64,000 bases of DNA from an uncultured Serinicoccus sp. (GTDB lineage Bacteria; Actinomycetota; Actinomycetes; Actinomycetales; Dermatophilaceae): assembly GCF_947500995.1 (NCBI RefSeq), contig NZ_CANMUA010000002.1, positions 186,001 to 250,000 of the forward strand, given 5' to 3'. Shown piece after piece: positions 1 through 64,000 of this stretch. Made by a program: the position numbers and the translations under genes. Numbering within the stretch: position 1 is the stretch's first letter; each line of letters opens with the position of its first letter. The notes under the pieces were generated by a model. The model searched no databases, was not told the DNA's origin, and saw only the letters and a program-made list of their open reading frames with translations.

Positions 1-1
1 G

Positions 2-679
2 ACGGTCGCCGCCCTCGCGCTCCTCCTCGGGGGCGGCACCGCCGTCGCGGCGGGCCTGTCGGGATCCGATGACACGCTCTCGCCGCCGGCGCTGACCGTC
101 GCCCCGGACGGTCGGTCGGCGACCACCCAGACGGTGCAGGCACCGAAGCCGTCGACCTCTCCCCCGGCCCGGGAGGAGTCGCCCCGTGCGCCGGGAGCGG
201 ACCGAGACGAGGACGCCGAGGAGCTCACCCCGGTCGCGCAGCCCACCTCGGTGTCCATCCCCGCGATCGGCGTCACCTCCGACCTGCTGCACCTCGGCCT
301 GGACGACCAGGGGGCGCTGGCCGTCCCCGAGGGCCAGGACTACGACTCCGCCGCCTGGTACGACGGATCCCCCCGCCCCGGCCAGGACGGCCCCGCCGTC
401 ATCCTCGGCCACGTCAGCGGCGCCGCCGGCCCCTCCGTCTTCTTCGACCTCGCCCGCCTCCAGGTCGGCGACACCGTCGAGGTCTCCCGCGCCGACGGCA
501 CCACCGCCACCTTCGAGATCTACGACCTGCGCCAGTTCCCCAAGGACACCTTCCCCACCGCCCAGGTCTACGGCAACACCACCGGACCCGAGCTGCGCGT
601 CATCACCTGCGGCGGCACCTTCTCCGACACCACCGGCCACTTCGACGACAACATCATCGTCTTCGCCCGCGAGGTCTGA
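2..679 (+). CDS. Class F-like sortase, 5' end outside window
   Basis: Membrane-anchored cysteine transpeptidase of the sortase superfamily, acting outside the cell on sorting-signal proteins. The frame is open from base 2 with no stop and begins with a hydrophobic stretch (TVAALALLLGGGTAVAAGLSG-like, about residues 1-20 of the visible part), so the true start lies upstream of the window; the GTG at 134 would delete the membrane anchor. A Pro/Glu-rich linker follows, then the sortase domain with the catalytic histidine in LGHVSG and the catalytic cysteine in RVITCGGTF near the C-terminus. No sorting substrate is visible in the window. Family assignment is firm; the class (E/F) is inferred from the TCGG motif and lack of extra domains. 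Confidence 0.85.
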   Translation, partial: TVAALALLLGGGTAVAAGLSGSDDTLSPPALTVAPDGRSATTQTVQAPKPSTSPPAREESPRAPGADRDEDAEELTPVAQPTSVSIPAIGVTSDLLHLGLDDQGALAVPEGQDYDSAAWYDGSPRPGQDGPAVILGHVSGAAGPSVFFDLARLQVGDTVEVSRADGTTATFEIYDLRQFPKDTFPTAQVYGNTTGPELRVITCGGTFSDTTGHFDDNIIVFAREV

Positions 680-798
680 CCCGGACCTGCTCCGTCCCCG
701 GCATACGGTGGGGTATGCCCGCCCCCGTCCGCCCGGCGTCGGTCACCGACCTCGACACCTGAGAGCGGTCGCGCGCGCAGGGGCGAGCGGCCCTCGCC

Positions 799-1161
799 TC
801 ACCAGCAGAGGCAGAAGGGGTGACCGGCGGGGTCGGCATACACCTGGAAGCCGTGCTCTTCGGTGAGGTCGTCGGCCTCCTGGAGCACGGTGGCGCCCCA
901 CCCCAGCGCCTCGTCGTGGGCGGACGCGATCTCGGCGACCACCAGGTCGAGGTGCATCTGCTGCGGCAGCCCGTCGGGCCACTCGGGAGCACGCTGACCC
1001 GGGGCCAGCTGCACGCACAGGGCCTCGCTCTCGCCCACCCGCACCGACCACCAGTCGTCGTCCTCCTGGTGGGCCGTGCCGCCCAGCATCCCGGCCCAGA
1101 AAGCGGCCTCCGGCTCCGGGTCGGCCGCGTCGAGCACGAGGATGTGCGCCTTGATGTCCAT
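799..1161 (-). CDS. VOC (glyoxalase/bleomycin resistance) family protein
   Basis: About 120 residues, one vicinal-oxygen-chelate module: begins MDIKAHILVLDAADPE, has AAFWAGMLGG typical of the first beta-alpha unit and ends with YADPAGHPFCLCW, the usual VOC C-terminal strand. Substrate unknown; such proteins are often annotated as glyoxalase or antibiotic-binding. I place the start at the ATG 1161 because the family begins at this point; an in-frame GTG at 1194 would add 11 unrelated residues. Neither start has a clear ribosome binding site. It is convergent with the sortase gene and is the first of two VOC genes in this area. Confidence 0.75.
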   Translation of the reverse strand: MDIKAHILVLDAADPEPEAAFWAGMLGGTAHQEDDDWWSVRVGESEALCVQLAPGQRAPEWPDGLPQQMHLDLVVAEIASAHDEALGWGATVLQEADDLTEEHGFQVYADPAGHPFCLCW

Positions 1162-1214
1162 CCGGTCAGTCTGCCCGTGCTGCACGCCGGGCACCAGGTC
1201 CCCGACGTCCCCGG

Positions 1215-1228
1215 CCTAGCGTGGGCCC
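1215..1228 (+). promoter_or_regulatory. Putative leaderless promoter -10 box
   Basis: The box TAGCGT lies seven bases before the ATG at 1229, with no ribosome binding site between. This spacing puts the transcription start at or next to the start codon. The same arrangement recurs before several other genes in the window. Confidence 0.4.
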
Positions 1229-1573
1229 ATGCACTGGACCCGCTCGTCGGTGGCCTGGGTGGCCGCGCTCGTCGCCCTCTTCGCGCTCCTGAGGGCGCTG
1301 CGCCGGCTTCTCGAGCCCGAGGACCGTCCCCTGGCGCTGGTCGTCGCGGTCGTCGTCGTCGCCGCAGCGGCGCTCATGCCGCCCGCACGGGGCCATGTGA
1401 CCGCCGAGCAGGCCGGGTGGCGCACGGCGCTGCAGGTCTTCCTCGCCGCAGCCGTGACCGCGCTGGGCGCGCTGGCGGGTCTGGGGGTGGTGGTGGCCGG
1501 CGGGCTCGGCATCGCGGCCGCCGCCACCGTGCCGCTGGCCTGGCCGGCGCCCCGGCAGCACCCGCAGAGGTGA
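1229..1573 (+). CDS. Small hydrophobic membrane protein
   Basis: 114 residues, not recognised. Three likely membrane segments: about residues 8-24 (VAWVAALVALFALL), 35-50 (LALVVAVVVVAAAAL) and 70-105, which is glycine/alanine-rich. No conserved motif or signal is visible. The start is fixed by a TAGCGT box seven bases upstream, suggesting a leaderless message. It stands alone between two leftward VOC genes, so context gives no function. Confidence 0.6.
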   Translation: MHWTRSSVAWVAALVALFALLRALRRLLEPEDRPLALVVAVVVVAAAALMPPARGHVTAEQAGWRTALQVFLAAAVTALGALAGLGVVVAGGLGIAAAATVPLAWPAPRQHPQR

Positions 1574-1588
1574 GCGCCGGCCCCGTCC

Positions 1589-2317
1589 TCAGCCCTCGGC
1601 GTCCGCGAGGACGCAGAACTCGTTGCCGGACAGGTCGTGCATCACCACCCACGGGTGACCGTGCGCCCAGTCGTCGGTGGCCAGGGTCGCGCCGAGCGAC
1701 AGGGCCAGGTCGACGAGAGCCCGCTGGTCCGGGCCGCCCGGGGTCGGGCGCACGTCGAGGTGGGTGCGGTTCTGGCGGACCTTCGGCTTGGGCTCGGGGC
1801 ACAGCTCGAGCAGCGGGCCACGCAGGCTCGGGTGGCGCAGCGTGACCGGCCCGACCCCCGGCGCGGGCACCCAGCCGGTGAGCGCGGCATACAGCTCGCC
1901 GTCCCGCCGCGGGTCGGCGCTGTCGAGCGGGAGCGCGGCGATCGGCCCGGTGTCGGAGTAGGCGGCGCGCTCCTCCATCACGCAGAAGGCGTTGCCGTCC
2001 GGGTCGGCCAGCACGACCCACGGCACCTCCCCCTGGCCGATGTCGACCGGGGTGGCCCCCAGCCCGGTGAGCCGCTCCACGACCTGCTGCTGCTGCGCCC
2101 CGCCCCTCAGGTCGAGGTGCAGCCGCCACCCCGGTGGCGGAGGCTCGGCGGCCGGCTCGATGCACATGTCCAGCCAGACCTCGTCGTCGACCCACAACCG
2201 GCCCTCGTAATCCTCCGGGCTGCCCGGGGCCAGGTCGACCAGGCCCAGCGCCGCCGACCAGAACCGGCCCGTGACCTGCGGGTCACGGGCCTGCAGGACG
2301 ATGTTCTCCAACCGCAT
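1589..2317 (-). CDS. Two-domain VOC family protein
   Basis: 242 residues with two tandem VOC modules. The first runs about residues 1-118 (start MRLENIVLQARDPQVTGRFW, end VLADPDGNAFCVME), the second about 130-240, ending with VVMHDLSGNEFCVL. Each module repeats the tryptophan-rich FYxAALG-type start and the D..GNxFCV end of the fold. The tandem pair can form one metal site as in glyoxalase-like dioxygenases, but metal ligands are not convincingly visible, so the function may be binding only. It is divergent from the AtoE transporter gene; the 86-base gap has a CTAGCGT box for the rightward gene. Confidence 0.75.
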   Translation of the reverse strand: MRLENIVLQARDPQVTGRFWSAALGLVDLAPGSPEDYEGRLWVDDEVWLDMCIEPAAEPPPPGWRLHLDLRGGAQQQQVVERLTGLGATPVDIGQGEVPWVVLADPDGNAFCVMEERAAYSDTGPIAALPLDSADPRRDGELYAALTGWVPAPGVGPVTLRHPSLRGPLLELCPEPKPKVRQNRTHLDVRPTPGGPDQRALVDLALSLGATLATDDWAHGHPWVVMHDLSGNEFCVLADAEG

Positions 2318-2403
2318 GTCGCGAGCGTAGGTCTCCTGGGTGACAACCGCCGTCCGCTAGCGTCTGCCCAGCCCGTCCCACCCACGACATCGAGGTCACC
2401 CGC

Positions 2404-3771
2404 ATGAGCCAGACCCAGCCCCGGACCCGCACCGGGGTCCAGCGCGCCATGGGCCCGCTGAACTCCGTCGTCGAGCGCTTCATCCCCTCGGCGCTGGTCT
2501 TCGCGATCGTCCTGACCGTCCTCGTCATGGTCGCCGCCCTCGGTCTCACCGACGCCGGGCCGGTCGACGTGGTCCGCACGTGGGGCGACGGGCTGTCCGG
2601 ACTGCTGGCGTTCATGACCCAGATGGCGCTCATCCTGCTGCTCGGCTACATCCTCGCCAACACCGGCCCGGTCCGGGCCGGTCTGCGCCGGCTCGCGGCG
2701 GTGCCCCGCGGCCGGGTCATGCCCTACGTCTTCGTCGCCCTGGTGACCTGCGTGGCCGGGCTGTTCACCTGGGGCCTCGGGCTGGTCGTCGGCGCGCTGC
2801 TCGCCAAGGAGGTCGCCGCCGGGGGCCGCCGCCGGGGCGAGCCACGGCACTTCCCCCTGCTGGTCGCCGCCGGCTACACCGGCATGGTCGTGTGGCACAT
2901 GGGCTACTCCGGCTCGGCACCGCTGGTCGCGGCCACGCCCGACAGCTTCGTCAGCGAGCAGCTCGGCCAGCCGCTGCCCATCACCGAGACGACCTTCTCG
3001 ACGTGGAACATCATCACCGCCCTCCTGGCCGTCGCCGTGGTCGCCGGCACCATCGCGCTCATGGCCCCGCGCCACGGCGCCGGGATCGTCGAGATGCCCG
3101 AGCACCGGATGGCCGACGACGAGGTCACCTACGACGTCACCACCCCCGCCGACCGCCTCGACGCCTCGCGCGTGCTGACGCTCGTCCCCGGGCTGCTGCT
3201 GCTGGCCTACCTCGTCATCCACTTCAGCGGCGGCGGGACCATCACCCTGGACATCGTCAACTGGAGCTTCCTCACCCTGTGCCTGCTCCTGGTCCGCAAC
3301 CCCTTCGAGATCATCGAGCTCACGCAGCGCGCCGCGTCGAACGTCGGCGAGATCCTGCTGCAGTTCCCGCTGTATGCCGGGATCATGGGCATCATGGCCG
3401 GCACCGGGCTCATCACGGTGCTCTCGGAGGCGCTCGTCTCGGTCTCCACGCCCGCCACGTTCGGCCTGCTGGCCTTCCTGTCCGCCGGCATCGTCAACTT
3501 CTTCGTGCCCTCCGGCGGCGGCCAGATCGCCGTGCAGGGCCCGGTCCTCCTCGAGGCCGCGAGCAGCCTGGGCGTCGACCCCGAGGTGGCCGTCATGGCG
3601 ATCGCCTACGGCGACCAGTGGACCAACATGATCCAGCCGTTCTGGGCGCTGCCGCTGCTGGCGATCGCGGGGCTCAAGATCCGCGACATCCTCGGCTACA
3701 CCACGGTCATCCTGCTGACCACCGGGGTGCTGTTCGCGGCCGCGCTGCTCGTCCTCGGGTCCGGGGTGTGA
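2404..3771 (+). CDS. Short-chain fatty acid transporter, AtoE family
   Basis: 455-residue polytopic membrane protein. The family features are the N-terminal SVVERFIPSALVFAI stretch, a run of about 10-12 hydrophobic segments and the conserved FFVPSGGGQIAVQGP loop near residue 370 with GDQWTNMIQPFWALP after it. Members (E. coli AtoE type, DcuC superfamily) carry short-chain fatty acids across the inner membrane. The gene is convergent with nagB, four bases apart, so it is probably a separate unit even though it adjoins the amino-sugar locus. Acetate released by NagA is a conceivable substrate, but that is only a guess from position. Confidence 0.85.
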   Translation: MSQTQPRTRTGVQRAMGPLNSVVERFIPSALVFAIVLTVLVMVAALGLTDAGPVDVVRTWGDGLSGLLAFMTQMALILLLGYILANTGPVRAGLRRLAAVPRGRVMPYVFVALVTCVAGLFTWGLGLVVGALLAKEVAAGGRRRGEPRHFPLLVAAGYTGMVVWHMGYSGSAPLVAATPDSFVSEQLGQPLPITETTFSTWNIITALLAVAVVAGTIALMAPRHGAGIVEMPEHRMADDEVTYDVTTPADRLDASRVLTLVPGLLLLAYLVIHFSGGGTITLDIVNWSFLTLCLLLVRNPFEIIELTQRAASNVGEILLQFPLYAGIMGIMAGTGLITVLSEALVSVSTPATFGLLAFLSAGIVNFFVPSGGGQIAVQGPVLLEAASSLGVDPEVAVMAIAYGDQWTNMIQPFWALPLLAIAGLKIRDILGYTTVILLTTGVLFAAALLVLGSGV

Positions 3772-3775
3772 GCGC

Positions 3776-4561
3776 CTACAGCCCCTGCCACGCCGGCTTG
3801 GCCGCCCACGCCTCCCGGTAGTAGCCGGCGAGCTCCAGCCTGCCGGCCGCCGCCTCGTCCAGCAGCACGCTGACGTGCGGGTGCCACTGCAGGACGGTGG
3901 CCGGCCAGCGCGCCGACACCGCGCCCTCGACCAGCTCGGCGGCGGCCCGGGCCTTGTGCTCCCCCGTCGCCAGGAGCACGACGTGGCGCGCCTGCAGGAT
4001 CGTGCCCAGGCCCTGGGTGAGGCAGTGCGTGGGCACGGCGTCGACGTCGTCGTCGAAGAAGCGGGCGTTGTCCTCCCGGGTGCGCCGCGTCAGTGTCTTG
4101 ATGCGGGTGCGGCTGGCGAGCGAGGAGCCGGGCTCGTTGAAGGCGATGTGCCCGTCGGTGCCCAGCCCGAGCAGCTGCACGTCGACGCCGCCGGCCTCGG
4201 CGATGCGCCGCTCGTAGTCGGCGGCCGCGGCCGGCAGGTCCTCGGCGTCGCCGGGCGGGGTGTGCACCCGCTCCGCCGGGATGCCGGCGGGGTCGGTGAG
4301 CTGCTCGCGGATCTCGGTGCGGTAGCCGGCCGGGTGGCCCGCGGGCAGCCCGACGTACTCGTCCAGCGAGAACGTGCTCACCCCACCCAGGTCGAGGGTG
4401 CCGGCCCGCACCCGGGCCAGGAGGTCGGCATACACCGGGCGCGGGCTGGAGCCGGTCGCGAGGCCGAGCACGGCGTCGGGCCGGGAGCCGACCAGGCGGG
4501 CGATCACGTCCCCCACCAGCCGCCCCCGCTGCTGCTCGTCGTCGCAGATGACGACCTCCAT
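3776..4561 (-). CDS. nagB: Glucosamine-6-phosphate deaminase NagB
   Basis: 261 residues. Converts glucosamine-6-phosphate to fructose-6-phosphate plus ammonia, the last step of amino-sugar catabolism. Visible hallmarks are LGLATGSSPRPVY (phosphate-binding loop), STFSLDEYVGL with the catalytic aspartate, LLGLGTDGHIAFNEPGSS, and a late ATGEHKA motif. Length is normal for the family. The ATG at 4561 shares one base with the anmK stop (TGATG), so the two are translationally coupled and nagB is the last gene of the leftward operon murK-murQ / anmK / nagB. Together with nagA of the opposite operon it completes GlcNAc-6-P use. Confidence 0.93.
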   Translation of the reverse strand: MEVVICDDEQQRGRLVGDVIARLVGSRPDAVLGLATGSSPRPVYADLLARVRAGTLDLGGVSTFSLDEYVGLPAGHPAGYRTEIREQLTDPAGIPAERVHTPPGDAEDLPAAAADYERRIAEAGGVDVQLLGLGTDGHIAFNEPGSSLASRTRIKTLTRRTREDNARFFDDDVDAVPTHCLTQGLGTILQARHVVLLATGEHKARAAAELVEGAVSARWPATVLQWHPHVSVLLDEAAAGRLELAGYYREAWAAKPAWQGL

Positions 4562-5769
4562 CAGCCCACCACCTCCAGGCGGGTCGGGGCGGTCGGGGCT
4601 GGCCCGGGGAGGCTCAGCGCCCCGTGGCCGGGGGTGATGCGGCCGGCCAGCCGCGCGTGCCGCGCCCCGGTAACGCCGGCGACGGTGCCGGGCAGGCCGT
4701 GCCAGGTGAGGAAGCCGAGGAGCGCGAAGAGGCACGCCTCCTTGGCGTCGACAGGTATGCCGTGCGCCTGGCTCGTCGTCACCCGCGCGTCCGGGAGCGC
4801 CTGGGTCAGGCCGCGGAGCAGGGTGGCGTTGCGCGCGCCACCGCCGCTGACGACGACCTCGCCGGGCGCGAACGGCACCAGCGCGTCGGCGACCGTCCGC
4901 ACGGTGAGCCGGGTGAGGGTCGCGAGGAGGTCGAGGTGCGCGACCTCGCGGCCGAGCGTGCTGAGCGCCGCGTCGACGTGCCCGAGGTGGAAACGCTCCT
5001 TGCCGGTCGTCTTCGGCGGCGCCTGGGCGTAGTAGTCGTCGGCCAGCAGCAGCGCGAGCAGCTCGTCGTCCACCCGCCCCGCCGCGGCGCCCGCCCCGTC
5101 CGCGTCGTAGGACCGGCGGCCACCGCTCTCGCGGGTCACGACGGCGTCGACCAGGGCGTTGGCCGGGCCGGTGTCGAAGGCGCGCACGGCCGGGGTCGGC
5201 GAGGCGGGCGTGGTCGGCGTGGTCGGGGCGTCGGCGGGCACGACGGTGACGTTGGCGATGCCGCCGAGGTTGAGCGCGGCGCAGGTGTGCCCGCGCCCGC
5301 CCAGCCAGAGCGCGTCCCAGGTGCTGGCCAGCGGCGCCCCCTGGCCTCCCGCAGCGACGTCGGCGACGCGCAGGTCGGACACGACCGGCGCACCGACGCG
5401 CTCGGCGATCCAGGCGGGCTGGCCCAGCTGCAGGGTGCCCCGGACCTCGCCGTCGACGACGTCGTGGAAGAGCGTCTGGCCGTGCGAGGACACCAGGTCC
5501 GGGGTCCCTCCGGCGAGCTCGTTCCCGAGCGTGGCACCCGCCTCGGCGAACGCCTGCCCGAGCCGGGTGTCGAGGCGGCACACCTCCTGCATCCCGAGGC
5601 GGCCCGGCGGGAAGGCGGCGAGCACGTCGGCCCGCAGGTCGGGGTCGAAGGGCACCGTCCCCGCACCGAGCAGCCTCGCCCGCACCAGGTCGCGGTCGAG
5701 GCGGAGGTCGAGCGCCGCGACGTCGATCCCGTCCACGCTGGTCCCGGAGCCGGCCCCGACGACGATCAC
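4561..5769 (-). CDS. anmK: Anhydro-N-acetylmuramic acid kinase AnmK
   Basis: 402 residues from a GTG at 5769. AnmK opens the 1,6-anhydro ring of anhydroMurNAc while phosphorylating it, giving MurNAc-6-P, the substrate of MurQ. The family start motif GxGSGTSVDGID (residues about 6-16) binds ATP; HGQTLFHD, LGGIANVTV, FDTGPANALVDAV and VVSGGGARNATLL are all typical. The start is chosen because the family begins just before the SGTS loop and because GTG 5769 overlaps the upstream stop by four bases (GTGA). It ends one base into nagB. Unusually for a Gram-positive, anhydro-sugars imply turnover by lytic transglycosylases. Confidence 0.93.
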   Translation of the reverse strand: MIVVGAGSGTSVDGIDVAALDLRLDRDLVRARLLGAGTVPFDPDLRADVLAAFPPGRLGMQEVCRLDTRLGQAFAEAGATLGNELAGGTPDLVSSHGQTLFHDVVDGEVRGTLQLGQPAWIAERVGAPVVSDLRVADVAAGGQGAPLASTWDALWLGGRGHTCAALNLGGIANVTVVPADAPTTPTTPASPTPAVRAFDTGPANALVDAVVTRESGGRRSYDADGAGAAAGRVDDELLALLLADDYYAQAPPKTTGKERFHLGHVDAALSTLGREVAHLDLLATLTRLTVRTVADALVPFAPGEVVVSGGGARNATLLRGLTQALPDARVTTSQAHGIPVDAKEACLFALLGFLTWHGLPGTVAGVTGARHARLAGRITPGHGALSLPGPAPTAPTRLEVVG

Positions 5770-7730
5770 CGGCGACCCCCGTCCGCCCGGGCGAGCGCCC
5801 CCCGCACCGACCCACCGCCCTCGGTGAGGGCCCTGCGGGCCTGGTCGGTCGGCATACCTCCGAGGAGCTGGACGACCGCGACCTTCGTGCTCCAGCCGGC
5901 CTCCTCCAGGGCCGCCGCGGCGGCCTCGGCGTCGCACCCGGCGACCCGCTGGACCATCCGCACGGCGCGGTCGCGCAGCTTGACGTTGGAGGCCTGCATG
6001 TCGACCATGAACGGCCCGTGGGTCTTGCCCAGCCGCACCATGACCGCGGTCGAGAGGGCACCGAGCAGCATCTTCTGCGCCGAGCCGGCCTTGAGCCGTG
6101 TGGAGCCGCTGATGACCTCCGGTCCGGTGGGGATCTCGACGGCGTGGTCGACCCCGGCCGAGGCCCGGGCTCCCTCGTTGTTGGAGACGGCGACCGTGAG
6201 CGCGCCGACCTCGGCGGCCGCCGCCAGACCCTCGAGGACGTAGGGCGTGCGGCCCGACGCGCTGATGCCCACCACGACGTCCTGCGGCCCGACGCCGGCC
6301 TCGCGCACCATGGCCGCCCCGGCCGCGCCGTCGTCCTCGGCGCCCTCGCGCGCCTCGACCATCGCCTCGACGCCCCCGGCGGGCAGCGCCCGCACGAGGT
6401 CGGCGGGGGTGCCGTAGGTCGGCGGCAGCTCCGAGGCGTCGACGAAGGCGAGCCGTCCCGGCGTCCCGGCGCCGAGGTAGAACATCCGCCCGCCTCCCCG
6501 GAGCCGCTCGGCGATGTCGTCGACGGCCGCCGCCACGGCGGGGACCACGCCGAGCAGGGTGGGCGCGACCGTGGCCTCGGCCCCCCAGAGCTCGCGCAGC
6601 ACCGCCGCGGTGTCGCGCTCGTCGAGGTCGAGCAGGTCCTCGCGCACACCCTCGGTCGCCAGCGCGCCGATGACCTCGGCGAGGGTGTCGTCCGCGGGCT
6701 CCGGGGTGGTTCGGTGTGTCCCGGACGCGCGTCCGGTGCGGGAAGGGGCGTCGTGGCCCCGACCCGAGCGGGCAGCGCGGCGGGTCACGCTCACCTGGCC
6801 GGCCAGCACCGGTCCCGGCTCGCCCGCCCACGCCTGGCGGGCGAGGGTCTCCGCGCCGTCCAGCGACGTCCCGGCCGCCCGCAGCACCTCACCCCCGACC
6901 GCGGCCGCGAAGGGCTCGGTGAGCAGCGGACCGACCTCGACCAGCCCCCCGGCCAGGCAGACCGGCAGGCCGGGGTCGAGGGCGTCGCGGCAGGCCAGGG
7001 CGGTGCGGGCCAGCGTCTCGCCGGCCTCCTGCCAGATCTGCACGGCCACGGGGTCGCCGCCGCGTGCGGCCTCGGCGACGTCGCGGGCGAAGGAGGCGAG
7101 GAGCCGGGAGGGGTGCTCGGCCGAGTGGACCGCCGACGGCAGACCGGTGAGGTCGCCGAAGCGCCGTGTCGCCGCCTGCTCCAGAGCGGCCGAGCCACCC
7201 CTGCCGTCCCGGTGCTCGAGGGCGGCGCGCAGGCCGGCGCGGCCCACGGCATACCCGCTGCCGTCGTCCCCGAGCAGGAAGCCCCACCCGTCACGGACCG
7301 CGGTGCGCCCTGCCCCGTCGGCTGCGAGGGCGACGGCGCCGGTGCCGGCCGCGACGACGACCCCGGGCCGGTCCCCGACCGCCCCGGCGTAGGTGGTCGT
7401 CACGTCCCCGGTGAGCACCACCGTGTCGGCGACCTCGTCCAGCAGGGTCGCCGCCAGGTCGTCCCGTCGGGCGCTGGCCGCGTGGTAACCCACGAGCCCG
7501 ACGGCCAGGACGTCCACCCGCTCCCCGGCGAGCCCCAGCGCGCCGGTCAGCGACCGCACCGCCCCCACGACCTGCTCCACCCCGTCGGCGGCCGCCAGGC
7601 CCACGACCCCCGGGCCGTCGGCCTCGCGCACCTCCTCGCCGCGGCGCCAGCGGCCCCGGGCTCCGGTCTTGCCGAGGTCCACCGCCAGGAGGTCGACCGC
7701 CACGCCGTCGTGCTCGTTCGTCGTTGACAT
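5766..7730 (-). CDS. Fused amino-sugar kinase and MurNAc-6-phosphate etherase (MurK-MurQ)
   Basis: About 654 residues with two complete enzymes. Residues about 12-305 are a BadF/BcrA-type ATPase fold sugar kinase (LLAVDLGKTGARGRW, VVVAAGTGAVALA, FLLGDDGSGYAVGR), the type of Clostridium MurK that phosphorylates MurNAc and GlcNAc. A linker of about 35 residues rich in Arg/Thr/Ser follows. Residues about 345-650 are MurQ: MFYLGAGTPGRLAFVDASELPPTYG contains one catalytic glutamate, EGAEDD the second, then GISASGRTPYV and STRLKAGSAQKM. The protein would turn MurNAc into GlcNAc-6-P plus lactate in one polypeptide. ATG 7730 follows a GTG at 7733; either may be used. First gene of the leftward operon. 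Confidence 0.88.
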   Translation of the reverse strand: MSTTNEHDGVAVDLLAVDLGKTGARGRWRRGEEVREADGPGVVGLAAADGVEQVVGAVRSLTGALGLAGERVDVLAVGLVGYHAASARRDDLAATLLDEVADTVVLTGDVTTTYAGAVGDRPGVVVAAGTGAVALAADGAGRTAVRDGWGFLLGDDGSGYAVGRAGLRAALEHRDGRGGSAALEQAATRRFGDLTGLPSAVHSAEHPSRLLASFARDVAEAARGGDPVAVQIWQEAGETLARTALACRDALDPGLPVCLAGGLVEVGPLLTEPFAAAVGGEVLRAAGTSLDGAETLARQAWAGEPGPVLAGQVSVTRRAARSGRGHDAPSRTGRASGTHRTTPEPADDTLAEVIGALATEGVREDLLDLDERDTAAVLRELWGAEATVAPTLLGVVPAVAAAVDDIAERLRGGGRMFYLGAGTPGRLAFVDASELPPTYGTPADLVRALPAGGVEAMVEAREGAEDDGAAGAAMVREAGVGPQDVVVGISASGRTPYVLEGLAAAAEVGALTVAVSNNEGARASAGVDHAVEIPTGPEVISGSTRLKAGSAQKMLLGALSTAVMVRLGKTHGPFMVDMQASNVKLRDRAVRMVQRVAGCDAEAAAAALEEAGWSTKVAVVQLLGGMPTDQARRALTEGGGSVRGALARADGGRR

Positions 7731-7754
7731 CACGGGAGGCAGTATGCCAATCTC

Positions 7755-7789
7755 TGGACCATTGGTCTAACACCGTTGGTCTAGATGAC
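7755..7789. promoter_or_regulatory. DasR/NagR-like operator pair in a divergent promoter
   Basis: In the 80-base gap between the two amino-sugar operons the sequence TTGGTCTA occurs twice, at 7762-7769 and 7776-7783. The second reads GTTGGTCTAGATGAC, close to the known DasR site (TGGTCTAGACCA core); the first sits in an imperfect dyad TGGACCATTGGTCTA. The GntR/UTRA regulator encoded at 9413 is the likely binder, with an amino-sugar phosphate as inducer. Placement would let it control both operons at once. Confidence 0.7.
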
Positions 7790-7811
7790 TCTGACAAGGA
7801 CGTGAGAGCAG

Positions 7812-9416
7812 ATGCCCGCACCGCACCCCCGTCACCGCCGCACCCTCCTCGCCGGCGCCGTCGTCCCCCTGGGGGCGGCGCTCGCCCTCGGGGGTGCCGC
7901 GACCTCCCAGGCCGCCCCGGCCCCGGCCGGAGCACCGTGGACGACGTGCAGCCCGGCGCCCGAGGCGCCGCTGCACGAGATGCGCGGGGTGTGGATCGCC
8001 AGCGTCGCCAACATCGACTGGCCCTCCCGGCCCGGGCTGAGCCCGCAGGAGGCGCAGGCCGAGCTGGAGGCGTGGTACGACGAGGCGCTGGCCTCCGGCC
8101 TCAACAGCGTGGTCGTGCAGGTCCGCCCCACGGCCGACACCTTCTGGCCCTCCGAGCTGGAGCCGAGCAGCGCGTGGCTTACCGGGGAGCAGGGCGCCGA
8201 CTTCGGCGGCTGGGACCCCATGGCCTTCGCCGTCGAGGAGGCCCACGCGCGCGGCCTGGACTTCCACGCGTGGTTCAACCCCTACCGCGTCACCCTCACG
8301 GGCACCGACCCCTCGGTCCTGGCCGAGGACCACCCGGCCCGGGTCCACCCCGACTGGACCGTCGCCTACGGCGGCAAGCTCTACTACGACCCGGGCGTCC
8401 CGGCCGTCCGCGAGCACACCACCGCCGTCATCATGGAGGCGGTCGAGCGCTACGACATCGACGGCGTCCACTTCGACGACTACTTCTACCCCTACCCGGT
8501 GGCCGGCGAGGAGTTCTCCGACGACGAGAGCTACGCCGCCTACGGCGCCGGGTTCGCGGACCGCGGCGACTGGCGGCGCCACAACGTCGACCGGCTCATC
8601 GAGGGCCTGCACGAGCAGATCGAGGCCGCCAAGCCGCACGTCGCCTTCGGCGTCAGCCCGTTCGCCGTCTGGCGCAACGCCGGCACCGACCCCGAGGGCT
8701 CGGAGACCACGGCCGGCGCCCAGACCTACGACGACCTGTATGCCGACACCCGCCGGTGGGTGCGCGAGGAGTGGATGGACTACGTCCTGCCCCAGGTCTA
8801 CTGGGCCATCGGGTTCGAGCCGGCCGCCTACGACGTCCTCGTCCCGTGGTGGAGCGAGCAGGTCGACGGCACCGACGTGGCGCTGTGGATCGGTCAGGCG
8901 ACCTACAAGGTCGGCACCTCGACGCAGTCGCCGGAGTGGTCCGACCCCGCCGAGATGGTGCGTCACCTCGACCTCAACGAGCAGTACCCGCAGGTCACCG
9001 GCGACGTCTACTTCTCCGCCAAGGACGTGCGGGCCGACCGGCTCGACCACTGGTCGCTCCTGCAGAGCGAGCACTATGGCAGCCCGGCCCTGCCGCCCGC
9101 GCTCAACCCCGGCACCACGCCCGAGGTGGACGCCCCGACGAAGGTCCGCACGCGGCGCACGGCCGAGGGCACCGCGCTGTCGTGGAGCCACGCGGGCGAC
9201 GACGCCGGGTTCGCCGTCTACCGCGTCGACGACGCCCGGGGCCCGGGCCGCGTCGACTGCGACGACCTCGACGCCGACAGCCTCGTCGCGGTCCTGGGCA
9301 CCGGCGACACCGGCTGGGTCGACCCCGACGGGGACAAGCACGACGTCTACGTCGTCACCGCGCTCTCGGCCGACAACACCCAGTCCACCGCGTCCCGTCC
9401 GGTCCGCGGACGATGA
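7812..9416 (+). CDS. Secreted GHL10-type glycoside hydrolase (YngK-like)
   Basis: 534 residues. An arginine-rich N-terminus (RHRRTLLAGA) and a hydrophobic run ending at AAPAPA give a signal peptide, possibly Tat-type. The body is a GHL10/DUF187 TIM-barrel-like domain (about residues 55-400): MRGVWIASVANIDWPS, VVVQVRPTADTFWPS, AWFNPYRV, IDGVHFDDYFYPYP and YVLPQVYWAIG are family signatures; the FDDYFYPY acidic residues are the likely catalytic centre. A C-terminal fibronectin-like part (about 440-534) follows. First gene of the rightward salvage operon, so probably trims cell-wall glycans outside the cell before import. The exact glycan is not known for this family. An AAGGA-like ribosome site is at about 7795. 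Confidence 0.85.
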   Translation: MPAPHPRHRRTLLAGAVVPLGAALALGGAATSQAAPAPAGAPWTTCSPAPEAPLHEMRGVWIASVANIDWPSRPGLSPQEAQAELEAWYDEALASGLNSVVVQVRPTADTFWPSELEPSSAWLTGEQGADFGGWDPMAFAVEEAHARGLDFHAWFNPYRVTLTGTDPSVLAEDHPARVHPDWTVAYGGKLYYDPGVPAVREHTTAVIMEAVERYDIDGVHFDDYFYPYPVAGEEFSDDESYAAYGAGFADRGDWRRHNVDRLIEGLHEQIEAAKPHVAFGVSPFAVWRNAGTDPEGSETTAGAQTYDDLYADTRRWVREEWMDYVLPQVYWAIGFEPAAYDVLVPWWSEQVDGTDVALWIGQATYKVGTSTQSPEWSDPAEMVRHLDLNEQYPQVTGDVYFSAKDVRADRLDHWSLLQSEHYGSPALPPALNPGTTPEVDAPTKVRTRRTAEGTALSWSHAGDDAGFAVYRVDDARGPGRVDCDDLDADSLVAVLGTGDTGWVDPDGDKHDVYVVTALSADNTQSTASRPVRGR

Positions 9417-10177
9417 CCGCCGAACCGGCGCGCGCGCCGGTGCCCACGAGCGGTGCCCGGGGGGCCAAGGCCGAGCTGGTCCGCCACCGCCTGGAGGACC
9501 TCATCGCCCCGATGCGTCCCGGTGAGCCGCTGCCCGCCGAGCGCGACCTCGCGGCCGACCTCGGCGTGGCGCGGATGACCCTGCGCCGCGTGGTCGAGTC
9601 GCTCGTCGCCGACCACCGGCTCATCCGCCGCCCGGGCGCCGGCACCTTCGTGGCCCCCGAACGGGTCGACCAGCAGCTGTCCGCCACGTCGTTCTCCACC
9701 GACATGCGCTCGCGCGGCATGACGCCGGGCGCGCACACGGTCTGGGCCCGGCAGGAGCCGGCCGGCATGATGCTCGCCTCGGTGCTGGGGGTCGACCCCA
9801 CCTCGAGCGTCATCCACGTGCGCCGGGTCCGCACCGCCGACGGCGAGCCGATGGCGCTGGAGGACCTGCACGTCCCCGCCGACCTCGTCCCCGGGCTCAC
9901 CGGCGCCGACCTCGAGGACGCCTCGTTCTACCAGCTGCTCGAGGCGCGCTACGGGCTCACCATCAGCGCCGGCACCCAGACCATCGAGCCGCACCTCGTC
10001 ACCGCCGAGGAGGCCGAGCAGCTGCACACCAGCGCGGGCTCCCCCGCCTTCCTCTTCGAGCGCACCTCCCGGGTCGCCGACGGACAGGTCGCGGAGTTCG
10101 TCCGCTCGGTCTACCGCGGCGACCGCTACCGCATCCTCGTCGACCTCTTCCCCGCCGCCTCCGGCGGACGACCCTGA
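9413..10177 (+). CDS. GntR/HutC-family regulator with UTRA domain
   Basis: 254 residues. The N-terminal winged helix (about 20-85) has GEPLPAERDLAADLGVARMT followed by LRRVVESL, the canonical GntR recognition helix; the rest (about 95-250) is a UTRA effector domain as in DasR/NagR/YvoA, whose ligands are GlcNAc-6-P or GlcN-6-P. ATG 9413 overlaps the hydrolase stop by four bases (ATGA). Being inside the operon whose promoter has DasR-like boxes, it is very probably the local repressor and is autoregulated. Confidence 0.88.
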   Translation: MTAEPARAPVPTSGARGAKAELVRHRLEDLIAPMRPGEPLPAERDLAADLGVARMTLRRVVESLVADHRLIRRPGAGTFVAPERVDQQLSATSFSTDMRSRGMTPGAHTVWARQEPAGMMLASVLGVDPTSSVIHVRRVRTADGEPMALEDLHVPADLVPGLTGADLEDASFYQLLEARYGLTISAGTQTIEPHLVTAEEAEQLHTSAGSPAFLFERTSRVADGQVAEFVRSVYRGDRYRILVDLFPAASGGRP

Positions 10178-10224
10178 CCACGGCATACCGGCAGACCCGC
10201 CACCCCCACCGGAAGGACACCATC

Positions 10225-11529
10225 ATGAAGCGCACCACCCGCCTGCTCGCGCTGGCCACGGCCACCACCCTCACGCTCACCGCCTGCGGAGGTGGTGGTG
10301 AGGACACCGGCTCCGGCGACGACGGATCCGGCGAGGCCATGGACGCCACGGGCGAGACCCTGAGCGTCTGGATCATGGAGGGCACGAACCCGGACGCCAC
10401 GCCGTTCTTCGAGGAGGTGAGCACGGCCTTCGAGGAGGAGACCGGCGCCACCCTGGACATCCAGTTCATCCCCTGGGCCTCCGCGCACGACCAGTTCGTC
10501 AACTCGATCGCCGGCGGCACCGGTCCGGACGTCGCGGAGGTGGGCACCACCTGGACCCCCGAGTTCGGGGACGCCGGCGCGCTGATGGACCTCGGCCCCC
10601 AGATCGAGGAGTCCGGCCTGGGCGACGCCTACGTGAGCAGCGTGCTGGAGTCCGGCACCTACGACGGCGCCGTCTACGGCGCGCCCTGGTATGCCGGTGT
10701 CCGGTCGATCATCTACCGCGCCGACCTCTTCGAGGAGAACGGCATCGAGCCGCCCACCACCTGGGACGAGCTGGCGGAGGTCGGTGACGCCCTCAAGGAG
10801 GCCGACCCGGACCTCATCCCCTTCCCGATCCCCAACTCGACGTTCACCACGACCCCGTTCATCTGGGGTGCCGGAGGTGAGATCGCCGTGCAGGAGGGCG
10901 ACACCTGGACCTCCGGTCTGGACTCCCCCGAGTCGGTCGAGGGCCTGGCCTACCTGGAGTCCCTGGTCGAGGAGCACGAGCTGTCCACCCCGGCCGCGAG
11001 CACGTGGAACGAGGCCGACACCCGCGACGCCTTCGCCCGCGGCGAGGCCGGCATGATCATCAGCGGCTCGTGGACCCCGAAGTCCATCGTCGAGGCCAAC
11101 GCCGACCTGGAGGGCAAGCTGGGCGTCGTGCCGATCCCGGGGCCGGACGGCGGCATGTCGCCCTCCTTCGCCGGCGGCTCGCACCTGTCGGTCTTCGAGA
11201 CGGCCGAGAACCAGGACCTCGCCTGGACCTTCGTCGAGATGATGACGACCGGGGAGTATGCCGAGATGTGGGGCGAGCAGACCGGCTTCTTCCCCGCGAC
11301 CGACGACCTGCTCACCCGGCTCGAGGAGGCCGAGGACCCGCTGGTCGCGCCGTTCGCCCTGCAGATGAAGGACGGCAGCGCCACCCTCCCGGTCACCCCG
11401 CTGTGGGGTCAGGTCGAGGGCGCGCAGACCATCCCCGCGATGATGGAGTCCATCCTCGGGGGTGGGGCCGACGCGCAGGAGGCCGCCACCACCGCCGCGG
11501 ACGAGATGAACGAGATCTTCGGCTCGTGA
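10225..11529 (+). CDS. Sugar ABC transporter substrate-binding lipoprotein
   Basis: 434 residues, extracellular family 1 solute-binding protein of CUT1 importers. The signal peptide ends at the lipobox LTACGGG (Cys about residue 20), so the protein is lipid-anchored on the outer face of the membrane. Inner motifs such as INSIAGGTGPDVAEVG and NWGSWTP-like ISGSWTPKSI near residue 280 are typical. A GGAAGGAC ribosome site lies 7-14 bases upstream. It overlaps the first permease gene by four bases. The cargo is inferred to be GlcNAc, MurNAc or muropeptide-derived disaccharides, from the enzymes around it. Confidence 0.9.
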   Translation: MKRTTRLLALATATTLTLTACGGGGEDTGSGDDGSGEAMDATGETLSVWIMEGTNPDATPFFEEVSTAFEEETGATLDIQFIPWASAHDQFVNSIAGGTGPDVAEVGTTWTPEFGDAGALMDLGPQIEESGLGDAYVSSVLESGTYDGAVYGAPWYAGVRSIIYRADLFEENGIEPPTTWDELAEVGDALKEADPDLIPFPIPNSTFTTTPFIWGAGGEIAVQEGDTWTSGLDSPESVEGLAYLESLVEEHELSTPAASTWNEADTRDAFARGEAGMIISGSWTPKSIVEANADLEGKLGVVPIPGPDGGMSPSFAGGSHLSVFETAENQDLAWTFVEMMTTGEYAEMWGEQTGFFPATDDLLTRLEEAEDPLVAPFALQMKDGSATLPVTPLWGQVEGAQTIPAMMESILGGGADAQEAATTAADEMNEIFGS

Positions 11530-12431
11530 GCTCGCCCGCCCTGGGGTCGGCGCGGCGGCCGTGGCTGCTGCTCGCGCCGACCCTGGCCGTCATCGGCATC
11601 CTGCTGCTGTGGCCCATGGTGCGGGTCGTCGTCCTGTCCTTCCAGGACTTCGGCCTGCGCGAGCTGGTCCGCGGCGGCGCCGAGATCGTCGGCCTGCAGA
11701 ACTACCGCGACATCCTCACCGACGAGCGGCTCTGGCGGGTGGCGCTGCCCAACACCGTCGTCTTCGCGCTGGTCTGCGTGGTCCTGACCGTGGCCGTCGG
11801 CACCCTCGTGGCGCTGCTCTTGCACCGCCTCTCCCCCGGCTGGCGGACGCTGGTCATGATGGCGGTCATGGCCGCCTGGGCGATCCCGGCCGTGACCGGC
11901 ACCTACGTCTGGGTCTACCTCTTCGACGCCCGGGCCGGCTTCCTCACCGGCGTCCTCGGCCAGCTGGGCCTCGTCGACGTCGCCACCCAGAACCTCTTCA
12001 CCGAGCGCGGCTGGTTCTACGCCATCGCCACCCTCAACGTCGTCCACCACGGCTTCCCGTTCGTCGCGGTGACCGTGCTCGCCGGGCTGGTGACCATCCC
12101 GTCCGAGCTGCCCGAGGCGGCGATGATCGACGGCGCCAACGCCTGGCAGCGGTTCCGGCACATCACCGTGCCCATGCTCAAGCCGGTCTTCGCGATCGTC
12201 ACCATCCTGTCCACCATCTGGGACTTCAAGGTGTTCACGCAGATCTACCTCATGCCCGGCGGCGACGGCTCCAACCGCGAGGTGCTCAACCTGGGCACGT
12301 GGAGCTACATCACCGCCATGTCGCAGAACCAGTTCGGTCTCGGGGCGGCGATCGCCGTGCTGCTCACGATCCTGCTGCTGGCCATCACCGCGGTCTACCT
12401 GCGGACGCTGTTCAAGGAGGAGGAGCTGTGA
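11526..12431 (+). CDS. Sugar ABC transporter permease (MalF/UgpA type)
   Basis: 301 residues from GTG 11526, which overlaps the binding-protein stop (GTGA). Six membrane segments are expected: the first is WLLLAPTLAVIGILLLWPMV. The EAA loop that docks the ATPase reads ELPEAAMIDGANAWQRFRHI (about residues 197-216). Pairs with the next permease to form the channel. No ATP-binding subunit is encoded nearby; in actinobacteria such importers commonly share an MsiK-type ATPase encoded elsewhere, which I infer here. Confidence 0.9.
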   Translation: MSSPALGSARRPWLLLAPTLAVIGILLLWPMVRVVVLSFQDFGLRELVRGGAEIVGLQNYRDILTDERLWRVALPNTVVFALVCVVLTVAVGTLVALLLHRLSPGWRTLVMMAVMAAWAIPAVTGTYVWVYLFDARAGFLTGVLGQLGLVDVATQNLFTERGWFYAIATLNVVHHGFPFVAVTVLAGLVTIPSELPEAAMIDGANAWQRFRHITVPMLKPVFAIVTILSTIWDFKVFTQIYLMPGGDGSNREVLNLGTWSYITAMSQNQFGLGAAIAVLLTILLLAITAVYLRTLFKEEEL

Positions 12432-13249
12432 GGCGGCTGCTCGGGCGCGGCGGGCTGGTCCTGGCCAGCGTCGTCGTCGTGGTCTTCAGCATCTTCCCGG
12501 TGTTCGTCATGATCGGCACCGCCCTCGACCCGGCGGCCAACGCGGGCGGGCGCGGCGTCATCCCCTCCGGCATCTCCTTCGAGCACTTCGGGCGGGTGCT
12601 GTCGCAGACGCGCTTCCCGGACTACCTGCTCAACTCGCTCATCGTCGCGGTCGTCACCGTCGTGGCGAGCGGCCTGCTGGCGCTCTTCGCCGCCGTGGCG
12701 GTGGCCCGCTTCCGGTTCTCCGGGCGCACCAAGATCCTCATGATGATCCTCATCGTGCAGATGGTGCCGATGGAGGCGCTGGTCATCCCGCTGTTCCTGC
12801 AGGCCAAGACGCTGGGTCTGCTCAACAGCCTGCTGGGACTGTCGGTGGTCTACATCGCCTTCAGCCTGTCCTTCGCGATCTGGACGCTGCGCGGCTTCGT
12901 GGCCGCGGTGCCCGTCGAGCTGGAGGAGGCGGCCTACCTCGACGGGGCGAGCTGGTGGCAGATGTTCTGGAAGGTGCTCTTCCCGCTGGTGGCGCCCGGG
13001 CTGGTCGCGGTGAGCGTCTTCAGCTTCATCCTGGCGTGGAACGAGTTCATCTTCGCGCTGACCTTCATGGCCGACGACGACATGTACACCGCCGCCGTCG
13101 GCCTGCGGACCTTCTTCACCCGCGGCGGCACCGACTGGGGTGCGGTCATGGCGGCCAGCACGATCATCACCGTCCCGGTCATGATCTTCTTCGTCGCCGT
13201 CCAGTCGCGGCTCTCCAGCGGACTCATGTCAGGAGCGACCAAGGGATGA
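12428..13249 (+). CDS. Sugar ABC transporter permease (MalG/UgpE type)
   Basis: 273 residues from GTG 12428, overlapping the first permease by four bases. Hydrophobic start LVLASVVVVVFSIFPVFVM, then an extracytoplasmic loop and the EAA motif ELEEAAYLDGASWWQMFWKV (about 158-177) for contact with the shared ATPase. About six membrane helices; the last is TIITVPVMIFFVAVQ. Second half of the CUT1 channel. Confidence 0.9.
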   Translation: MRRLLGRGGLVLASVVVVVFSIFPVFVMIGTALDPAANAGGRGVIPSGISFEHFGRVLSQTRFPDYLLNSLIVAVVTVVASGLLALFAAVAVARFRFSGRTKILMMILIVQMVPMEALVIPLFLQAKTLGLLNSLLGLSVVYIAFSLSFAIWTLRGFVAAVPVELEEAAYLDGASWWQMFWKVLFPLVAPGLVAVSVFSFILAWNEFIFALTFMADDDMYTAAVGLRTFFTRGGTDWGAVMAASTIITVPVMIFFVAVQSRLSSGLMSGATKG

Positions 13250-14736
13250 CCGGAACCGACGCACCCGCCGACGACCAGCTGCTGCGCCGGGCCGCGCTCG
13301 GCGTGCTCGTCCCCGGCTTCGTGGGGACGACCCTGCCGGACTGGCTGGGGGACCTGCTCGAGGAGGGTATGGCCGGCGTCTGGCTCTTCGGCCACAACGT
13401 CGAGGACGGCGAGCAGGTGAGGGCGCTCACCACGCAGGTCCACGCCCGGCGGCCGCAGGCTCTCGTGGCCGCGGACGAGGAAGGCGGCACGGTCACCCGG
13501 CTGCACCACCGGGACGGCTCCCCGTGGCCCGGGGCGTGGGCACTGGGGGTGGCCGACGACGTCGCGCTGACCCGGGAGGTCATGGCCGGCCTGGGCGGGC
13601 AGCTGCGGGAGGTCGGCATCGACGTCACCGCCGCGCCGGACGCCGACGTCAACACCGAGCCCGCGAACCCGGTCATCGGGGTGCGCTCCTTCGGCCCGGA
13701 CCCCGAGCGGGTCGCCGGGCACGTCGCGGCGGCCGTGCAGGGGCTGGGCGAGGCGGGCGTCCTCGCCTGCGCCAAGCACTTCCCCGGCCACGGCTCCACG
13801 CGCGTCGACTCCCACCTCGACCTGCCGGTGCTGGACGTCGACGACGAGGTCCTCCGCGCCCGCGAGCTGGTGCCCTTCGCCGCCGCGGTCCGCGCGGAGG
13901 TGCCCATGGTCATGACCGGCCACCTGGTCGTGCCCGGGCATGGCGACCTCCCGGCCACGCTCAACCCCTCGGTGCTGCGCGTGCTGCGGGAGGACCTGGG
14001 CTTCGACGGGGTCATCTGCACCGACGCCCTCGACATGGCCGCCGTGGCGCAGGGCTGGGGCCGGGCGGGGGCGGCCGTGCTGGCCCTCGCCGCCGGCGCG
14101 GACCTGCTGTGCATCGGCAACCCGGTGCACCCGGGCGACTACGACGCGCGCGAGGACACCCTCGCGCTCGCCGACGCGGTGGTCGCCGCCGTGCGGCGGG
14201 GTGACCTGGACCGCGAGCGGCTGCTCGAGGCGGACCGGAGGGTAGCCGGGCTGGGACGGCGGCAGGCGGAACGCCGGGCCGCGCCCACCGGGCAGACCGA
14301 CGCCGCGGCGGCGACCCGGGCGGGGAGGGCCGCCGCCGCGCGTGCCGTGCGGGTGACCGGGCAGGTCCCCGTGCTGCGCAGCCCGGACGTCACCGCCCTG
14401 GGTGGTGGCGCCAACATCGCCAGCGGCGCGCGCCAGGAGGTCCTCACCCAGGGGCTGGCGCGCGAGCTCGCGGGCCGGGTCGTGGAGCCGTCCGTGGCTG
14501 TCGCCGGCAGCCCCGACCGTGGTGGACTGGTCCTCGTGAGCGACGACCACACCGATCTCGGCTCCGACGCCGGCGCCGAGATCGCCCGCAGCCTGCTGGC
14601 CCGGTGCGACGTCCTCGTGCACACGGGCATCCGGGACCTGCCGGACGGGGACGCGCCCGCCTGCGTGGTGCGGACCTTCGGCGGGGGCGCCGCGAGCGCG
14701 GCCGCCGCCGCCGACGTCCTGCGGGGGGCCCGATGA
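13246..14736 (+). CDS. NagZ-like beta-N-acetylhexosaminidase, GH3
   Basis: 496 residues, glycoside hydrolase family 3. NagZ-type enzymes cleave GlcNAc from MurNAc (or anhydroMurNAc) of muropeptides. The diagnostic KHFPGHGSTRVDSH loop (about 178-191) carries the His/Asp acid-base pair of this subfamily, and ICTDALDM (about 258) holds the nucleophile aspartate. No signal peptide, so it acts on imported material in the cytoplasm. The C-terminal 150 residues form a second, GH3-C-like domain, which is longer than in proteobacterial NagZ. ATG 13246 overlaps the permease stop by four bases, with AAGGG just before. Confidence 0.88.
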   Translation: MTGTDAPADDQLLRRAALGVLVPGFVGTTLPDWLGDLLEEGMAGVWLFGHNVEDGEQVRALTTQVHARRPQALVAADEEGGTVTRLHHRDGSPWPGAWALGVADDVALTREVMAGLGGQLREVGIDVTAAPDADVNTEPANPVIGVRSFGPDPERVAGHVAAAVQGLGEAGVLACAKHFPGHGSTRVDSHLDLPVLDVDDEVLRARELVPFAAAVRAEVPMVMTGHLVVPGHGDLPATLNPSVLRVLREDLGFDGVICTDALDMAAVAQGWGRAGAAVLALAAGADLLCIGNPVHPGDYDAREDTLALADAVVAAVRRGDLDRERLLEADRRVAGLGRRQAERRAAPTGQTDAAAATRAGRAAAARAVRVTGQVPVLRSPDVTALGGGANIASGARQEVLTQGLARELAGRVVEPSVAVAGSPDRGGLVLVSDDHTDLGSDAGAEIARSLLARCDVLVHTGIRDLPDGDAPACVVRTFGGGAASAAAAADVLRGAR

Positions 14737-15887
14737 GGGAGCGGATGGTCATCTCCGGCGAGCAGGTCCTGTGGCCCGACGGCACCCTCGCCGGGGGCTG
14801 GGTGGCCGTGGAGGGTGACCGGATCACCCAGGTCGGGAGGGACGCCCCGCTCTACCCCGCCGACCGGCACACCCCCTTCCTCGCCCCGGGGTTCGTCGAC
14901 ATGCACTGCCACGGCGGCGGCGGGCATACCTTCGCCACGACCGACCCCGACGAGGTGCGCGCGGCCGCCGCGACCCACCACGCAGCGGGCACGACCACGG
15001 TCGTCGCCTCCCTCGTCTCGGCCGACCCCCCTACGCTGCTCGCCCAGGTCCGCGCGCTGGCCCCGCTCGTGCGCGGCACCATGATCGCCGGCATCCACCT
15101 GGAGGGGCCCTGGCTGAGCCCGCTGCACCGCGGCGCGCACCGGCTCGAGGACCTGCGCAACCCGGACCCGGCGGAGATCGACGCGCTGCTGGAGGCGGGC
15201 GCCGGCACCATCTGCATGGTCACCCTCGCCCCCGAGCTGCCCGGCGGGATGGAGGCGGTCCGCCGCTTCGTCGCGGCGGGCGTGGTCGTCGCCGTGGGCC
15301 ACACCGACGCCGACGCCGACCAGCTGCGCGAGGCGGTCGACGCGGGGGCCACCGTCGTCACCCACCTCTTCAACGCCATGCGTCCGCTGCACCACCGTGA
15401 CCCCGGCCCCGTGGTGGCCGCCCTCGCCGACCCCCGGCTCGCCGTCGAGCTCATCGTGGACGGCGTCCACGTCCACCCCGACGTCGTGGAGCTCACGGTG
15501 CGCAGCACCCTGTCGCGCGTCGTGCTCGTCAGCGACGCCATGGCCGGTGCGGCGGCCGCGGACGGCCGCTACCGCCTCGGCCCGATGGACGTCGAGGTGG
15601 TCGACGGGGTGGCACGGACCCTGGACAACGGGAGCATCGCGGGCAGCACCCTCACCCTCGACCGGGCGGTGCGCACCAGCGTCGCGGCCGGTGTCGCCCG
15701 GTGCGCGGCCCTGCTGTCGGCGACCTGGGGCCCGGCCCGGACCCTCGGGCTCGACGCCGGCCAGCTGGCGCCCGGGCACCGCGCGGACCTCGTGGGTCTG
15801 GACCGCGACCTGGACGTGCGCCTCGTCCTGCGCCACGGCGAGCTCCTCCGGGACGACGTGGCGGACGGTCCCGCGCAGGACGACTGA
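14733..15887 (+). CDS. nagA: N-acetylglucosamine-6-phosphate deacetylase NagA
   Basis: 384 residues, amidohydrolase superfamily. Removes acetate from GlcNAc-6-P to give GlcN-6-P for NagB. Visible metal and catalytic motifs: FVDMHCHGGGGHTF (HxH), GIHLEGPWLSP, AVGHTDADAD, THLFNAMRP and VLVSDAMAG with the catalytic aspartate. Substrate GlcNAc-6-P comes from the MurK-MurQ fusion of the divergent operon. ATG 14733 overlaps the upstream stop (ATGA). Last gene of the operon; a strong hairpin follows 10 bases after the stop. Confidence 0.93.
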   Translation: MRERMVISGEQVLWPDGTLAGGWVAVEGDRITQVGRDAPLYPADRHTPFLAPGFVDMHCHGGGGHTFATTDPDEVRAAAATHHAAGTTTVVASLVSADPPTLLAQVRALAPLVRGTMIAGIHLEGPWLSPLHRGAHRLEDLRNPDPAEIDALLEAGAGTICMVTLAPELPGGMEAVRRFVAAGVVVAVGHTDADADQLREAVDAGATVVTHLFNAMRPLHHRDPGPVVAALADPRLAVELIVDGVHVHPDVVELTVRSTLSRVVLVSDAMAGAAAADGRYRLGPMDVEVVDGVARTLDNGSIAGSTLTLDRAVRTSVAAGVARCAALLSATWGPARTLGLDAGQLAPGHRADLVGLDRDLDVRLVLRHGELLRDDVADGPAQDD

Positions 15888-15897
15888 TCCCACCCAC

Positions 15898-15938
15898 GAC
15901 TGAGCCGGTCTGCAGCAGGGCTGCAGACCGGCTCAGTC
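15898..15938. terminator. Bidirectional hairpin terminator
   Basis: A perfect 18-bp stem (15898-15915 with 15921-15938) closed by a 5-base loop lies just after nagA and 14 bases beyond the stop of the leftward small ORF at 15953. There is no T-run, as usual at this GC content. It can serve both converging transcripts. Confidence 0.85.
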
Positions 15939-15952
15939 CCGGGTTCACGAGC

Positions 15953-16126
15953 TCACGCGTCCGGCTGGCACCCCTCCTGCACGCAGAAGGGACCGCCGGA
16001 CTCCGTGTCCGCCAGCTCGATGGACCTGTCGGTGATCACCTGTGCTGTGGTCTCCACGTTGATCACCGTGTGGTGCACCGGCGCGTCGCCGCGCCATGCA
16101 CCGAGGGAAGAGACATGTGCTCTCAC
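15953..16126 (-). CDS. Small Cys-containing peptide, 57 residues
   Basis: An unassigned short frame that reads like real protein: VRAHVSSLGAWRGDAPVHHT at the start, then VINVETTAQVITDRSIELAD, ending SGGPFCVQEGCQPDA. Codon third positions are strongly G/C. A TACCGT box sits exactly seven bases before the GTG at 16126, giving a leaderless promoter, and the gene ends at a hairpin. Two cysteines lie in the last 11 residues. No modification enzyme, transporter or immunity gene is adjacent, so calling it a peptide-product precursor would be speculation. Not recognised. Confidence 0.5.
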   Translation of the reverse strand: MRAHVSSLGAWRGDAPVHHTVINVETTAQVITDRSIELADTESGGPFCVQEGCQPDA

Positions 16127-16133
16127 AGTGCTG

Positions 16134-16139
16134 ACGGTA
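16134..16139 (-). promoter_or_regulatory. -10 box (TACCGT) of the 57-residue ORF
   Basis: Read on the minus strand, TACCGT is followed by CAGCACT and then the GTG start. The seven-base gap fits a leaderless transcript. No clear -35 is seen. Confidence 0.45.
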
Positions 16140-16217
16140 CGACCATCGGGCGCCTGGGGAAAGGTCCTGTGACAAACCTTTGCCGAAGCGAGACCTTGGC
16201 GACCCGGACAGAGGCCC

Positions 16218-17588
16218 TCAGCACTCGACGACGTTGACCGCCAGCCCGCCGCGCGAGGTCTCCTTGTACTTGCGTTTCATGTCCCGGCCGGTCTGCCGCA
16301 TGGTCCGGACCGCCTGGTCCAGGGAGACGGTGTGCGTGCCGTCGCCGTGGCGTGCCAGCCGGGCCGCGTGCACCGCCTTCATCGCGCCCACCGCGTTGCG
16401 CTCGATGCACGGGATCTGCACCAGCCCCCCGACGGGGTCGCAGGTGAGACCGAGGTGGTGCTCGATGCCGATCTCGGCGGCCGCCTCCACCTGTGCCGGC
16501 GTGCCCCCCAGCACCTGGGTGAGGCCCGCGGCGGCCATCGCGCAGGCGGAGCCGACCTCCCCCTGGCAGCCGACCTCGGCCCCGGAGATGGAGGCGTTCT
16601 CCTTGATGATGATCCCGATCGCACCGGCCGTGAGCAGCAGGTCGACCACGCCGTCGTCGTCGGCGCCCGGGACGAGGTGACGGTAGTAGTGCAGGACGGC
16701 GGGGATGACGCCGGCCGCGCCGTTGGTGGGGGCGGTGACGACGCGCCCGCCCGAGGCGTTCTCCTCGTTGACCGCCATCGCCCACAGGTCGATCCAGTCC
16801 ATCGCCCGCCACGGGTCGTCCGGCAGTCCCTGCTCCTGCAGCCGGGCGTGCAGCACGGGCGCCCTGCGACGGACCCGGAGCCCTCCCGGCAGGGTGCCCT
16901 CGTGCGCCAGCCCGGCCGCCACGCACTCCTGCATCACCGACCACAGGTGGAGCAGCTGGGCACGGGTCTGCTCCCACGGCCGGAAGGCCTCCTCGTTGCG
17001 CCGCACCAGGCCCGCGACGTCCACGCCCTGCTCCCGGCAGTGGGCCAGCAGCTCGGCGCCGGTGCCGAAGCCGTGCGGCAGCGGGGTGTCGTCCGCGACG
17101 ACCCGGTCCGCGCCCAGGGCCTCCTCGTCCACGACGAAGCCGCCGCCCACGCTGTAGTACGTGCGCTCGCGCAGGACCGTGCCGTCGGCCGCGCAGGCGC
17201 GGAACGTCATACCGTTGGGGTGGCCGGGCAGGGTGAGCCGGCGGTGCAGCACGAGGTCGTCCTCGGCGAGGCCCACCTCGACCCGTCCCAGCAGGCTGAC
17301 CCGGCCGCGCTCCCGGACGTCGGCGACGCGCTGGGCGACCGTGGCGGTGTCGACGGTCTCCGGGTCCTCGCCCTCGAGCCCGAGGACGACCGCGCGGTCC
17401 GAGCCGTGGCCGTGCCCGGTGGCACCCAGGGAGCCGAAGAGCTCGGCGCGCACGCGGCCGACCTCCGGCAGCAGGCCGTCCGTGGCCAGGCCCTCGGCGA
17501 AGATCCGCGCGGCGCGCATCGGGCCGACGGTGTGGGAGGACGACGGCCCGATGCCCACGGTGAACAGGTCGAGGACGCTCAGGGCCAC
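16218..17588 (-). CDS. sdaA: L-serine ammonia-lyase, single-chain iron-sulfur type
   Basis: 456 residues; dehydrates L-serine to pyruvate and ammonia. N-terminal beta domain starts [22 protein letters not shown]. The alpha domain has [31 protein letters not shown] and [16 protein letters not shown], whose cysteines hold the [4Fe-4S] cluster. I start at GTG 17588, directly before ALSVLDLF, since family members begin there; the frame stays open far upstream in antisense of the sigma-factor gene and GTG 17597 is the alternative. Stands alone between the small ORF and the sigma gene. Confidence 0.92.
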
Positions 17589-17656
17589 GGCGAGCACCCG
17601 ACCGGAGGTGGCGGCAGGCTGGCGCGGGATCGCACCCTCCGAGCGTAGCGCCGGCG

Positions 17657-18916
17657 TCAGCCTCCGGGGTGGGAGATCTCGGGCCGCGCCAGCTCGGCGC
17701 GGCGTCGTCGCAGGTGGGCGCGCTCGGCCTCGTTGCCGCACGCGGCCAGGGCCGTGTCGAGCTGCTGGAGCGCCGCGGCCACCTCGCCCGACCGGGCGAG
17801 CAGCTCGGCGCGGACGACGGGCAGGCGGTGGCTGCCCGCGATCTCCACGCCGTCGAGGGCGGCGAGGCCGGCCTGCGGACCGTGCGCCTCCGCGACGGCG
17901 ACGGCCCGCGCGAGCCGGGCGGGCGGCGACGGGGCGAGGACCAGCAGCTGGTCGTAGAGCGCGACGATGCGGTCCCACCTCGTCTGCGCGCTGCTCGGGG
18001 CGGCGGCGTGCTCGGCGGCCACGAGCGCCTGCAGCAGGTAGGTCCCCGCCAGCTCCGGCAGCGGGGTGCCCACGACCACGGGCGAGGCCAGCAACCGGCG
18101 CGCCTCCGCGACCTCGTCGTGGTGCCACCGGTCGCGGTCCTGGTCGCCCAGCAGCACCAGCCGCCCCTGGTCGTCCACCCGGGCGTCCCGACGGGAGTGC
18201 TGCAGCAGCACGAGGGCCAGCAGCGCGGTCAGCGTGGGGTCCTCCGGCCGCAGCTCGCGCACCGTGCGGACCAGGCGCACCGCCTCCCCCGCGAGCGCGG
18301 GACGCAGCAGGTCGGGACCGCTGGCCGGGGCATACCCGGCGGTGAAGGCGAGGTATGCCGTCTGCGCGACGGTCTCGAGACGCCCGGGCAGGGCCGCGAG
18401 GTCGGGGACGGCGAAGGGGATGCCGGCCGTGACGATCTTCTTCTTCGCGCGGGTGAGGCGGGCCGCCATGGTGGGCTCGGGCACGAGGAAGAGGGCGGCC
18501 ACGTCGTGCGTGCTCACGCCCAGCACCAGCCGCAGGGCGAGGGCGCTCGACGCCTCCGGGGCGAGGGCCGGGTGGGTGCACATGAGCACGAGGCGCAGCA
18601 GGTCGTCCTCGACGAGGTCGCCGGGGTCGGCCATCGCGCGGGGCGGGCGGCGGTCGAGGTCGGTCGCGAGCAGCGCGTGACGCCGGCCGGCCATCGCCTC
18701 GGCGCGCAGCCGGTCGACGATGCGGCGCCGGGCCACGGTCTGCAGCCAGGCCGCGGGGTTCGTCGGGGCGCCCTCCCGCGGCCACTGCCGGGCGGCGGCC
18801 TCCACGGCGTCACCGAGGGCGTCCTCGACGAGGTCGAGGCGCCGGAAGCGCGCGAGGAGCAGGGCGACCAGGCGGCCCCACTCCTCGCGCACGACCTCGT
18901 CGAGCTCGGTGACCAT
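17657..18916 (-). CDS. ECF sigma factor, ECF42-like, with C-terminal extension
   Basis: 419 residues. Region 2 (about 10-75) includes [19 protein letters not shown] and [16 protein letters not shown]; region 4 (about 125-180) has [21 protein letters not shown] helical C-terminal part of about 210 residues follows (for example [20 protein letters not shown]), resembling the TPR-like extension of the ECF42 group. That group is known to sit beside DGPF/YCII-domain genes, exactly as here: the YCII gene ends 5 bases upstream in the same direction. No anti-sigma gene is present, in keeping with the group. The target promoter is unknown. Confidence 0.88.
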
Positions 18917-18921
18917 CGTGG

Positions 18922-19275
18922 TCAGGAGGGGTCGATGACCGGGCTGACCTGGATGTCGTAGGACGGCAGGACGGTGAGCAGCTCCAGGACGACGTCGAGG
19001 TCGGGGGCCTCGAGCAGGTAGAACCCACCCAGCTCCTCCACGGCCTCCGCGTAGGGCCCGTCGGTGACGACCCGCTCACCGCCGCGGGTGCGGACGACCG
19101 TGGCCGTGTCACCGGCCCCGAGCGCCTCGGCGGCCAGGATCTCCACGCCCTCCCGGTCCCGGCAGGCGGCGTCGAAGTCCTCGAACTGCCGCATCACGGC
19201 CTGCTTGTCCTCGTCGCTCATCGTGGACCACGCGGACAGCTCGCCATCGGCCATGAGCAGCACGACGTACTTCAT
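18922..19275 (-). CDS. YCII/DGPF-domain protein
   Basis: 117 residues, MKYVVLLMADGELSAW start and the signature VVTDGPYAEAVEELGGFYLL (a DGPF-type motif with Tyr). The fold is ferredoxin-like, related to YciI; the catalytic role in this branch is unproven. It is the first gene of a two-gene unit with the ECF42-like sigma factor. Start at ATG 19275, preceded by GGCGAGGGGGCA; the frame extends upstream but those residues do not resemble the family. Confidence 0.87.
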   Translation of the reverse strand: MKYVVLLMADGELSAWSTMSDEDKQAVMRQFEDFDAACRDREGVEILAAEALGAGDTATVVRTRGGERVVTDGPYAEAVEELGGFYLLEAPDLDVVLELLTVLPSYDIQVSPVIDPS

Positions 19276-19469
19276 CGCTGCCCCCTCGCCGGACCGGGGC
19301 ACCCCGTGGTGCCGGTGCTGCGGACGATGCGTCGCTCCATACGTCTCTCCTCGCTCCTCGCGGGCCGCCGTGCGCGACCTCACCAGCATGTCGGACGGGA
19401 CGGCAGGAGATCGACACCTGACCCCGACATTTTCGGAGGCAGACCCCGCGATGCCCTAGATTGCCGGGC

Positions 19470-20534
19470 GTGAGTGCCCAAGCCCCGTCCTCCGTCATCC
19501 TCATCCGCGCCGAGAACTTCGTGCCCAACCCGGCCACCGCCACCGACAACGCCTTCCAGCACGACGTGCCCGTGGGGCAGTCGGTCGAGGCGACCTCGGC
19601 GGCGGCGCTGGCCGAGATGGACGCGGTGGCGCAGGCGCTGCGGGACGTCGGGGTCCGGGTCCACGTCTTCAGCGACCCGGACCACACCCGGCCGGACAGC
19701 GTCTTCCCCAACAACTGGCTCTCCACGCACCCGGGCGGCTACGTCGCGGTCTACCCGATGTATGCCTCCAACCGCCGGCACGAGCGGCGCGGCGACATCC
19801 TGGAGATGCTCAAGGCGGACTACCGGCTGCAGACGATCGTCGACTACTCCGGGCTGGAGCCGGACGGCATCTTCCTGGAGGGGACCGGTGCGATGGTGCT
19901 GGACCACGTCTCCCGGGTGGCCTACACGGCCGTCAGCCACCGGGCCGACACCCACGTCCTGGAGCGCTTCTGCAGCGACTTCAACTACGAGCCGATGCCG
20001 TTCCGGGCGGTCGACGCGGGCGGGGTGCCGGTCTACCACACCAACGTCATCGCCTGCATCGGCACCGACGTCGCGCTCATCGCGCTCGACATGATCGGCG
20101 ACCCGCAGCGCCGCCGCGAGGTGCGTGAGCGGCTCGAGGTCACCGGGCGCGAGATCATCGAGCTGAGCGAGCACCAGGTGCGCGAGTTCGCGGGCAACGC
20201 GGTCGAGCTGCTGGGGCGGACCCCGGAGGGTCGGCGGCAGCACGTCATGGCGATGTCCGGGCGGGCCCGGCGCAGCCTCACCGGGCCGCAGATCACCGCG
20301 ATCGAGCGCTCCTGCCAGATCGTGTCGGTGGACATCCCCACCATCGAGCTGGCCGGGGGCTCGGTGCGGTGCATGATCGCGGGGGTCCACCTCGACCCTC
20401 GCCGCACCGGCGCACCCGAGCCCACCGCGACCGCCGAGGCCATCGACGAGGCGCCGGTCAGCGCGGACGGCCAGGTGGAGGAGCCCCGCCCACGGAGCAC
20501 CGGCCGCGAGGCCGGGCAGCCGCAGCCGGTCTGA
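19470..20534 (+). CDS. CtlX-like citrulline/arginine hydrolase family protein
   Basis: About 354 residues of the guanidine-group-modifying (arginine deiminase-like) superfamily. Typical features: IRAENFVPNPATATDNAFQ at the start, RPDSVFPNNWLSTHP (substrate loop), PDGIFLEGTGAMVLDH, VYHTNVIACIGTDVA (catalytic His) and the late LAGGSVRCMIAGVHL with the nucleophile Cys. Resembles proteins called citrulline utilisation hydrolase. An extra 45-residue polar tail follows. GTG 19470 is chosen; a TAGATT box lies about seven bases before it, while TTG 19461 is the other option. Confidence 0.8.
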   Translation: MSAQAPSSVILIRAENFVPNPATATDNAFQHDVPVGQSVEATSAAALAEMDAVAQALRDVGVRVHVFSDPDHTRPDSVFPNNWLSTHPGGYVAVYPMYASNRRHERRGDILEMLKADYRLQTIVDYSGLEPDGIFLEGTGAMVLDHVSRVAYTAVSHRADTHVLERFCSDFNYEPMPFRAVDAGGVPVYHTNVIACIGTDVALIALDMIGDPQRRREVRERLEVTGREIIELSEHQVREFAGNAVELLGRTPEGRRQHVMAMSGRARRSLTGPQITAIERSCQIVSVDIPTIELAGGSVRCMIAGVHLDPRRTGAPEPTATAEAIDEAPVSADGQVEEPRPRSTGREAGQPQPV

Positions 20535-20661
20535 GCGCCGGGGCGCACCCAGGCACCGGGCGCTGCCCGGAGGTCTCCCTCTGACCGGTCGAGGGGCCTG
20601 CTGCCTCGCCGGGGCGCCCGGTCGACTCGCCGCCGGTCGCACGGTGCGCGACCATGAGGTC

Positions 20662-21048
20662 ATGACGACAGCACCCCGCCGCAGGCCGCTCGCGCTCTAC
20701 GACGGCGACTGCGGCTTCTGCACGCGGGCGGCGGGGTGGATCCCGCGGCTGGGCGCCCGGGTGGACGTCTCGTCGCTGCAGGAGCACGACCTCGCCGCCC
20801 TGGGCGTCGACGCCGGGCGCACCGGGCTGGAGATGCCCGTGGTGCTCCCCGACGGGCAGGTCGCCTACGGCCACCGCGCGTGGGCGCAGATCCTCGCCCA
20901 CTGCCCCCAGCCGCTGCGGACCCTCGGGCTGGTCCTGGGCTCGCGGGTCCTGGAGCGCCCGGGCGCCGCCGTCTACCGGCTCGTGGCGGCCAACCGGGGG
21001 CGGCTGCCGGGCGGCACCGCCCAGTGCGCCATTCCGGGTCAGGGGTGA
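20662..21048 (+). CDS. DCC family (DUF393) thiol-disulfide oxidoreductase-like protein
   Basis: About 128 residues. The family signature YDGDCGFCTRAAGWI lies near the N-terminus (about residues 12-26) with the CxxC pair. The later GHRAWAQIL and a hydrophobic stretch are usual. Function in this family is not settled; a redox role is inferred from CGFC. ATG 20662 is preferred to the GTG at 20644 since homologues start just before the DGDCGFC motif. It overlaps the SRPBCC gene by four bases. Confidence 0.82.
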   Translation: MTTAPRRRPLALYDGDCGFCTRAAGWIPRLGARVDVSSLQEHDLAALGVDAGRTGLEMPVVLPDGQVAYGHRAWAQILAHCPQPLRTLGLVLGSRVLERPGAAVYRLVAANRGRLPGGTAQCAIPGQG

Positions 21049-21479
21049 GGCGCAGCGAGGTCTGGACCTCGGCGCGCGGGCCGCTGCCGGTCGACGAGGC
21101 CTGGGATCGGTATGCCGATCCCTCCCGCTGGGCGGACTGGGCACCGCACCTGCGCCGCGTCGAGGTCGACGGGGTGTCCGCCGGGGGGTCGACCCGGCTG
21201 CACGCGGGGATGTCCGGTCGGGTGCACGGGACCCTGGGGCTCGCGGTCGACTTCGTGGTCAGCGCCGTGGACGAGCCGGCGCGGACGTGGTCGTGGACCG
21301 TGCGCCTGGTCCGGCCGGTGCCGGGCCCGTTCCGCCTGGACCTGCACCACACCCTCGTCGCCCTGCCCGACAGCACCGGCCCGCTCACCGAGGCCGGTCT
21401 CGTGCTGAGCGGGCCGGCGCCGGTCGTGCTGGCCTACCGACCGGTGGCCAGGTGGGCGCTGCGACGTCTGGTGAGCTGA
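21045..21479 (+). CDS. SRPBCC (START/Bet v1-like) family protein
   Basis: 144 residues from GTG 21045 (overlapping the DCC stop as GTGA). Begins VRRSEVWTSARGPLPVDEAW and has ADPSRWADWAPHLRRVEVDG, the loop and strand typical of polyketide cyclase/dehydrase-like SRPBCC proteins, ending in a long amphipathic helix (YRPVARWALRRLVS). Probably binds a small hydrophobic ligand; ligand unknown. Translationally coupled to the DCC protein. Confidence 0.75.
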   Translation: MRRSEVWTSARGPLPVDEAWDRYADPSRWADWAPHLRRVEVDGVSAGGSTRLHAGMSGRVHGTLGLAVDFVVSAVDEPARTWSWTVRLVRPVPGPFRLDLHHTLVALPDSTGPLTEAGLVLSGPAPVVLAYRPVARWALRRLVS

Positions 21480-21602
21480 CCGGGGAGTCCCTCCCGCCGG
21501 TCCCGAGCCTGCCGCGGCGGCACCGATGAGTCGGCGGCCGCAGCGACGTCATACCCCCGACGGCCGCACCCGGGGCGGCCCACGGCAGACCGGAGGAGCA
21601 GG

Positions 21603-22157
21603 ATGCGCCAGCTGATCGTCACCGAGTTCATCACCCTCGACGGGGTCGTCGACTCCCCCGGGGGCGGCGAGCACCCCCACGGCGGGTGGAGCTTCACCGA
21701 CGTCGAGTTCGACGAGGCCGCCTACGAGATCAAGGGCACCGAGCAGGACGAGGCCGGTGCGCTGCTGCTGGGTCGGCGGACCTACGACGAGTTCGCGCCG
21801 GTGTGGCCGAGCATGACCGAGGAGTTCCCCGGCTACAACGCCATGCCGCGCTACGTCGTCTCGACCACGCTCACGGACACGAGCCAGTGGGAGGCGACCG
21901 TCCTGGGGTCGCTGGACGAGGTGCGGGCGCTCAAGGAGGGCGAGGGCGACCCGATCATCGTGCACGGCAGCGCCACGCTCGCGCAGGGGCTCGCGGCGGC
22001 GGGGCTCGTCGACCGCTACCACCTGCTCGTCTTCCCCGTGCTGCTCGGCAGCGGCCTCCGGCTGTTCGCCGACGGCCCCCACCAGAGGCTCACGCTGGTG
22101 GAGTCGCAGACCTACGGCAACGGCGTCACCATGGCCGTCTACGACGTCCGGCGCTGA
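21603..22157 (+). CDS. Dihydrofolate reductase-like (RibD C-terminal) protein
   Basis: 184 residues. Starts MRQLIVTEFITLDGVVDSPG and has LLLGRRTYDEFAPVWP, IIVHGSATLAQGLAAAGLVD and LLVFPVLLGSGLRLF, the standard signature of the stand-alone RibD_C/DHFR-like reductases of actinobacteria. Likely an NADPH-dependent reductase with unknown substrate. A strong GGAGGAGCAGG ribosome site precedes the ATG. Confidence 0.86.
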   Translation: MRQLIVTEFITLDGVVDSPGGGEHPHGGWSFTDVEFDEAAYEIKGTEQDEAGALLLGRRTYDEFAPVWPSMTEEFPGYNAMPRYVVSTTLTDTSQWEATVLGSLDEVRALKEGEGDPIIVHGSATLAQGLAAAGLVDRYHLLVFPVLLGSGLRLFADGPHQRLTLVESQTYGNGVTMAVYDVRR

Positions 22158-22188
22158 AGGCGACGGGCCGTCTGGTTCGATCAGGGGT

Positions 22189-23040
22189 ATGCCTGCCCCC
22201 CGCCGGACGCTGCGCGTCACCTCCCGCAACGCGACCTTCCAGCGCTGGGAGTCGCTGCTGGGCAACCGCCGGGCCCGGCACCGGGCCGGCGAGCTCCTCG
22301 TGCACGGCGTCCGCCCGATCGACCAGGCGCTCGCCCACGGCTGGCCGGTGCACGCGCTGCTGCGCCCGCTCGGCGGGCGGCCCTCGGAGTGGGCCGCCCG
22401 CGTGTGGGCGGACGCGGGTGGTGAGCGCTTCGAGGTCGCGCCCGGGCTGCTGGCCGAGCTGGCCCAGCGGGAGGACGAGCGGACCGAGCTCGTCGCGGTG
22501 GTCGGCATGCCCGACGACGACCTGGACCGGGTGCTGGGCCCCGGGGACGCCGGGACGGCTCGGGCAGGTGCGCCCCTGGTGACGGTCTTCGACCGGCCGG
22601 GTCAGCCCGGCAACATCGGGACCCTGCAGCGCTCGATCGACGCCTTCGGGGGCACCGGCCTGGTGGTGACCGGGCACGCCGCCGACCCCTACGACCCCAA
22701 GGCGGTCCGCGCCTCGACCGGCTCCTGCTTCGCCGTCCCGACCGTGCGCGTGGACTCGGCGCAGGCGGTGCTCGACTGGGTGGAGGCGCAGCGCCGCAAC
22801 GGCGTGCCGATGCAGGTCTGGGGCACCGACGAGGGCGGTGAGAGCGACCTGGGCTCCGTGCCCTGGGAGCTGCCGACGGTGCTGGTCCTGGGCAACGAGA
22901 CCCGCGGCATGGCGAAGGCGTGGCGCGAGGCCTGCGACGGTGTCCTCAGCATCCCCATGGTGGGCTCGGCCAGCTCGCTCAACGCCGCCGTCGCGGGGTC
23001 GATCGTGCTGCACGCTGCCCTGCGGGGCCGCGCGCGCTGA
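22189..23040 (+). CDS. SpoU/TrmH-family RNA 2'-O-methyltransferase
   Basis: 283 residues. N-terminal substrate-binding domain of about 120 residues (RWESLLGNRRARHRAGELLV), then the knotted SPOUT domain with motif 1 PGNIGTLQRSIDAFG, motif 2 VLVLGNETRGMAKAW and motif 3 SIPMVGSASSLNAAVAGSI. It methylates a ribose 2'-hydroxyl in rRNA or tRNA; the target cannot be told. The gene starts inside a GGTATGCC octamer and has no ribosome site, suggesting a leaderless message. Confidence 0.88.
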   Translation: MPAPRRTLRVTSRNATFQRWESLLGNRRARHRAGELLVHGVRPIDQALAHGWPVHALLRPLGGRPSEWAARVWADAGGERFEVAPGLLAELAQREDERTELVAVVGMPDDDLDRVLGPGDAGTARAGAPLVTVFDRPGQPGNIGTLQRSIDAFGGTGLVVTGHAADPYDPKAVRASTGSCFAVPTVRVDSAQAVLDWVEAQRRNGVPMQVWGTDEGGESDLGSVPWELPTVLVLGNETRGMAKAWREACDGVLSIPMVGSASSLNAAVAGSIVLHAALRGRAR

Positions 23041-23058
23041 CTCCTGCGCAGAAGGGGT

Positions 23059-23088
23059 ACCTCTGTCGGGATGCATCCCCGCAGAGGT
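23059..23088. terminator. Hairpin between converging genes
   Basis: An almost perfect palindrome built around GGGATGCATCCC with ACCTCTG/CAGAGGT outer arms, 18 bases after the methyltransferase stop and 50 before the leftward HAD stop. Likely terminates both. Confidence 0.6.
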
Positions 23089-23138
23089 GCATCTCCTGCA
23101 CACGAGTCGAGGGGCGGCCGCTCGCGGCGCCTGCTGCG

Positions 23139-23822
23139 TCAGCCCTCGGTGGCGTCCAGCCGGCGGGCCAGGTCCTCGATGCCGCTGACGGTGAGCTCGG
23201 GGGCGGCCATGTGGCCCGGGTAGCGGGCCGTGCCGCGCTCGACCCACGCCGTCCGCAGCCCGGCCGCCCGGGCGCCGTGCAGGTCCCAGGGGTGCACGGC
23301 GACGAGCATCGCCTCGGCGGGTGCGACCCGGCATACCTGCAGGGCGTAAGCGTAGGACTCCGGCGCCGGTTTCCACCGCGGCGCGTCCTCGACGGTCAGC
23401 AGCCGCTCGAATCGGTCGAGCAGCCCGGCCCGCTCGAGGAGCCCCTGCGCCACCGCCGTCGACCCGTTGCTCAGCGTCACCAGGCGGACACCCGCGTCGT
23501 GGAGCCGGCGCACCCCGGCCTCGACGTCCGGGTGCAGCGCGAGCCGGCCGAACCCGCCGAGCACGTGCTCGACCGCCCCCTCCACCTCGGTATGCCGCAG
23601 CTCACGCGCGAGCATCGGCCGCAGCACGGCGCGCCCGACGTCGGCGAAGCGCGGGTTGTCGCCGGCCGCGGTGAGGGCGAAGCCGTCCCGCAGCAGCGCG
23701 GCGAACCACGTCGTGGCCATCGCCCCCGGCGCACCCACCTCGGCGAACCGGTCGGCCATCGGGCTCATGTCGGACAGGGTCTCGTTGACGTCGAAGATCA
23801 GGACGGCCGGCGCGGAGGTCAT
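23139..23822 (-). CDS. Haloacid dehalogenase (type II) family hydrolase
   Basis: 227 residues. HAD motif I is LIFDVNETLSDM with the nucleophile Asp, motif II LVTLSNGSTAVAQ, motif III K in RWKPAPESYAYA, and motif IV AVHPWDLHGARAAGL. This matches the L-2-haloacid dehalogenase branch, though many members act on other substrates. ATG 23822 overlaps the stop of the upstream SNF2 gene by four bases (ATGA), so it is the second gene of that operon. Confidence 0.87.
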   Translation of the reverse strand: MTSAPAVLIFDVNETLSDMSPMADRFAEVGAPGAMATTWFAALLRDGFALTAAGDNPRFADVGRAVLRPMLARELRHTEVEGAVEHVLGGFGRLALHPDVEAGVRRLHDAGVRLVTLSNGSTAVAQGLLERAGLLDRFERLLTVEDAPRWKPAPESYAYALQVCRVAPAEAMLVAVHPWDLHGARAAGLRTAWVERGTARYPGHMAAPELTVSGIEDLARRLDATEG

Positions 23823-26605
23823 CGCCCCATCATCGCCGTGCCGTCCTCCGCCGGGAAGAGCCGCGCCCGCTCGGCGGCGACGACCTGGCGGGCGAGGTCG
23901 GCCTCGCTGAGGTCGTAGGCCTCGGGAGCGCTCTGGGCGGTCTCGCTGACCCGCGCGTACCGGTCGAAGGTGCCGGCCTTGGCCGACAGCAGCTCGACCA
24001 GCCGCTCGTCGACGCTGTCCTCGGTGAGCAGGCGGTGCACCTGGACGGTCTGCAGCTGGCCCATCCGCCGGGCCCGCGCGACCGCCTGCCACTCGGTGGT
24101 GGGCTTGAGCTGCGGCTCGCAGAGCACCACGACGGAGGCGGCCTGGATGTTGAGCCCGACCCCCACGGCCTGGATCTGCGCGACCAACGCGGCCCCGCCG
24201 GCCGCCCGGGAGAAGTCGTCGACGACCTGCTGGCGCCGGGCCGGCGGCACCGAGCCGGTGAGCGGGCCGAAGACCGGCCCCGGCAGGCTCGTCGCGACCC
24301 GGTCGAGCACGTCGCGGAAGTAGGAGAAGACGATGACGCGGCGGCCGTTCTCCTCCGCCTCGGCCACGACCTCGAGCAGGTGCGCGAGCTTGGCCGACCG
24401 CAGACCCGAGACGAAAGCGGCACGGCGCATCGCCATGAAGCTGCCGGACGCGACGGCGTCCCGGTAGGCCACCTCGTCCGCGGCGGACAGCTCCAGCCAC
24501 TCCTCGACCTCGACCAGCTCCGGGAGCTCGACGAGCACGTCCTCGGTGTTGCGGCGCAGGTAGACGGGGGCGATGCGGCGGCGGAAGTCCACCGGGGAGT
24601 CGCCGAGGCCGTCCAGCAGGTCGGGGCGCAGGTAGCCGACGAGCGTCGCGAGCTCGCCCACCCTGTTCTCCAGCGGGGTGCCGGTGAGCAGGAGGACATG
24701 CTGGGTGCGGGCGACGAGCGCGGCCACCCGGCGGGAGCGCTGGGCGGCGGGGTTCTTCACGTAGTGCGCCTCGTCGACCACCAGCGCGTCCACCTCGAAG
24801 CCGTCCAGGTCCTGGCCGAGGGCCGCGAGCGTGGAGAAGGTGGTGACCGCGACTCCCCCGTCGGCCTGCCACCGCGCCAGCTCGGCCTGCCGGTCGGCAC
24901 CGTGCAGCCGGCGCGGCTCGAGCCCGGTCTTGGCGTCGACCTCGCGGACCCAGCTGCTGAGGACGGCGGCGGGGCAGACCACGAGGAACCAGCGGGCGCC
25001 CTCGGTGGCGCGGTGCGCGAGCACGGCGAGCGCCTCGACGGTCTTGCCCAGGCCCATCTCGTCGCCGATGAGGACCTTCTCCTGGACGAGGGCGAAGCGG
25101 GCCGCGAAGCTCTGGTAGCCGCGCAGCGGCACCGTCAGGTATGCCGTGTCCAGCTCCTGCGCTCGGACCGCCTCGACGACGTCCTCGGGCAGGTCGCCGT
25201 GCGTGCCGGTCTCCTCCACGAGGCCGAGCTCGGAGAGCAGCGCGAGGTAGTGCGCCGGACGGTCGGAGAAGTCGACCCAGGGGTCGTCCTGCTCGGCCCG
25301 GGCGAGGGCGTCGCGCAGCTCTCTGGCCCGCTCCAGGACGGGCAGGACGAGGTCGAGCAGGTCCTGGGCCGGGGCGTCGCCCAGCACGGCGAGGTGGGTG
25401 GTGCGGTCGGTGACGTGGTCGGCGAGCGGCAGCAGCGTCTGGGCGAGGGCCACGAGGTCGGTCGCCTTGGCGGTCTGGCGCAGCAGGTCCCAGGTATGCA
25501 GCCGCTCCAGCAGGCGGGTCGCCTGCGGGGTGCGGTCGTCGGGGTCGAGCCGGACGGGGGCGTCGTCGAGGGCCAGGGTGCGCAGGGTCTGGGCCGCGCC
25601 GCGCATGCGCCGCGCGGTGACCGGCCCGACGCCGGGGAGGGCCTCGAGGTCGGGGGTGTGCCGCACGTGCTCGTGGTCGAGGTCGTGGTCGCGGTCGACG
25701 TTCTGGTCGCTGGCCAGGACCTGCTGGACGGTCGTGATGCCGGCCTCGGTGAGGGCGCCGATCCGCAGCCGCTCGCCGGTGGCCTCGCGGAGCCGGTCGA
25801 CCGGCATCTGCGCCAGCAGTTGGTCGGCGGCGAAGGCGCGGACGGCCTCTCCGGCGGTCAGCGCCTGCTGGCGGGCCTCGTCGGCACGGGTGATGACCGT
25901 GGCGAGGGGTGGCAGCACGGCGGGGAGGTCCCGCACCTCCCGCAGATCAGGGAGCGCCGACTGGTCGGTCGGCCCGCCCTGCTGTGCGCCGAGCGTCGTG
26001 ACGTCGGTCCGGTCGGTGGGCCGGCCCCGCAGGTCGCCGAGCGTGACGACCTGCTGGTGGTCGGTAGGGCCGCCGAGGAGGTCGACCAGGCCGAGGTGCG
26101 GGTGCAGGGCGGCGTCGCGGGCGAGCGGCAGGGTGGGCTCGCGGGTCTGCGCGTCCAGCCGGGCCAGCCACGCCTCGGGGTCGGCGCCCCAGTCGCGCTG
26201 GTGCTGCAGGAGCCAACGGGCCTGCGTCTCGGCCCGGGTGCGGCGGGCGCCGAAGGTCACGAGGCGGCGCAGCCCGACGAGCGCGCGGGCGGCGTCGACC
26301 GCCTCCGGCACCCGCAGGACCAGGTCGTCCAGCACCTCCTGCTCCGACGCGCTGAGACCGGTCAGCGCGGCCCGGGCGGCGAGCTGTCCGAGCAGGATGT
26401 CGTCCTCCCCACCGAGGGCGAGCACCCGCCACCCGCGCGTGCCCGCGGGCCGGAGGCGGGTCATCCGGGCGGTGAGCCGGGCGCCCGCGGCCTCGGCGGT
26501 CCGGGTCACCTCCCGGCGGTGCGCGTCGACGCGCGCGGCGACCGGCGACAGCCGCTCCCCCTGCGCGACCACCTCCTCCAGGCGCGCCCGCTCGTCCCTG
26601 TCCAT
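23819..26605 (-). CDS. SNF2-family ATPase with helix-hairpin-helix motifs
   Basis: 928 residues from ATG 26605. The N-terminal half (about 1-480) is not a known enzyme domain but contains two HhH-like DNA-binding motifs (about 300-385): IGALTEAGITTVQQVLAS and LEALPGVGPVTARRMRGAA. The C-terminal half is a full SNF2 motor: IGDEMGLGKTVEALAVLAHR (motif I), VVDEAHYVKNP (II), LLLTGTPLENRVGEL (III), VIVFSYFRDVLDRVA (IV), VGVGLNIQAASVVVLCEPQL (V) and ARRMGQLQTVQVHRLL (VI). Likely remodels protein-DNA complexes in repair or transcription. The upstream open frame into the SQR-like gene is antisense and is excluded. Operonic with the HAD gene. Confidence 0.85.
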   Translation of the reverse strand: MDRDERARLEEVVAQGERLSPVAARVDAHRREVTRTAEAAGARLTARMTRLRPAGTRGWRVLALGGEDDILLGQLAARAALTGLSASEQEVLDDLVLRVPEAVDAARALVGLRRLVTFGARRTRAETQARWLLQHQRDWGADPEAWLARLDAQTREPTLPLARDAALHPHLGLVDLLGGPTDHQQVVTLGDLRGRPTDRTDVTTLGAQQGGPTDQSALPDLREVRDLPAVLPPLATVITRADEARQQALTAGEAVRAFAADQLLAQMPVDRLREATGERLRIGALTEAGITTVQQVLASDQNVDRDHDLDHEHVRHTPDLEALPGVGPVTARRMRGAAQTLRTLALDDAPVRLDPDDRTPQATRLLERLHTWDLLRQTAKATDLVALAQTLLPLADHVTDRTTHLAVLGDAPAQDLLDLVLPVLERARELRDALARAEQDDPWVDFSDRPAHYLALLSELGLVEETGTHGDLPEDVVEAVRAQELDTAYLTVPLRGYQSFAARFALVQEKVLIGDEMGLGKTVEALAVLAHRATEGARWFLVVCPAAVLSSWVREVDAKTGLEPRRLHGADRQAELARWQADGGVAVTTFSTLAALGQDLDGFEVDALVVDEAHYVKNPAAQRSRRVAALVARTQHVLLLTGTPLENRVGELATLVGYLRPDLLDGLGDSPVDFRRRIAPVYLRRNTEDVLVELPELVEVEEWLELSAADEVAYRDAVASGSFMAMRRAAFVSGLRSAKLAHLLEVVAEAEENGRRVIVFSYFRDVLDRVATSLPGPVFGPLTGSVPPARRQQVVDDFSRAAGGAALVAQIQAVGVGLNIQAASVVVLCEPQLKPTTEWQAVARARRMGQLQTVQVHRLLTEDSVDERLVELLSAKAGTFDRYARVSETAQSAPEAYDLSEADLARQVVAAERARLFPAEDGTAMMGR

Positions 26606-26737
26606 CACCGGCGAGCGTAGCGGGGAGGTCCGACGGCGGGGTCCTCGCCGCCAGGCGGAGTGCCGGGCGGCGAAGCGACGGTATACCTCGGCGGCCCGGC
26701 TAGGCTGACGAGACGCAGTCCCGACGGACGGAGCACC

Positions 26738-27919
26738 ATGGCACGGCACGACGTGGTCATCATCGGTGCCGGCAACGCCGGTGTCTCCCTGGCGGCGCGG
26801 CTGCTGCGGGTCGGCGCGAAGGACGTGGCCGTGGTGTCGCCGGACCGCCCGCACCTGTTCCGGCCGCTGCTGAACTACGTCGCCGGCGGGCAGGCGACGA
26901 TGGACGAGCTGACGCGCAGCACCGCCGCGGTCCTGCCGGAGGGGTGCACCTGGATCCGCGACCGTGCGGCGGCGGCGCACACCGAGACGCGCGAGGTCGA
27001 GCTGGCCGGTGGTGAGCGGGTCGGCTACCAGGACCTCGTCCTGGCGCCCGGCATGGAGGAGGACCTCGACGCCGTGCCGGGTCTTGCCGCGGCCATGACG
27101 GCGGGGTGGTCGCTGACCGCCCACGTGGAGTCCCAGGCCAGTGCGGTGTGGCGCGCGGTCGAGGGTCTGCGGCGCGGACGCGTCGTCTTCACGATCCCCC
27201 CGGAGCCCTCACCGTGCGGCGGTACCGCCCTCAAGCCGCTCTTCCTGGCGTGCGACCACTGGCGTCGGTGCGGGGTGCTGGACGACCTCGACGTGCACCT
27301 GGTCACGCCGTTCGACGGGGTCCTGGGCGTGCCCTTCGTGGACGGCCGGCTCGGTGACCACCTGCGCGAGCTCGGGGTCACCGTCCACCACGGGTCGACG
27401 GTGGGGTCGGTGGACCACGAGGAGCGCACGGTGACCGTGGACGGACCCACCGGGACGGTCCTCGCGGAGGTCGAGCGTGCCTTCGTCGTGCCGCCCTACC
27501 GCGGGCCGGACTGGCTCGCCCCGCTCGCCCGGGAGGGCTCTGCGGGTCTGGTCGACATCGACCCCGAGACCCTGGCCCATTGCCGGGCGCCTCGGGTCTG
27601 GAGCCTCGGCGACGCTGCCGCGCTCGACACCCGGTCGTCCGGAGGTGGACTGCGCCAGCAGGTCGAGGTGCTCGCCGACAACATCGCCCGCAGCAGGCTG
27701 GGCCGGCCGCTGCGACGCTACGACGGCTACACCATCATCCCCGTCACGGTGGACCGGCGCCGGCTGATGCTCGTCGAGTTCGACCGCACGGGTGCCCCGG
27801 CGCCGACCACGAGCCTGGTGGACCTGACCGTCCACCGCCGTGCGCTCTGGCTCTTCGACCGGTACGTCGAGCCGGTCATCTACTTCCACGCCCTGCTGCG
27901 GGGTCGGCTCATCCCCTGA
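26738..27919 (+). CDS. SQR-like FAD/NAD(P)-dependent oxidoreductase
   Basis: 393 residues. N-terminal FAD-binding Rossmann motif VVIIGAGNAGVSLAARLLR. The middle sequence PPEPSPCGGTALKPLFL matches the sulfide:quinone oxidoreductase (SQR)/flavocytochrome c branch, including the redox-type Cys before GG and the following Lys. The C-terminal WSLGDAAALDTRSSGGGLR binds FAD. I do not see a second cysteine clearly placed as in true SQR, so sulfide oxidation is uncertain; type II NADH dehydrogenase-like function is possible. The start has ACGGACGGAG upstream and a TAGGCT box at 26700. Confidence 0.78.
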   Translation: MARHDVVIIGAGNAGVSLAARLLRVGAKDVAVVSPDRPHLFRPLLNYVAGGQATMDELTRSTAAVLPEGCTWIRDRAAAAHTETREVELAGGERVGYQDLVLAPGMEEDLDAVPGLAAAMTAGWSLTAHVESQASAVWRAVEGLRRGRVVFTIPPEPSPCGGTALKPLFLACDHWRRCGVLDDLDVHLVTPFDGVLGVPFVDGRLGDHLRELGVTVHHGSTVGSVDHEERTVTVDGPTGTVLAEVERAFVVPPYRGPDWLAPLAREGSAGLVDIDPETLAHCRAPRVWSLGDAAALDTRSSGGGLRQQVEVLADNIARSRLGRPLRRYDGYTIIPVTVDRRRLMLVEFDRTGAPAPTTSLVDLTVHRRALWLFDRYVEPVIYFHALLRGRLIP

Positions 27920-27942
27920 GCGGGTCGTCCGCGGCGCTCTGC

Positions 27943-28044
27943 GTCTCGGGGTGCCGCGCCCCTGGCCTGGAGGTGCGGCGCCCTGGTCTCGACGTGCGGC
28001 GCCCCTGGTCTCGACGTGCGGCGCCCTCCGTCTCGAGGTGCGCT
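27943..28044. repeat. Five tandem copies of a 21-22 bp unit
   Basis: Consensus unit GTCTCGACGTGCGGCGCCCC plus TG. Units start at 27943, 27965, 27986, 28008 and 28030; the middle copies are nearly identical and the outer ones diverged. It fills the gap between the SQR-like gene and the DUF2231 gene, ending 29 bases before the latter's start. No coding sense seen. Confidence 0.85.
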
Positions 28045-28072
28045 CGACCGCGAGCAGGCGGACGATGGCGTC

Positions 28073-28651
28073 ATGGAGCAGATTCAGTCCCAGCCAGTGC
28101 CCGCCATCGTGCGGTGGACCGAGCGCCTGGAGCAGACCGAGGCGCTGGACGGTCCGGTCCAGGCCATCGAGCCCACCATCACCTCCGTCTTCGGGTCGGG
28201 CACCACCGGCTGGGCCCTGCGCGGCGAGTGGCTCGGCCACGCGCTGCACCCGCTGCTCACCGACATCACCATGGGCTCGTGGACCTCGGCGACGGTGCTC
28301 GACCTCGTCGGCGGTCCCGCCTCCGCACCGGCCGCCCAGCGGCTGGTGGGGCTCGGGCTCCTCACGGCCGCCCCGACCGCATGGTCCGGCTGGGCGGAGT
28401 GGTCCGAGACCGGCCCCCGCGACAAGCGGGTCGGCCTCGTGCACGCCGCCGGCAACGCGCTCGCCGCCACCGCGTACGCCGCGTCCTGGATCGCCCGCCG
28501 CAGCGGCAACCACCGCCTCGGTGCCGTGCTCGCGATCGGCGGGGCCGGGGCGTCGGGCGCTGCGGCATACCTCGGCGGTCACCTGGCGGTGGCGCGCAAC
28601 GTCGGCAGCAAGCACCCGGCGTTCGACGACCCGGCCCAGATCGTCACCTAG
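28073..28651 (+). CDS. DUF2231 membrane protein
   Basis: 192 residues. About four hydrophobic helices, with LGHALHPLLTDITMGSWTSA (conserved HPLLTD) typical of DUF2231, and a histidine in GLVHAAGNALA that in this family may bind heme; that role is a suggestion. Starts at ATG 28073 right after the tandem repeat. It overlaps the tail of the converging sheath gene by 8 bases. Confidence 0.75.
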   Translation: MEQIQSQPVPAIVRWTERLEQTEALDGPVQAIEPTITSVFGSGTTGWALRGEWLGHALHPLLTDITMGSWTSATVLDLVGGPASAPAAQRLVGLGLLTAAPTAWSGWAEWSETGPRDKRVGLVHAAGNALAATAYAASWIARRSGNHRLGAVLAIGGAGASGAAAYLGGHLAVARNVGSKHPAFDDPAQIVT

Positions 28652-30029
28652 GCCCCGGCTCCTCGGACGGGTCGTGCGCGCCCGAGTCGTCGGTCGGGCT
28701 CCCCTCGGTCCGTCGACCGAAGAGCGTGTCCGCCTCGTCGGGCGAGCCGGCCCTGCTTGCCCGTCGACCGAAGAGCGCGTCCGCCTCGTCGAGGCCCAGC
28801 ACCGGTCCCGACCTCTGCGCACGGTCGAGGACTCGCCCGAGGTTCTTCTCGGTCTCCCCCAGGTAGCGCGAGACCACCCGGCCCAGGTCCACCCGGTCGC
28901 GCCCCACCTGACCCCGACCGGTCGGCGGCACGGCCGTCTGCAGGGTCAGCGTGTGCACGTCGAACTCGGCGGGGCGCAACGGCGCCATCCAGAACGACAG
29001 CACCACGCGCCCCGCGCGGACGTCGGCGTCGGTCATCGTCTGCCCCGGCCCGCAGCGCGCGCCGTAGGCCTCGTCGACCTTCGACCCGGCGAACGCACCC
29101 TGCAGCCAGAGGGCGTGCAGGAAGTCCTCCGTCCGCCGCCGGACGTCCGCCCAGAGCGCCGCGTCACTCGGCCGGTCCGCCACGACGTCCAACCCCGCGG
29201 TGAGCGACGCCAGGACGTGGTCGGTGAGCCGACGCACCGACAGAAAGCGCGCCGCCGGGTCGCCGGTCTGCGCCCCGGCGAGCGTCCGCGCACCCCACAC
29301 CAGCCGCCCCCGCCCGGGGAACTCGCGCAGGGCGTTCACCCCGGCGTCGGTCAGCTCGTCGGTCCGGGTGCGGTCGAGGGCCTCGGTGAAGCCGTCGATC
29401 CCCCGCAGCTCGACGCCGGCCGGTGCCTTCCACACCCCGCGCTGCGCGTCGGTGCGGGCGACGACCCCGGCCACCGCCCCGCTCGGCGGCACGGCCAGCC
29501 CGTCGACGACGACCCAGGGGTGGTAGGCCGCGGCGCGCTCCCGGTGCTCGTCCACCTCGTCCAGGCGCCTGCCCACCTCCGAGGTCCAGGGCCCCGGCGG
29601 GAGGTCGAGCAGCAGCACCGCCCGGTATGCCGCACACCGAGCGAGCGCGACCCGCACCTGTTGGGGGTGGTCGGTGGTGAGACCGGGCACGACCAGCACG
29701 GTGATCCCGGAGTCGTCCAGCGCGTGCAGACCACCGGGGCCCTCGGTGGGCACGAGCTGCTCGGGGGCCGGGCCGGCGGCCCGGACGACGACGGCCTGGG
29801 TGCCGCCGCCCGCGAAGAAGAGGTCGACGGCGTGGCCGAGGGGACGGCCCGCGTCGAGGCTGGGACCGAAGACGGCGTGGTAGGCGGCTGCGCTGCTCAC
29901 GGTGACAGGTGAGTCGACCGGGCCCGTGCCCGCGGCACCCACGAAGCCGGTGACGGCCGTGGGGAGCGCCTCGACGGGCCCGACGGTGCCGCGGGGTGCG
30001 GGAGGAGGCATACCGTCAGGAGGAGACAC
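28644..30029 (-). CDS. Orphan contractile tail-sheath protein with AAA+-derived C-terminus
   Basis: 461 residues. The bulk is a phage/contractile-injection-system tail sheath: TAVTGFVGAAGTGPVDSPV, ALARCAAYRAVLLLDLPPG, PSGAVAGVVARTDAQRGVWK, LVWGARTL and LRPAEFDVHTLTLQ are the usual domain II-IV and C-terminal signatures. After residue 386 comes something else: SRYLGETEKNLGRVLDRAQR then GLDEADALFGRR, which is the sensor/Walker B stretch of the AAA+ ATPase of contractile injection systems, without any Walker A. DEAD(A/T)LFGRR is then repeated once. No baseplate, tube or ATPase genes adjoin. Start: GTG 30029 or ATG 30011. Either a fused remnant of a deleted cluster or a special sheath. Confidence 0.8.
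   Translation of the reverse strand: MSPPDGMPPPAPRGTVGPVEALPTAVTGFVGAAGTGPVDSPVTVSSAAAYHAVFGPSLDAGRPLGHAVDLFFAGGGTQAVVVRAAGPAPEQLVPTEGPGGLHALDDSGITVLVVPGLTTDHPQQVRVALARCAAYRAVLLLDLPPGPWTSEVGRRLDEVDEHRERAAAYHPWVVVDGLAVPPSGAVAGVVARTDAQRGVWKAPAGVELRGIDGFTEALDRTRTDELTDAGVNALREFPGRGRLVWGARTLAGAQTGDPAARFLSVRRLTDHVLASLTAGLDVVADRPSDAALWADVRRRTEDFLHALWLQGAFAGSKVDEAYGARCGPGQTMTDADVRAGRVVLSFWMAPLRPAEFDVHTLTLQTAVPPTGRGQVGRDRVDLGRVVSRYLGETEKNLGRVLDRAQRSGPVLGLDEADALFGRRASRAGSPDEADTLFGRRTEGSPTDDSGAHDPSEEPGPR
28711..28791. repeat. 30-bp direct repeat in the sheath gene tail
   Basis: The 30-base block starting CGTCGACCGAAGAGCG occurs at 28711-28740 and 28762-28791 with one mismatch, 51 bases (17 codons) apart. 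It encodes the doubled DEADALFGRR motif, so the duplication kept the frame. Confidence 0.85.
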
Positions 30030-30086
30030 CGCACGGTGAGATACGTGCAGGAAGTACCGACAGCCGAGCGTGCTCTCGGCAGACGG

Positions 30087-30572
30087 TCAGCCGGTGCGGT
30101 CCGAGTGGTCCTCCAGCGCGTCGATGACCGTGTCGAGCAGGGAACGCAGGGCGCGGCCCTGCTCCTCGGTCATCCCCATGCCGTCGGCCAGCCGCTGCGG
30201 CACGTCGGCCACGCGCTCGCGCAGCTGCCACCCGTCCTCGGTCACCGAGACCAGCACGCGCCGCTCGTCGCGCCGGTCGCGCACCCGCGTGACCAGGCCG
30301 GCCGCCTCCATGCGCTTGAGCAGCGGGGTGAGGGTGCCGGAGTCCAGGTGCAGGCGAGCACCCAGGTCGCGCACGCCCAGCGGCTCCCCCGAGTCCCAGA
30401 GGGCGAGCAGGGTGAGGTACTGCGTATAGGTCAGCCCGACCTCACCGAGCAGCTCGGCGTAGCGCCGGGTGACCGCACGGGAGGCAGCGTAGAGCGGCAG
30501 GCAGATCTGCGCGTCGAGCGCCAGCTGCGGGTGGTCCGCGCCCCGCCGGCTCGTCGGGTGGCCATCGTCCAT
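30087..30572 (-). CDS. ohrR: OhrR-type MarR regulator of organic peroxide response
   Basis: 161 residues. The N-terminal DAQICLPLYAASRAVTRRY has the single reactive cysteine of OhrR (about residue 20), whose oxidation releases DNA. The winged helix reads LGVRDLGARLHLDSGTLTPL with DRRDERRVLVSVTEDG in the wing. Divergent from ohr with 52 bases between. ATG 30572 fits the family start; the frame extends upstream across the operator. Confidence 0.9.
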   Translation of the reverse strand: MDDGHPTSRRGADHPQLALDAQICLPLYAASRAVTRRYAELLGEVGLTYTQYLTLLALWDSGEPLGVRDLGARLHLDSGTLTPLLKRMEAAGLVTRVRDRRDERRVLVSVTEDGWQLRERVADVPQRLADGMGMTEEQGRALRSLLDTVIDALEDHSDRTG

Positions 30573-30595
30573 GCCGCCATCGTAGCGTTTGCACC

Positions 30596-30620
30596 ATTCG
30601 ATTGTGCGCAATACAGTTGT
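30596..30620. promoter_or_regulatory. Probable OhrR operator between ohrR and ohr
   Basis: The AT-rich stretch CGATTGTGCGCAATACAGTTG contains ATTG/CAAT arms separated by four bases, unlike the surrounding GC-rich DNA, and lies between the two divergent starts. MarR/OhrR operators are short dyads of this kind. A TACAGT box also serves as a candidate -10 for ohr. Confidence 0.55.
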
Positions 30621-30624
30621 GGGC

Positions 30625-31041
30625 ATGGATACTCTCTACACCGCTACCGCTCTTGCCACCGGGGACGGCCGCAACGGCCGCGTCGAGTCCAGCGACGGGA
30701 TCCTCGCCGCCGACGTCCGGGCCCCGAAGGAGATGGGCGGACCCGGCGGCGCCACCAACCCCGAGCAGCTCTTCGCCGCCGGCTATGCCGCGTGCTTCCA
30801 CTCCGCCCTCCGCGGCGTCGCGAAGCGCGCGGGCGCGGACGTCACGGACTCCGAGGTGGTGGCGGACGTCTCCATCGGCCCGAACGGGGAGGGCGGCTTC
30901 GGCCTGGCGGTCGGTCTCGAGGTGACGCTCCCCCAGGTCGAGCGCGCCGACGCCGAGAAGCTCGTGGAGCAGGCCCACCAGGTGTGCCCCTACTCCAACG
31001 CCACCCGCGGCAACATCGAGGTCACCCTCACCGTCGCCTGA
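30625..31041 (+). CDS. ohr: Organic hydroperoxide resistance protein Ohr
   Basis: 138 residues, OsmC superfamily thiol peroxidase. Both catalytic cysteines are present: FAAGYAACFHSALRGVA and HQVCPYSNATRGNIEV. Reduces organic hydroperoxides in the cytoplasm using lipoylated or thiol donors. Regulated by the divergent OhrR gene. Followed by a strong hairpin. Confidence 0.93.
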   Translation: MDTLYTATALATGDGRNGRVESSDGILAADVRAPKEMGGPGGATNPEQLFAAGYAACFHSALRGVAKRAGADVTDSEVVADVSIGPNGEGGFGLAVGLEVTLPQVERADAEKLVEQAHQVCPYSNATRGNIEVTLTVA

Positions 31042-31053
31042 CCCTCGCACCGA

Positions 31054-31093
31054 CAGCACCGTCGTCCCGGCCCTGGGCCGGACGACGGTGCTG
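31054..31093 (+). terminator. Hairpin terminator after ohr
   Basis: CAGCACCGTCGTC pairs with GACGACGGTGCTG (13 bp), and the inner CCGGCCC/GGGCCGG extends the stem. It starts 13 bases after the ohr stop. Confidence 0.8.
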
Positions 31094-31193
31094 TGCGGTG
31101 AGGTGGGCGAGGTCGGGCCGGGGGGTCACCATGAGCGACGCCGAGACCGAAGCCCGCGCTCATGCCGTCCGACGGGCCCGGGGCCGGGGGGGA

Positions 31194-31328
31194 TCAGCGC
31201 TTCTTGGGGTGAATCACGTTCTCGAGCTGCGTGGCCGCGTCCCCCTTGGCCCGCTTGTCCGCCCGCTTCTCCTTGATGCTCTTGCCGGACTTCTTGGTCA
31301 TGGACTGGCGCGGCGACTTGTCTGTCAT
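31194..31328 (-). CDS. Small basic protein, 44 residues
   Basis: Short frame from ATG 31328: MTDKSPRQSMTKKSGKSIKE, then KRADKRAKGDAATQLENVIH and PKKR. Highly Lys/Arg-rich and without hydrophobic core, so probably nucleic-acid binding or disordered. Actinobacterial genomes carry small proteins with the SGKSIKEKRADKR pattern, from my memory of the family; role unknown. It stands alone, leftward, after the ohr terminator. Confidence 0.7.
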   Translation of the reverse strand: MTDKSPRQSMTKKSGKSIKEKRADKRAKGDAATQLENVIHPKKR

Positions 31329-31411
31329 GGCGTGGCCTTCGATGGGGAGACCTGAGTGGTCCCGCTAGCCCTGACAGTACGCGTCATCCACCCCGCCCGC
31401 GGACCGGAGGC

Positions 31412-31753
31412 TCAGGAGCGCAGGACCTTGGCCATCGGACGGCCCTTGGCCAGCTCGTCGACGAGCTTGTCGAGGTAGCGGATCTGCCGCATCAGCGGGT
31501 CCTCGACCTCCTGAACCGTGACGCCACACACCGACCCGGTGATCTGGTCGACGCGCGGGTTGAGGTCCGCGGCTGCGAAGAAGTCCTCGAAGGTCGTCCC
31601 CTCGGCCAGGTGCCGGCTCAGCTCGGCGTCGTCGAACCCGGTCAACCACCCGAACACCTCGCGCACCTCGGCCTCGGTCCGCCCCTTGCGCTCGGCCTTG
31701 GTCACGTAGTGCGGGTAGACCGAGGCGACGCTGACGGTGAAGATGCGGCTCAT
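31412..31753 (-). CDS. DUF2200 family protein
   Basis: 113 residues. The start [20 protein letters not shown] followed by [19 protein letters not shown] is the full DUF2200 signature, and the length is normal. Function of the family is unknown; members are small, soluble and widespread in bacteria. No operon partner is obvious. Confidence 0.85.
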
Positions 31754-31816
31754 GTCAGGTGCTGGTCCTCGGGTGCGGGTGGCGATGCGTGGGTCGTCCC
31801 GGCTGCCAGGCCCGCG

Positions 31817-32035
31817 TCAGCGGCCGGCGTCCTCGACGGTGCTCTGTCGACCGTGAGCGGCCGTCGCATCGCCCTCCGCCTCGTCGTGGTCCTCGGCCGT
31901 GGCGTCGTCGGGGCCGGTGTCGTTGGTGTCCGGGGTCTCGGGGACGGCGTCGGCGCCCCCGCGGATGGTCTCCTCGTTGAGGGAGCCGGAGCCACCCTCG
32001 GAGACGGTGCCGCCCTGGTCGGAGTCGTGGGTCAT
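31817..32035 (-). CDS. Small acidic, probably disordered protein
   Basis: 72 residues from ATG 32035: MTHDSDQGGTVSEGGSGSLN and so on, with about one third Asp/Glu and no aromatic residues. Not recognised. Sits 10 bases after the LuxR-type gene in the same direction, so it may be co-transcribed. Biased composition means it could also be noise, but the start and acidic reading frame look natural. Confidence 0.5.
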   Translation of the reverse strand: MTHDSDQGGTVSEGGSGSLNEETIRGGADAVPETPDTNDTGPDDATAEDHDEAEGDATAAHGRQSTVEDAGR

Positions 32036-32045
32036 GCTCCTCAAT

Positions 32046-33182
32046 CTACGTCCTGGATCGCAGCATCTCCTGCCGGACAGTGGCAATGGGGCCGAAGGCC
32101 GCACCCCGCGCGTCATGGTGAGTCAGCACGTGGACGAGTTCGCGACGGCTGGAGACCCCTACCTTCCTGAAGGCCGACTTGAGGTGGTCCTGCACGGTAT
32201 AGGCGCTGATGGCCAGGCGGCCGGCGATAGCCGTCGTCCCAGCCCCCGCGACCACCTCGCGCACGACCATCCGCTCCCGGGGAGTCACGTCATACAGGTC
32301 GAGGTCCAGGTCGATGGTGTGCTCGGCGCTCGCGGGCTCGACCGTGACCACCGTCCGGGACGGGCCCGGGTCACCGCTCAGCGGCGCCGCTCGGAGCATC
32401 AGCCACCGGCCGGTCCTCGTACGCGCGCGAACGAAGGGCGAGACCGCATGACCCGCCTGACGCAGGCGGGAGGCCTCGGCGACCATGCGCACCGGCGCGG
32501 GGAGCGCGCCGCCTTCTCCCCCTCCCAGCTGCTCGAGGTAAGCCTGTGCCGTCGTGGTGATCCCGCTCGCCCGACCCTCCGCATCCAGCACCAGCACTGA
32601 GGCCTCGGCCTCGTCGACGCCGGAGCGGGCACCCGCGACACCCGCGGCCGCGGCAGCCGACCGACGCACCCCGGCGGCCAGCACATCCTCGAGGGCACTC
32701 AACGAGGCTGCCTCGTCGACGGTGAACCCTGGCCGGTGCGGTGCACGATAGAGCCCGCACGCGGCCACCATGCTGCCTCCGGACCGCACCACCGAACGCA
32801 TCTCGTGCTCGAGGTCGAAGTGGGGGGCCAGCAGCTCCCTTACCCGGGGCGTGCTGTGCGGACCACCAGGCACGTGGTCGGCGAGGATGCCCACGCCGTC
32901 CCGCCGACCGGTCAGGGTCGTCATGGTGATGGGGTCGGGGTGGGTGAGCTCGAGCCTGATGAAGAGCTCGTCCAGCGAGTCGTCGAGCCCCGTGCGAAAC
33001 GTGTCGGTGAGGATGCCTGACACCGGGTCGACCAACGAGAGCACGGCCGCGTCGTGCGGGATCATGTGGTTGATGACCTCCCGCGAGGCCGCGGCGAAAT
33101 CGCTCCACGGGAGGCCGTCCGCCGCCAGGCCGGCCACCTGCCGCCGGGACCACTCCAGCGTCGCTCGCCGTCTGCGCGCCAT
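32046..33182 (-). CDS. LuxR-family transcriptional regulator with sensor region
   Basis: 378 residues. The C-terminal HTH (about 300-360) reads YDVTPRERMVVREVVAGAGT with TAIAGRLAISAYTVQDHLKS and AFRKVGVSSRRELV. The N-terminal 190 residues look GAF-like (VINHMIPHDAAVLSLVDPVS), followed by a PAS-like segment (LVLDAEGRASGITTTAQ). No receiver domain, so it probably senses a ligand directly. Similar LuxR proteins occur as several paralogues in actinobacteria. Ligand and targets unknown. Confidence 0.8.
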   Translation of the reverse strand: MARRRRATLEWSRRQVAGLAADGLPWSDFAAASREVINHMIPHDAAVLSLVDPVSGILTDTFRTGLDDSLDELFIRLELTHPDPITMTTLTGRRDGVGILADHVPGGPHSTPRVRELLAPHFDLEHEMRSVVRSGGSMVAACGLYRAPHRPGFTVDEAASLSALEDVLAAGVRRSAAAAAGVAGARSGVDEAEASVLVLDAEGRASGITTTAQAYLEQLGGGEGGALPAPVRMVAEASRLRQAGHAVSPFVRARTRTGRWLMLRAAPLSGDPGPSRTVVTVEPASAEHTIDLDLDLYDVTPRERMVVREVVAGAGTTAIAGRLAISAYTVQDHLKSAFRKVGVSSRRELVHVLTHHDARGAAFGPIATVRQEMLRSRT

Positions 33183-33201
33183 CGCCCCAGGCTAGTGGGG
33201 C

Positions 33202-33969
33202 CTACTCCTGCTGCGCCAGCACGTCGTCGAGCACGACAGCGGCGAGCTCTCGGGCCACCGCCGGGTCGGCCGCCTGGGTCTCGACACCCATGCTCCCGAT
33301 CTGTATGGCGACGCGGGGCCAGCCGTTGGCCAGCTCCGGGTCCCCCTCGTGGCTCTGGCAGACGGCCGGACGCCCGGAGATCTCGCAGGGCTCGTACGGG
33401 TCCGCAGCCATACCCTGGAGGAACTCCCGCTCGCTCCAGTCCGCCTGGACCCAGACGCGTGCCACCTCGAACCGCTCGTCGCGCAGGGAGCACAGGCTGT
33501 CGACCTCGGTCACCTCGTCGGCGCGCAGCTCGACGAAGTCGTCCACCACCGGGCGCAGCTCCTGCTCGTCCAAGGTGTCGCAGAGAGCCTGCGCGTCGGC
33601 CAGCAGCACCTCGAGGGACTCCTCACCCGGGTCTGCTCCCGCAGGCTCCATCCCGCCGGACGGGTCTGCCTCAGTGTCCTCCGACGACTCCTGGGCGTCC
33701 CCCTCCTGGCCGTCCTGCTCCTGGGTGCCCTCCACCTCGATACCTGCGTCCGCCTCGTCGGCCTCCTGCGCTGAGGCGCCTTCTTGTTCGGTCACCTGAC
33801 TGGTCCCGTCGTCCGTCGCCGAGTCGGCATCGCTGCCGGAGCAGGCCGACAGCACCGCCACACCCCCGACCATTGCCACCCAGGCGACCGACGAACGACC
33901 TGTCCGGCGGGTTCCTCGGCAGGGTCGAAGGGCGCTTCGGCCCTCTCGTCGCCTCGTTCCTGGGTTCAC
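33202..33969 (-). CDS. Secreted lipoprotein of unknown function
   Basis: 255 residues from GTG 33969, chosen because AGGAG lies eight bases upstream. The N-terminus is arginine-rich, then WVAMVGGVAVLSAC gives a lipobox with the acylated Cys at about residue 40. A long acidic, Glu/Asp/Gln-rich linker (about 45-110) holds the globular C-terminal part off the membrane. That part has four cysteines (LCDTLD, SLCSLRD, EPCEI, AVCQSH), suitable for two disulfides, and a DUF3558-like pattern is possible. Not otherwise recognised. Confidence 0.65.
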   Translation of the reverse strand: MNPGTRRREGRSALRPCRGTRRTGRSSVAWVAMVGGVAVLSACSGSDADSATDDGTSQVTEQEGASAQEADEADAGIEVEGTQEQDGQEGDAQESSEDTEADPSGGMEPAGADPGEESLEVLLADAQALCDTLDEQELRPVVDDFVELRADEVTEVDSLCSLRDERFEVARVWVQADWSEREFLQGMAADPYEPCEISGRPAVCQSHEGDPELANGWPRVAIQIGSMGVETQAADPAVARELAAVVLDDVLAQQE

Positions 33970-34061
33970 GATCGATCTCCTGGGTGTCGGTAGGACCTGC
34001 CGCCTGCCGCGCGGCATCGCCGGGTGTGATGACGACCCTGGCAGCGCTGAGGTGGGTACCG

Positions 34062-34083
34062 CCATCCCAGACATCTGGGATGG
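34062..34083. promoter_or_regulatory. Perfect 10-bp inverted repeat, unknown operator
   Basis: CCATCCCAGA and TCTGGGATGG separated by CA form a perfect dyad 93 bases upstream of the lipoprotein start. The 2-base spacer argues for a protein-binding site rather than a terminator. Confidence 0.6.
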
Positions 34084-34260
34084 ACCAGTCATGCTTCGAG
34101 GGACGACGCAGGAGTCCCCCTGGACCCTAGAGCGATCACCGGTCTGGCGGCTGCCACGACCAACCCGGTCGGCTGCGCCCTCGTCAATCCGGGGATCCTT
34201 GCTGTGGAGGGCGACGACACTTCCTCGATCGCTCCGCATCGCCGGCGCACAGCCCGACAA

Positions 34261-34281
34261 CCCGGCCCGCGTGGGGCCGGG
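34261..34281 (-). terminator. Hairpin after the HNH endonuclease stop
   Basis: CCCGGCCC and GGGCCGGG with a 5-base loop, 13 bases past the original stop of the interrupted HNH gene. Confidence 0.6.
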
Positions 34282-34293
34282 TGCGGGGCGGGG

Positions 34294-34392
34294 TCATCGC
34301 AGTCTCCACCGGACCCCGGTCGCCGTGACGTCTGCGGTCGCGTCGTGCTGGTGGACCCAGGTGTGGTGCCGGGGGCAGAGCAGGGCGTAGTT
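34294..34392 (-). pseudogene. Cut-off C-terminal end of DUF222 HNH endonuclease
   Basis: Reading leftward from the core: NYA, then LLCPRHHTWVHQHDATADVT and ATGVRWRLR, then stop. LCPRHHTWVH is the second half of the HNH motif in 13E12/DUF222 endonucleases. The first half lies at 38336-39577, on the other side of the integrative element, and the two join in frame across the 9-base core. This piece has no start codon and is not expressed on its own. Confidence 0.92.
34384..34392. repeat. attL core GGCGTAGTT
   Basis: Nine-base core identical to 38336-38344. On the minus strand it encodes Asn-Tyr-Ala of the HNH gene. The palindrome ACATATGT (34395-34402) next to it may be part of the integrase half-site. 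Confidence 0.85.
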
Positions 34393-34405
34393 ACACATAT
34401 GTCGC

Positions 34406-34411
34406 TAGTCT
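34406..34411 (+). promoter_or_regulatory. -10 box TAGTCT of the integrase gene
   Basis: TAGTCT lies exactly seven bases before the integrase ATG, giving a leaderless message. A -35 at the usual spacing would fall at about 34383-34388, inside the attachment core and host DNA, so the promoter may differ between integrated and circular forms. Confidence 0.5.
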
Positions 34412-34418
34412 GACCACC

Positions 34419-35831
34419 ATGGCGACTGGCACGGGGGCACCCCGTAGGGCGGCGATCTACGCGCGGATCTCGAGGGACATCGAGGGCAGTGGGGCGGGCG
34501 TGCAGCGCCAAGTCACGGACTGCCAGAAGTTGGCCGAGTCAGTGGGCTGGGGCGTGGCCGATACCTACGTGGACAACGACCTGTCTGCCTACACCGGCAA
34601 GCCGCGACCGGAGTACGCCCGGATGCTCACAGACCTGGCCGACGGGGTGGTGGACGCGGTGCTCTGCTACCACATGGACCGGCTCACTCGTCGTCCGAAG
34701 GAGTTGGAGGAGTTCGTCGAGGCCGTCGAGGCCGCCGGGGTCAAGCACGTGCGGTTCGTCGCCGGGGACACCAACATCGGCACCGGGGACGGTCTGATGA
34801 TGGCCCGGGTGATGGGCGCGTTCGCCTCGCATGAGTCGGTGTCGAAGTCCCGGCGGATGGCTCGCAAGTGGGAGCAAGACGCCTTGGAGGGCAAGCCCCG
34901 CCATGGGAGCACCCGCCCGTTCGGGTACGCCCCGGACTGCATCACCGTGGTCCCCGAGGAAGCGGCCATCATCCGGGAGTTGGTGAACCGGTTCCTGGCT
35001 GGGGAGTCAGCGCGGTCGTTGTGCACCTGGCTCACGGACACCGGGGTGGCTACCGTCGCTGGCGGCAACTGGCAGACCTCGACGTTGAAGCAGATCCTGA
35101 CCTCAGGACGCATCGCGGGATACCGGGAGCACAAGGGCGTCAAGGTCGCCAAAGCCGTGTGGGAGCCGATCATCACCGAGGAGCAGCACCGGCAGGTCCT
35201 GGCGCACGTCGAGGCCAGGAAGCGCAGCGGTCGGCGGGCACCGCAGAGATACCTGCTCTCAGGGTTGCTGCGGTGCGGCAGGTGCGGCACCGGGTTGTAC
35301 TCCTCGCGCCGGGAGGACACCCGCCGGTACGTGTGCCAAGCCGGGCCCGATCACTACGGGTGCGGCAGGTTAACCGTGGTCGCCGACCCGGTGGAGCGGC
35401 TGATCGCGGACGCGGTGCTGTTCCGGCTCGACTCCCCGGAGATGGCTCGTGCGACGTCGGGCAAGTCCAGCAGCGACGAGCGGACAGCGGCCCTGTCGGA
35501 GTCCCTGGCGACCGACGAGGCGCAGATGGAGGAACTGGCCCAGGCCTACGCCGCCAGGCAGATCAGGATGGCCGACTGGCTCACGGCGAAGAAGCCCATC
35601 GAGGAACGGATCGAGACCACCCGCCGGAACCTGGCCCGGATGAACGGGCACAGCGACCTGGCCCGGATCGCCGGCCACGGCAAGCAGTTGTCCCAGCAGT
35701 GGACGAGCCTGAACCTGGGTCGTCAGCACGCGATCGTCAAGGCCGTCCTGGACCATGGCGTAATCCGCCCCATGACACCGGGGGTGCGCACCTTCGACGC
35801 GGCCCGAGTCGTGCCGGTGTGGCGCGTCTGA
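34419..35831 (+). CDS. Large serine recombinase (site-specific integrase)
   Basis: 470 residues. The resolvase domain (about 10-150) begins RRAAIYARISRD with the catalytic Ser in ARIS, then DNDLSAYTGKPRPEYARM and VLCYHMDRLTRRP with active-site arginines. The recombinase domain (about 165-280) has STRPFGYAPDCITVVPEEAA. The zinc ribbon (LRCGRCGTGLY ... YVCQAG ... GCG) and a C-terminal coiled coil follow. Length is near the lower end for large serine integrases. It sits directly beside attL, reading inward, and should recombine GGCGTAGTT-core sites without needing a host factor; excision would need a directionality factor, not identified here. Confidence 0.94.
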   Translation: MATGTGAPRRAAIYARISRDIEGSGAGVQRQVTDCQKLAESVGWGVADTYVDNDLSAYTGKPRPEYARMLTDLADGVVDAVLCYHMDRLTRRPKELEEFVEAVEAAGVKHVRFVAGDTNIGTGDGLMMARVMGAFASHESVSKSRRMARKWEQDALEGKPRHGSTRPFGYAPDCITVVPEEAAIIRELVNRFLAGESARSLCTWLTDTGVATVAGGNWQTSTLKQILTSGRIAGYREHKGVKVAKAVWEPIITEEQHRQVLAHVEARKRSGRRAPQRYLLSGLLRCGRCGTGLYSSRREDTRRYVCQAGPDHYGCGRLTVVADPVERLIADAVLFRLDSPEMARATSGKSSSDERTAALSESLATDEAQMEELAQAYAARQIRMADWLTAKKPIEERIETTRRNLARMNGHSDLARIAGHGKQLSQQWTSLNLGRQHAIVKAVLDHGVIRPMTPGVRTFDAARVVPVWRV

Positions 35832-35834
35832 GGG

Positions 35835-36023
35835 TCAGCCCCGGCCCGGTGCGTGCTCCCGCTCCGCGGGTGCGCGCGCACCCGGGCTCGGGCCTGTCCC
35901 CAGCAGTGCGGACACCCGCGACAACGTCAACGGGTCACTGACCCGGACGTCGACACCCTGGTCCTGACAGGAGGCAGTCACCCACCGCTCCAGGGCTTCC
36001 GAGTCCATACCGCTCAGGCCCAT
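35835..36023 (-). CDS. Small element protein, 62 residues
   Basis: From ATG 36023, starting MGLSGMDSEALERWVTASCQ and continuing DQGVDVRVSDPLTLSRVSAL. It overlaps the end of rep by 10 bases, so it is probably coupled to it. A helix-rich N-terminal part and a Pro/Ala/Arg tail; the tail DNA contains an 18-base perfect palindrome (35867-35884). A copy-control or directionality factor would fit the place, but nothing in the sequence proves either. Convergent with the integrase, 3 bases apart. Confidence 0.55.
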   Translation of the reverse strand: MGLSGMDSEALERWVTASCQDQGVDVRVSDPLTLSRVSALLGTGPSPGARAPAEREHAPGRG

Positions 36024-36883
36024 GCGAACCACACCGCCGGAGGCCGGTCCCAGTCCTCGTGGTCCTCGGAGAACCACATCTCAGTAGGGTGAGCGCCCCC
36101 CATGACATCGCACGCCAGCGACAGCACCTCCGCGCGGGAGTCACCGACCAGGCGAACCTCGGCAGCCTGAAACCCCTGGGACACGTCGTAACGGTGCTTG
36201 CCGAACACCTGCGGGGCATCGAAGGTCTTCGAGACGTACTTGGACATGTACCCCGCCGCGCGCCTGGCTTCCTCCCAGGTGCTGGCACCCACCGGCATGT
36301 CCGAGAGCCGCTTGATGTGCACGAACCCCCGACCCCACACCTTGCTGATGCGCCCGACGGGGATGTACCGGTTGATGCCGAAGTGGACGTGAAAGTGCAC
36401 CCCGTCCTTATGCAGCTCGGGAACCCACACATACGGCAGCGGGTCACCCCCGAGCTCGGTGCGCAGGTCGCGGAAGAACTGGCCGATGTGCTGGCGCAGG
36501 ACCCGTGGATCCGTGCACCGGGGAGGGCCGTAGGTCAGCGTCCCGAGACGGGTGATCGCGTTCGCGGCGCAGTAGCGGCGGACCTGACGGCGGGCGCGGC
36601 GGGCGGCCTCCTGCCGCGACCGGACAGGGTCAGCGGCAGCGCCAGCAGCGACGAACGGGCGATCACCCCGGCTGGCAGGTTGGAAAGACCCGCCCGCTTC
36701 GCCAGCGGCAGGGACCAGCGTCAAACGCCACGCAGGATCAGGAGGTATGGCAGGAACACGAACAGACACGGAGGCACCCCAGAAGGACGAGCCGACAAGG
36801 ACGTCAGTCCCCAGCACGAACCCCGTTATGTCACCGGCCAGGAAACCCGGCCCCGAACGCGCGAACGCCGCAGGAGGACTCAA
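36014..36883 (-). CDS. Rolling-circle replication initiator (HUH Rep)
   Basis: 289 residues. The metal-binding HUH motif appears as ELHKDGVHFHVHFGINRYIP (about 165-184) and the catalytic tyrosine motif as GYMSKYVSKTF (about 216-226). An upstream LGTLTYGPPRCT is motif I-like. Such proteins nick one strand at a double-strand origin to start rolling-circle copying. The start is uncertain: TTG 36883 gives natural-looking FVLGTDVLVGSSFWGA, while a GTG within that stretch is possible. Together with the integrase it makes the element able to copy itself after excision. Confidence 0.88.
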   Translation of the reverse strand: MSPPAAFARSGPGFLAGDITGFVLGTDVLVGSSFWGASVSVRVPAIPPDPAWRLTLVPAAGEAGGSFQPASRGDRPFVAAGAAADPVRSRQEAARRARRQVRRYCAANAITRLGTLTYGPPRCTDPRVLRQHIGQFFRDLRTELGGDPLPYVWVPELHKDGVHFHVHFGINRYIPVGRISKVWGRGFVHIKRLSDMPVGASTWEEARRAAGYMSKYVSKTFDAPQVFGKHRYDVSQGFQAAEVRLVGDSRAEVLSLACDVMGGAHPTEMWFSEDHEDWDRPPAVWFAWA

Positions 36884-36895
36884 GCCACCTGCGGC
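36867..36895. repeat. Inverted repeat at the rep start
   Basis: GCCGCAGG and CCTGCGGC, 8-bp perfect arms with a 13-base loop, bracket the possible TTG start of rep. Could act in rep control or as part of the origin. Confidence 0.5.
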
Positions 36896-37157
36896 GCATC
36901 CCCGCTACCTGCGTTCGTGTCGACTTACCGGTACGTCCCTGCCTTCGCGTAAGGCCGCGCGATTCGCTCCGGGAGCAGAGCATCAGTTTGTGGCGTCATA
37001 CGGCAGAAGTGGCCCACCGCAACCGGTCCCGCACCGACCAGCCACAGAAGCACCCGGTCGACAGCGGCATCCTGCCACACACGACGACGACAGGGAACCC
37101 CCACGAGTTACGTTGCTACTTCAAGTCAAGGCGGTGCAGGTGACGCTCGCAGCCAGG
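36896..37157. other. Gene-free stretch, possible replication origin
   Basis: About 260 bases upstream of rep and downstream of the DUF4062 gene. It has mixed base composition and a TACCGGTA palindrome near 36928, but no reading frame that looks real. The position suits a rep promoter and double-strand origin; no nick site is identified. Confidence 0.35.
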
Positions 37158-38225
37158 TCAGCCGTCCTCGCCCTGCGTTCCATGCTCTTTGGACGGGGCG
37201 GCCGGCTCCTCATCGGATTCGTCATGCTCTGACATGTTGACTTGCCGCACGCGTCTCAAGACTTCGAGACCGAACTCCGTCAGCGACCAGTATTCATTGT
37301 TGTCACTGACCGCATGCTTCTTTGTCGAAGGCTCTGCCAGGCCCAGCGTGACAAAGTCAGCCAGCAACTCTTTAAGCTGGTTGTAGGCAACTAGGTCCCA
37401 AGTCTTGTGGGGATCGGTGCGTACATGCATGGCCAAGGTTCCCGCCAAATCCTCTACTGTACTCTCCACCATCATCTCAGGGCCAAGCCACTTGAACACA
37501 TGGAACAGAGAGACCTCGGAATCATCGTGCCATTTACTACTGCCCCGATATCTGTAGGAAGGCTTACGCTTGTTGCTAAATAGCATGCGCACAACCCGGA
37601 CGATTTCGTCTCGCTGCTCTTTCTTGGACGCCTCTCCGGCCGCTTTTAATTGATTCCGCAATTCCGCGTTCTCCGCACTCAGACGGACAACCTCAGCAGC
37701 CATTTCTGCCCCTCCTGCGGACGAGGCACGGACCCATCCGTCCCGGGGGTTGGCGGTGAACGCCTTCATCAGAGCAATCGAACACTTGGCATGCAGGTCG
37801 TCCGCGTTCGCCCAGAAACTTACCGGCTTTTCCTTCACCAGTCTCTTGAAGTCGATCAGATCAGCACGATCACTTTCGCCTGAGTCAAACTTGTCTCCCG
37901 GCCAGGGTGCCTGGTCGTCGATTACGAAACCAAGGCAAGGCACGCCCTGCTCTCGAGCATATTCGTATTCCTTACGGGTGAAACTGACCCCCTCATCAGT
38001 AACAGAACCAAGCCTATGTGCGACGATGACCACATAATAGTCACTTTGGTCTATGTGACGCGAGATAATGCCCCACTGCTCTTCATCCGCAGCACTGAAC
38101 ATCTCCATGCCAACCGGAATGTGGCCCATCTCTAGGACCGCCCGAATAACTTGATCGCGCTCACCCTGTAGATCCTCGAACGTTGAACTGACGAAGACCT
38201 GATACTTCGGCTGCGCAGCCACCAT
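37158..38225 (-). CDS. DUF4062-domain cargo protein, possible defence effector
   Basis: 355 residues. Residues about 6-100 are DUF4062 (KYQVFVSSTFEDLQGERDQV, QSDYYVVIVAHRLGS, SFTRKEYEYAREQGVP), a TIR-like fold seen in NLR-type and other immune proteins. A short coiled coil (about 170-205: EVVRLSAENAELRNQLKAA) and a winged-helix-like C-terminus (YWSLTEFGLEVLRRVRQ) follow. ATG 38225 has GGGAGGGGA upstream. Base composition is clearly lower in GC than neighbours and codons end in A/T more often, a sign of different origin. As the only cargo gene of the element it could protect the host, but no catalytic Glu can be named with confidence. Confidence 0.75.
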   Translation of the reverse strand: MVAAQPKYQVFVSSTFEDLQGERDQVIRAVLEMGHIPVGMEMFSAADEEQWGIISRHIDQSDYYVVIVAHRLGSVTDEGVSFTRKEYEYAREQGVPCLGFVIDDQAPWPGDKFDSGESDRADLIDFKRLVKEKPVSFWANADDLHAKCSIALMKAFTANPRDGWVRASSAGGAEMAAEVVRLSAENAELRNQLKAAGEASKKEQRDEIVRVVRMLFSNKRKPSYRYRGSSKWHDDSEVSLFHVFKWLGPEMMVESTVEDLAGTLAMHVRTDPHKTWDLVAYNQLKELLADFVTLGLAEPSTKKHAVSDNNEYWSLTEFGLEVLRRVRQVNMSEHDESDEEPAAPSKEHGTQGEDG

Positions 38226-38323
38226 CACTCCCCTCCCGGTTGTGGATGATCGCGACTCTACCGCAACGACTGTGCGCTCATCCCCCTTGCGGCTCCGCCG
38301 TCCCATCGACTCCGCACTGGGGC

Positions 38324-39577
38324 CTATGAACGACTGGCGTAGTTGGACAGGTCCGAACGGCCACCGCGGGCCCAGTGCACGACGTGGTGGGCCTCGCACC
38401 AGGTCGCGGGCACGTGGCACCCGGGGAAGGTGCACCCGCCGTCCCGGTGCGCCAGGGCGCGGCGCTGGCCCGGGGTGACCAGCCTCTTGGCGCGCCCGAG
38501 GTCCAGGATCTGTCCCTTCTCGCCGAGCACGGCGGGGAGGATGTCGGCCTCGCACGCCAGCTGGCGCACCTGGTGGGCCGGGATCGTCCCGTCGTGCACC
38601 GTGTGCCCATCCCCGGCGAGGGCGCCGCGCAGCTCCTGCAGCCCGATCGTGACCATGACCTGCGCCTTGGGTGTCGTGGGCTGCCCCTGCGTACCGGCGA
38701 CACCGCGGCGAAAGACTGTCATGAACGCGTCGTACCGCCGCTGACCCGCGGTCCGCAGGTCCAGCTCCGCCAGCGTGGCACCACCACCCCCGGCGGGGTC
38801 CGCCACACCGCCCTCGGCCACCCCGGTGACACCACACTGGCCCCGATCCTTGGCCGGTGCCGGCGCGGCCAGCGGCGACATGAGGACGGCCCGGATGGCC
38901 TCGTAGTCGGCGTCGCTGCCCACGGTCACCACGAACCGGTGCAGGGACCCGTCCGCCAACGACGACTCGTGCACGTCGCGCAGCTCATGCCTGGCCTGGG
39001 CGCGGGCGATCTGTTCCTTCTCGGACAGGCAGGTCGCCACGAGCTTGGACTTGATCCTGCCCAGGTCCTTCTCGTCGAACTCCTCCCGGCCCGCCGCGAC
39101 GGTCAGCAGGTCGGCCGCGTCGGCATACTCGGCCTCCCCGAGGGCCGGTCGGATCCTCGTCAACGCCCGCAGGACCTGCGCCGCCCGGTGCACCGGCACG
39201 CTCCCGTCCTGGACGGCGTCCGCCAACGGGACGTGCACGCCCTGCTGGGCGGCGCGGGCGACCATCGCGATCTCGATCGCGGTCCGTGAGGCCAGCCCCG
39301 GGCATACCAGTCTGACCCAGTCGACGTCGGAGAACCCGGCCTCCTGGTGCAGCCCCCGGCTCAGCCCTTCCCGGACCACCGCCACCACCAATGCGTGCGT
39401 CCGGGCGACCACGCCATCGAGCGCCCCCAGCACCTCACCCAGCTCGCGCTCCTGCAGCAGGGCGGGCGACGCGAGGGCCGTCACCGACCGCTCGAGGACA
39501 CCGGCGAGCTCGCCCACGACGCCGCCCGCGCCGTCGGCCCCACCGCCGGTCGCCTCACTCCTCCAGCTCCCCCTCAT
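38324..39577 (-). pseudogene. N-terminal part of interrupted DUF222/13E12 HNH endonuclease
   Basis: 417 residues before a stop made by element DNA (last host residues NYA, then SRS). The DUF222 region covers about 25-330, and the HNH motif starts CTFPGCHVPATWCEAHHVVH with WARGGRSDLSNYA. The intact gene would encode 443 residues together with 34294-34383. The element has removed the LCPRHHTWVH half of the nuclease site, so the protein should be inactive though it may still be made. ATG 39577 is chosen since TACACT lies seven bases upstream (leaderless) within an SOS-like box; ATG 39625 is the alternative. Confidence 0.9.
38336..38344. repeat. attR core GGCGTAGTT
   Basis: Second copy of the 9-base core, at the right end of the element. 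Host sequence begins immediately to the right (TCCAACTACGCC on the minus strand). Confidence 0.85.
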
Positions 39578-39578
39578 A

Positions 39579-39592
39579 CGAACAAGTGTACG
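39579..39592 (-). promoter_or_regulatory. LexA (SOS) box-like site over the HNH promoter
   Basis: CGAACAAGTGTACG differs by one base from the actinobacterial SOS core CGAAC-N4-GTTCG. It overlaps the TACACT -10 box of the HNH gene. Several mycobacterial 13E12-family genes are known to carry SOS boxes, which supports the call. Confidence 0.6.
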
Positions 39593-39808
39593 ATCGACGT
39601 CTGACAGACCCTCCCCGTGCGTCATCTCGACGGACGTCTCACCCCGCCCGCGCACCCCCGGCCCCGGCCTCTCATCGCCCCTCGCCATTCCTCGACACGT
39701 CGGTTCCTGTGTCGGCGACTCTTCCGTGATCACACATTCCGCCCTATGATTCTGCTGGCCTCCTGGGGAATGTGAGGAGGCGTCGTATTTCACCGTGAGC
39801 AGGGACCC

Positions 39809-41344
39809 GTGAACGTTCAACCACCCTTGTCCGCGACCCCTGCACCGCAGGCTCGCGTGAATCCTCTCCTCCTCGTCGCGCTGGGGGCGGTCCTCGCCGT
39901 CGTCCTCGGGCTGGGCGGGGTCTATCTCGGCATGACGCTGCGGGGGGACGCCACCGCAGCACCACCCGAGACCGAGCCCGTGGCCGTCGCGACGCCCGAC
40001 CCGGTGGTCGCCACGGCGGAGCCGGCCTCGGACTCCCTCAGCACCGACGAGCTCGCCGACCGGTACGCACCAGCCGTCTTCAAGGTCGAGGTCGAGGGGT
40101 GCAGCATGAGCGGATCCGGCTCGGCCTGGGTCCTCGACGAGCACCACCTGGTCACCAACTGGCACGTCGTCAGCATCGACCCGACACCCGAGCTGGTGAG
40201 CCGCGACGGCCAGACCAGAATGACGGGCACCGTCATCGGCGGCCGGACCGAGCCCGACATCGCCGTCATCGAGGTCGACGAGCCGATCCGCGCGGCTGCC
40301 CTCGACTGGGCCGACACCGGCGACCTCCGAGAGGGCGAGGAGATCGTCTCCCTGGGCTACCCCGCTCCCGCCGGCGACTTCTCGGTCACCCCGTCGACCA
40401 TCCTCAGCTTCCAGATGGACGGGGCCACCCGCGAGGCGATCCGGGGCGACGGCGCCCTCGACCACGGCAACTCCGGCGGCCCCGCCCTGACCGCGGACGG
40501 TGAGGTCGCCGGGGTCGCGACGGTCATGGTGCGCGAGGCCAACCAGCTGCAGATGGTGCCGCTGCTCTTCACCGCGGACGCGCTGCGGTCCACGGTGCAG
40601 GACGTCATCGACGACCCGACGACCGTGGAGGAGTCCTGCGACGAGCAGTTCGCCGAGCTCCCGGACGAGTGGGGGGACGACTTCGAGGACTGGTCGGCCA
40701 GTGGCCCGGACGCCTACGGCGACGACGCCACCCTGGACGCCCTGTGGGACTCGTGCGCGGCGGGGGACCTGGAGGCGTGCGACTCGCTGTGGTGGGACTC
40801 GCCGATCGGCTCGGGGTATGAGGCGTTCGCCGCCACGTGCGGCGGCACCAGTGAGGCCTCGCACGGGACCTGCGTCTCGGATGCCGAGTGGGCTGCCCAG
40901 GAGGCCGCGTGGGAGGCCGAGCGGGCCCAGGACGAGGCCGACCGGGCCGCCGAGGACGCGGCAGAGCAGGCCGCCGAGGAGCAGGCCCAGGCAGAGCAGG
41001 AGGCCGCGCTCGCCAGCCTGCTCTCCGCCTGCGAGGCGGGCGACATGCAGGCCTGCGACGACCTCTACTGGGAGTCGCCGGCGGGCAGCGAGGCCGAGGC
41101 CACAGGCGGGGACTGCGGCGGTCACTTCGCGGACTACTGGGGCTCCTGCGTCGACCGGGAGGCCGAGGCCGGCGAGATCACGACGCTGGTCGGGTCGTGC
41201 GAGGCAGGTGACATGCAGGCGTGCGACGACCTCTACTGGCAGTCACCGTCCGGGAGCGAGGCCGAGGCGATCGCGGAGGACTGCGGCGGCCGCTACCCCG
41301 GCGAGGGTGGCTCGTGCGTCTGGGCCGAGGAGGAGGACGAGTGA
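39809..41344 (+). CDS. Membrane-anchored HtrA-like serine protease with Cys repeats
   Basis: 511 residues from GTG 39809. One membrane helix (about 20-43, LLLVALGAVLAVVLGLGGVY), then a trypsin-like domain with the full triad: His in LVTNWHVV, Asp in EPDIAVIEV and Ser in DHGNSGGPALT. No PDZ domain. The C-terminal half has three repeats of a roughly 45-residue unit, SCxAGDxxACDxLYWxSPxG followed by a CGG and GTC/GSC, each with four or five cysteines; a charged Ala/Glu/Gln coiled coil separates the first from the other two. The repeats face the outside and probably form disulfide-locked binding modules. Substrates unknown. Confidence 0.82.
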   Translation: MNVQPPLSATPAPQARVNPLLLVALGAVLAVVLGLGGVYLGMTLRGDATAAPPETEPVAVATPDPVVATAEPASDSLSTDELADRYAPAVFKVEVEGCSMSGSGSAWVLDEHHLVTNWHVVSIDPTPELVSRDGQTRMTGTVIGGRTEPDIAVIEVDEPIRAAALDWADTGDLREGEEIVSLGYPAPAGDFSVTPSTILSFQMDGATREAIRGDGALDHGNSGGPALTADGEVAGVATVMVREANQLQMVPLLFTADALRSTVQDVIDDPTTVEESCDEQFAELPDEWGDDFEDWSASGPDAYGDDATLDALWDSCAAGDLEACDSLWWDSPIGSGYEAFAATCGGTSEASHGTCVSDAEWAAQEAAWEAERAQDEADRAAEDAAEQAAEEQAQAEQEAALASLLSACEAGDMQACDDLYWESPAGSEAEATGGDCGGHFADYWGSCVDREAEAGEITTLVGSCEAGDMQACDDLYWQSPSGSEAEAIAEDCGGRYPGEGGSCVWAEEEDE

Positions 41345-41357
41345 GCCGCCAGCCGCG

Positions 41358-42428
41358 TCAGACCTCGGCGCTGAGCAGCTCGGAGAGGTGGCCGTCGAGC
41401 TCGGCGAGGTAGGACTCCTCGAACCCGAAGAGCCCGAAGTGCCCGGCGACCGAGTGCAGGGTGCGCAGCTCGCTGCCGGGGACCAGCTCCTGCTCCCGGG
41501 CGCAGTCGCGCGGCGGGAAGAACATGTCCTCGTCGATGGGCAGCACGAAGGTCTTGGCAGTGATCCGCCCGAGCGCGGCCGCCAGGTCCCCTCCGGTATG
41601 CCGCGCGACGTCTCCGCGCTGCCACTTCCACGCCATACTCAGCAGGGCGTTCGGGTCCATCGCGGCGAACGTCGGCCGCAGGAACCGGTCGCGGAACTCC
41701 TCGAACGTGTCCCACGTGACGTCCGGCAGCTCGATCCCGCGCCAGAACTCCGAGCGCCAGAACTCGGTGGACAGGCCCACCACCGCCCAGATGTCTGCGT
41801 GCCTGCGGAGTCCCTCGCCCACGTCGGCGGGCGAGGCGTAGTCGCCGCCGTTCCACCCCGGGTCGGAGGTGATGGCGTCGATGAGGGTCTGGCTGAAGAG
41901 GAAGTCGTGCGGGGTGTTCTGCGCGGTGCCCGCGATCATCGCCGCGCGCTGCACCTTGTCCGGGAAGCGGACCGCCCACTCCCAGGTCTGCTGGGCCCCC
42001 ATCGACCCGCCCACGACGAGCGCCAGCCGCTCGATGCCGAACGTCTCGCGCAGCAGCTGCCCCTGGGCGCGGACGTCGTCACCGATGCGCACGTGCGGGA
42101 AGCCCGCCATCGCGATCTCGCCCTCCACGGTGTGCGGAGAGGTCGACAGGCCGTTGCCGATCTGGTTGACGACGACGATGAAGTAGCGGGAGGGGTCCAG
42201 CGCCCGCCCCTCCCCGATGTAGGTCAGGTCCCAGGTCTGGTGCGTGCCGGAGAACCAGGTCGGGATGAGGATCGCGTTGTCCTTGGCCTCGCTGAGCTCG
42301 CCGTAGGTGGCGACGGCGAGCTGGAGGTCCGGTATGACGCCGCCCTCCTCGAGCTCGAACCTCCCCAGGCTGTGGAGCTCGTAGGCGCCCTGCACCTCGG
42401 GTGTGTAGAAGGGGTTGTCGATCGGCAT
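41358..42428 (-). CDS. MetX-like alpha/beta hydrolase
   Basis: 356 residues, homoserine O-acetyltransferase superfamily. The nucleophile elbow is LALVVGGSMGAQQTWEWAV with Ser in GGSMG; the earlier WFSGTHQTWD and VVVNQIGNGLSTSPH and the late SVAGHFGLFGFE (His of the triad) are typical. Many proteins in this branch are not true MetX but esterases. Nothing nearby belongs to methionine synthesis, so I do not assign a gene symbol. ATG 42428 starts at MPIDNPFYTPEV. Confidence 0.8.
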   Translation of the reverse strand: MPIDNPFYTPEVQGAYELHSLGRFELEEGGVIPDLQLAVATYGELSEAKDNAILIPTWFSGTHQTWDLTYIGEGRALDPSRYFIVVVNQIGNGLSTSPHTVEGEIAMAGFPHVRIGDDVRAQGQLLRETFGIERLALVVGGSMGAQQTWEWAVRFPDKVQRAAMIAGTAQNTPHDFLFSQTLIDAITSDPGWNGGDYASPADVGEGLRRHADIWAVVGLSTEFWRSEFWRGIELPDVTWDTFEEFRDRFLRPTFAAMDPNALLSMAWKWQRGDVARHTGGDLAAALGRITAKTFVLPIDEDMFFPPRDCAREQELVPGSELRTLHSVAGHFGLFGFEESYLAELDGHLSELLSAEV

Positions 42429-42504
42429 GGCGGACTCCTCGTCGAGTGCGGTCACGGTGGTCGTGAGCCTAGTCCTCCGGCGCGGCTCCGTGGGAGACAT
42501 CTCG

Positions 42505-42548
42505 GGCGTGAGGAGCAAGAGTTCACGATTTTACGCAATATCGTCATC
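42505..42548. promoter_or_regulatory. AT-rich promoter/operator region
   Basis: Between divergent genes the DNA turns AT-rich: ACGATTTTACGCAATATCGT has ACGAT/ATCGT arms, ending eight bases before the ATG at 42549. A self-regulation site for the ArsR-like gene is plausible. Confidence 0.4.
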
Positions 42549-43069
42549 ATGGACAACGAACGATGGTCGGCCTTGGAGGAGCGGGTGGCCGCGCTGGAGC
42601 GGGTCGTGACGCGGGGCGCCGGAGCGGAGGCCTCACCGCCGCCCACCGCCGGCGAGCTGACCTCGACCCCGCGGTCTTCTGGGCCCTGCTCGGCCTGGAG
42701 GCGCGCGCCGCCGACCCGGGCGCGGTGATGGTCGTCGGCTCCGTCACCACCCCGTCCGGTCAGACCGCGCGGTGGCAGCTCGGCGCGGGCACCGACGACC
42801 TGCTGGCCGATGAGTGGGACGGAGTCGCCGAGCGGCTCGCCGCGCTCGGGCACCCGGTCCGCCTGCGCCTCCTGCGGCACGTCCTGCACGGCCGCAGCAC
42901 CGCCCGCGAGCTGACCGAGGTGGAGGGCATCGGCACCAGGGGGCAGGTCTACCACCACCTGCGCCAGCTGACCGCCGCCGGCTGGCTGCGGAACCGGGGC
43001 AGCCACTACGAGGTGCCGGTCGAGTCCGTCGTCCCGCTGCTCACGACCGTCCTCGGAGGTCGCCGGTGA
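42549..43069 (+). pseudogene. ArsR-like winged-helix regulator with a frameshift
   Basis: The frame from ATG 42549 starts naturally (MDNERWSALEERVAALERVV) but runs out of family sequence near 42657. The rest continues in another frame: DLDPAVFWALLGLEARAADP, then AALGHPVRLRLLRHVLHGRS and the helix YHHLRQLTAAGWLRNRGSHY. One base, most likely a G in GAGCTG-GACCTC, is missing at about 42659. Either a real mutation or a sequence error; a start at ATG 42563 would give a full frame but an unnatural Gly/Arg-rich N-terminus. The C-terminal HTH is intact, and the stop overlaps the peptidase start. Confidence 0.7.
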
Positions 43070-43914
43070 GACGGGCCGTCGCGTCGTCGATGACGTGGTG
43101 GGTCCGGCTGTTCGTCGTCTCCCTGCTGGCCGTGATCGTCCTGGACCTGCCGGCATGGGCGTTCCTGCTGCCGCCCGCGTTCTACGCCGTGAGCCTGGTC
43201 CGCCCGCCGCCTCCGCAGGACCCGGAACCGCGGTGGCTGTCCGCGCCGGTCCGGGGCCGGTGGGTCGGGCTCAACAGCCCCGCCGACAAGGTGCCCAGCC
43301 ACGGGGTCCGGGCGTACGGGCAGGCCTACGCGATCGACATCCTCCACCCCGAGCCGGGCGACGCACCGCGCTCGCTGGGCTGGAGACACGGGCTGCGGGA
43401 CCCGGAGACCTTCTCCTGCTTCGGTGAGCCGGTGTATGCCGTCGCGCCCGGCACCGTCGTGCGCGCCACCGACCGTCTCCGGGACCAGCCCTCGCGAAGC
43501 AGTTGGCCGGCGGTCGTCTGGATGCTCGTCGTCGAGGGCCTGCTGCGGGAGCTGGCCGGCCCCCGTTTCATCCTGGGCAACCACCTCGTGCTCGACCACG
43601 GCGACGGGACGTTCACGGCCTACGCCCACCTGCGCCGCGGCTCGATCCTGGTGTCTCCGGGTGACCGGGTCGAGACCGGTCAGGAGCTGGCCGCCGTCGG
43701 CAACACCGGGAACACCTCCGAACCGCACCTGCACGTGCAGCTCATGGACCGTGCCCGCGTCACGGCGGCGGCAGGGCTGCCCTTCCGCTGGCGAGGAATC
43801 GACATCGAGGCCGGCGCTGGGTCGGCGGCGCAGGACGACGATGCCGTCGAGGTGGTCGACGGGCTGCCGGCAGCAGGACAGACCTTCACCGCTGCCCCGC
43901 CTCCCGGACGGTGA
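43066..43914 (+). CDS. Membrane-anchored M23 (LytM) peptidase-like protein
   Basis: 282 residues from GTG 43066 (GTGA overlap with the HTH gene). Two N-terminal hydrophobic segments (about 11-45) anchor it. The M23 domain includes YGQAYAIDILHPE (first metal ligand region), NHLVLDHGDGTFTAYAHLRR, GDRVETGQELAAVGNTGNTS and EPHLHVQLMD with the HxH zinc motif. Cuts peptidoglycan cross-links or acts as a binding protein. The coupling to an HTH gene suggests the pair is one regulated unit. Confidence 0.85.
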   Translation: MRRAVASSMTWWVRLFVVSLLAVIVLDLPAWAFLLPPAFYAVSLVRPPPPQDPEPRWLSAPVRGRWVGLNSPADKVPSHGVRAYGQAYAIDILHPEPGDAPRSLGWRHGLRDPETFSCFGEPVYAVAPGTVVRATDRLRDQPSRSSWPAVVWMLVVEGLLRELAGPRFILGNHLVLDHGDGTFTAYAHLRRGSILVSPGDRVETGQELAAVGNTGNTSEPHLHVQLMDRARVTAAAGLPFRWRGIDIEAGAGSAAQDDDAVEVVDGLPAAGQTFTAAPPPGR

Positions 43915-43994
43915 TCTGCCCCCGGTGATCAACTCGGCGCACGGGCTACCGAAAGTGCTACCGTTGTACCCCATCATTGGGGACGGAGAGCGTT

Positions 43995-44270
43995 GTGCCA
44001 GAGCAGTCCATCGGCATCCGCGAGTTCAAGCAGAATGCCTCGGCGGCGGTCTCCCGGGCAGCCGCCGGGGAGGCGTTGGTGGTCACCGACCACGGTCGGC
44101 CGGTCGCCCGGCTGGTGCCTTTCGGCGCGAACCGCACCTCTGAGCTCGTGAACGCGGGACTCGCCCGCCCGCCTCGGGCGGATCTGGCGGACCTCCCTCG
44201 GCCGGAGGGCACGTCCACCACCGCGGTGTCGAAGGCTCTCGCCCATGACCGTGAGGACCGGCGGTACTGA
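43995..44270 (+). CDS. Phd/YefM-family antitoxin
   Basis: 91 residues from GTG 43995 with GGACGGAGAG upstream. The N-terminal DNA-binding/dimer domain reads SIGIREFKQNASAAVSRAAA and GEALVVTDHGRPVARLVPF, classic for Phd/VapB-type antitoxins; the rest is the flexible toxin-neutralising tail. It ends one base into the toxin remnant (TGATGG). The toxin is broken, so this antitoxin may now only autoregulate or neutralise related toxins elsewhere. Confidence 0.88.
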   Translation: MPEQSIGIREFKQNASAAVSRAAAGEALVVTDHGRPVARLVPFGANRTSELVNAGLARPPRADLADLPRPEGTSTTAVSKALAHDREDRRY

Positions 44271-44651
44271 TGGCCTGGTACCTCTACACCTCGGGACTCG
44301 TGAAGCTTGTCGCCCCGAAGCCCGAGCCCGAGGCGCTTCGTGGGTGGCTCGGGTCCCGTCCTGAGTCGCTCGCGACCTCCGACCTCGCACGCACCGAGTT
44401 CCGGCGCGCGCGGCCGAGGTGGCGCCGCTGGCGCGCCAGGTCCTCGACACCCTGACGGCCGTCCGGTTGGGTCGGCCGTCTTCGAGGAAGCCGCCCGCCC
44501 CGAGCCACCAGCGCTTCGCTCGCTGGACGCGCTGCACCTTGCGGCGGCGCTGATGCTCGAGGACGATCTGCTCGGCGTAGTGACCTACGACGACCGGCTC
44601 GCGGAGGCGAGTCGCCATCTCGGGTTCCCCACCTTCGCGCCCGGCGGCTGA
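44270..44651 (+). pseudogene. Decayed VapC (PIN domain) toxin
   Basis: Three pieces of one PIN protein in three frames: MAWYLYTSGLVKLVAPKPEP to TSDLARTEFRRA, then AAEVAPLARQVLDTLTAVRL from 44410, then SAVFEEAARPEPPALRSLDA with LHLAAALMLEDDLLGVVTYD to the stop at 44651. So two frameshifts are needed. The first catalytic aspartate is also lost: the family YLDTSALVKL reads YLYTSGLVKL here. The later acidic residues (SLDALHLAAAL, TYDDRLAEA) remain. A non-functional toxin next to an intact antitoxin. Confidence 0.88.
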
Positions 44652-44717
44652 AGATCACTCCACGTCGTCCACAAGGGCTTTGACCGGCGATCCCCGGTTC
44701 GCCCTCGTACGCCGCGA

Positions 44718-45959
44718 TCAGGGCTGGTCGTCGTCTGCCCCGAGCCCGCGCTTCTCCTCGATCTTGCGCGCCCGTCGGAGCACGCGATCGTCTCGGAACT
44801 TCCCGACGCGCTGACCGGCACCCTTCGCCCTACCCACGGCGCTGGCACCCGCGCCACCGACGGCGGTCGAGGTCTCGTCGAAGAGCCCGCGCGCGGCCCG
44901 TCGCCAGGGCGTCGACGCCACTTCGATCCCAGCGACCTGCAGGTCCGCGTGCTGGGCGAAGGTCGCGACGTGGGTGGTGATCGCACCGGCGCGTCGCGCG
45001 ACCCGCGGCGCGCTCAGCGGGTTGACGACGGTCGAGAGGTTCGACAGCGCAGCGGACTCGGACACCGAGGCCGCAATGTCCCGCAACGCCTGCTCGATGC
45101 GCCTGACTCGATCGGCTCGGGCGATCTCGATGCCCTGCCGGTGGCTGTCGACCTGCTCAGGACCCTCGTCGAAGACCCGGGCGAGCTCGAGGACGTACTG
45201 CCGGTCCTGCAGCGCGATACACCGCGCCAGCACGCCCAGCCAGAACTGAGCGTCGTCCGCCGCCTCCCCCAGCACCTTGGCAGCCTGGTCGGCATCGCCC
45301 GCGCTCCGGGCCACCTCCTCGGCCAGAGCCGCCAGCTCGGCGATCGCCTCGTGCTGCATGGTCGCCAGCGCAAGCGAGTTGCTCTGGACCTTCGACCACG
45401 TGGTCGACGACACCCTGCCGGTCTGCTCGAAGATGCTCGCCGCCTCGTCGATCACGGCGGTCACGCCGCCGAGCTGGCCCAGCGTCTGCGTCTTGCGCTG
45501 CTTGAGCAGCTTGTCCAGCTTGGCGTCGATGATCTCGAGGTATGCCGTGATGTCGTCGAGGGCCGCCTCTATCGCGTACTGGGCCGCCAGGCCGCCCAGA
45601 ACGGCTGACGCGGTGGGTGTCGCGAGGGCCCCTGCAGACAGCGGGTCGAGCTTGAGGTGCTGGAGGATCTTTCCCGTGTCACCCCGCAGGACTCCAGAGG
45701 CGACTTTGCCTACTCCCCCAGCCTTCTTGACGGCTTCGGCTGACTCTGCCGTGAGTTTGACCCACCTGCCACTGTTGGCCATGGCGTCGCCTGCCGCCAC
45801 TCCGACATAGCCGGCGACTCGCGCCACCTGTTGCGGCGAGATCTTCTTCACTGGTGTGAGGGAATGGTCCTCGATCTGGACGAGTGCGTCCTCGTCACCG
45901 AAGAGCAGAAGGCCATCCTGCGTCTCGAATACCTGGACCGTCGCCCCATCGCCCGCCAT
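44718..45959 (-). CDS. Helical hypothetical protein, 413 residues
   Basis: From ATG 45959 (MAGDGATVQVFETQDGLLLF). Not recognised. The N-terminal 40 residues look beta-rich, followed by a Gly/Ala-rich stretch (about 105-135, ALATPTASAVLGGLAAQYAI) that might touch a membrane, then long amphipathic helices (YLEIIDAKLDKLLKQRKTQT and VLELARVFDEGPEQVDSHRQ) and a basic tail (RDDRVLRRARKIEEKRG). Looks like a pore-forming or scaffold helical bundle, but this is only a composition-based guess. The gene is divergent from the DUF429-RusA gene. Confidence 0.65.
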   Translation of the reverse strand: MAGDGATVQVFETQDGLLLFGDEDALVQIEDHSLTPVKKISPQQVARVAGYVGVAAGDAMANSGRWVKLTAESAEAVKKAGGVGKVASGVLRGDTGKILQHLKLDPLSAGALATPTASAVLGGLAAQYAIEAALDDITAYLEIIDAKLDKLLKQRKTQTLGQLGGVTAVIDEAASIFEQTGRVSSTTWSKVQSNSLALATMQHEAIAELAALAEEVARSAGDADQAAKVLGEAADDAQFWLGVLARCIALQDRQYVLELARVFDEGPEQVDSHRQGIEIARADRVRRIEQALRDIAASVSESAALSNLSTVVNPLSAPRVARRAGAITTHVATFAQHADLQVAGIEVASTPWRRAARGLFDETSTAVGGAGASAVGRAKGAGQRVGKFRDDRVLRRARKIEEKRGLGADDDQP

Positions 45960-46012
45960 GCGGCCGATAGTACCGATGGTCTGGGCGCCACCATTCTTGA
46001 CACAATCTCCAG

Positions 46013-47236
46013 ATGTTCGTAGGAATCGACCTGGCATGGAACGACCGGGCGCGTACCGGGCTCGCCGCACTGGATGACGACGGCCGCCTCGTGGCGTCGG
46101 CCTCCGTGAGGAGCAACACGGAGATCGACACCTGGCTCGACAGGCATACCTCCGATCTCCCCGACGTCGTTGCTGTGGACGCGCCGCTCATCGTCACCAA
46201 CCCGGACGGGCAGCGACCCTGCGAACGCATGATCACCGCGGCTTTCGGGCGCTACGACGCGGGCTGCCACGCCAGCAACCTGAGCAAGCCCTACTTCGAT
46301 CCCCCGCGGGCACAGCTGTTGGCGGACCGCAGGGGGTGGAATCCCGATCCCGGATCGAACGGGCCCGGCGTCTGCTTGGAGGTCTACCCCCACCCGGCGA
46401 TGGTCGGACTCTTCCACCTCGGACGAATCCTGCCCTACAAAGGAAAGGGTGGTCGCACCGTCGAGGTGAGACGGGCGGCGACCCTGGAGCTGTTGGACCG
46501 GATGGAAGGTCTCGACCAGTTGGAGGTGGTCGAGAACGAACGGTGGCTGCAGCTCAGAAGGACAGCAGACGAAGCCTCGCGCCCCATGCATCTGGATGGC
46601 ATCGAGGACGAGATCGATGCCATCTTCTGCGCCTACCTCGCCTGGTCGTGGCGCCACCGTCGCGAGGATCTCGAGGTGTATGGCGACACCACCTCGGGCT
46701 ACATCGTCGCCCCTCCCCCTCCGACGCACCCGACGACTCCTCGTGTCCCTCGCCCAGCGCCACGTGCGTCAGGTGATGCCGACCACCTCAGCCACGTGAG
46801 CGTGAGCTTCTCTGTCTCAGGGCAACCCGCGACCTTCGCCACGGCAGGCGAGCGGGCGTGGCGGGACCTGGTGGAGCTGGCGGCAGTCGAGGCCATGGGT
46901 GGGCGCCCGACTCTGCGGGGCCGGCTGAGCGTGCACGTCGACTTCGTCACCGCCCAGCGACACGGCAAGCACCCGGGCTGGGACCTCGACAACCTCATCA
47001 AGCCGACCATCGACGCCCTCACCCCCGTCATCGGACCGCGCGAGGGCCAGTGGACGCACGCGCAGCCTGACGACGAACGAGTCGACGAGATCATCGCCAG
47101 GAAGCGACCGGCGGAGGCTGACGAGCAACCAGGAGCGCGAATCGTCGTCTCGGAGATGGCCGCGCACATGTCCGGCACGACAGGACATTCACCGGCGATG
47201 TCATGGGCAGGCTCCGGGGCGACGACACCTCGATGA
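46013..47236 (+). CDS. DUF429 (RNase H-like) protein fused to RusA-like resolvase
   Basis: 407 residues. Residues 1-225 are DUF429: MFVGIDLAWNDRARTGLAAL with the RNase H-fold Asp, VAVDAPLIVTNPDGQRPCER, GVCLEVYPHPAMV and DGIEDEIDAIFCAYLA. A Pro-rich linker (about 233-255) leads to a RusA-like domain (about 262-395) with the resolvase aspartates in GWDLDNLIKPTIDALTPVI and DDERVDEIIARK. RusA cuts Holliday junctions; DUF429 is an uncharacterised nuclease-like family. A TTGACA box lies 19 bases before the ATG. A combined nuclease role in repair is inferred. Confidence 0.8.
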   Translation: MFVGIDLAWNDRARTGLAALDDDGRLVASASVRSNTEIDTWLDRHTSDLPDVVAVDAPLIVTNPDGQRPCERMITAAFGRYDAGCHASNLSKPYFDPPRAQLLADRRGWNPDPGSNGPGVCLEVYPHPAMVGLFHLGRILPYKGKGGRTVEVRRAATLELLDRMEGLDQLEVVENERWLQLRRTADEASRPMHLDGIEDEIDAIFCAYLAWSWRHRREDLEVYGDTTSGYIVAPPPPTHPTTPRVPRPAPRASGDADHLSHVSVSFSVSGQPATFATAGERAWRDLVELAAVEAMGGRPTLRGRLSVHVDFVTAQRHGKHPGWDLDNLIKPTIDALTPVIGPREGQWTHAQPDDERVDEIIARKRPAEADEQPGARIVVSEMAAHMSGTTGHSPAMSWAGSGATTPR

Positions 47237-47317
47237 GCGTGGGGCGTCTTGCCAGTGCTCGTTGCCGTTCTTCTGGTCTACTGCTCTCGCACACCACCGA
47301 TGACTTGGGGGGACTCA

Positions 47318-47731
47318 GTGACCGAGCCGACCGCCAGCACCACGCGAACCTGCGATGCGTGCAGGACCGAGCAGACGACGGATGACCATGGCGGCATCGC
47401 CATTCACCACACCGAATCGGGCGAGCCGTGCCCGGCGGGTATGAAGTGGGGCTCCGCGGCACCCGCCGCAGGGCTCATCGGCTGGGGCCTGGGACTCCTC
47501 CTCGCGGCGGCTCTGCCCTTCGTCCTGGGGTTTCGCGGGATGATGAACGCGTCGATGTACTCGGACGGCAGCGCGTCCGTGTGGTTCGTCGTGTCCGCGG
47601 TCATGAACATCGTCGGCATCATCGTCCTATGCATCGGCACCTACCGCCTGGCGCGAAAGGCCGACGTCGCCTTTCTCATCACCCAGCGCCGCTACATGGG
47701 CATCACGGAGAACAGCCGCGAGATGGATTGA
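47318..47731 (+). CDS. Small membrane protein with an N-terminal Cys motif
   Basis: 137 residues from GTG 47318, preceded by GGGGGGA. CDACRTEQTTDDHGGIAIHH and GEPCPAG hold three cysteines and two histidines that could bind zinc. Two membrane segments follow (about 45-70 and 85-110, ending at a positive loop). Not recognised. The frame is open upstream to 47249, but the ribosome site supports the shorter form. Confidence 0.55.
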   Translation: MTEPTASTTRTCDACRTEQTTDDHGGIAIHHTESGEPCPAGMKWGSAAPAAGLIGWGLGLLLAAALPFVLGFRGMMNASMYSDGSASVWFVVSAVMNIVGIIVLCIGTYRLARKADVAFLITQRRYMGITENSREMD

Positions 47732-47813
47732 GACGAGATGCGTTGAGGCGGGCGAGGACCCCACTCACGGCATGGTCAGGCGCTCAGCAGTCAGCCAGGC
47801 GCCCCGCCAGGCT

Positions 47814-48506
47814 TCAGTCGGCCCGCGGCAGGGTGCGCAGCGTGGCGGCAGCGGCGAAGGCCAGGTGCTCGCGCATCAGCGTCGCTGCCCGCGGACCGTC
47901 GCACTCGATGATCGCCTGGGTCACCGCCCGCAGCTCGCGCACCGCCGTCGCGCCGCGACCGGACTCGGACAGGCTGGAGACGCAGAGGACCCGCACCCGC
48001 GCCTGGACCACGCCCAGCTCCTCGCGCAGCACGGAGCTCCCCGCACCGGCGAAGAGAGCCTCGTAGAAGTCGTCGCGGACCCGCATCACCTCGGAGGCCG
48101 CCAGCCCGTCCTCGACCGCCGCATCGAGCGCGTCGAGGGCCTCCTGCAGCCGCTGGACGTCCGCCACCCCGGCGCGCTCGACGAAGGTCTCGACGAGCAG
48201 CCCCTCGATCGCCGCGCGCAGCCGGTAGAGGTCCCTCGCCTCGCCGCTGTCGATGGCCCGCACCACGGCCCCGCGCCGTGGCTGGATCTGGACGAGCCCC
48301 TCGGCAGCCAGCTGGCGGAGCGTCTCGCGCACGGTCGCCCGGGACACCTCGAACCGGTCGATGAGCTCGCGCTCGATGAGGCGCTGCCCGGGCGCCAGCT
48401 GATGGTCGAGGATCTGCCGGCTCAGCTCCTGGTGGACCCGCTCCGACCGGGACGCCGGCGCAGCGTCGGTCGCACCAGTCTCCCGGTATGTCGTCGCTGC
48501 AGTCAT
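47814..48506 (-). CDS. GntR/FadR-family regulator (FCD domain)
   Basis: 230 residues from ATG 48506. The winged helix (about 25-90) reads LIERELIDRFEVSRATVRET and LRQLAAEGLVQIQPRRGAVV; the FCD effector domain fills the rest with metal-ligand type DDFYEALFAGAGS and a late HLAFA. Divergent from the aromatic-degradation operon, so it very likely controls it through the dyad at 48579, with a ring-cleavage product as ligand. Confidence 0.88.
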   Translation of the reverse strand: MTAATTYRETGATDAAPASRSERVHQELSRQILDHQLAPGQRLIERELIDRFEVSRATVRETLRQLAAEGLVQIQPRRGAVVRAIDSGEARDLYRLRAAIEGLLVETFVERAGVADVQRLQEALDALDAAVEDGLAASEVMRVRDDFYEALFAGAGSSVLREELGVVQARVRVLCVSSLSESGRGATAVRELRAVTQAIIECDGPRAATLMREHLAFAAAATLRTLPRAD

Positions 48507-48578
48507 GCGACCGAGCCTAGCGCCCAACACCCGGCGATGTGGTCACAAAGCGGACAAGACCTGCATACTTCGCACCTA

Positions 48579-48589
48579 TTGTCCGACAA
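48579..48589. promoter_or_regulatory. Dyad TTGTC-C-GACAA, candidate GntR operator
   Basis: Five-base perfect arms around one base, in the gap between the regulator and the dioxygenase operon. GACAAGAC also appears nearby at 48553. A TAGCGT -10 box follows at 48602-48607, so a bound repressor would block the promoter. Confidence 0.55.
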
Positions 48590-48666
48590 GACGACGAGTG
48601 CTAGCGTCCGAAGACCGACGATCGGGTCGGTCACCGCTCTGGGTGCGCATCAAAGGAGATTCGCCC

Positions 48667-49620
48667 ATGACGTACATCAACGGCTCCCACCACGTCACGC
48701 TCTCGGTCGCCGGCGCCCAGGAGGACGTCGACTTCCACACCAGGATCCTCGGCCTGCGCTTCATCAAGAAGACCGTGCTGTACGACGGGTCCAAGCCCGT
48801 CTACCACCTCTACTACTCCAACGCGAACGGCGACCCGTCCTCGGTGATCACGACGTTCCCGTGGGCGCAGGCCAACCTCTACGGCAGCCGCGGCACCAAC
48901 CAGGCCCGTGAGGTGCTGCTCGCGGTGCCCCACGGCTCGCTCGACTGGTGGTCCAAGCGGCTCGCCGACCACGACGTGGACAGCACCTCCGTCGAGGTCT
49001 TCGGCGCTCGCCGGCTCGCCTTCGCGCACCCGTCCGGCATCGAGTACCAGCTCGTCGAGAGCGACGACGACCCCCGCGTCGGCCACCAGGCCCACGGGGT
49101 GACCCGCGAGCACGCGGTCCACGGCATCCACGGCATCGGGATCCACGTCTACGACCAGGACCGCTCGGTCGACTTCGGCCAGGAGGCGTTCTTCCTCGCC
49201 GGCGACGTCGAGGAGGAGGGCGACCTGGCCCGGTTCCGGGTCGGCGACGCCAAGCACGGCAACTGGGTCGAGCTGCGCGGCAACCGCACCGACGACCAGG
49301 GCACCTGGCGGTTCGGCGCGGGCACCTACCACCACTTCGCCTGGAACCTCGGCGACCTGGAGAACCAGGAGCAGGTCAAGTTCGACATCGAGGGCGCCGG
49401 CTACACCGACATCTCCGAGCTGAAGGACCGCACCTACTTCAAGTCCCACTACGTCCGCATGCCCGGTGGCGCCCTCTTCGAGCTGGCCGTCACCCACAGC
49501 GAGGGTGGGTGGGACTGCGACGAGTCCCCCGAGGAGCTCGGCCAGGCCTTCATGCTGCCGCCCCAGTTCGAGTCCGAGCGCAGCCACATCATGGGCCAGC
49601 TCGAACCGATCGAGGTGTGA
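48667..49620 (+). CDS. MhqO-type VOC ring-cleaving dioxygenase
   Basis: 317 residues, two VOC halves. Matches the hydroquinone/catechol dioxygenase family of MhqO/PcpA/LinE: GSHHVTLSVAGAQEDVDFHT (first iron His), HAVHGIHGIGIHVYDQDRSV (second His) and MPGGALFELAVTHSEGGWDC (ligand Glu). Opens para-hydroxylated rings and gives maleylacetate-type products. AAAGGAGAT is a strong ribosome site six to eight bases before the ATG. First gene of a three-gene operon with a hydrolase and a maleylacetate reductase. Confidence 0.88.
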   Translation: MTYINGSHHVTLSVAGAQEDVDFHTRILGLRFIKKTVLYDGSKPVYHLYYSNANGDPSSVITTFPWAQANLYGSRGTNQAREVLLAVPHGSLDWWSKRLADHDVDSTSVEVFGARRLAFAHPSGIEYQLVESDDDPRVGHQAHGVTREHAVHGIHGIGIHVYDQDRSVDFGQEAFFLAGDVEEEGDLARFRVGDAKHGNWVELRGNRTDDQGTWRFGAGTYHHFAWNLGDLENQEQVKFDIEGAGYTDISELKDRTYFKSHYVRMPGGALFELAVTHSEGGWDCDESPEELGQAFMLPPQFESERSHIMGQLEPIEV

Positions 49621-50300
49621 CCAGCTCCGGGGCTCCGGCACGACCGCAAGGCGGCGAGAACCCGCACCTCGCCGCGGGCGCGGAGTGCTGGGGCGAGGAG
49701 GACGCGCCGGTCGCGGTGCTCGCGGTGCACGGACGCACCCAGTCCCCCGCCGACATGCGCGCTCTCGCCGAGCGGCTGGACGTCGAGGGTCTGCGCTGGC
49801 TCGCGCCGGCGGCAGCCGGGCGGAGCTGGTATCCCTACGGCTTCATGGAGGACCGGCCGGACGACGACCCGTGGCTCGCCTGGTCGCTCGAGGCGGTCGA
49901 CGAGCATGTGGGTCGCCTCGCGGCCGCGGGGTGGCCGCCGGAAAGGGTGGTGCTGCTCGGGTTTTCCCAGGGCGCCTGCCTGCTCGCGCACTGGGCGCTC
50001 CTGCACCCCAGGCGGTATGCCGGCCTCGTCGTCCTCACCGGTGGTTACGTCAGGTCCGAGCGCGAGGAGGTGTCGTTCGCGGGTGACTTCGACGGCACGC
50101 CGGCCCTGCTGGCCGGGTGCGAGGACGACCCCTGGGTGCCCCGCACCCGGATGGCGCAGACGGAGGACCAACTGCGAGGTATGGGCGCCCACCTCACCTC
50201 GCTCGTCGAGCCGGGCGCCGAGCACGAGGTCAGCGCGACGGCGAGCGAGCTCACCGCCCGGTTGCTGCGGCATACCGTGAGCACGACCGGACACCGATGA
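49617..50300 (+). CDS. MhqD-like alpha/beta hydrolase (carboxylesterase/phospholipase family)
   Basis: 227 residues from GTG 49617, overlapping the dioxygenase stop. Ser nucleophile in VVLLGFSQGACLLAHWAL, oxyanion-type VLAVHGRTQSPADM near the start, Asp in GCEDDPWVP and His in PGAEHEVSA. The same pairing of dioxygenase and esterase occurs in Bacillus mhqO/mhqD, known for quinone stress. It probably hydrolyses a ring-opened or thiol-conjugate intermediate. Coupled to both neighbours by 4-base overlaps. Confidence 0.8.
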   Translation: MTSSGAPARPQGGENPHLAAGAECWGEEDAPVAVLAVHGRTQSPADMRALAERLDVEGLRWLAPAAAGRSWYPYGFMEDRPDDDPWLAWSLEAVDEHVGRLAAAGWPPERVVLLGFSQGACLLAHWALLHPRRYAGLVVLTGGYVRSEREEVSFAGDFDGTPALLAGCEDDPWVPRTRMAQTEDQLRGMGAHLTSLVEPGAEHEVSATASELTARLLRHTVSTTGHR

Positions 50301-51397
50301 CCGCGCCGCCGGTGCGGGACGAGGGAGAGGATCGTATGGAGATCAGGTTCGACCACACCACGCTGGGGCAACGCGTGCTCTTCGGCACCGGGGCGGCCGG
50401 GGCGAACATCGCCGCGGCCCTGCGTGACCTGGGGGTCTCCCGCCCGCTGCTCGTGGGAGGGGGTCACGCAAGCGAGGTCGTGGACCAGGTCTCCGCGGAG
50501 TTCGCCGTTGCGGGCCACATCGGCGAGGTCGTGCAGCACGTGCCGGCGGAGCGGGCACGGGAGGCGAACGCGCTGGCGCAGGACGTGGGTGCGGACTCGG
50601 TCGTCGCCATCGGCGGCGGCTCGGCCACCGGGCTCGCCAAGATCGTCGCCCGGGACACCGGGGTGCCGGTCGTCGCGGTGCCCACCACCTTCTCGGGGTC
50701 GGAGGCGACCGACATCTGGGGGATGACCGAGGACGAGCGCAAGACCACCGGGGCCGACCTCCGCGTGCTGCCGAGGGTCGTGGTCTACGACGCGACGCTG
50801 ACCCAGGGTCTGCCGACCGACCTCGCGGTCCACTCCGGCCTCAACGCCCTGGCCCACGCCGTGGACAGCCTGTGGGCCCCGCGCGCCGACCCCATCAACC
50901 GGGCCATGGCCGGCGAGGGGATGCGCGCGCTGGTCCCGGGGCTGCGCGGCCTCCGGGCTAACACGTCGGATGTGCGCGCTCATGAGCAGGTGCTCTACGG
51001 CACCTACCTCTCGGGGGTGGCCCTCGCCTCGGCGGGCGCCGGGATGCACCACAAGATCTGCCACGTCCTGGGCGGGACGTTCAACCTGCCCCATGCCCCG
51101 ACCCATGCGGTAATGCTGCCGTACGTCGCGGCCTACAACGCCGATGCGGACCGGGACTCCGACGCCCGCATCGCCGAGGCCCTCGGGACCGCCCACGCCG
51201 CAGCGGGGTTGTGGGATCTCGCCCGAGTGGTGGGTGCGCCCGCCTCGCTCGGTGAGATCGGCTTCACCGAGGACGACGTCGACCTGGCGGCCGAGCTGGC
51301 GACAGCGGCGATCCCGGACTCGAACCCTCGGTCGGTGAGTCGGGAGAGGGTGGCGTCGCTCCTCCGGGCTGCGCTGTGGGGTGACGACGTCCGGTGA
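50297..51397 (+). CDS. Maleylacetate reductase, iron-containing alcohol dehydrogenase family
   Basis: About 366 residues. NAD(P)-binding IGGGSATGLAKIVARDTGVP, then PTTFSGSEATDIWGMTEDER, and the metal site in HSGLNALAHAVDS and MHHKICHVLGGTFNLPHAPT with His ligands. Reduces maleylacetate to beta-ketoadipate, the final step of this pathway before central metabolism. ATG 50297 overlaps the hydrolase stop (ATGA), but ATG 50336, with GGGAGAGGAT in front and MEIRFDH start, may be used as well. Confidence 0.9.
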   Translation: MTAPPVRDEGEDRMEIRFDHTTLGQRVLFGTGAAGANIAAALRDLGVSRPLLVGGGHASEVVDQVSAEFAVAGHIGEVVQHVPAERAREANALAQDVGADSVVAIGGGSATGLAKIVARDTGVPVVAVPTTFSGSEATDIWGMTEDERKTTGADLRVLPRVVVYDATLTQGLPTDLAVHSGLNALAHAVDSLWAPRADPINRAMAGEGMRALVPGLRGLRANTSDVRAHEQVLYGTYLSGVALASAGAGMHHKICHVLGGTFNLPHAPTHAVMLPYVAAYNADADRDSDARIAEALGTAHAAAGLWDLARVVGAPASLGEIGFTEDDVDLAAELATAAIPDSNPRSVSRERVASLLRAALWGDDVR

Positions 51398-51732
51398 CGA
51401 CGTGACCGTCAAGTCTTGACTGCAACGCGGTCGGCCGGGTGACCTGCTCCGCCGCCCAACTTCGTCCATAGGACAACCTACGAGACACCACCCGTAGACC
51501 CCTCGCAGGGTGCCCTCCAGCCGTCCTCAGGCGGACGGCCCTACGCCACAATCCTCCGTAATTCTACGGCCGGCGAGACGATCGTGGCTCACGGGTGGGC
51601 CCGAATCAGCCGCCGGACCTCCTAGGGGGTCGGTCATCAAGACATGCGGGGTCTGCCCCATTCCGGGCCGGTTCAACACCAAAGGCCGCCAAGGTGGTCA
51701 TGCCGCCGATGCCGCCGCTGAGCGCGGGGCCC
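51398..51732. other. Intergenic region without a clear gene
   Basis: 335 bases between the maleylacetate reductase and the SNF2 helicase. It contains the palindrome GTCAAG-T-CTTGAC (51408-51420), a GC hairpin at 51520-51539 and repeated CCGCCGATGCCGCCG runs. A tRNA-like T-arm string near 51668 does not fold into a cloverleaf. It marks the edge between the metabolic genes and the defence-like island. Confidence 0.5.
51520..51539. terminator. Candidate hairpin terminator
   Basis: GCCGTCC and GGACGGC with a 6-base loop, about 120 bases after the reductase stop. No T-tract. Confidence 0.4.
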
Positions 51733-54507
51733 CTAAGCTTCGGTAACGAAGTCCACGTGAGGCCCTCTCTCCACCGCGAGATCGAATCCCTCTCCCTGCT
51801 TTCCGCGGACCACGATTCCCTCAAGGCTCAGTTCCTCAGCCAACTCTGACAGGCGACCACTATGGTCCGACACCTCCGCCTCGCTACCCGTCCCACGGAC
51901 GGCCACGACGGCGACGGTCTGCGGACCAACCGCCCCGGCCACCTCGGCCAGCTCCATGGCCCAGGCACGGTCCGCCGACCCGTCCGGCGTCAGTTCCAGG
52001 GCAGCCCCCACCGCCACCTCTTCCCGGCCACCATCTCGTTCGACCCGCCACGTCCTGGGGTAGCCGACCTCCGTCGTGGTCAGCAGGAGGTAGTCGGCCG
52101 CGGCCGTCGGGTCAACCAGGGTCACCCCGTCCACCATCACCTCAGCGAGGTCTTGCAACACCCAGCGCGTCAGCGCCGTCAGCAGTGGATGGCCCGGCGC
52201 GAGGAACTGGCTGGCCCCCACCTCGTCGTCCAGCCCGTCACGCTGCAGATGCAAACGGCGGTAGTGCCGCTCCACCCCCGGAGCCTCAGCCAGCACCGCC
52301 GGCACGTAGGGCACCGACCAGACGCCCTCACCCACCTCGTGCACCTCCGCCCCGTAGCGCCGCAGCGCCCGCCGGGCGAACTCCGGCACTGTCGAGACCT
52401 GCGGGTCAAACTTTCGGGCCCAGGCCAGCTGCCGCTGGATCAGCTCCAGGTCCTCCTGGGTGAACTCGGTCGTGCTGGCTGTGCGTCGCTGCACCTCCTC
52501 CGCCAGACCACGGTCCAGCCGGTCCGACAGCACGCCCAGCCCGTCACCGCCCGAGATGCCCCGCACCGCCTGCGTGAGGATCCGGCTCAGATCTGCTCCG
52601 GACAGCACGTCGCCCAGCACGTCGAAGACCCGGTCCCCCAGAGCGTCCCGCTGCACCTGCAGCTTGTCCAGCAGGGTCTCGAAGACAGCACCCTCACGGG
52701 TGTCGGCCGCGACGAGGTTCCATAGGTGGCAGGTGCGCTCCTGCCCGATCCGATGGATTCGGCCGAACCGCTGCTCGAGCCGGTTGGGGTTCCAGGGGAT
52801 GTCGTAGTTCACCATCAAATTAGCAACTTGCAGGTTGACACCCTCCCCGGCGGCATCGGTCGCCAGAAGCACCGAGCAGCCCGGGTCATGAGTGAAGTCG
52901 TGCTGCGCCTGTCGGCGATCGTGCCGGGACGTCAACCCGCTGATGACCGCCACTCGCTCCCGCGGCCGAAGGATCTCCCCTAAGCGCTCCTCCAAGTAGT
53001 CCAGCGTGTCGCGATGCTCAGTGAAGACGATGATCTTGCGCCGGAAGCCGCGCTCGTCGGTCATGTCCGGACTGGTGAGCAGGCCCGCGAGGGCGTCCCA
53101 CTTGCGGTCGACGCCCTCCTGTCGCACCTGCCGCGCCCTGGCCACGAGCCGCTCGAGCACCAGGATCTCCCCTTGCAGCTCGGCCGGGGTCCGGGCCGAC
53201 GTCGCATCCGAGCGCGCGTCGTCGTCGACATCGTCCTCCTCGTCTCGATCCCCCACAGCCACAGGACCGCCCTCCAGCGATGCCGCCAGGAGGCGACGCA
53301 GGTCCTCCTCGGCCTCCTGGGCTAGCTCCAGCTGTGTGCGGAGCAGGTCGAGCCGCCGCTCCAACGAGCGCAGGATCGCCTCGGGCGAGGAGGCCAGGCG
53401 CCGCTGCAGCACCATCATCGCGAAGCCCACGTGCCTGCGAACCGTGTCGTCCATCACCTTGTTCATCTCGTCGGCGACGTACTCGGTCACCGCGTCGTAA
53501 AGCATCCGCTCCGGGCCAGCCATGGTGTAGGTGAGCGTGGAGGCCACACGGGGTGGGAACAGCGGGCTCCCGTCGGCGTGGACGAGCTGCTCCTTCACCA
53601 GGCGGCGCACCGGGGCCTGCTCGAGCACCGGGCGGTCAGGGTCCAGCTCGACCTCCAGCAGGCGCATGAAGTGCTGGAAGTCCGAGGCCTTACCGTTGTG
53701 CGGCGTCGCGGTGAGCAGCAGCAGGTGCTCAGCCGCCGCCGCCAGATCTTGTCCCAACTGGTAGCGCTTGCTGAAGAACGTCTTTGACCCCCAGTCCCGG
53801 GCGCTCATCTTGTGTGCCTCGTCAACGACCACGACGTCGAACCCGGTCGTGAGCACCGCTTCCCGCAGGTCGACGTTGCGCGCCAGCTGGTCCACCCGGG
53901 CCACGACCAGTGGCCCCGCCGGGGCCACCGTCGGCCGGGCGGGGTCGCCGCGGTCGAGGTGCTCCATCCCCAGCTCGACGAAGGCGAGGCCGAACTTGGT
54001 CCACATCTCCTCAACCCACTGCTCGGTCAGGCTCCCCGGCGCGACGATCAGTACCCGTCCGGCCCGCTGCAGGGCGAGCGTCTCCTTCAGATAGAGCCCG
54101 GTCATGATCGTCTTGCCCGCCCCGGGGTCGTCGGCCAGGAGGAAGCGGAGCTGCTCGTGCGGGAGCATCTCCTGGTAGACGGCCTGCACCTGGTGCGGCA
54201 GCGGCGCGATGTTGGAGGAGCTGACTGCGAGCAGGCGGCCCTCGTGAGGCGCGGCGGTCAGCGTTAGTGCCAGCAGCCCCAGCTGGACGTCCGGCCACGA
54301 TGCGCCAAAGGTTGCCGACAGCCGGGCCGGTGCGACGGCGGCAGCCTGCTCACGGTTGAGGAAGGCGCTGCCCAGCTCCCCCGACCCGCGCTGGTAAGAG
54401 ACGAGGGCCGACTCCCCGGCGTGGCGCACCGTCAACACGCGGACGGTCTCGCCGTCGACGACCCCCTCGACAAGCGCCCCTGGCACGAGTCCTTGCTGGT
54501 CAGCCAC
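51733..54507 (-). CDS. RapA/DrmD-like SNF2-family helicase
   Basis: 924 residues from GTG 54507. A small N-terminal domain (LVPGALVEGVVDGETVRVLT) is like that in DISARM DrmD and related defence helicases. Motor motifs: LPHQVQAVYQEML, LADDPGAGKTIMTGLYLKET (Walker A, about residue 125), VVVDEAHKMSARD (DEAH), LLLLTATPHNGK, IIVFTEHRDTLDYLEE, ATDAAGEGVNLQVANLMVNY and NRLEQRFGRIHRIGQERTC. An acidic insert (about 410-430) and a C-terminal 300-residue region of unknown fold follow; its end, GEGFDLAVERGPHVDFV, recalls DUF3883-type endings. Divergent from the SbcD-like gene by 58 bases. Confidence 0.85.
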   Translation of the reverse strand: MADQQGLVPGALVEGVVDGETVRVLTVRHAGESALVSYQRGSGELGSAFLNREQAAAVAPARLSATFGASWPDVQLGLLALTLTAAPHEGRLLAVSSSNIAPLPHQVQAVYQEMLPHEQLRFLLADDPGAGKTIMTGLYLKETLALQRAGRVLIVAPGSLTEQWVEEMWTKFGLAFVELGMEHLDRGDPARPTVAPAGPLVVARVDQLARNVDLREAVLTTGFDVVVVDEAHKMSARDWGSKTFFSKRYQLGQDLAAAAEHLLLLTATPHNGKASDFQHFMRLLEVELDPDRPVLEQAPVRRLVKEQLVHADGSPLFPPRVASTLTYTMAGPERMLYDAVTEYVADEMNKVMDDTVRRHVGFAMMVLQRRLASSPEAILRSLERRLDLLRTQLELAQEAEEDLRRLLAASLEGGPVAVGDRDEEDDVDDDARSDATSARTPAELQGEILVLERLVARARQVRQEGVDRKWDALAGLLTSPDMTDERGFRRKIIVFTEHRDTLDYLEERLGEILRPRERVAVISGLTSRHDRRQAQHDFTHDPGCSVLLATDAAGEGVNLQVANLMVNYDIPWNPNRLEQRFGRIHRIGQERTCHLWNLVAADTREGAVFETLLDKLQVQRDALGDRVFDVLGDVLSGADLSRILTQAVRGISGGDGLGVLSDRLDRGLAEEVQRRTASTTEFTQEDLELIQRQLAWARKFDPQVSTVPEFARRALRRYGAEVHEVGEGVWSVPYVPAVLAEAPGVERHYRRLHLQRDGLDDEVGASQFLAPGHPLLTALTRWVLQDLAEVMVDGVTLVDPTAAADYLLLTTTEVGYPRTWRVERDGGREEVAVGAALELTPDGSADRAWAMELAEVAGAVGPQTVAVVAVRGTGSEAEVSDHSGRLSELAEELSLEGIVVRGKQGEGFDLAVERGPHVDFVTEA

Positions 54508-54565
54508 GTCTCATCCTGTACGGTCCGGGTACGACAAAGTGACCCTATCCGGACAGGGAGACACA

Positions 54566-55573
54566 ATGACCGTGCGCCTGCTCGCCGTCTCCGGGCTGAA
54601 CCTCGACCGCGCGTGGCCCGACGAGGCTCCTGACGTGGGGAAGGCCCTCCGCGACACGAGCGCCGGTCTGCTGCTCGAGCTCGTCCAACGCACCCTCGAC
54701 CTGCAGGTCGACGCGCTCGCCGTCCTGGGCGGCCTCTGGGATCCGAGCACCGTGCGCAGCTCCACGGTCGACGACGTGGGCGCGGTGCTCGAGGCGGTGC
54801 CGGTCCCCGTGGTCGTGCTCCCGGACGCCAGCGAGGCCGAGACGGGCTTTCGACTGCACACACTCACCACCTGGCCCGGGTCCGTTCACTGGGTCGGCGG
54901 GGACGCCCCCGTGGAGGTCGAGGCCGGGACCGGTCGGGTGGTGGGCCAAGGACCACTGGGGTATGCCGTGCCTCTCCTTGACGACGCCCTGGCCCTGCTC
55001 ACCACCCGGGCCGCCGGCGAATCGGCCTCCTGCCCCATGGTCCGCCCCTCGGCCGACCGGTCCGGCCAGCCCCACCCCGAGGAGCAGCCCAACCACCCTG
55101 CAAATGTGGTGGAGGTGCCGCCCCTCGTGGCGGGGTCAGGCGCCGGCCGGCCCGTCGCCTGCGTCGTCACCCTCGACGCCGATGCCGACGCCCGCGTGGA
55201 GCGGGTTGAGCTCTCGCCGGATCTCGGCACCGTCCGCACCCTGGACGTCGGGGAGCACGCCGACGTCGCGTCCCTGAGGGCCGCCCTCGACGAGCGGCTC
55301 GCCGCCAGCGCTCCGCTCGACCGAGTAGTGGTCGCGGGCCGTGTGGGTCCTCGGGTGCTTGTCCCTCCTGCCTTGTGCTGGGAGCCGTCTCGTACGGACG
55401 TCACCGTAGTCTGGCGCGACCTGGAGCACGTCTTCCCCGAAGCACCGACCGAGCGCACCGTCCAGGCCGAGCTCATCCGCCGGCTCGCCGGGCCCGGGCC
55501 CGACCTGTCCCGCCGCCACCAGGCACTGGCGCTGGGTCTGGCCTCCCTAAACTCCGACGAGGCGACGGCATGA
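54566..55573 (+). CDS. SbcD-like protein without metal-binding motifs
   Basis: 335 residues from ATG 54566 with GGACAGGGAG upstream. The order of elements copies an SbcD/Mre11 metallophosphatase (VRLLAVSGLNLDRAW, VDALAVLGGLWDPSTV, VPVVVLPDASE), but the nuclease residues are missing: the DxH of the first motif reads SGLNLD, GDLxD reads GGLWD, and GNHD reads LPDAS. It is coupled by a 4-base overlap to an SbcC/YhaN-like ATPase, as real SbcD is to SbcC. So I read it as a non-catalytic partner or regulatory subunit. Assignment rests on order and context; similarity is weak. Confidence 0.6.
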   Translation: MTVRLLAVSGLNLDRAWPDEAPDVGKALRDTSAGLLLELVQRTLDLQVDALAVLGGLWDPSTVRSSTVDDVGAVLEAVPVPVVVLPDASEAETGFRLHTLTTWPGSVHWVGGDAPVEVEAGTGRVVGQGPLGYAVPLLDDALALLTTRAAGESASCPMVRPSADRSGQPHPEEQPNHPANVVEVPPLVAGSGAGRPVACVVTLDADADARVERVELSPDLGTVRTLDVGEHADVASLRAALDERLAASAPLDRVVVAGRVGPRVLVPPALCWEPSRTDVTVVWRDLEHVFPEAPTERTVQAELIRRLAGPGPDLSRRHQALALGLASLNSDEATA

Positions 55574-58500
55574 AATTCGACAGCATCACCGCCGACGCCT
55601 TCGGCCCGTTCAAGGGGGCAGAGCTCGAGGTGGGCCCGGGACTCACCGTCGTGCACGGGTTGAACGAGAGCGGCAAGTCCTCGTGGGCCGCCGCGCTCTA
55701 CGCCAGCCTTGCCGGGCGCCGACGGTCCCGGGGCCGCGGCACCAAGGAGGACGCGCAGTTCCGTGCCCGCCACAAGCCGTGGAACGGCACGCGCTGGCAG
55801 GTGACGGCGAAGATCACCACCGACGACGGGGCACGCCTGGCCGTGGCCCAGAACCTGCAGCAGGGCAGCACCCGGGTCATCGACCTGGAGACCTCTCGGA
55901 CGCTCACGCCCCGTGAGCTGCAGGAGCGGTTCGACATCCCCCCGTCCACGGGCGACGACATCGATGTCGGCCAGCTGTTCGGCCTGTCCCGGGGCACGCT
56001 GCGCGCCACGACGTTCGTGCCGCAGGCGGAGGTCCTGCGGGTGCTCGAGCAGGCGGACGAGCTGCAGCAGTTCCTCCAGCGCGCCGCGTCCAGCCAGACG
56101 GTCGACGTCACCGCTCACCAGGTCATCGAACGCCTTCGGGACGAGCTGTCCACGAGGGTCGGCAGTCTTAGCATCGGTCAGCGGCCCCTGCGTGCGACCA
56201 CGTCCCAGCTGCAGGTCGCCTCGGAGGAGGCCTACCGGTTGCGGACCGCCCGTGACGAGCTGAGGCAGGTGGCTGCCGAGCTGGCCCGGCAGCTCGAGGA
56301 CGAGGGTCGCGCACGGGCAGAGCTGACTGCGCTGGAGACCCTGGAGGGCTGGGCCGAGCTGGACGCGCTGGAGAACCGGGCGGCCCGCGTCGGAGCGTTC
56401 GAGAACGAGTTGGCGGAGTTGGGCACGGTGCCCGACGCCGCGCCTCCGGAGCTGCGCGAGCGGGTGCACGCTGCGCGAACGGCATACCTGACCTTGGGCG
56501 AGGTGCCACCGGCGCCCGAGGGGCCGGGCACGTCCGAGTTCGAGCAGCAGCTGGCAAAGCTGCCCCACGCCCCCACGGGCGACACCACTCCGGACCCCCA
56601 GGTGCGGCAGCTGTGGGAGAGCCTGCGGCAGGGAGTGTCCGCCCTTGACTCCCAGACGGACGCGGGGACGGAGGGGGACGAGGTGAAGGTGCCCGACGCC
56701 GGCAGCGACGAGCTGCGTCGCTATGCCGACCGCCTGCGAATCCCCCGCCCCGCGTGGGATCCCGCCGATGACGAGCAGGAGGCGCGGCTGCGGGACGAGC
56801 ACGAGGGGGCCCGGAGCAGGTATGCAGTGGAACTGCGGACCTGGACCGAAATTTCGGAGGGCTACGAACGGGCGATGGCGGACTACCGGCAAGCCCGGGC
56901 GGACTACGAGGAGCGGCTGAAGGACTACCAGGCCCGGCTGGAGTCGCACCGGGAGGAGGCGGCCGCCTGGGAGAGTGCCCAGCGAACCCGGGCCGAACTG
57001 CGGGCCCAGGAGCGGTCCGCCCGCGGCGGGGGCACCTGGCAGCTGGTCGTGGGAGCGCTGCTGACGCTCCTCGGACTGGTCGTACTCGTGGTCGAGCCCG
57101 TCACGGGTGTTGTGCTGCTCGTGCTGGGCCTGGCCCTTGTCGGCTGGGGCTTCGTGGTGCGTGCGAAGGGGCGTCGGGCCCCCACTTCCGAGCGCCCGGA
57201 GCCCGAGACGGAGCGGCCGACGCCGCCCTCCCCGCCCGACCCGCCGAACCCGCCGGAGATGACGCACCCCGGCCCCCGCCCGGGCGAACCGCTGCTGCCG
57301 CCGCGGGTGGACGACATCGTGGCCCGGCGCGCACGCTGGACCGATCAGGCCGCGGCCTTCGACGCCGCGCGTGAGGAGCTCCTCGGCGAGCTGCGGACGC
57401 GCGGGCTGCCTGTCGACCCCGAGGAGCTACAAGGCCTCGGCCGGGGGGTCGACGAGCGCGAAGGGGCACGACGGGCCGCCGAGGAGCGCCGGCTTTCGGC
57501 CGATGCGCTCCGGCAGCGCGTCGAGCAGACGGCCGGCCGGCTGCTCGCCGCCCTCGGCGAGCGCGGTGAGGAGGTTTCCCGGGTGGCAGGTCCCGAGGCC
57601 GCGGACCATGCTTACCGACGCTACGAGCAGGGCTGCCAGGAGCGTGCCGCGCTCGCCCGCGAGGCAGGACGCCGGGTGGACCTCGAGAGTGCCCTCGCCG
57701 CGAGGCGGTCGGAGGAGGCGGCGCACCAAGCGGCGGTCGCCCGCCGCGAGACCACCCGCTCCGCGCTCCTGGCCCTGTTTGCAGAGCTGGGCCAGGACCA
57801 CGGTGAGGACCCCGATGGGGCCGCCGCCCAGCTGGGCGGCTGGCTCGCGCGGCAGCAGGACGCCGACCAGGGACTCGCGCGCAGGGACCGGATGCAGTCC
57901 CTCCGGGACCAGCTCCTGGACGGGGGGACCCTGGACGAACTGACGACCGGGGCCGACGAGCTGCGCACCCGGCTGGGACGACGGCCAGAGCGCCCCGTCC
58001 CGCCCGACCTGGACCAGGCGCTGGCGGAGGCCGGCCGGCGCGTCGAGGACGCCGCCACCCGACGGGCCACCACCGAGGGCCGACTCCGGACGCTCCGCAG
58101 CGAGGAGCAGGATCTGGCGTCCGCGCTCGAACAGGAGGCCCGCCGGCGGCGTGAACTCGCCTCGGTGGAGGAGCTGAAGGCCACCCTCGAGCTGGCTGTC
58201 GAGCACCTCGACGCCGCGCAGGGCGAGACTCACCGCAGCCTGGCCCCGGTGCTGGAGTCCGCGATGCGCCCCCGAATCCCCTTGGTTACCGGTGGGCGCT
58301 ACCGCGACGCCCGCGTCGACCCTGAGGAGCTGACCGTCGAGCTGCAGGAACGGACGGGGTCCTGGCGCAACGCCACCTACCTCTCCCAGGGCACGACCGA
58401 GCAGACCTACCTCCTCCTGCGGCTTGCGCTCGTGGAGCACCTGGACACCCGCGAGACGATGCCGCTGGTCCTCGACGACGTCACCGTGCAGTGCGACCGC

Positions 58501-58659
58501 AACCGGACGGTGGCGCTGTTGGACCTGCTGGCCGACGTCGCACGCGAGCGTCAGGTCATCCTGTTCTCGCAGGAGTCCGGGGTGCTGGAGTGGGCTCAGG
58601 TGCGGCTTGACGAGGGGGCCGGGGACCGACTCGTCGCTCTCAATGCTTCGGCATCGTGA
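55570..58659 (+). CDS. SMC-like ATPase with central membrane helices (YhaN/SbcC-like)
   Basis: 1029 residues. Starts MKFDSITADAFGPFKGAELE; Walker A is GLNESGKS at residues 30-37. Long coiled coils run about 200-480 and 570-900. In the middle, about 488-535, lie two hydrophobic helices (WQLVVGALLTLLGLVVLVV and GVVLLVLGLALVGWGFVVR) plus a Pro-rich stretch, as in YhaN-type proteins. The C-terminal half has the signature SQGTTEQTYLLLRLALVEHL and Walker B MPLVLDDVTVQCD. The hinge is therefore membrane-inserted, with ATPase heads in the cytoplasm. ATG 55570 overlaps the SbcD-like stop (ATGA). Likely acts with that protein on DNA ends or invading DNA. Confidence 0.85.
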   Translation: MKFDSITADAFGPFKGAELEVGPGLTVVHGLNESGKSSWAAALYASLAGRRRSRGRGTKEDAQFRARHKPWNGTRWQVTAKITTDDGARLAVAQNLQQGSTRVIDLETSRTLTPRELQERFDIPPSTGDDIDVGQLFGLSRGTLRATTFVPQAEVLRVLEQADELQQFLQRAASSQTVDVTAHQVIERLRDELSTRVGSLSIGQRPLRATTSQLQVASEEAYRLRTARDELRQVAAELARQLEDEGRARAELTALETLEGWAELDALENRAARVGAFENELAELGTVPDAAPPELRERVHAARTAYLTLGEVPPAPEGPGTSEFEQQLAKLPHAPTGDTTPDPQVRQLWESLRQGVSALDSQTDAGTEGDEVKVPDAGSDELRRYADRLRIPRPAWDPADDEQEARLRDEHEGARSRYAVELRTWTEISEGYERAMADYRQARADYEERLKDYQARLESHREEAAAWESAQRTRAELRAQERSARGGGTWQLVVGALLTLLGLVVLVVEPVTGVVLLVLGLALVGWGFVVRAKGRRAPTSERPEPETERPTPPSPPDPPNPPEMTHPGPRPGEPLLPPRVDDIVARRARWTDQAAAFDAAREELLGELRTRGLPVDPEELQGLGRGVDEREGARRAAEERRLSADALRQRVEQTAGRLLAALGERGEEVSRVAGPEAADHAYRRYEQGCQERAALAREAGRRVDLESALAARRSEEAAHQAAVARRETTRSALLALFAELGQDHGEDPDGAAAQLGGWLARQQDADQGLARRDRMQSLRDQLLDGGTLDELTTGADELRTRLGRRPERPVPPDLDQALAEAGRRVEDAATRRATTEGRLRTLRSEEQDLASALEQEARRRRELASVEELKATLELAVEHLDAAQGETHRSLAPVLESAMRPRIPLVTGGRYRDARVDPEELTVELQERTGSWRNATYLSQGTTEQTYLLLRLALVEHLDTRETMPLVLDDVTVQCDRNRTVALLDLLADVARERQVILFSQESGVLEWAQVRLDEGAGDRLVALNASAS

Positions 58660-58728
58660 CACGCCAGTCCACCGTCCCGTCTTGCCGCGGTCTGTGTACG
58701 GTGCCTTGAGACACTGAAGGAGGGGCCA

Positions 58729-59043
58729 GTGACGGCACGCCGTGACCTGGACGGCCTACGGGCACCTGGTCGCTCCAAACTTTCACGGTCGTCGTCGCGG
58801 GGCTGTGGACTACCACACTCCGCCGACTTGCGGAGCAGCTCGCCGCACCTCAGTGCGCGTACGCAGGACGAGCTGAACCGGACCGTACAGCGAGCCGCTG
58901 TGGTCGTCGGTGTCCTTGGCCTCGCCTGCTCGCGGCCCCACTCTTGTCGAGCCGAGCCTCCAGCTGTTTCTCTGGTCCACCATCGCGGGTCTCGCATCCA
59001 TGAAGGTCGCCCTCTCGTGCTGGCATGGATCCACCGACGGTGA
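58729..59043 (+). pseudogene. Possible decayed small membrane-protein gene
   Basis: A good ribosome site (AAGGAGGGG) leads to a GTG at 58731. The continuous frame gives Arg/Ser-rich, unnatural protein, but natural-looking hydrophobic pieces appear in different frames: TFTVVVAGLWTTTLRRLAEQ, then RTVQRAAVVVGVLGLA, then LQLFLWSTIAGLASMKVALS. This fits a two- or three-helix membrane protein broken by frameshifts, but chance is possible. The rest of the 410-base gap (58660-59069) shows nothing else. Confidence 0.3.
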
Positions 59044-59069
59044 GCACGTTGCCGAGAGCAAATGCGCTT

Positions 59070-60722
59070 TCACCCCGACGACGGCAAGGTCCGTCCCGGG
59101 TCGCTACGCATCAGGTCGATCAGAGCTTGACACATCTCAGCCGAGGCGCCTGAGTCCTCGATCCTCTCGATCTGGTCGAGTTGCTTGCGTGCAGAGACCC
59201 ACGCGGACTTCCCCGACGAGGTGAGCAACCCGTCACCCCCCACGATGTCCCACACACCCACGGGAGGCGCGGGAATCACTCTTCGTCCCGAGTCGCCGGC
59301 CATGACCCTCCTACGGCCGGTCTTGGCCACTTTGAGCAGGAGGGTGAACGGACGGGTGTAGTCGTCATTCCTGACCCCCGAGTACCCCAGCACCTCGGTG
59401 GTGTAGGACGAGGTGACCGATAGTGATTCGTGCGTGTCCAAGTATGTCTCTATCGCAGCGCCGAGCCGCTCGATAGCCTCTACGTCGAACTCGTAGCGAA
59501 TCTGTTGCTTCGTGAAGACTTGTCTCAGCGAATCCACGTAGCCAGGGAGATTTTCTCGCACGTGATCTGCGATGCTCCTGCCCAGAAGTTGAGAGACCTT
59601 TCGTGGCTCAGCCTTGACTTCCAAGACTGCCTCGAAGTGCTGCATCGCACCCAAAGGCATCCAGTGCTGGTTCTCCGCCAGGACGATCGAGTGGGATTGC
59701 AGGACGTTCGAGGCAAACCTCTTCGATCGCCCGATCTCTACGCTGACCGCAGCCGGCAAGAGATCGAGACGGATCGGCGACCTGAGGGATGCTGTCCCGG
59801 ATTGCGCCCGTTCGGAAATCCCGAGGACCGCGTTGACGTCGAACCGGAAGGTCGGAACCTTGTGCGAGGTATGCAGGGACACCAGTGATCCCCGCGCGTA
59901 GATGTCCCGCAGGTCGCGCTCGAGCGGGTCCACCGGTCGGACCGCGAGAATGCTGGCCCGCGCACCGGCAGGTGCGGCCTGGGCGGCACCGGATGGCTCC
60001 TTCTGAAGATCGACGGACATCCCCGGGACCTTGATGGGGAACAGCGCCCAAGGCGCCGGATCGGCCCCGGCGATCATCGGACGGTCTCGTTCGTCGTCGA
60101 CGTCGAGAATCGTCCCGTCGCCCTCCGGCTGAAGGTCGTGCCCTGCCTGCACACCGTCGACGAAGAGGCGCCATCGGGTCGCGATCTTGGCGACGACCTC
60201 GGGGTCAGCCCTCTCGAACACCGGCTGCTCCAACTCTTGAATGCGCTCCAGCTCGGTCGAGAGCTCCCACACCCGCATGAACCACTCGTCAACCGACGCC
60301 GCTACGTCCTGGTCAACACCCATGAGCGCCGTGAAGTCCAGGAGGGACTGCGATGTTCCAGATCGCGCGATCACCAGGGAGTAGGCCTCGTGAGACGTCC
60401 TCTCTGACACCAGAGCCACGCTCGGGAACCGGTGGTCGCCCCAGGTCGCCGCCAGAACGCGTACGCCGGATCCGTCCGCGTGAGCCAACGCCTCGGCCAT
60501 GGCGAGCGCAGTCTCGAGCCCTCGACCGAACGCACTCCTCAGGACGAGCACGACCTGGAGCCGAGTACCCCTGAGCAGGTGGACGAGGTCGTGCTCGTGC
60601 ACGTCCTCCGCGTCCAGGACGGCGATGCCCTTTCCCGCACTGCCGAGAGCATCGCGCAAGGCCCGGGAGGCCCCGCCGGTCGCGCCCTCGTCGGTGTCGC
60701 TGATGAACTCTGTGCTGCCCAC
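59070..60722 (-). CDS. Unrecognised 550-residue protein of the helicase operon
   Basis: From GTG 60722, six bases after the UvrD-like gene. Not recognised. The N-terminal 130 residues look like an alpha/beta domain (GKGIAVLDAEDVHEHDLVHL, LVLRSAFGRGLETALAMAEA). A helical middle has ELSTELERIQELEQPVFERA; a C-terminal half is mixed, with EAVLEVKAEPRKVSQLLGRS and SSYTTEVLGYSGVRNDDYTR. No Walker, HKD or nuclease motif that I can trust. Codon use is less GC-biased than in flanking genes. Its fixed place behind two nucleic-acid enzymes suggests a component of the same system. Confidence 0.7.
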   Translation of the reverse strand: MGSTEFISDTDEGATGGASRALRDALGSAGKGIAVLDAEDVHEHDLVHLLRGTRLQVVLVLRSAFGRGLETALAMAEALAHADGSGVRVLAATWGDHRFPSVALVSERTSHEAYSLVIARSGTSQSLLDFTALMGVDQDVAASVDEWFMRVWELSTELERIQELEQPVFERADPEVVAKIATRWRLFVDGVQAGHDLQPEGDGTILDVDDERDRPMIAGADPAPWALFPIKVPGMSVDLQKEPSGAAQAAPAGARASILAVRPVDPLERDLRDIYARGSLVSLHTSHKVPTFRFDVNAVLGISERAQSGTASLRSPIRLDLLPAAVSVEIGRSKRFASNVLQSHSIVLAENQHWMPLGAMQHFEAVLEVKAEPRKVSQLLGRSIADHVRENLPGYVDSLRQVFTKQQIRYEFDVEAIERLGAAIETYLDTHESLSVTSSYTTEVLGYSGVRNDDYTRPFTLLLKVAKTGRRRVMAGDSGRRVIPAPPVGVWDIVGGDGLLTSSGKSAWVSARKQLDQIERIEDSGASAEMCQALIDLMRSDPGRTLPSSG

Positions 60723-60728
60723 TGCGTC

Positions 60729-62960
60729 TCAGCCGTCCTTGAGCAGCGAGGACCGCTCACCCGACCACGAGACCGCCAGGACGTCGCGCGCACGGGTGGC
60801 CGCGACATACAGCAGCGACCGTTCGCGCAGCATCGCGTCCTGCAGGTCCGCCTCGCTCGCGTCGTACTCCTTGAGCCCCGCAGGCACGGCACCCTCCCGC
60901 ACCTCGAAGAGCAGCACGCGGGCGAACTCCGTGCCCTTGGCCCGGTGCATCGTCATCACGACCGGCCGCCCGGCCCTGATCGACTCGCGGTCGACGGCAC
61001 GGACCTCGACACCACGCTCGGCCAGCCCGTTGACGACCCGGTCGCGCTGGAAGCGGTCCCGCACGAGCACCGCCACGGTCTCGGGCACCACGTCGGCCTC
61101 CGAGGTCCACGCGCGCACGAGCTCCGCGGCCTCGTCGAGCTCCTCCGACAGCGATGAGCACGGCAGCACCCGTGGCACGGGTCCGGAGCGTGCGGAGCGG
61201 TAGTCGTCGTGCTTCTCCGTCTCTCCCTCGAGGTCGCTGTAGTCGGCGCCGTCGAGGACGCCCATGGCCCAGCGCAGGTTCTGCTGAGTGGTCCGGTAGT
61301 TCAGCGTGAGCCGGCGGGACCGTCCCCGGGTCTCGATGCCGTAGTGCGAGAGGGTGATCTTCTGCCCGTAGATCCTCTGGTGGGAGTCCTCGGCGACGAA
61401 CAGGTCGTCCTCACCCGGCGCGACCAGGGCGCGCAGCAGCTGCCAGCGTGTGGACCCCAGGTCCTGCCCCTCGTCCACCAGCACGTGGTCGTAGGGCCGC
61501 CGCGCGCCGTGCTCCGCCTGCTGGTCCAGGTGTGCCGCCGCTACACTCGCGGCCTCTGCCCAGTCCAGCGTGCCGTGCGCGCGGGAGGCAGCTCGATACC
61601 GCTCCACCACCTCCCACACGGCGGCCCGCTGGCCACGGCTGAGGGAGACACCTCGACCTCGCCGTGGCGCACGGAAATAGGCCGCGGCCGAGGTCACCCG
61701 ACGAGGCAGCACGACGGTCTCGTACTCCGCCTCCATGAACGCCGGGCTCCGGAGGTGCTCGGGGAGGTCGGGCCCCACCGCCGCGATCGCCTCCCGCCAC
61801 GCCTCGGACCCGGTGCGTTGCAGCACGTCCGACGTGTCGGCTCCCAGCACGAGCGCGGCTGCCTCACCGATGTCTCGCCCCGCCTCGACGAGCACCGAAC
61901 GTGCGACGGCATCGACGCCCGCGAGCCGCAACCCCAGCTCGCCCAGACCGCGCACGAGCGGCACCTCCGGGTCGAGCCGACCCATGTCGCGCTCCAGCGC
62001 AGCAGCCAGGTTCGTGGTGAACGTCGTCAGGAGCACCCGCGGCGTGGGTCGCCGTGTGGCCAGCGCCCGCGCCCGGTGCAGCACGACCACCGTCTTGCCG
62101 GTGCCGGCTCCCCCGGTCACCTTCGCCGGTCCCCGGTAGGGCCGGTCGACGAACTGCTGCTGCAGCGGGTGCAGGAAGATTCGCCACGCGGCGAAGTCGC
62201 TGTCCTCCACGACCCGGCGGAGCTCCTCGTCGTCCTCGATCCATGCGAACGACAGCCGCCCGGCCGGATGCTGCAGACCGCGCAGCAGTCGCTCCTCGTC
62301 GCTGCCGCTGGTGTCCACCTCGGCGTCCAGGCCCAGCTTGCTGCGCACCTCCTCGACCGGTGTCCCGGCGCTGAGGTCGATGAGGGCCATCCCCTGCCAT
62401 TCGGCCGGCGCCGCCTCGGCCAGCGTGAGCACGCCCTCTTCGTCGGTGACCGTCATCGCCCTGCCCACGAAGTCCTCGTCCAGTCCGAGCTCGGTGAGCT
62501 GCTCGACGGTGAGCCCGTATGCCGGGAGCAGAGCTGGTGAGGTCGGCTCCGGTGCGGCAGCGGGCGGAGCCGCACGCGCAGCCTCTGACGTGGGGACGAC
62601 CTCTGCCTCAGCCACCGGTGCGGCCGCTGCCGGCTCAATAGTGCGGATCTCGGCGATCCCGGAGATCGGGTTCAGGCGCAGGGAGGTGCGCTCGGCGATC
62701 TTGATGGCCTCGTCGTGCGGCCAGATGCCGTGGAAGACGTAGGTGCTGGTGTCGGCCGTCGTGATCTTGAAGAGCACCGCCCGGTAGCCCTGGTCGACCC
62801 GCCCGGTGCGCACCCGCTCGTCGGCGGCGTTGACGATGGGCTCGATGTGCAGACCGGGTCGGGTGTCGTCCTCCGAGAGTTTCTCGAGGAAGGCGTAGGC
62901 CTTCTTCTTCATGACCGGCTCCAGCGGCCGCTCCTGCTTGGCCATGACGATGGTGGGCAT
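60729..62960 (-). CDS. UvrD/Rep-type helicase with RelE-like N-terminal domain
   Basis: 743 residues from ATG 62960. Residues about 8-95 resemble RelE-superfamily folds attached to some UvrD homologues: KKAYAFLEKLSEDDTRPGLH, GRVDQGYRAVLFKI and TYVFHGIWPHDEAIKIAE. A Pro/Ala linker (about 110-150) precedes the superfamily 1 motor with TGGAGTGKTVVVLHRARALA (Walker A, about 282), VLVDEGQDLGSTRWQLLRAL, RLTLNYRTTQQNLRWAM, VMTMHRAKGTEFARVLLFEV and LLYVAATRARDVLAVSWSG. The start ATG shares one base with the upstream stop (TGATG). Second gene of the leftward operon. Confidence 0.85.
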   Translation of the reverse strand: MPTIVMAKQERPLEPVMKKKAYAFLEKLSEDDTRPGLHIEPIVNAADERVRTGRVDQGYRAVLFKITTADTSTYVFHGIWPHDEAIKIAERTSLRLNPISGIAEIRTIEPAAAAPVAEAEVVPTSEAARAAPPAAAPEPTSPALLPAYGLTVEQLTELGLDEDFVGRAMTVTDEEGVLTLAEAAPAEWQGMALIDLSAGTPVEEVRSKLGLDAEVDTSGSDEERLLRGLQHPAGRLSFAWIEDDEELRRVVEDSDFAAWRIFLHPLQQQFVDRPYRGPAKVTGGAGTGKTVVVLHRARALATRRPTPRVLLTTFTTNLAAALERDMGRLDPEVPLVRGLGELGLRLAGVDAVARSVLVEAGRDIGEAAALVLGADTSDVLQRTGSEAWREAIAAVGPDLPEHLRSPAFMEAEYETVVLPRRVTSAAAYFRAPRRGRGVSLSRGQRAAVWEVVERYRAASRAHGTLDWAEAASVAAAHLDQQAEHGARRPYDHVLVDEGQDLGSTRWQLLRALVAPGEDDLFVAEDSHQRIYGQKITLSHYGIETRGRSRRLTLNYRTTQQNLRWAMGVLDGADYSDLEGETEKHDDYRSARSGPVPRVLPCSSLSEELDEAAELVRAWTSEADVVPETVAVLVRDRFQRDRVVNGLAERGVEVRAVDRESIRAGRPVVMTMHRAKGTEFARVLLFEVREGAVPAGLKEYDASEADLQDAMLRERSLLYVAATRARDVLAVSWSGERSSLLKDG

Positions 62961-64000
62961 CAGCGTCCTTCCGTAGCGGTCAGGGCCGCAGCGATGAGCT
63001 CGGGGTCGGGGGCGAGGACCGTCCATGCGTCGGCGCGCAGGTCGGCCTCCATCTGCGGGTCGGGCTCCAGCAGCACGACGACGCGCTGGTCGGTCCACAC
63101 CAGGTCGGCGGGCAGCCCGCCAGCGAGCTCGACGCCGATCTCTGGCACCGGCACCCGCAGTGCCGCCAGTCGCGTCGCCAGGGCCTTCTCCTGGGAGGTG
63201 AGCTGTTGACCCTCCAGCGCCGCCCACGGCCCGGTGAGCTCCCCCTCGGCGGCTCCGGACCGGGTCGGGGCGGGCTCGCCCTCGAGCTTCTCCACGGCGG
63301 TGCGGGCGGTCACCGCCACATCGGGCAGCGCCGAGGTCACCGCGTTGCCGATGCGCAGCCACTCCTGCCACGACTCCTTGTGGGTGGGGCTGTCCACCGC
63401 TGTGTCACGGTCGTCGAGCATCACGACCGTCTCCACGCCCGTGCCGAGGCGGCTCAGGACGACGAGATGGTCCCGTCGCCAGAGAAGCCCGCCGGCGGCC
63501 CCCTCCACCTCGACACCGTCGAGCAGTGCCGCCGCGGCCTCCGCCAGGGGCCGGTCGGCGGGCAGTCTCAGGGGCTCGGAGTCGGGTGCGAGGACCAGGC
63601 CGAGTGCCCGGCCGAGAGCCGTGCGCGGATCGTTGTCATAGGGCCGCTGCAGCCGACCGAGCAGCATGGACAACGGACCGCCCCGGACCTCGTCGACGGC
63701 GCCCTGGCCGATCCCCGCCCCGACGCCGCCAGCCGGTCGGGCGAGCAGCTCGGCCATCACGTCCTGACGCAGCCAGTCCGGCCCCGGGGTCGACCCCTCG
63801 ACGGGCTGGAGGTCGGCATGTGTCACGGACAGCACCTCGATCCCGTTGTCCCGCAGCGTCGCACGCTTGGCGGCATCGTCCTCGATCCGGTTGTGGGCCG
63901 GGCTCGCGTGGTAGGTCCAGCCGTCGGCGAAGATGGCGACGGGCGCGACATTGGGGTCGTCGGTGCGCAGGACGAAGTCGGGCTTGCACCCGTGCATCAG
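62960..64000 (-). CDS. C-terminal part of a large protein with Vsr/DUF559-like nuclease domain
   Basis: The frame is open to the window edge, so the start is outside. The visible 346 residues begin with a Vsr/DUF559-type PD-(D/E)XK pattern: GCKPDFVLRTDD, VAIFADGWTYHASPAHNRIE and DDAAKRATLRDNGIEVLSVT. Such domains are often at the C-terminus of long DEAD/DUF1998 helicases. The following 280 residues match nothing I know; the end has LVWTDQRVVVLLEPDPQMEA. The stop is coupled to the UvrD-like start. First visible gene of the operon; it may be the main DNA-cutting component. Confidence 0.65.
   Translation of the reverse strand: MMHGCKPDFVLRTDDPNVAPVAIFADGWTYHASPAHNRIEDDAAKRATLRDNGIEVLSVTHADLQPVEGSTPGPDWLRQDVMAELLARPAGGVGAGIGQGAVDEVRGGPLSMLLGRLQRPYDNDPRTALGRALGLVLAPDSEPLRLPADRPLAEAAAALLDGVEVEGAAGGLLWRRDHLVVLSRLGTGVETVVMLDDRDTAVDSPTHKESWQEWLRIGNAVTSALPDVAVTARTAVEKLEGEPAPTRSGAAEGELTGPWAALEGQQLTSQEKALATRLAALRVPVPEIGVELAGGLPADLVWTDQRVVVLLEPDPQMEADLRADAWTVLAPDPELIAAALTATEGR

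Follow-up and report, generated by a model that had tools for sequence, protein, structure and literature searches.

The last part of the 64,000-nucleotide stretch of DNA that we analysed (the window) is where two units of a single defence island meet: a type II ARMADA operon and a group of three genes that we call module A. Six genes lie here, at about the positions where an earlier sequence-only reading had placed them:

51733..54507, minus strand: SNF2a, HmaA-type SNF2/SF2 helicase of 924 aa, without NOV_C (module A)
54566..55573, plus strand: MRE11L, Mre11/SbcD-fold protein of 335 aa with degenerate metal-binding motifs (module A)
55570..58659, plus strand: SMCL, Rad50/YhaN-like ABC ATPase of 1029 aa, its hydrophobic hairpin around residues 495-540 (module A)
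59070..60722, minus strand: U550, orphan protein of 550 aa, encoded at the ARMADA operon's 3' end
60729..62960, minus strand: ArmD, UvrD/GajB-like helicase of 743 aa with a RelE-like N-terminus (ARMADA II)
62960..64000, minus strand: ArmC, last 346 aa of a YprA/DUF1998 helicase (2,120 aa in full) whose end is Vsr-like (ARMADA II)

The genes had been described as two facing units. Two units there are, but only SMCL and U550 converge (410 nt between them), while SNF2a is divergent from the MRE11L-SMCL pair, with 58 nt separating the starts. Spacing is tight: MRE11L and SMCL overlap by 4 nt, the ArmC stop and the ArmD start have one base in common (TGATG), and 6 nt separate ArmD from U550. No promoter or terminator was found in positions 51350-59300, nor any tRNA gene in G000:C2:235001-290000.

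The minus-strand unit with the RelE-UvrD gene is an operon of ARMADA type II, which is already known and tested as a defence system. What had been taken for a Vsr-like nuclease protein is a real gene, of which the window holds only the C-terminus; in full it spans G000:C2:248960-255322. Past ArmC, on the contig beyond the window, the same operon continues with a 1,546-aa N6-methyltransferase and then a 953-aa SNF2 helicase, so that the lack of a methyltransferase once reported is an artefact of the window edge. In the preprint by Bell et al. (2025; PMC12458937), type II is defined by a BrxHII-like SNF2 protein, a PglX-like methyltransferase, a YprA-like helicase and a GajB-like helicase in strict order, and its anti-phage activity in E. 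coli depends on all four genes (PMC12458937); ARMADA is also reported to protect cells that stay viable and keep their membrane potential. That gene order is present here, collinear with relatives, and the parts are ArmA (SNF2 helicase), ArmB (PglX-like N6-methyltransferase), ArmC (YprA/DUF1998 helicase with its Vsr-like end) and ArmD (RelE-UvrD helicase). Walker A motifs (GLGKT, GSGKTE, GAGTGKT) are present across ArmA, ArmC and ArmD, and ArmB has NPPW; a permissive pattern search for the SAM GxG motif gave no match. ArmC carries DEAD, Helicase_C and MZB (DUF1998) domains and matches DruE in PADLOC (282 bits). Its part inside the window has no match in PADLOC or Pfam, and its Vsr-like end was recognised by eye only, Pfam Vsr giving no match. 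ArmD matches Pfam UvrD and, in PADLOC, NERD+UvrD and GajB. Its RelE-like N-terminus was likewise recognised by eye, and searches of the region against Pfam, PHROGs and the PDB gave no match; it aligns with the ArmD relatives, and a RelE-like part is also given in the ARMADA preprint (PMC12458937). Genome G269 yields a second match with the ArmD N-terminus (30%), in a different context.

Beyond the window ARMADA II adjoins an Azaca system, with ZacA, ZacB and ZacC in one operon, near full length (402, 550 and 1,096 bits). Defence profiles run on the locus past position 64000 thus find ARMADA II and Azaca, an outcome set beforehand as refuting a new six-gene system. At the window locus ARMADA II is flanked by two orphan genes, U687 and U550. 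The latter has no match in PADLOC, Pfam, NCBIfam or PHROGs; across 248 genomes it was found in its own genome and as one weak match (G073, 80 aa covered), and none of nine related loci holds a relative. U550 is probably an accessory or a passenger. Plasmid searches by tblastn with U550, MRE11L and SMCL as queries, and searches of viral contigs with SMCL and ArmB, returned nothing useful.

Module A is made up of an HmaA-type SNF2 helicase divergent from a Mre11-like/Rad50-like pair. The helicase, SNF2a, had been called DrmD-like; in PADLOC its match to HmaA (735 bits, profile 7-840 of 1176) beats the best DrmD match (381 bits). It carries Walker A and DEAH motifs, and in the helicase tree it adjoins HmaA. 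The NOV_C domain, present in all four true (plasmid) HmaA proteins examined, was found in none of the four clade-A helicases, SNF2a included. Module A helicases lack it at four of five loci, the exception being G974, where the helicase is of HmaA type and falls inside HmaA in the tree, and where a NOV_C ORF lies behind an in-frame stop; the description "nuclease-free" may therefore fail for G974. The C-terminus of SNF2a may hold a decayed nuclease domain, a suggestion drawn from sequence only, since the model of this region is poor (pLDDT 58.5) and gave no structural match at E 0.001 or better. We rejected Hma itself as the identity of module A: neither HmaB (DUF1156) nor HmaC (DUF499) is among the matches listed, up to 25 per protein, for the window locus, while both were matched in two true Hma controls (L036, L074), and NOV_C is missing.

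The SbcD-like assignment of the second gene is borne out by a fold match of MRE11L to E. coli SbcD at Z 15.9 (other metallophosphoesterases at Z about 11-13) and by Foldseek, in which Mre11/SbcD appears in all 50 matches listed. None of the four Mre11 metal-binding motifs (DxH, GD, GNHD, GHxH) is present in the window protein, and the G988 homologue retains GDLFD. MRE11L would thus be a Mre11 relative that no longer has a metal site, putatively nuclease-dead. Weak matches to it occur in G451 and G857 (both active-type Mre11), G463 and G568. The genome that the window comes from also encodes an ordinary SbcCD pair. SMCL, the partner of MRE11L, scores above cut-off with Pfam AAA_23 and AAA_27 and matches Rad50 in the PDB (E 1.1e-8); PADLOC lists weak matches (mad3 49 bits, LmuB 32 bits, GajA 16 and 13 bits), PHROGs only weak ones of SbcC type, and no pore-forming domain was recognised. 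The hairpin at the apex of its coil, with a hydropathy of 2.62, is probably transmembrane as judged from hydropathy, and peaks of 2.6-2.9 occur in four of the five SMCL proteins. SMCL of G988 is without a hydrophobic stretch, so not every copy would have a membrane anchor. Such a hairpin is also borne by SMC partners of active Mre11 and is therefore not a defence-specific invention. In a tree of SMC heads long branches meet, and module A is not settled there as one clade.

The trio is present at all five loci with a full-length MRE11L homologue, and each of the five lies in a defence island: two have ARMADA II next to the trio, and the others an ARMADA I-like cluster, BREX or Azaca. With this setting, and with ARMADA II and Azaca both known defence systems, the defence role first proposed for the locus is well supported. 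Within the stretches examined the two units come apart, which had likewise been set beforehand as refuting a six-gene system: three loci (L021, L022, G974) have the trio without ARMADA II, and collinear ARMADA II relatives without the trio occur in G447 and on four plasmids. In G988 ARMADA II, Azaca and module A stand together in one locus, in a gene order unlike that of the window; among the further, unannotated neighbours there are two giant genes. Azaca is found at two of the four non-window module A loci against 7 of 295 genomes (binomial p = 0.003, from a tiny sample of loci that are not phylogenetically independent, among defence genes that cluster anyway), and six other Azaca loci have neither module A nor ARMADA II. 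The trio is apparently an undescribed, small, rare and recurrent module, a candidate new module known from five loci read from their sequence; we found no description of it in the open-access full-text literature searched.

Other known systems were considered for the locus and set aside. DISARM class 1, with its separate DrmA and DrmB plus DrmC, does not fit, there being a single fused 2,120-aa helicase with DruE as best match and no DrmB among the matches listed, and DrmC matches at only 24 bits, on ZacB. Gabija would account for the GajB matches of the UvrD protein, but GajA is matched only by SMCL, at the two low scores given above; for Lamassu there is only the weak LmuB match to SMCL, with no LmuA or LmuC among the matches listed.

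We suggest, giving it somewhat under an even chance, that module A is a nuclease-free, membrane-tethered sensor or clamp for DNA ends coupled to a DNA motor, and that it acts together with restriction-type systems or alongside them. SMCL and MRE11L would build a clamp shaped like Mre11-Rad50. It would recognise DNA ends or branched intermediates of injection or replication and, its nuclease site being dead, sense and hold DNA rather than cut it. The hairpin would keep the clamp at the membrane, the entry point of phage and plasmid DNA, and the SNF2 motor would drive duplex DNA through or off it. The DNA might then be destroyed by neighbouring nuclease systems (ARMADA, BREX), or simply fail to replicate while held. 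Put more narrowly, an undescribed defence module whose HmaA-type motor and nuclease-dead, membrane-hinged Mre11-Rad50 pair capture incoming or replicating foreign DNA uncut and pass it to a co-travelling PglX-type restriction system (ARMADA I, ARMADA II or BREX) is possible, but we would not call it probable. Any partnership is optional at most, given the Azaca loci lacking both units and the ARMADA II loci without module A.

A self-contained, abortive action seems unlikely to us. Here SMCL-MRE11L would sense phage DNA ends, ATP-driven movement of the coiled coil would disturb the membrane through the hairpin and stop the infected cell, and SNF2a would load or clear DNA. The trio has no recognised active nuclease, the hairpin is hydrophobic in four of five SMCL proteins, and neighbours vary by locus as expected of a stand-alone system; G988, however, does without the hairpin, SMC partners of active Mre11 have it too, its position at the coil apex is the one expected of a tether, and no pore-forming domain was recognised. 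More doubtful is a role in repair or self-protection, the module binding breaks made in the host chromosome by ARMADA, BREX or other nucleases and shielding or restarting them. Homology to Mre11-Rad50 and nuclease-rich systems nearby at all five loci agree with it, as does the ordinary SbcCD pair of the genome, which makes a special role for module A plausible; yet loss of the metal site would be odd for repair, and five examined ARMADA II loci do without the trio. We give no better prospects to a derived Hma that exchanged HmaB and HmaC for the Mre11-SMC pair and kept the Hma mode of action: the helicase tree places SNF2a beside HmaA and the G974 helicase inside it, but HmaB and HmaC are not among the matches listed for the window locus, and NOV_C was not found in four of five helicases. 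That all six genes form one new system, as the sequence-only reading had it, is very improbable. Their common neighbourhood, their tight spacing and the single G988 locus that unites module A with ARMADA II and Azaca speak for it; gene order differs between the window and G988, no relative of U550 turned up in the nine related loci, and we reject the single system because its parts occur separately in relatives, and one part matches a complete known system.

The minus-strand part of the locus is thus a known system severed by the window edge, and what is left is a sharper object, the small recurrent trio, in which the fold of a central DNA-repair nuclease is kept, its metal site lost, and the protein tied to a DNA motor and, mostly, to a membrane hairpin. 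If our preferred reading of a clamp and motor is true, a complex of Mre11-Rad50 type would be acting in bacteria as a sensor of immunity, and the recruitment of mobile helper modules by restriction-type systems would become directly testable.

Compared with known systems, the window shares with ARMADA type II the four genes in strict order, the Walker A and NPPW motifs and MZB/DUF1998, and differs in that the operon is flanked by Azaca, U687, U550 and module A. Hma (Payne et al. 2021; PMC8565338) resembles module A in that SNF2a is closest to HmaA, and is unlike it in that the window locus has no listed HmaB or HmaC matches and no NOV_C. Lamassu, Wadjet and MADS likewise place a coiled-coil ABC ATPase in defence; no LmuA, LmuC, Jet proteins or the rest of MADS are among the matches listed, and module A has an SNF2 motor and a pseudo-Mre11 in their place. 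The SbcCD and YhaO-YhaN pairs (the latter we take to be of the Mre11-SMC type) are, as in module A, overlapping two-gene pairs of a Mre11 fold and a Rad50-like ATPase, from which module A is set apart by its lost metal site, its divergent HmaA-type helicase and its setting in defence islands.

The Serinicoccus genome is a 3.8-Mb assembly in 45 contigs. Window coordinates were taken from open reading frames (ORFs) and start sites, and the contig sequence was followed past the edge to C2:290000. The genes concerned are listed below.

Genes of the window (G000:C2:186001-250000) and the adjoining contig (G000, this genome; C2, contig NZ_CANMUA010000002.1)
Window 51733-54507, minus: SNF2a, HmaA-type helicase (ORF and start site)
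Window 54566-55573, plus: MRE11L, Mre11-like (ORF and start site)
Window 55570-58659, plus: SMCL, Rad50-like (ORF and start site)
Window 59070-60722, minus: U550, orphan (ORF and start site)
Window 60729-62960, minus: UvrD (ArmD) (ORF and start site)
From window 62960 off the edge, minus: YprA gene (ArmC), full length 2,120 aa on the contig
Upstream of the 2,120-aa gene with a 4-nt overlap, minus: methyltransferase (ArmB), 1,546 aa
Upstream of the methyltransferase, 1-nt gap, minus: SNF2 helicase (ArmA), 953 aa
G000:C2:262892-264955, beyond the window, 69 nt upstream of ArmA, minus: U687, orphan, 687 aa
G000:C2:265910-272105, beyond the window, plus, divergent from ARMADA II: ZacA-ZacB-ZacC, complete Azaca operon
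G000:C2:272181-272903, directly after ZacC: EcsC-like gene, 240 aa (PADLOC PDC-S29, 203 bits)

The sequence-only reading had seen no methyltransferase in this locus; the 1,546-aa one lies past the window edge, where it overlaps the cut gene. A 48-base stretch of the ArmD gene (window 62070-62117) has an 88% repeat at G000:C3:357301-357348.

The genes ArmA to ArmD are an already known system, and we have hardly any doubt that they form an ARMADA type II operon. Passages of Bell et al. 2025 (PMC12458937) give its order as BrxHII-like helicase, PglX-like methyltransferase, YprA and GajB-like helicase, with a Vsr-type end on YprA and a RelE-like domain fused to the GajB-like helicase, and state that protection requires every one of the four genes. 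Our operon has the identical gene order and carries the Walker A and NPPW motifs, and its YprA protein holds DEAD, Helicase_C and MZB domains; profile searches gave no support for the Vsr-like end of YprA or the RelE-like end of ArmD. No ARMADA entry was among the PADLOC 2.0 matches listed for the operon, the calls being divided among DruE, type IIG MTase/DrmMI, DrmD/BrxH and GajB/NERD-UvrD. Collinear operons occur in genomes G447 (60/56/51/49% identity) and G988 (58/53/49/46%), on an E. coli IncY plasmid (36/33/29/32%), on a Tsukamurella plasmid (YprA gene annotated as two pieces), and on two Streptomyces plasmids, whose SNF2 genes, overlooked by the gene caller used here, come from the PLSDB annotation; one of these two SNF2 proteins falls in the ArmA clade of our tree. 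Neither U550 nor U687 matched any family or had a relative in the nine related loci searched; both are best regarded as accessory or passenger genes.

SNF2a, MRE11L and SMCL (module A) stand apart as a rare trio. An SMCL scan of genome contigs returned two loci, in Propioniciclava tarda (L021; 64/45/49% identity) and a Propionibacterium MAG (L022, genome G489; 64/49/48%), both with SNF2a divergent from MRE11L-SMCL; MRE11L profile searches added G974 and G988. Since all four carry it, the trio is present in 5/5 known loci with full-length MRE11L. In genome samples that overlap, the profile matched, out of 394 genomes of the class, this genome, G974, G988 and G857, the last with an active-type Mre11; out of 197 of the P. 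tarda family, G488, G489 and, weakly, one more; and, out of 358 of an order, G974 (395 bits) and G988 (379 bits), while 63 other genomes of that order gave at most 52 bits and partial coverage, as ordinary Mre11 would, those inspected closely including active-type Mre11. Among 246 genomes of the phylum, a search with one sequence found this genome and two weak matches. That the trio is a real unit is very nearly certain; that it acts in defence is likely.

The AlphaFold2 model of MRE11L, from three sequences, has pLDDT 64, and all 50 Foldseek matches listed are Mre11/SbcD (best E 2e-8). In VIA-align the top match is E. coli SbcD (Z 15.9; 194 aligned at rmsd 3.3, residues 1-219), other metallophosphoesterases lying at Z of about 11-13. 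Five module A proteins were compared with five active-type Mre11/SbcD proteins. For the first motif, 4/5 active-type proteins have SDLHLD or a similar sequence, and those of module A have SGLNLD, AGLNLD, TGLNID or SGVNLD; in the second, G988 keeps GD and the other four module A proteins have GG in its place; GNHD (GRSD in G988) and GHxH occur in 0/5. Every Mre11 metal motif is gone from 4/5 module A proteins. The ordinary SbcD of this genome is also slightly off consensus (ADWQIG, GDRH), so single-letter motif arguments need caution.

SMCL matches Pfam AAA_23 and AAA_27 over cut-off and, as a profile against the PDB, Rad50 (E 1.1e-8). It also has a hydrophobic segment, some 40 residues long and turning in the middle, that reads as a probable transmembrane hairpin at the apex of the coil; peak hydropathy is 2.6-2.9 in 4/5 proteins and only 1.16 in G988. 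The genome's own SbcC has no hairpin. SMC partners of active-type Mre11 (G1277, G1203, G451) carry a similar stretch, so the hairpin is not specific to module A, and no SNF2a or ArmA match lay within the 17-18 kb around the Mre11-SMC pairs of G1277, G1203, G1313 and G1210. Pairs of active-type Mre11 and hairpin-bearing SMC at L088:9033-13352 and L089:8085-11857, in large actinobacterial genomes, have no obvious defence context.

A tree of 16 rows groups four of the module A helicases in one clade (97/97) adjoining HmaA and places the fifth, that of G974, within HmaA; ArmA proteins are distant. SNF2a matches 56 plasmid records, of which five were inspected; in all four annotated ones a DUF1156 gene lies near the matching gene and the HmaA has NOV_C, and in 2/2 tested the neighbours match HmaB and HmaC. 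NOV_C was not found in SNF2a of the window, L021, L022 or G988. In G974 (L031:6363-9794) the HmaA-type helicase gene is broken by an in-frame stop, with a NOV_C ORF downstream, beside an otherwise intact MRE11L-SMC pair.

The company of module A varies. Its neighbours are ARMADA II and Azaca in the window; the same two, in another order, in G988, where SMCL is immediately followed by a type IV restriction gene (L032:13616-16708; 843 bits); Azaca and NERD-UvrD-like genes in G489, whose 38-kb module A contig has no ARMADA match; and BREX and Leo in G974, LeoBC and LeoA sitting between BREX and module A (L031:614-6009). In P. tarda they include UzuA and an adjoining YprA-SNF2-MTase cluster in ARMADA type I order (L048:9940-17000, L021:17325-23069), its YprA DruE-like with a Vsr-like end by eye and its MTase DrmMI-like. 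We call this cluster ARMADA I-like provisionally, because its SNF2 best fits DpdE, Walker A and DEFH patterns found no match in its YprA, and its MTase appears in more than one ORF. Module A thus lies in defence islands in 5/5 loci and near a PglX-type methyltransferase system in 4/5. Upstream of ARMADA II in G988 (L072:5093-16755) are two huge minus-strand genes (2,144 aa, SNF2-like; 1,743 aa).

A fixed array is disfavoured, because Azaca and ARMADA II are found without module A. ZacA occurs in 8/296 genomes of the class; the G447 match, a fragment, lies some 10 kb from ARMADA II, and the six genomes other than G447 and our own have neither module A nor ARMADA II within about 20 kb. Near ARMADA II, module A is absent from G447 (78 kb examined) and four plasmids (28-35 kb examined).

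The most economical mechanism that we infer is a nuclease-free, Mre11-Rad50-shaped clamp, probably at the membrane in most copies, coupled with a DNA motor; its details are tentative, and rather doubtful. Module A might pass DNA on to neighbouring restriction systems, a hand-over that would account for its varying yet nuclease-rich company. No description of the trio was found in the open full-text literature (supplements, subscription papers and most preprints lying outside it); passages of PMC10586767 do describe SMC-type ATPases as already known in defence.
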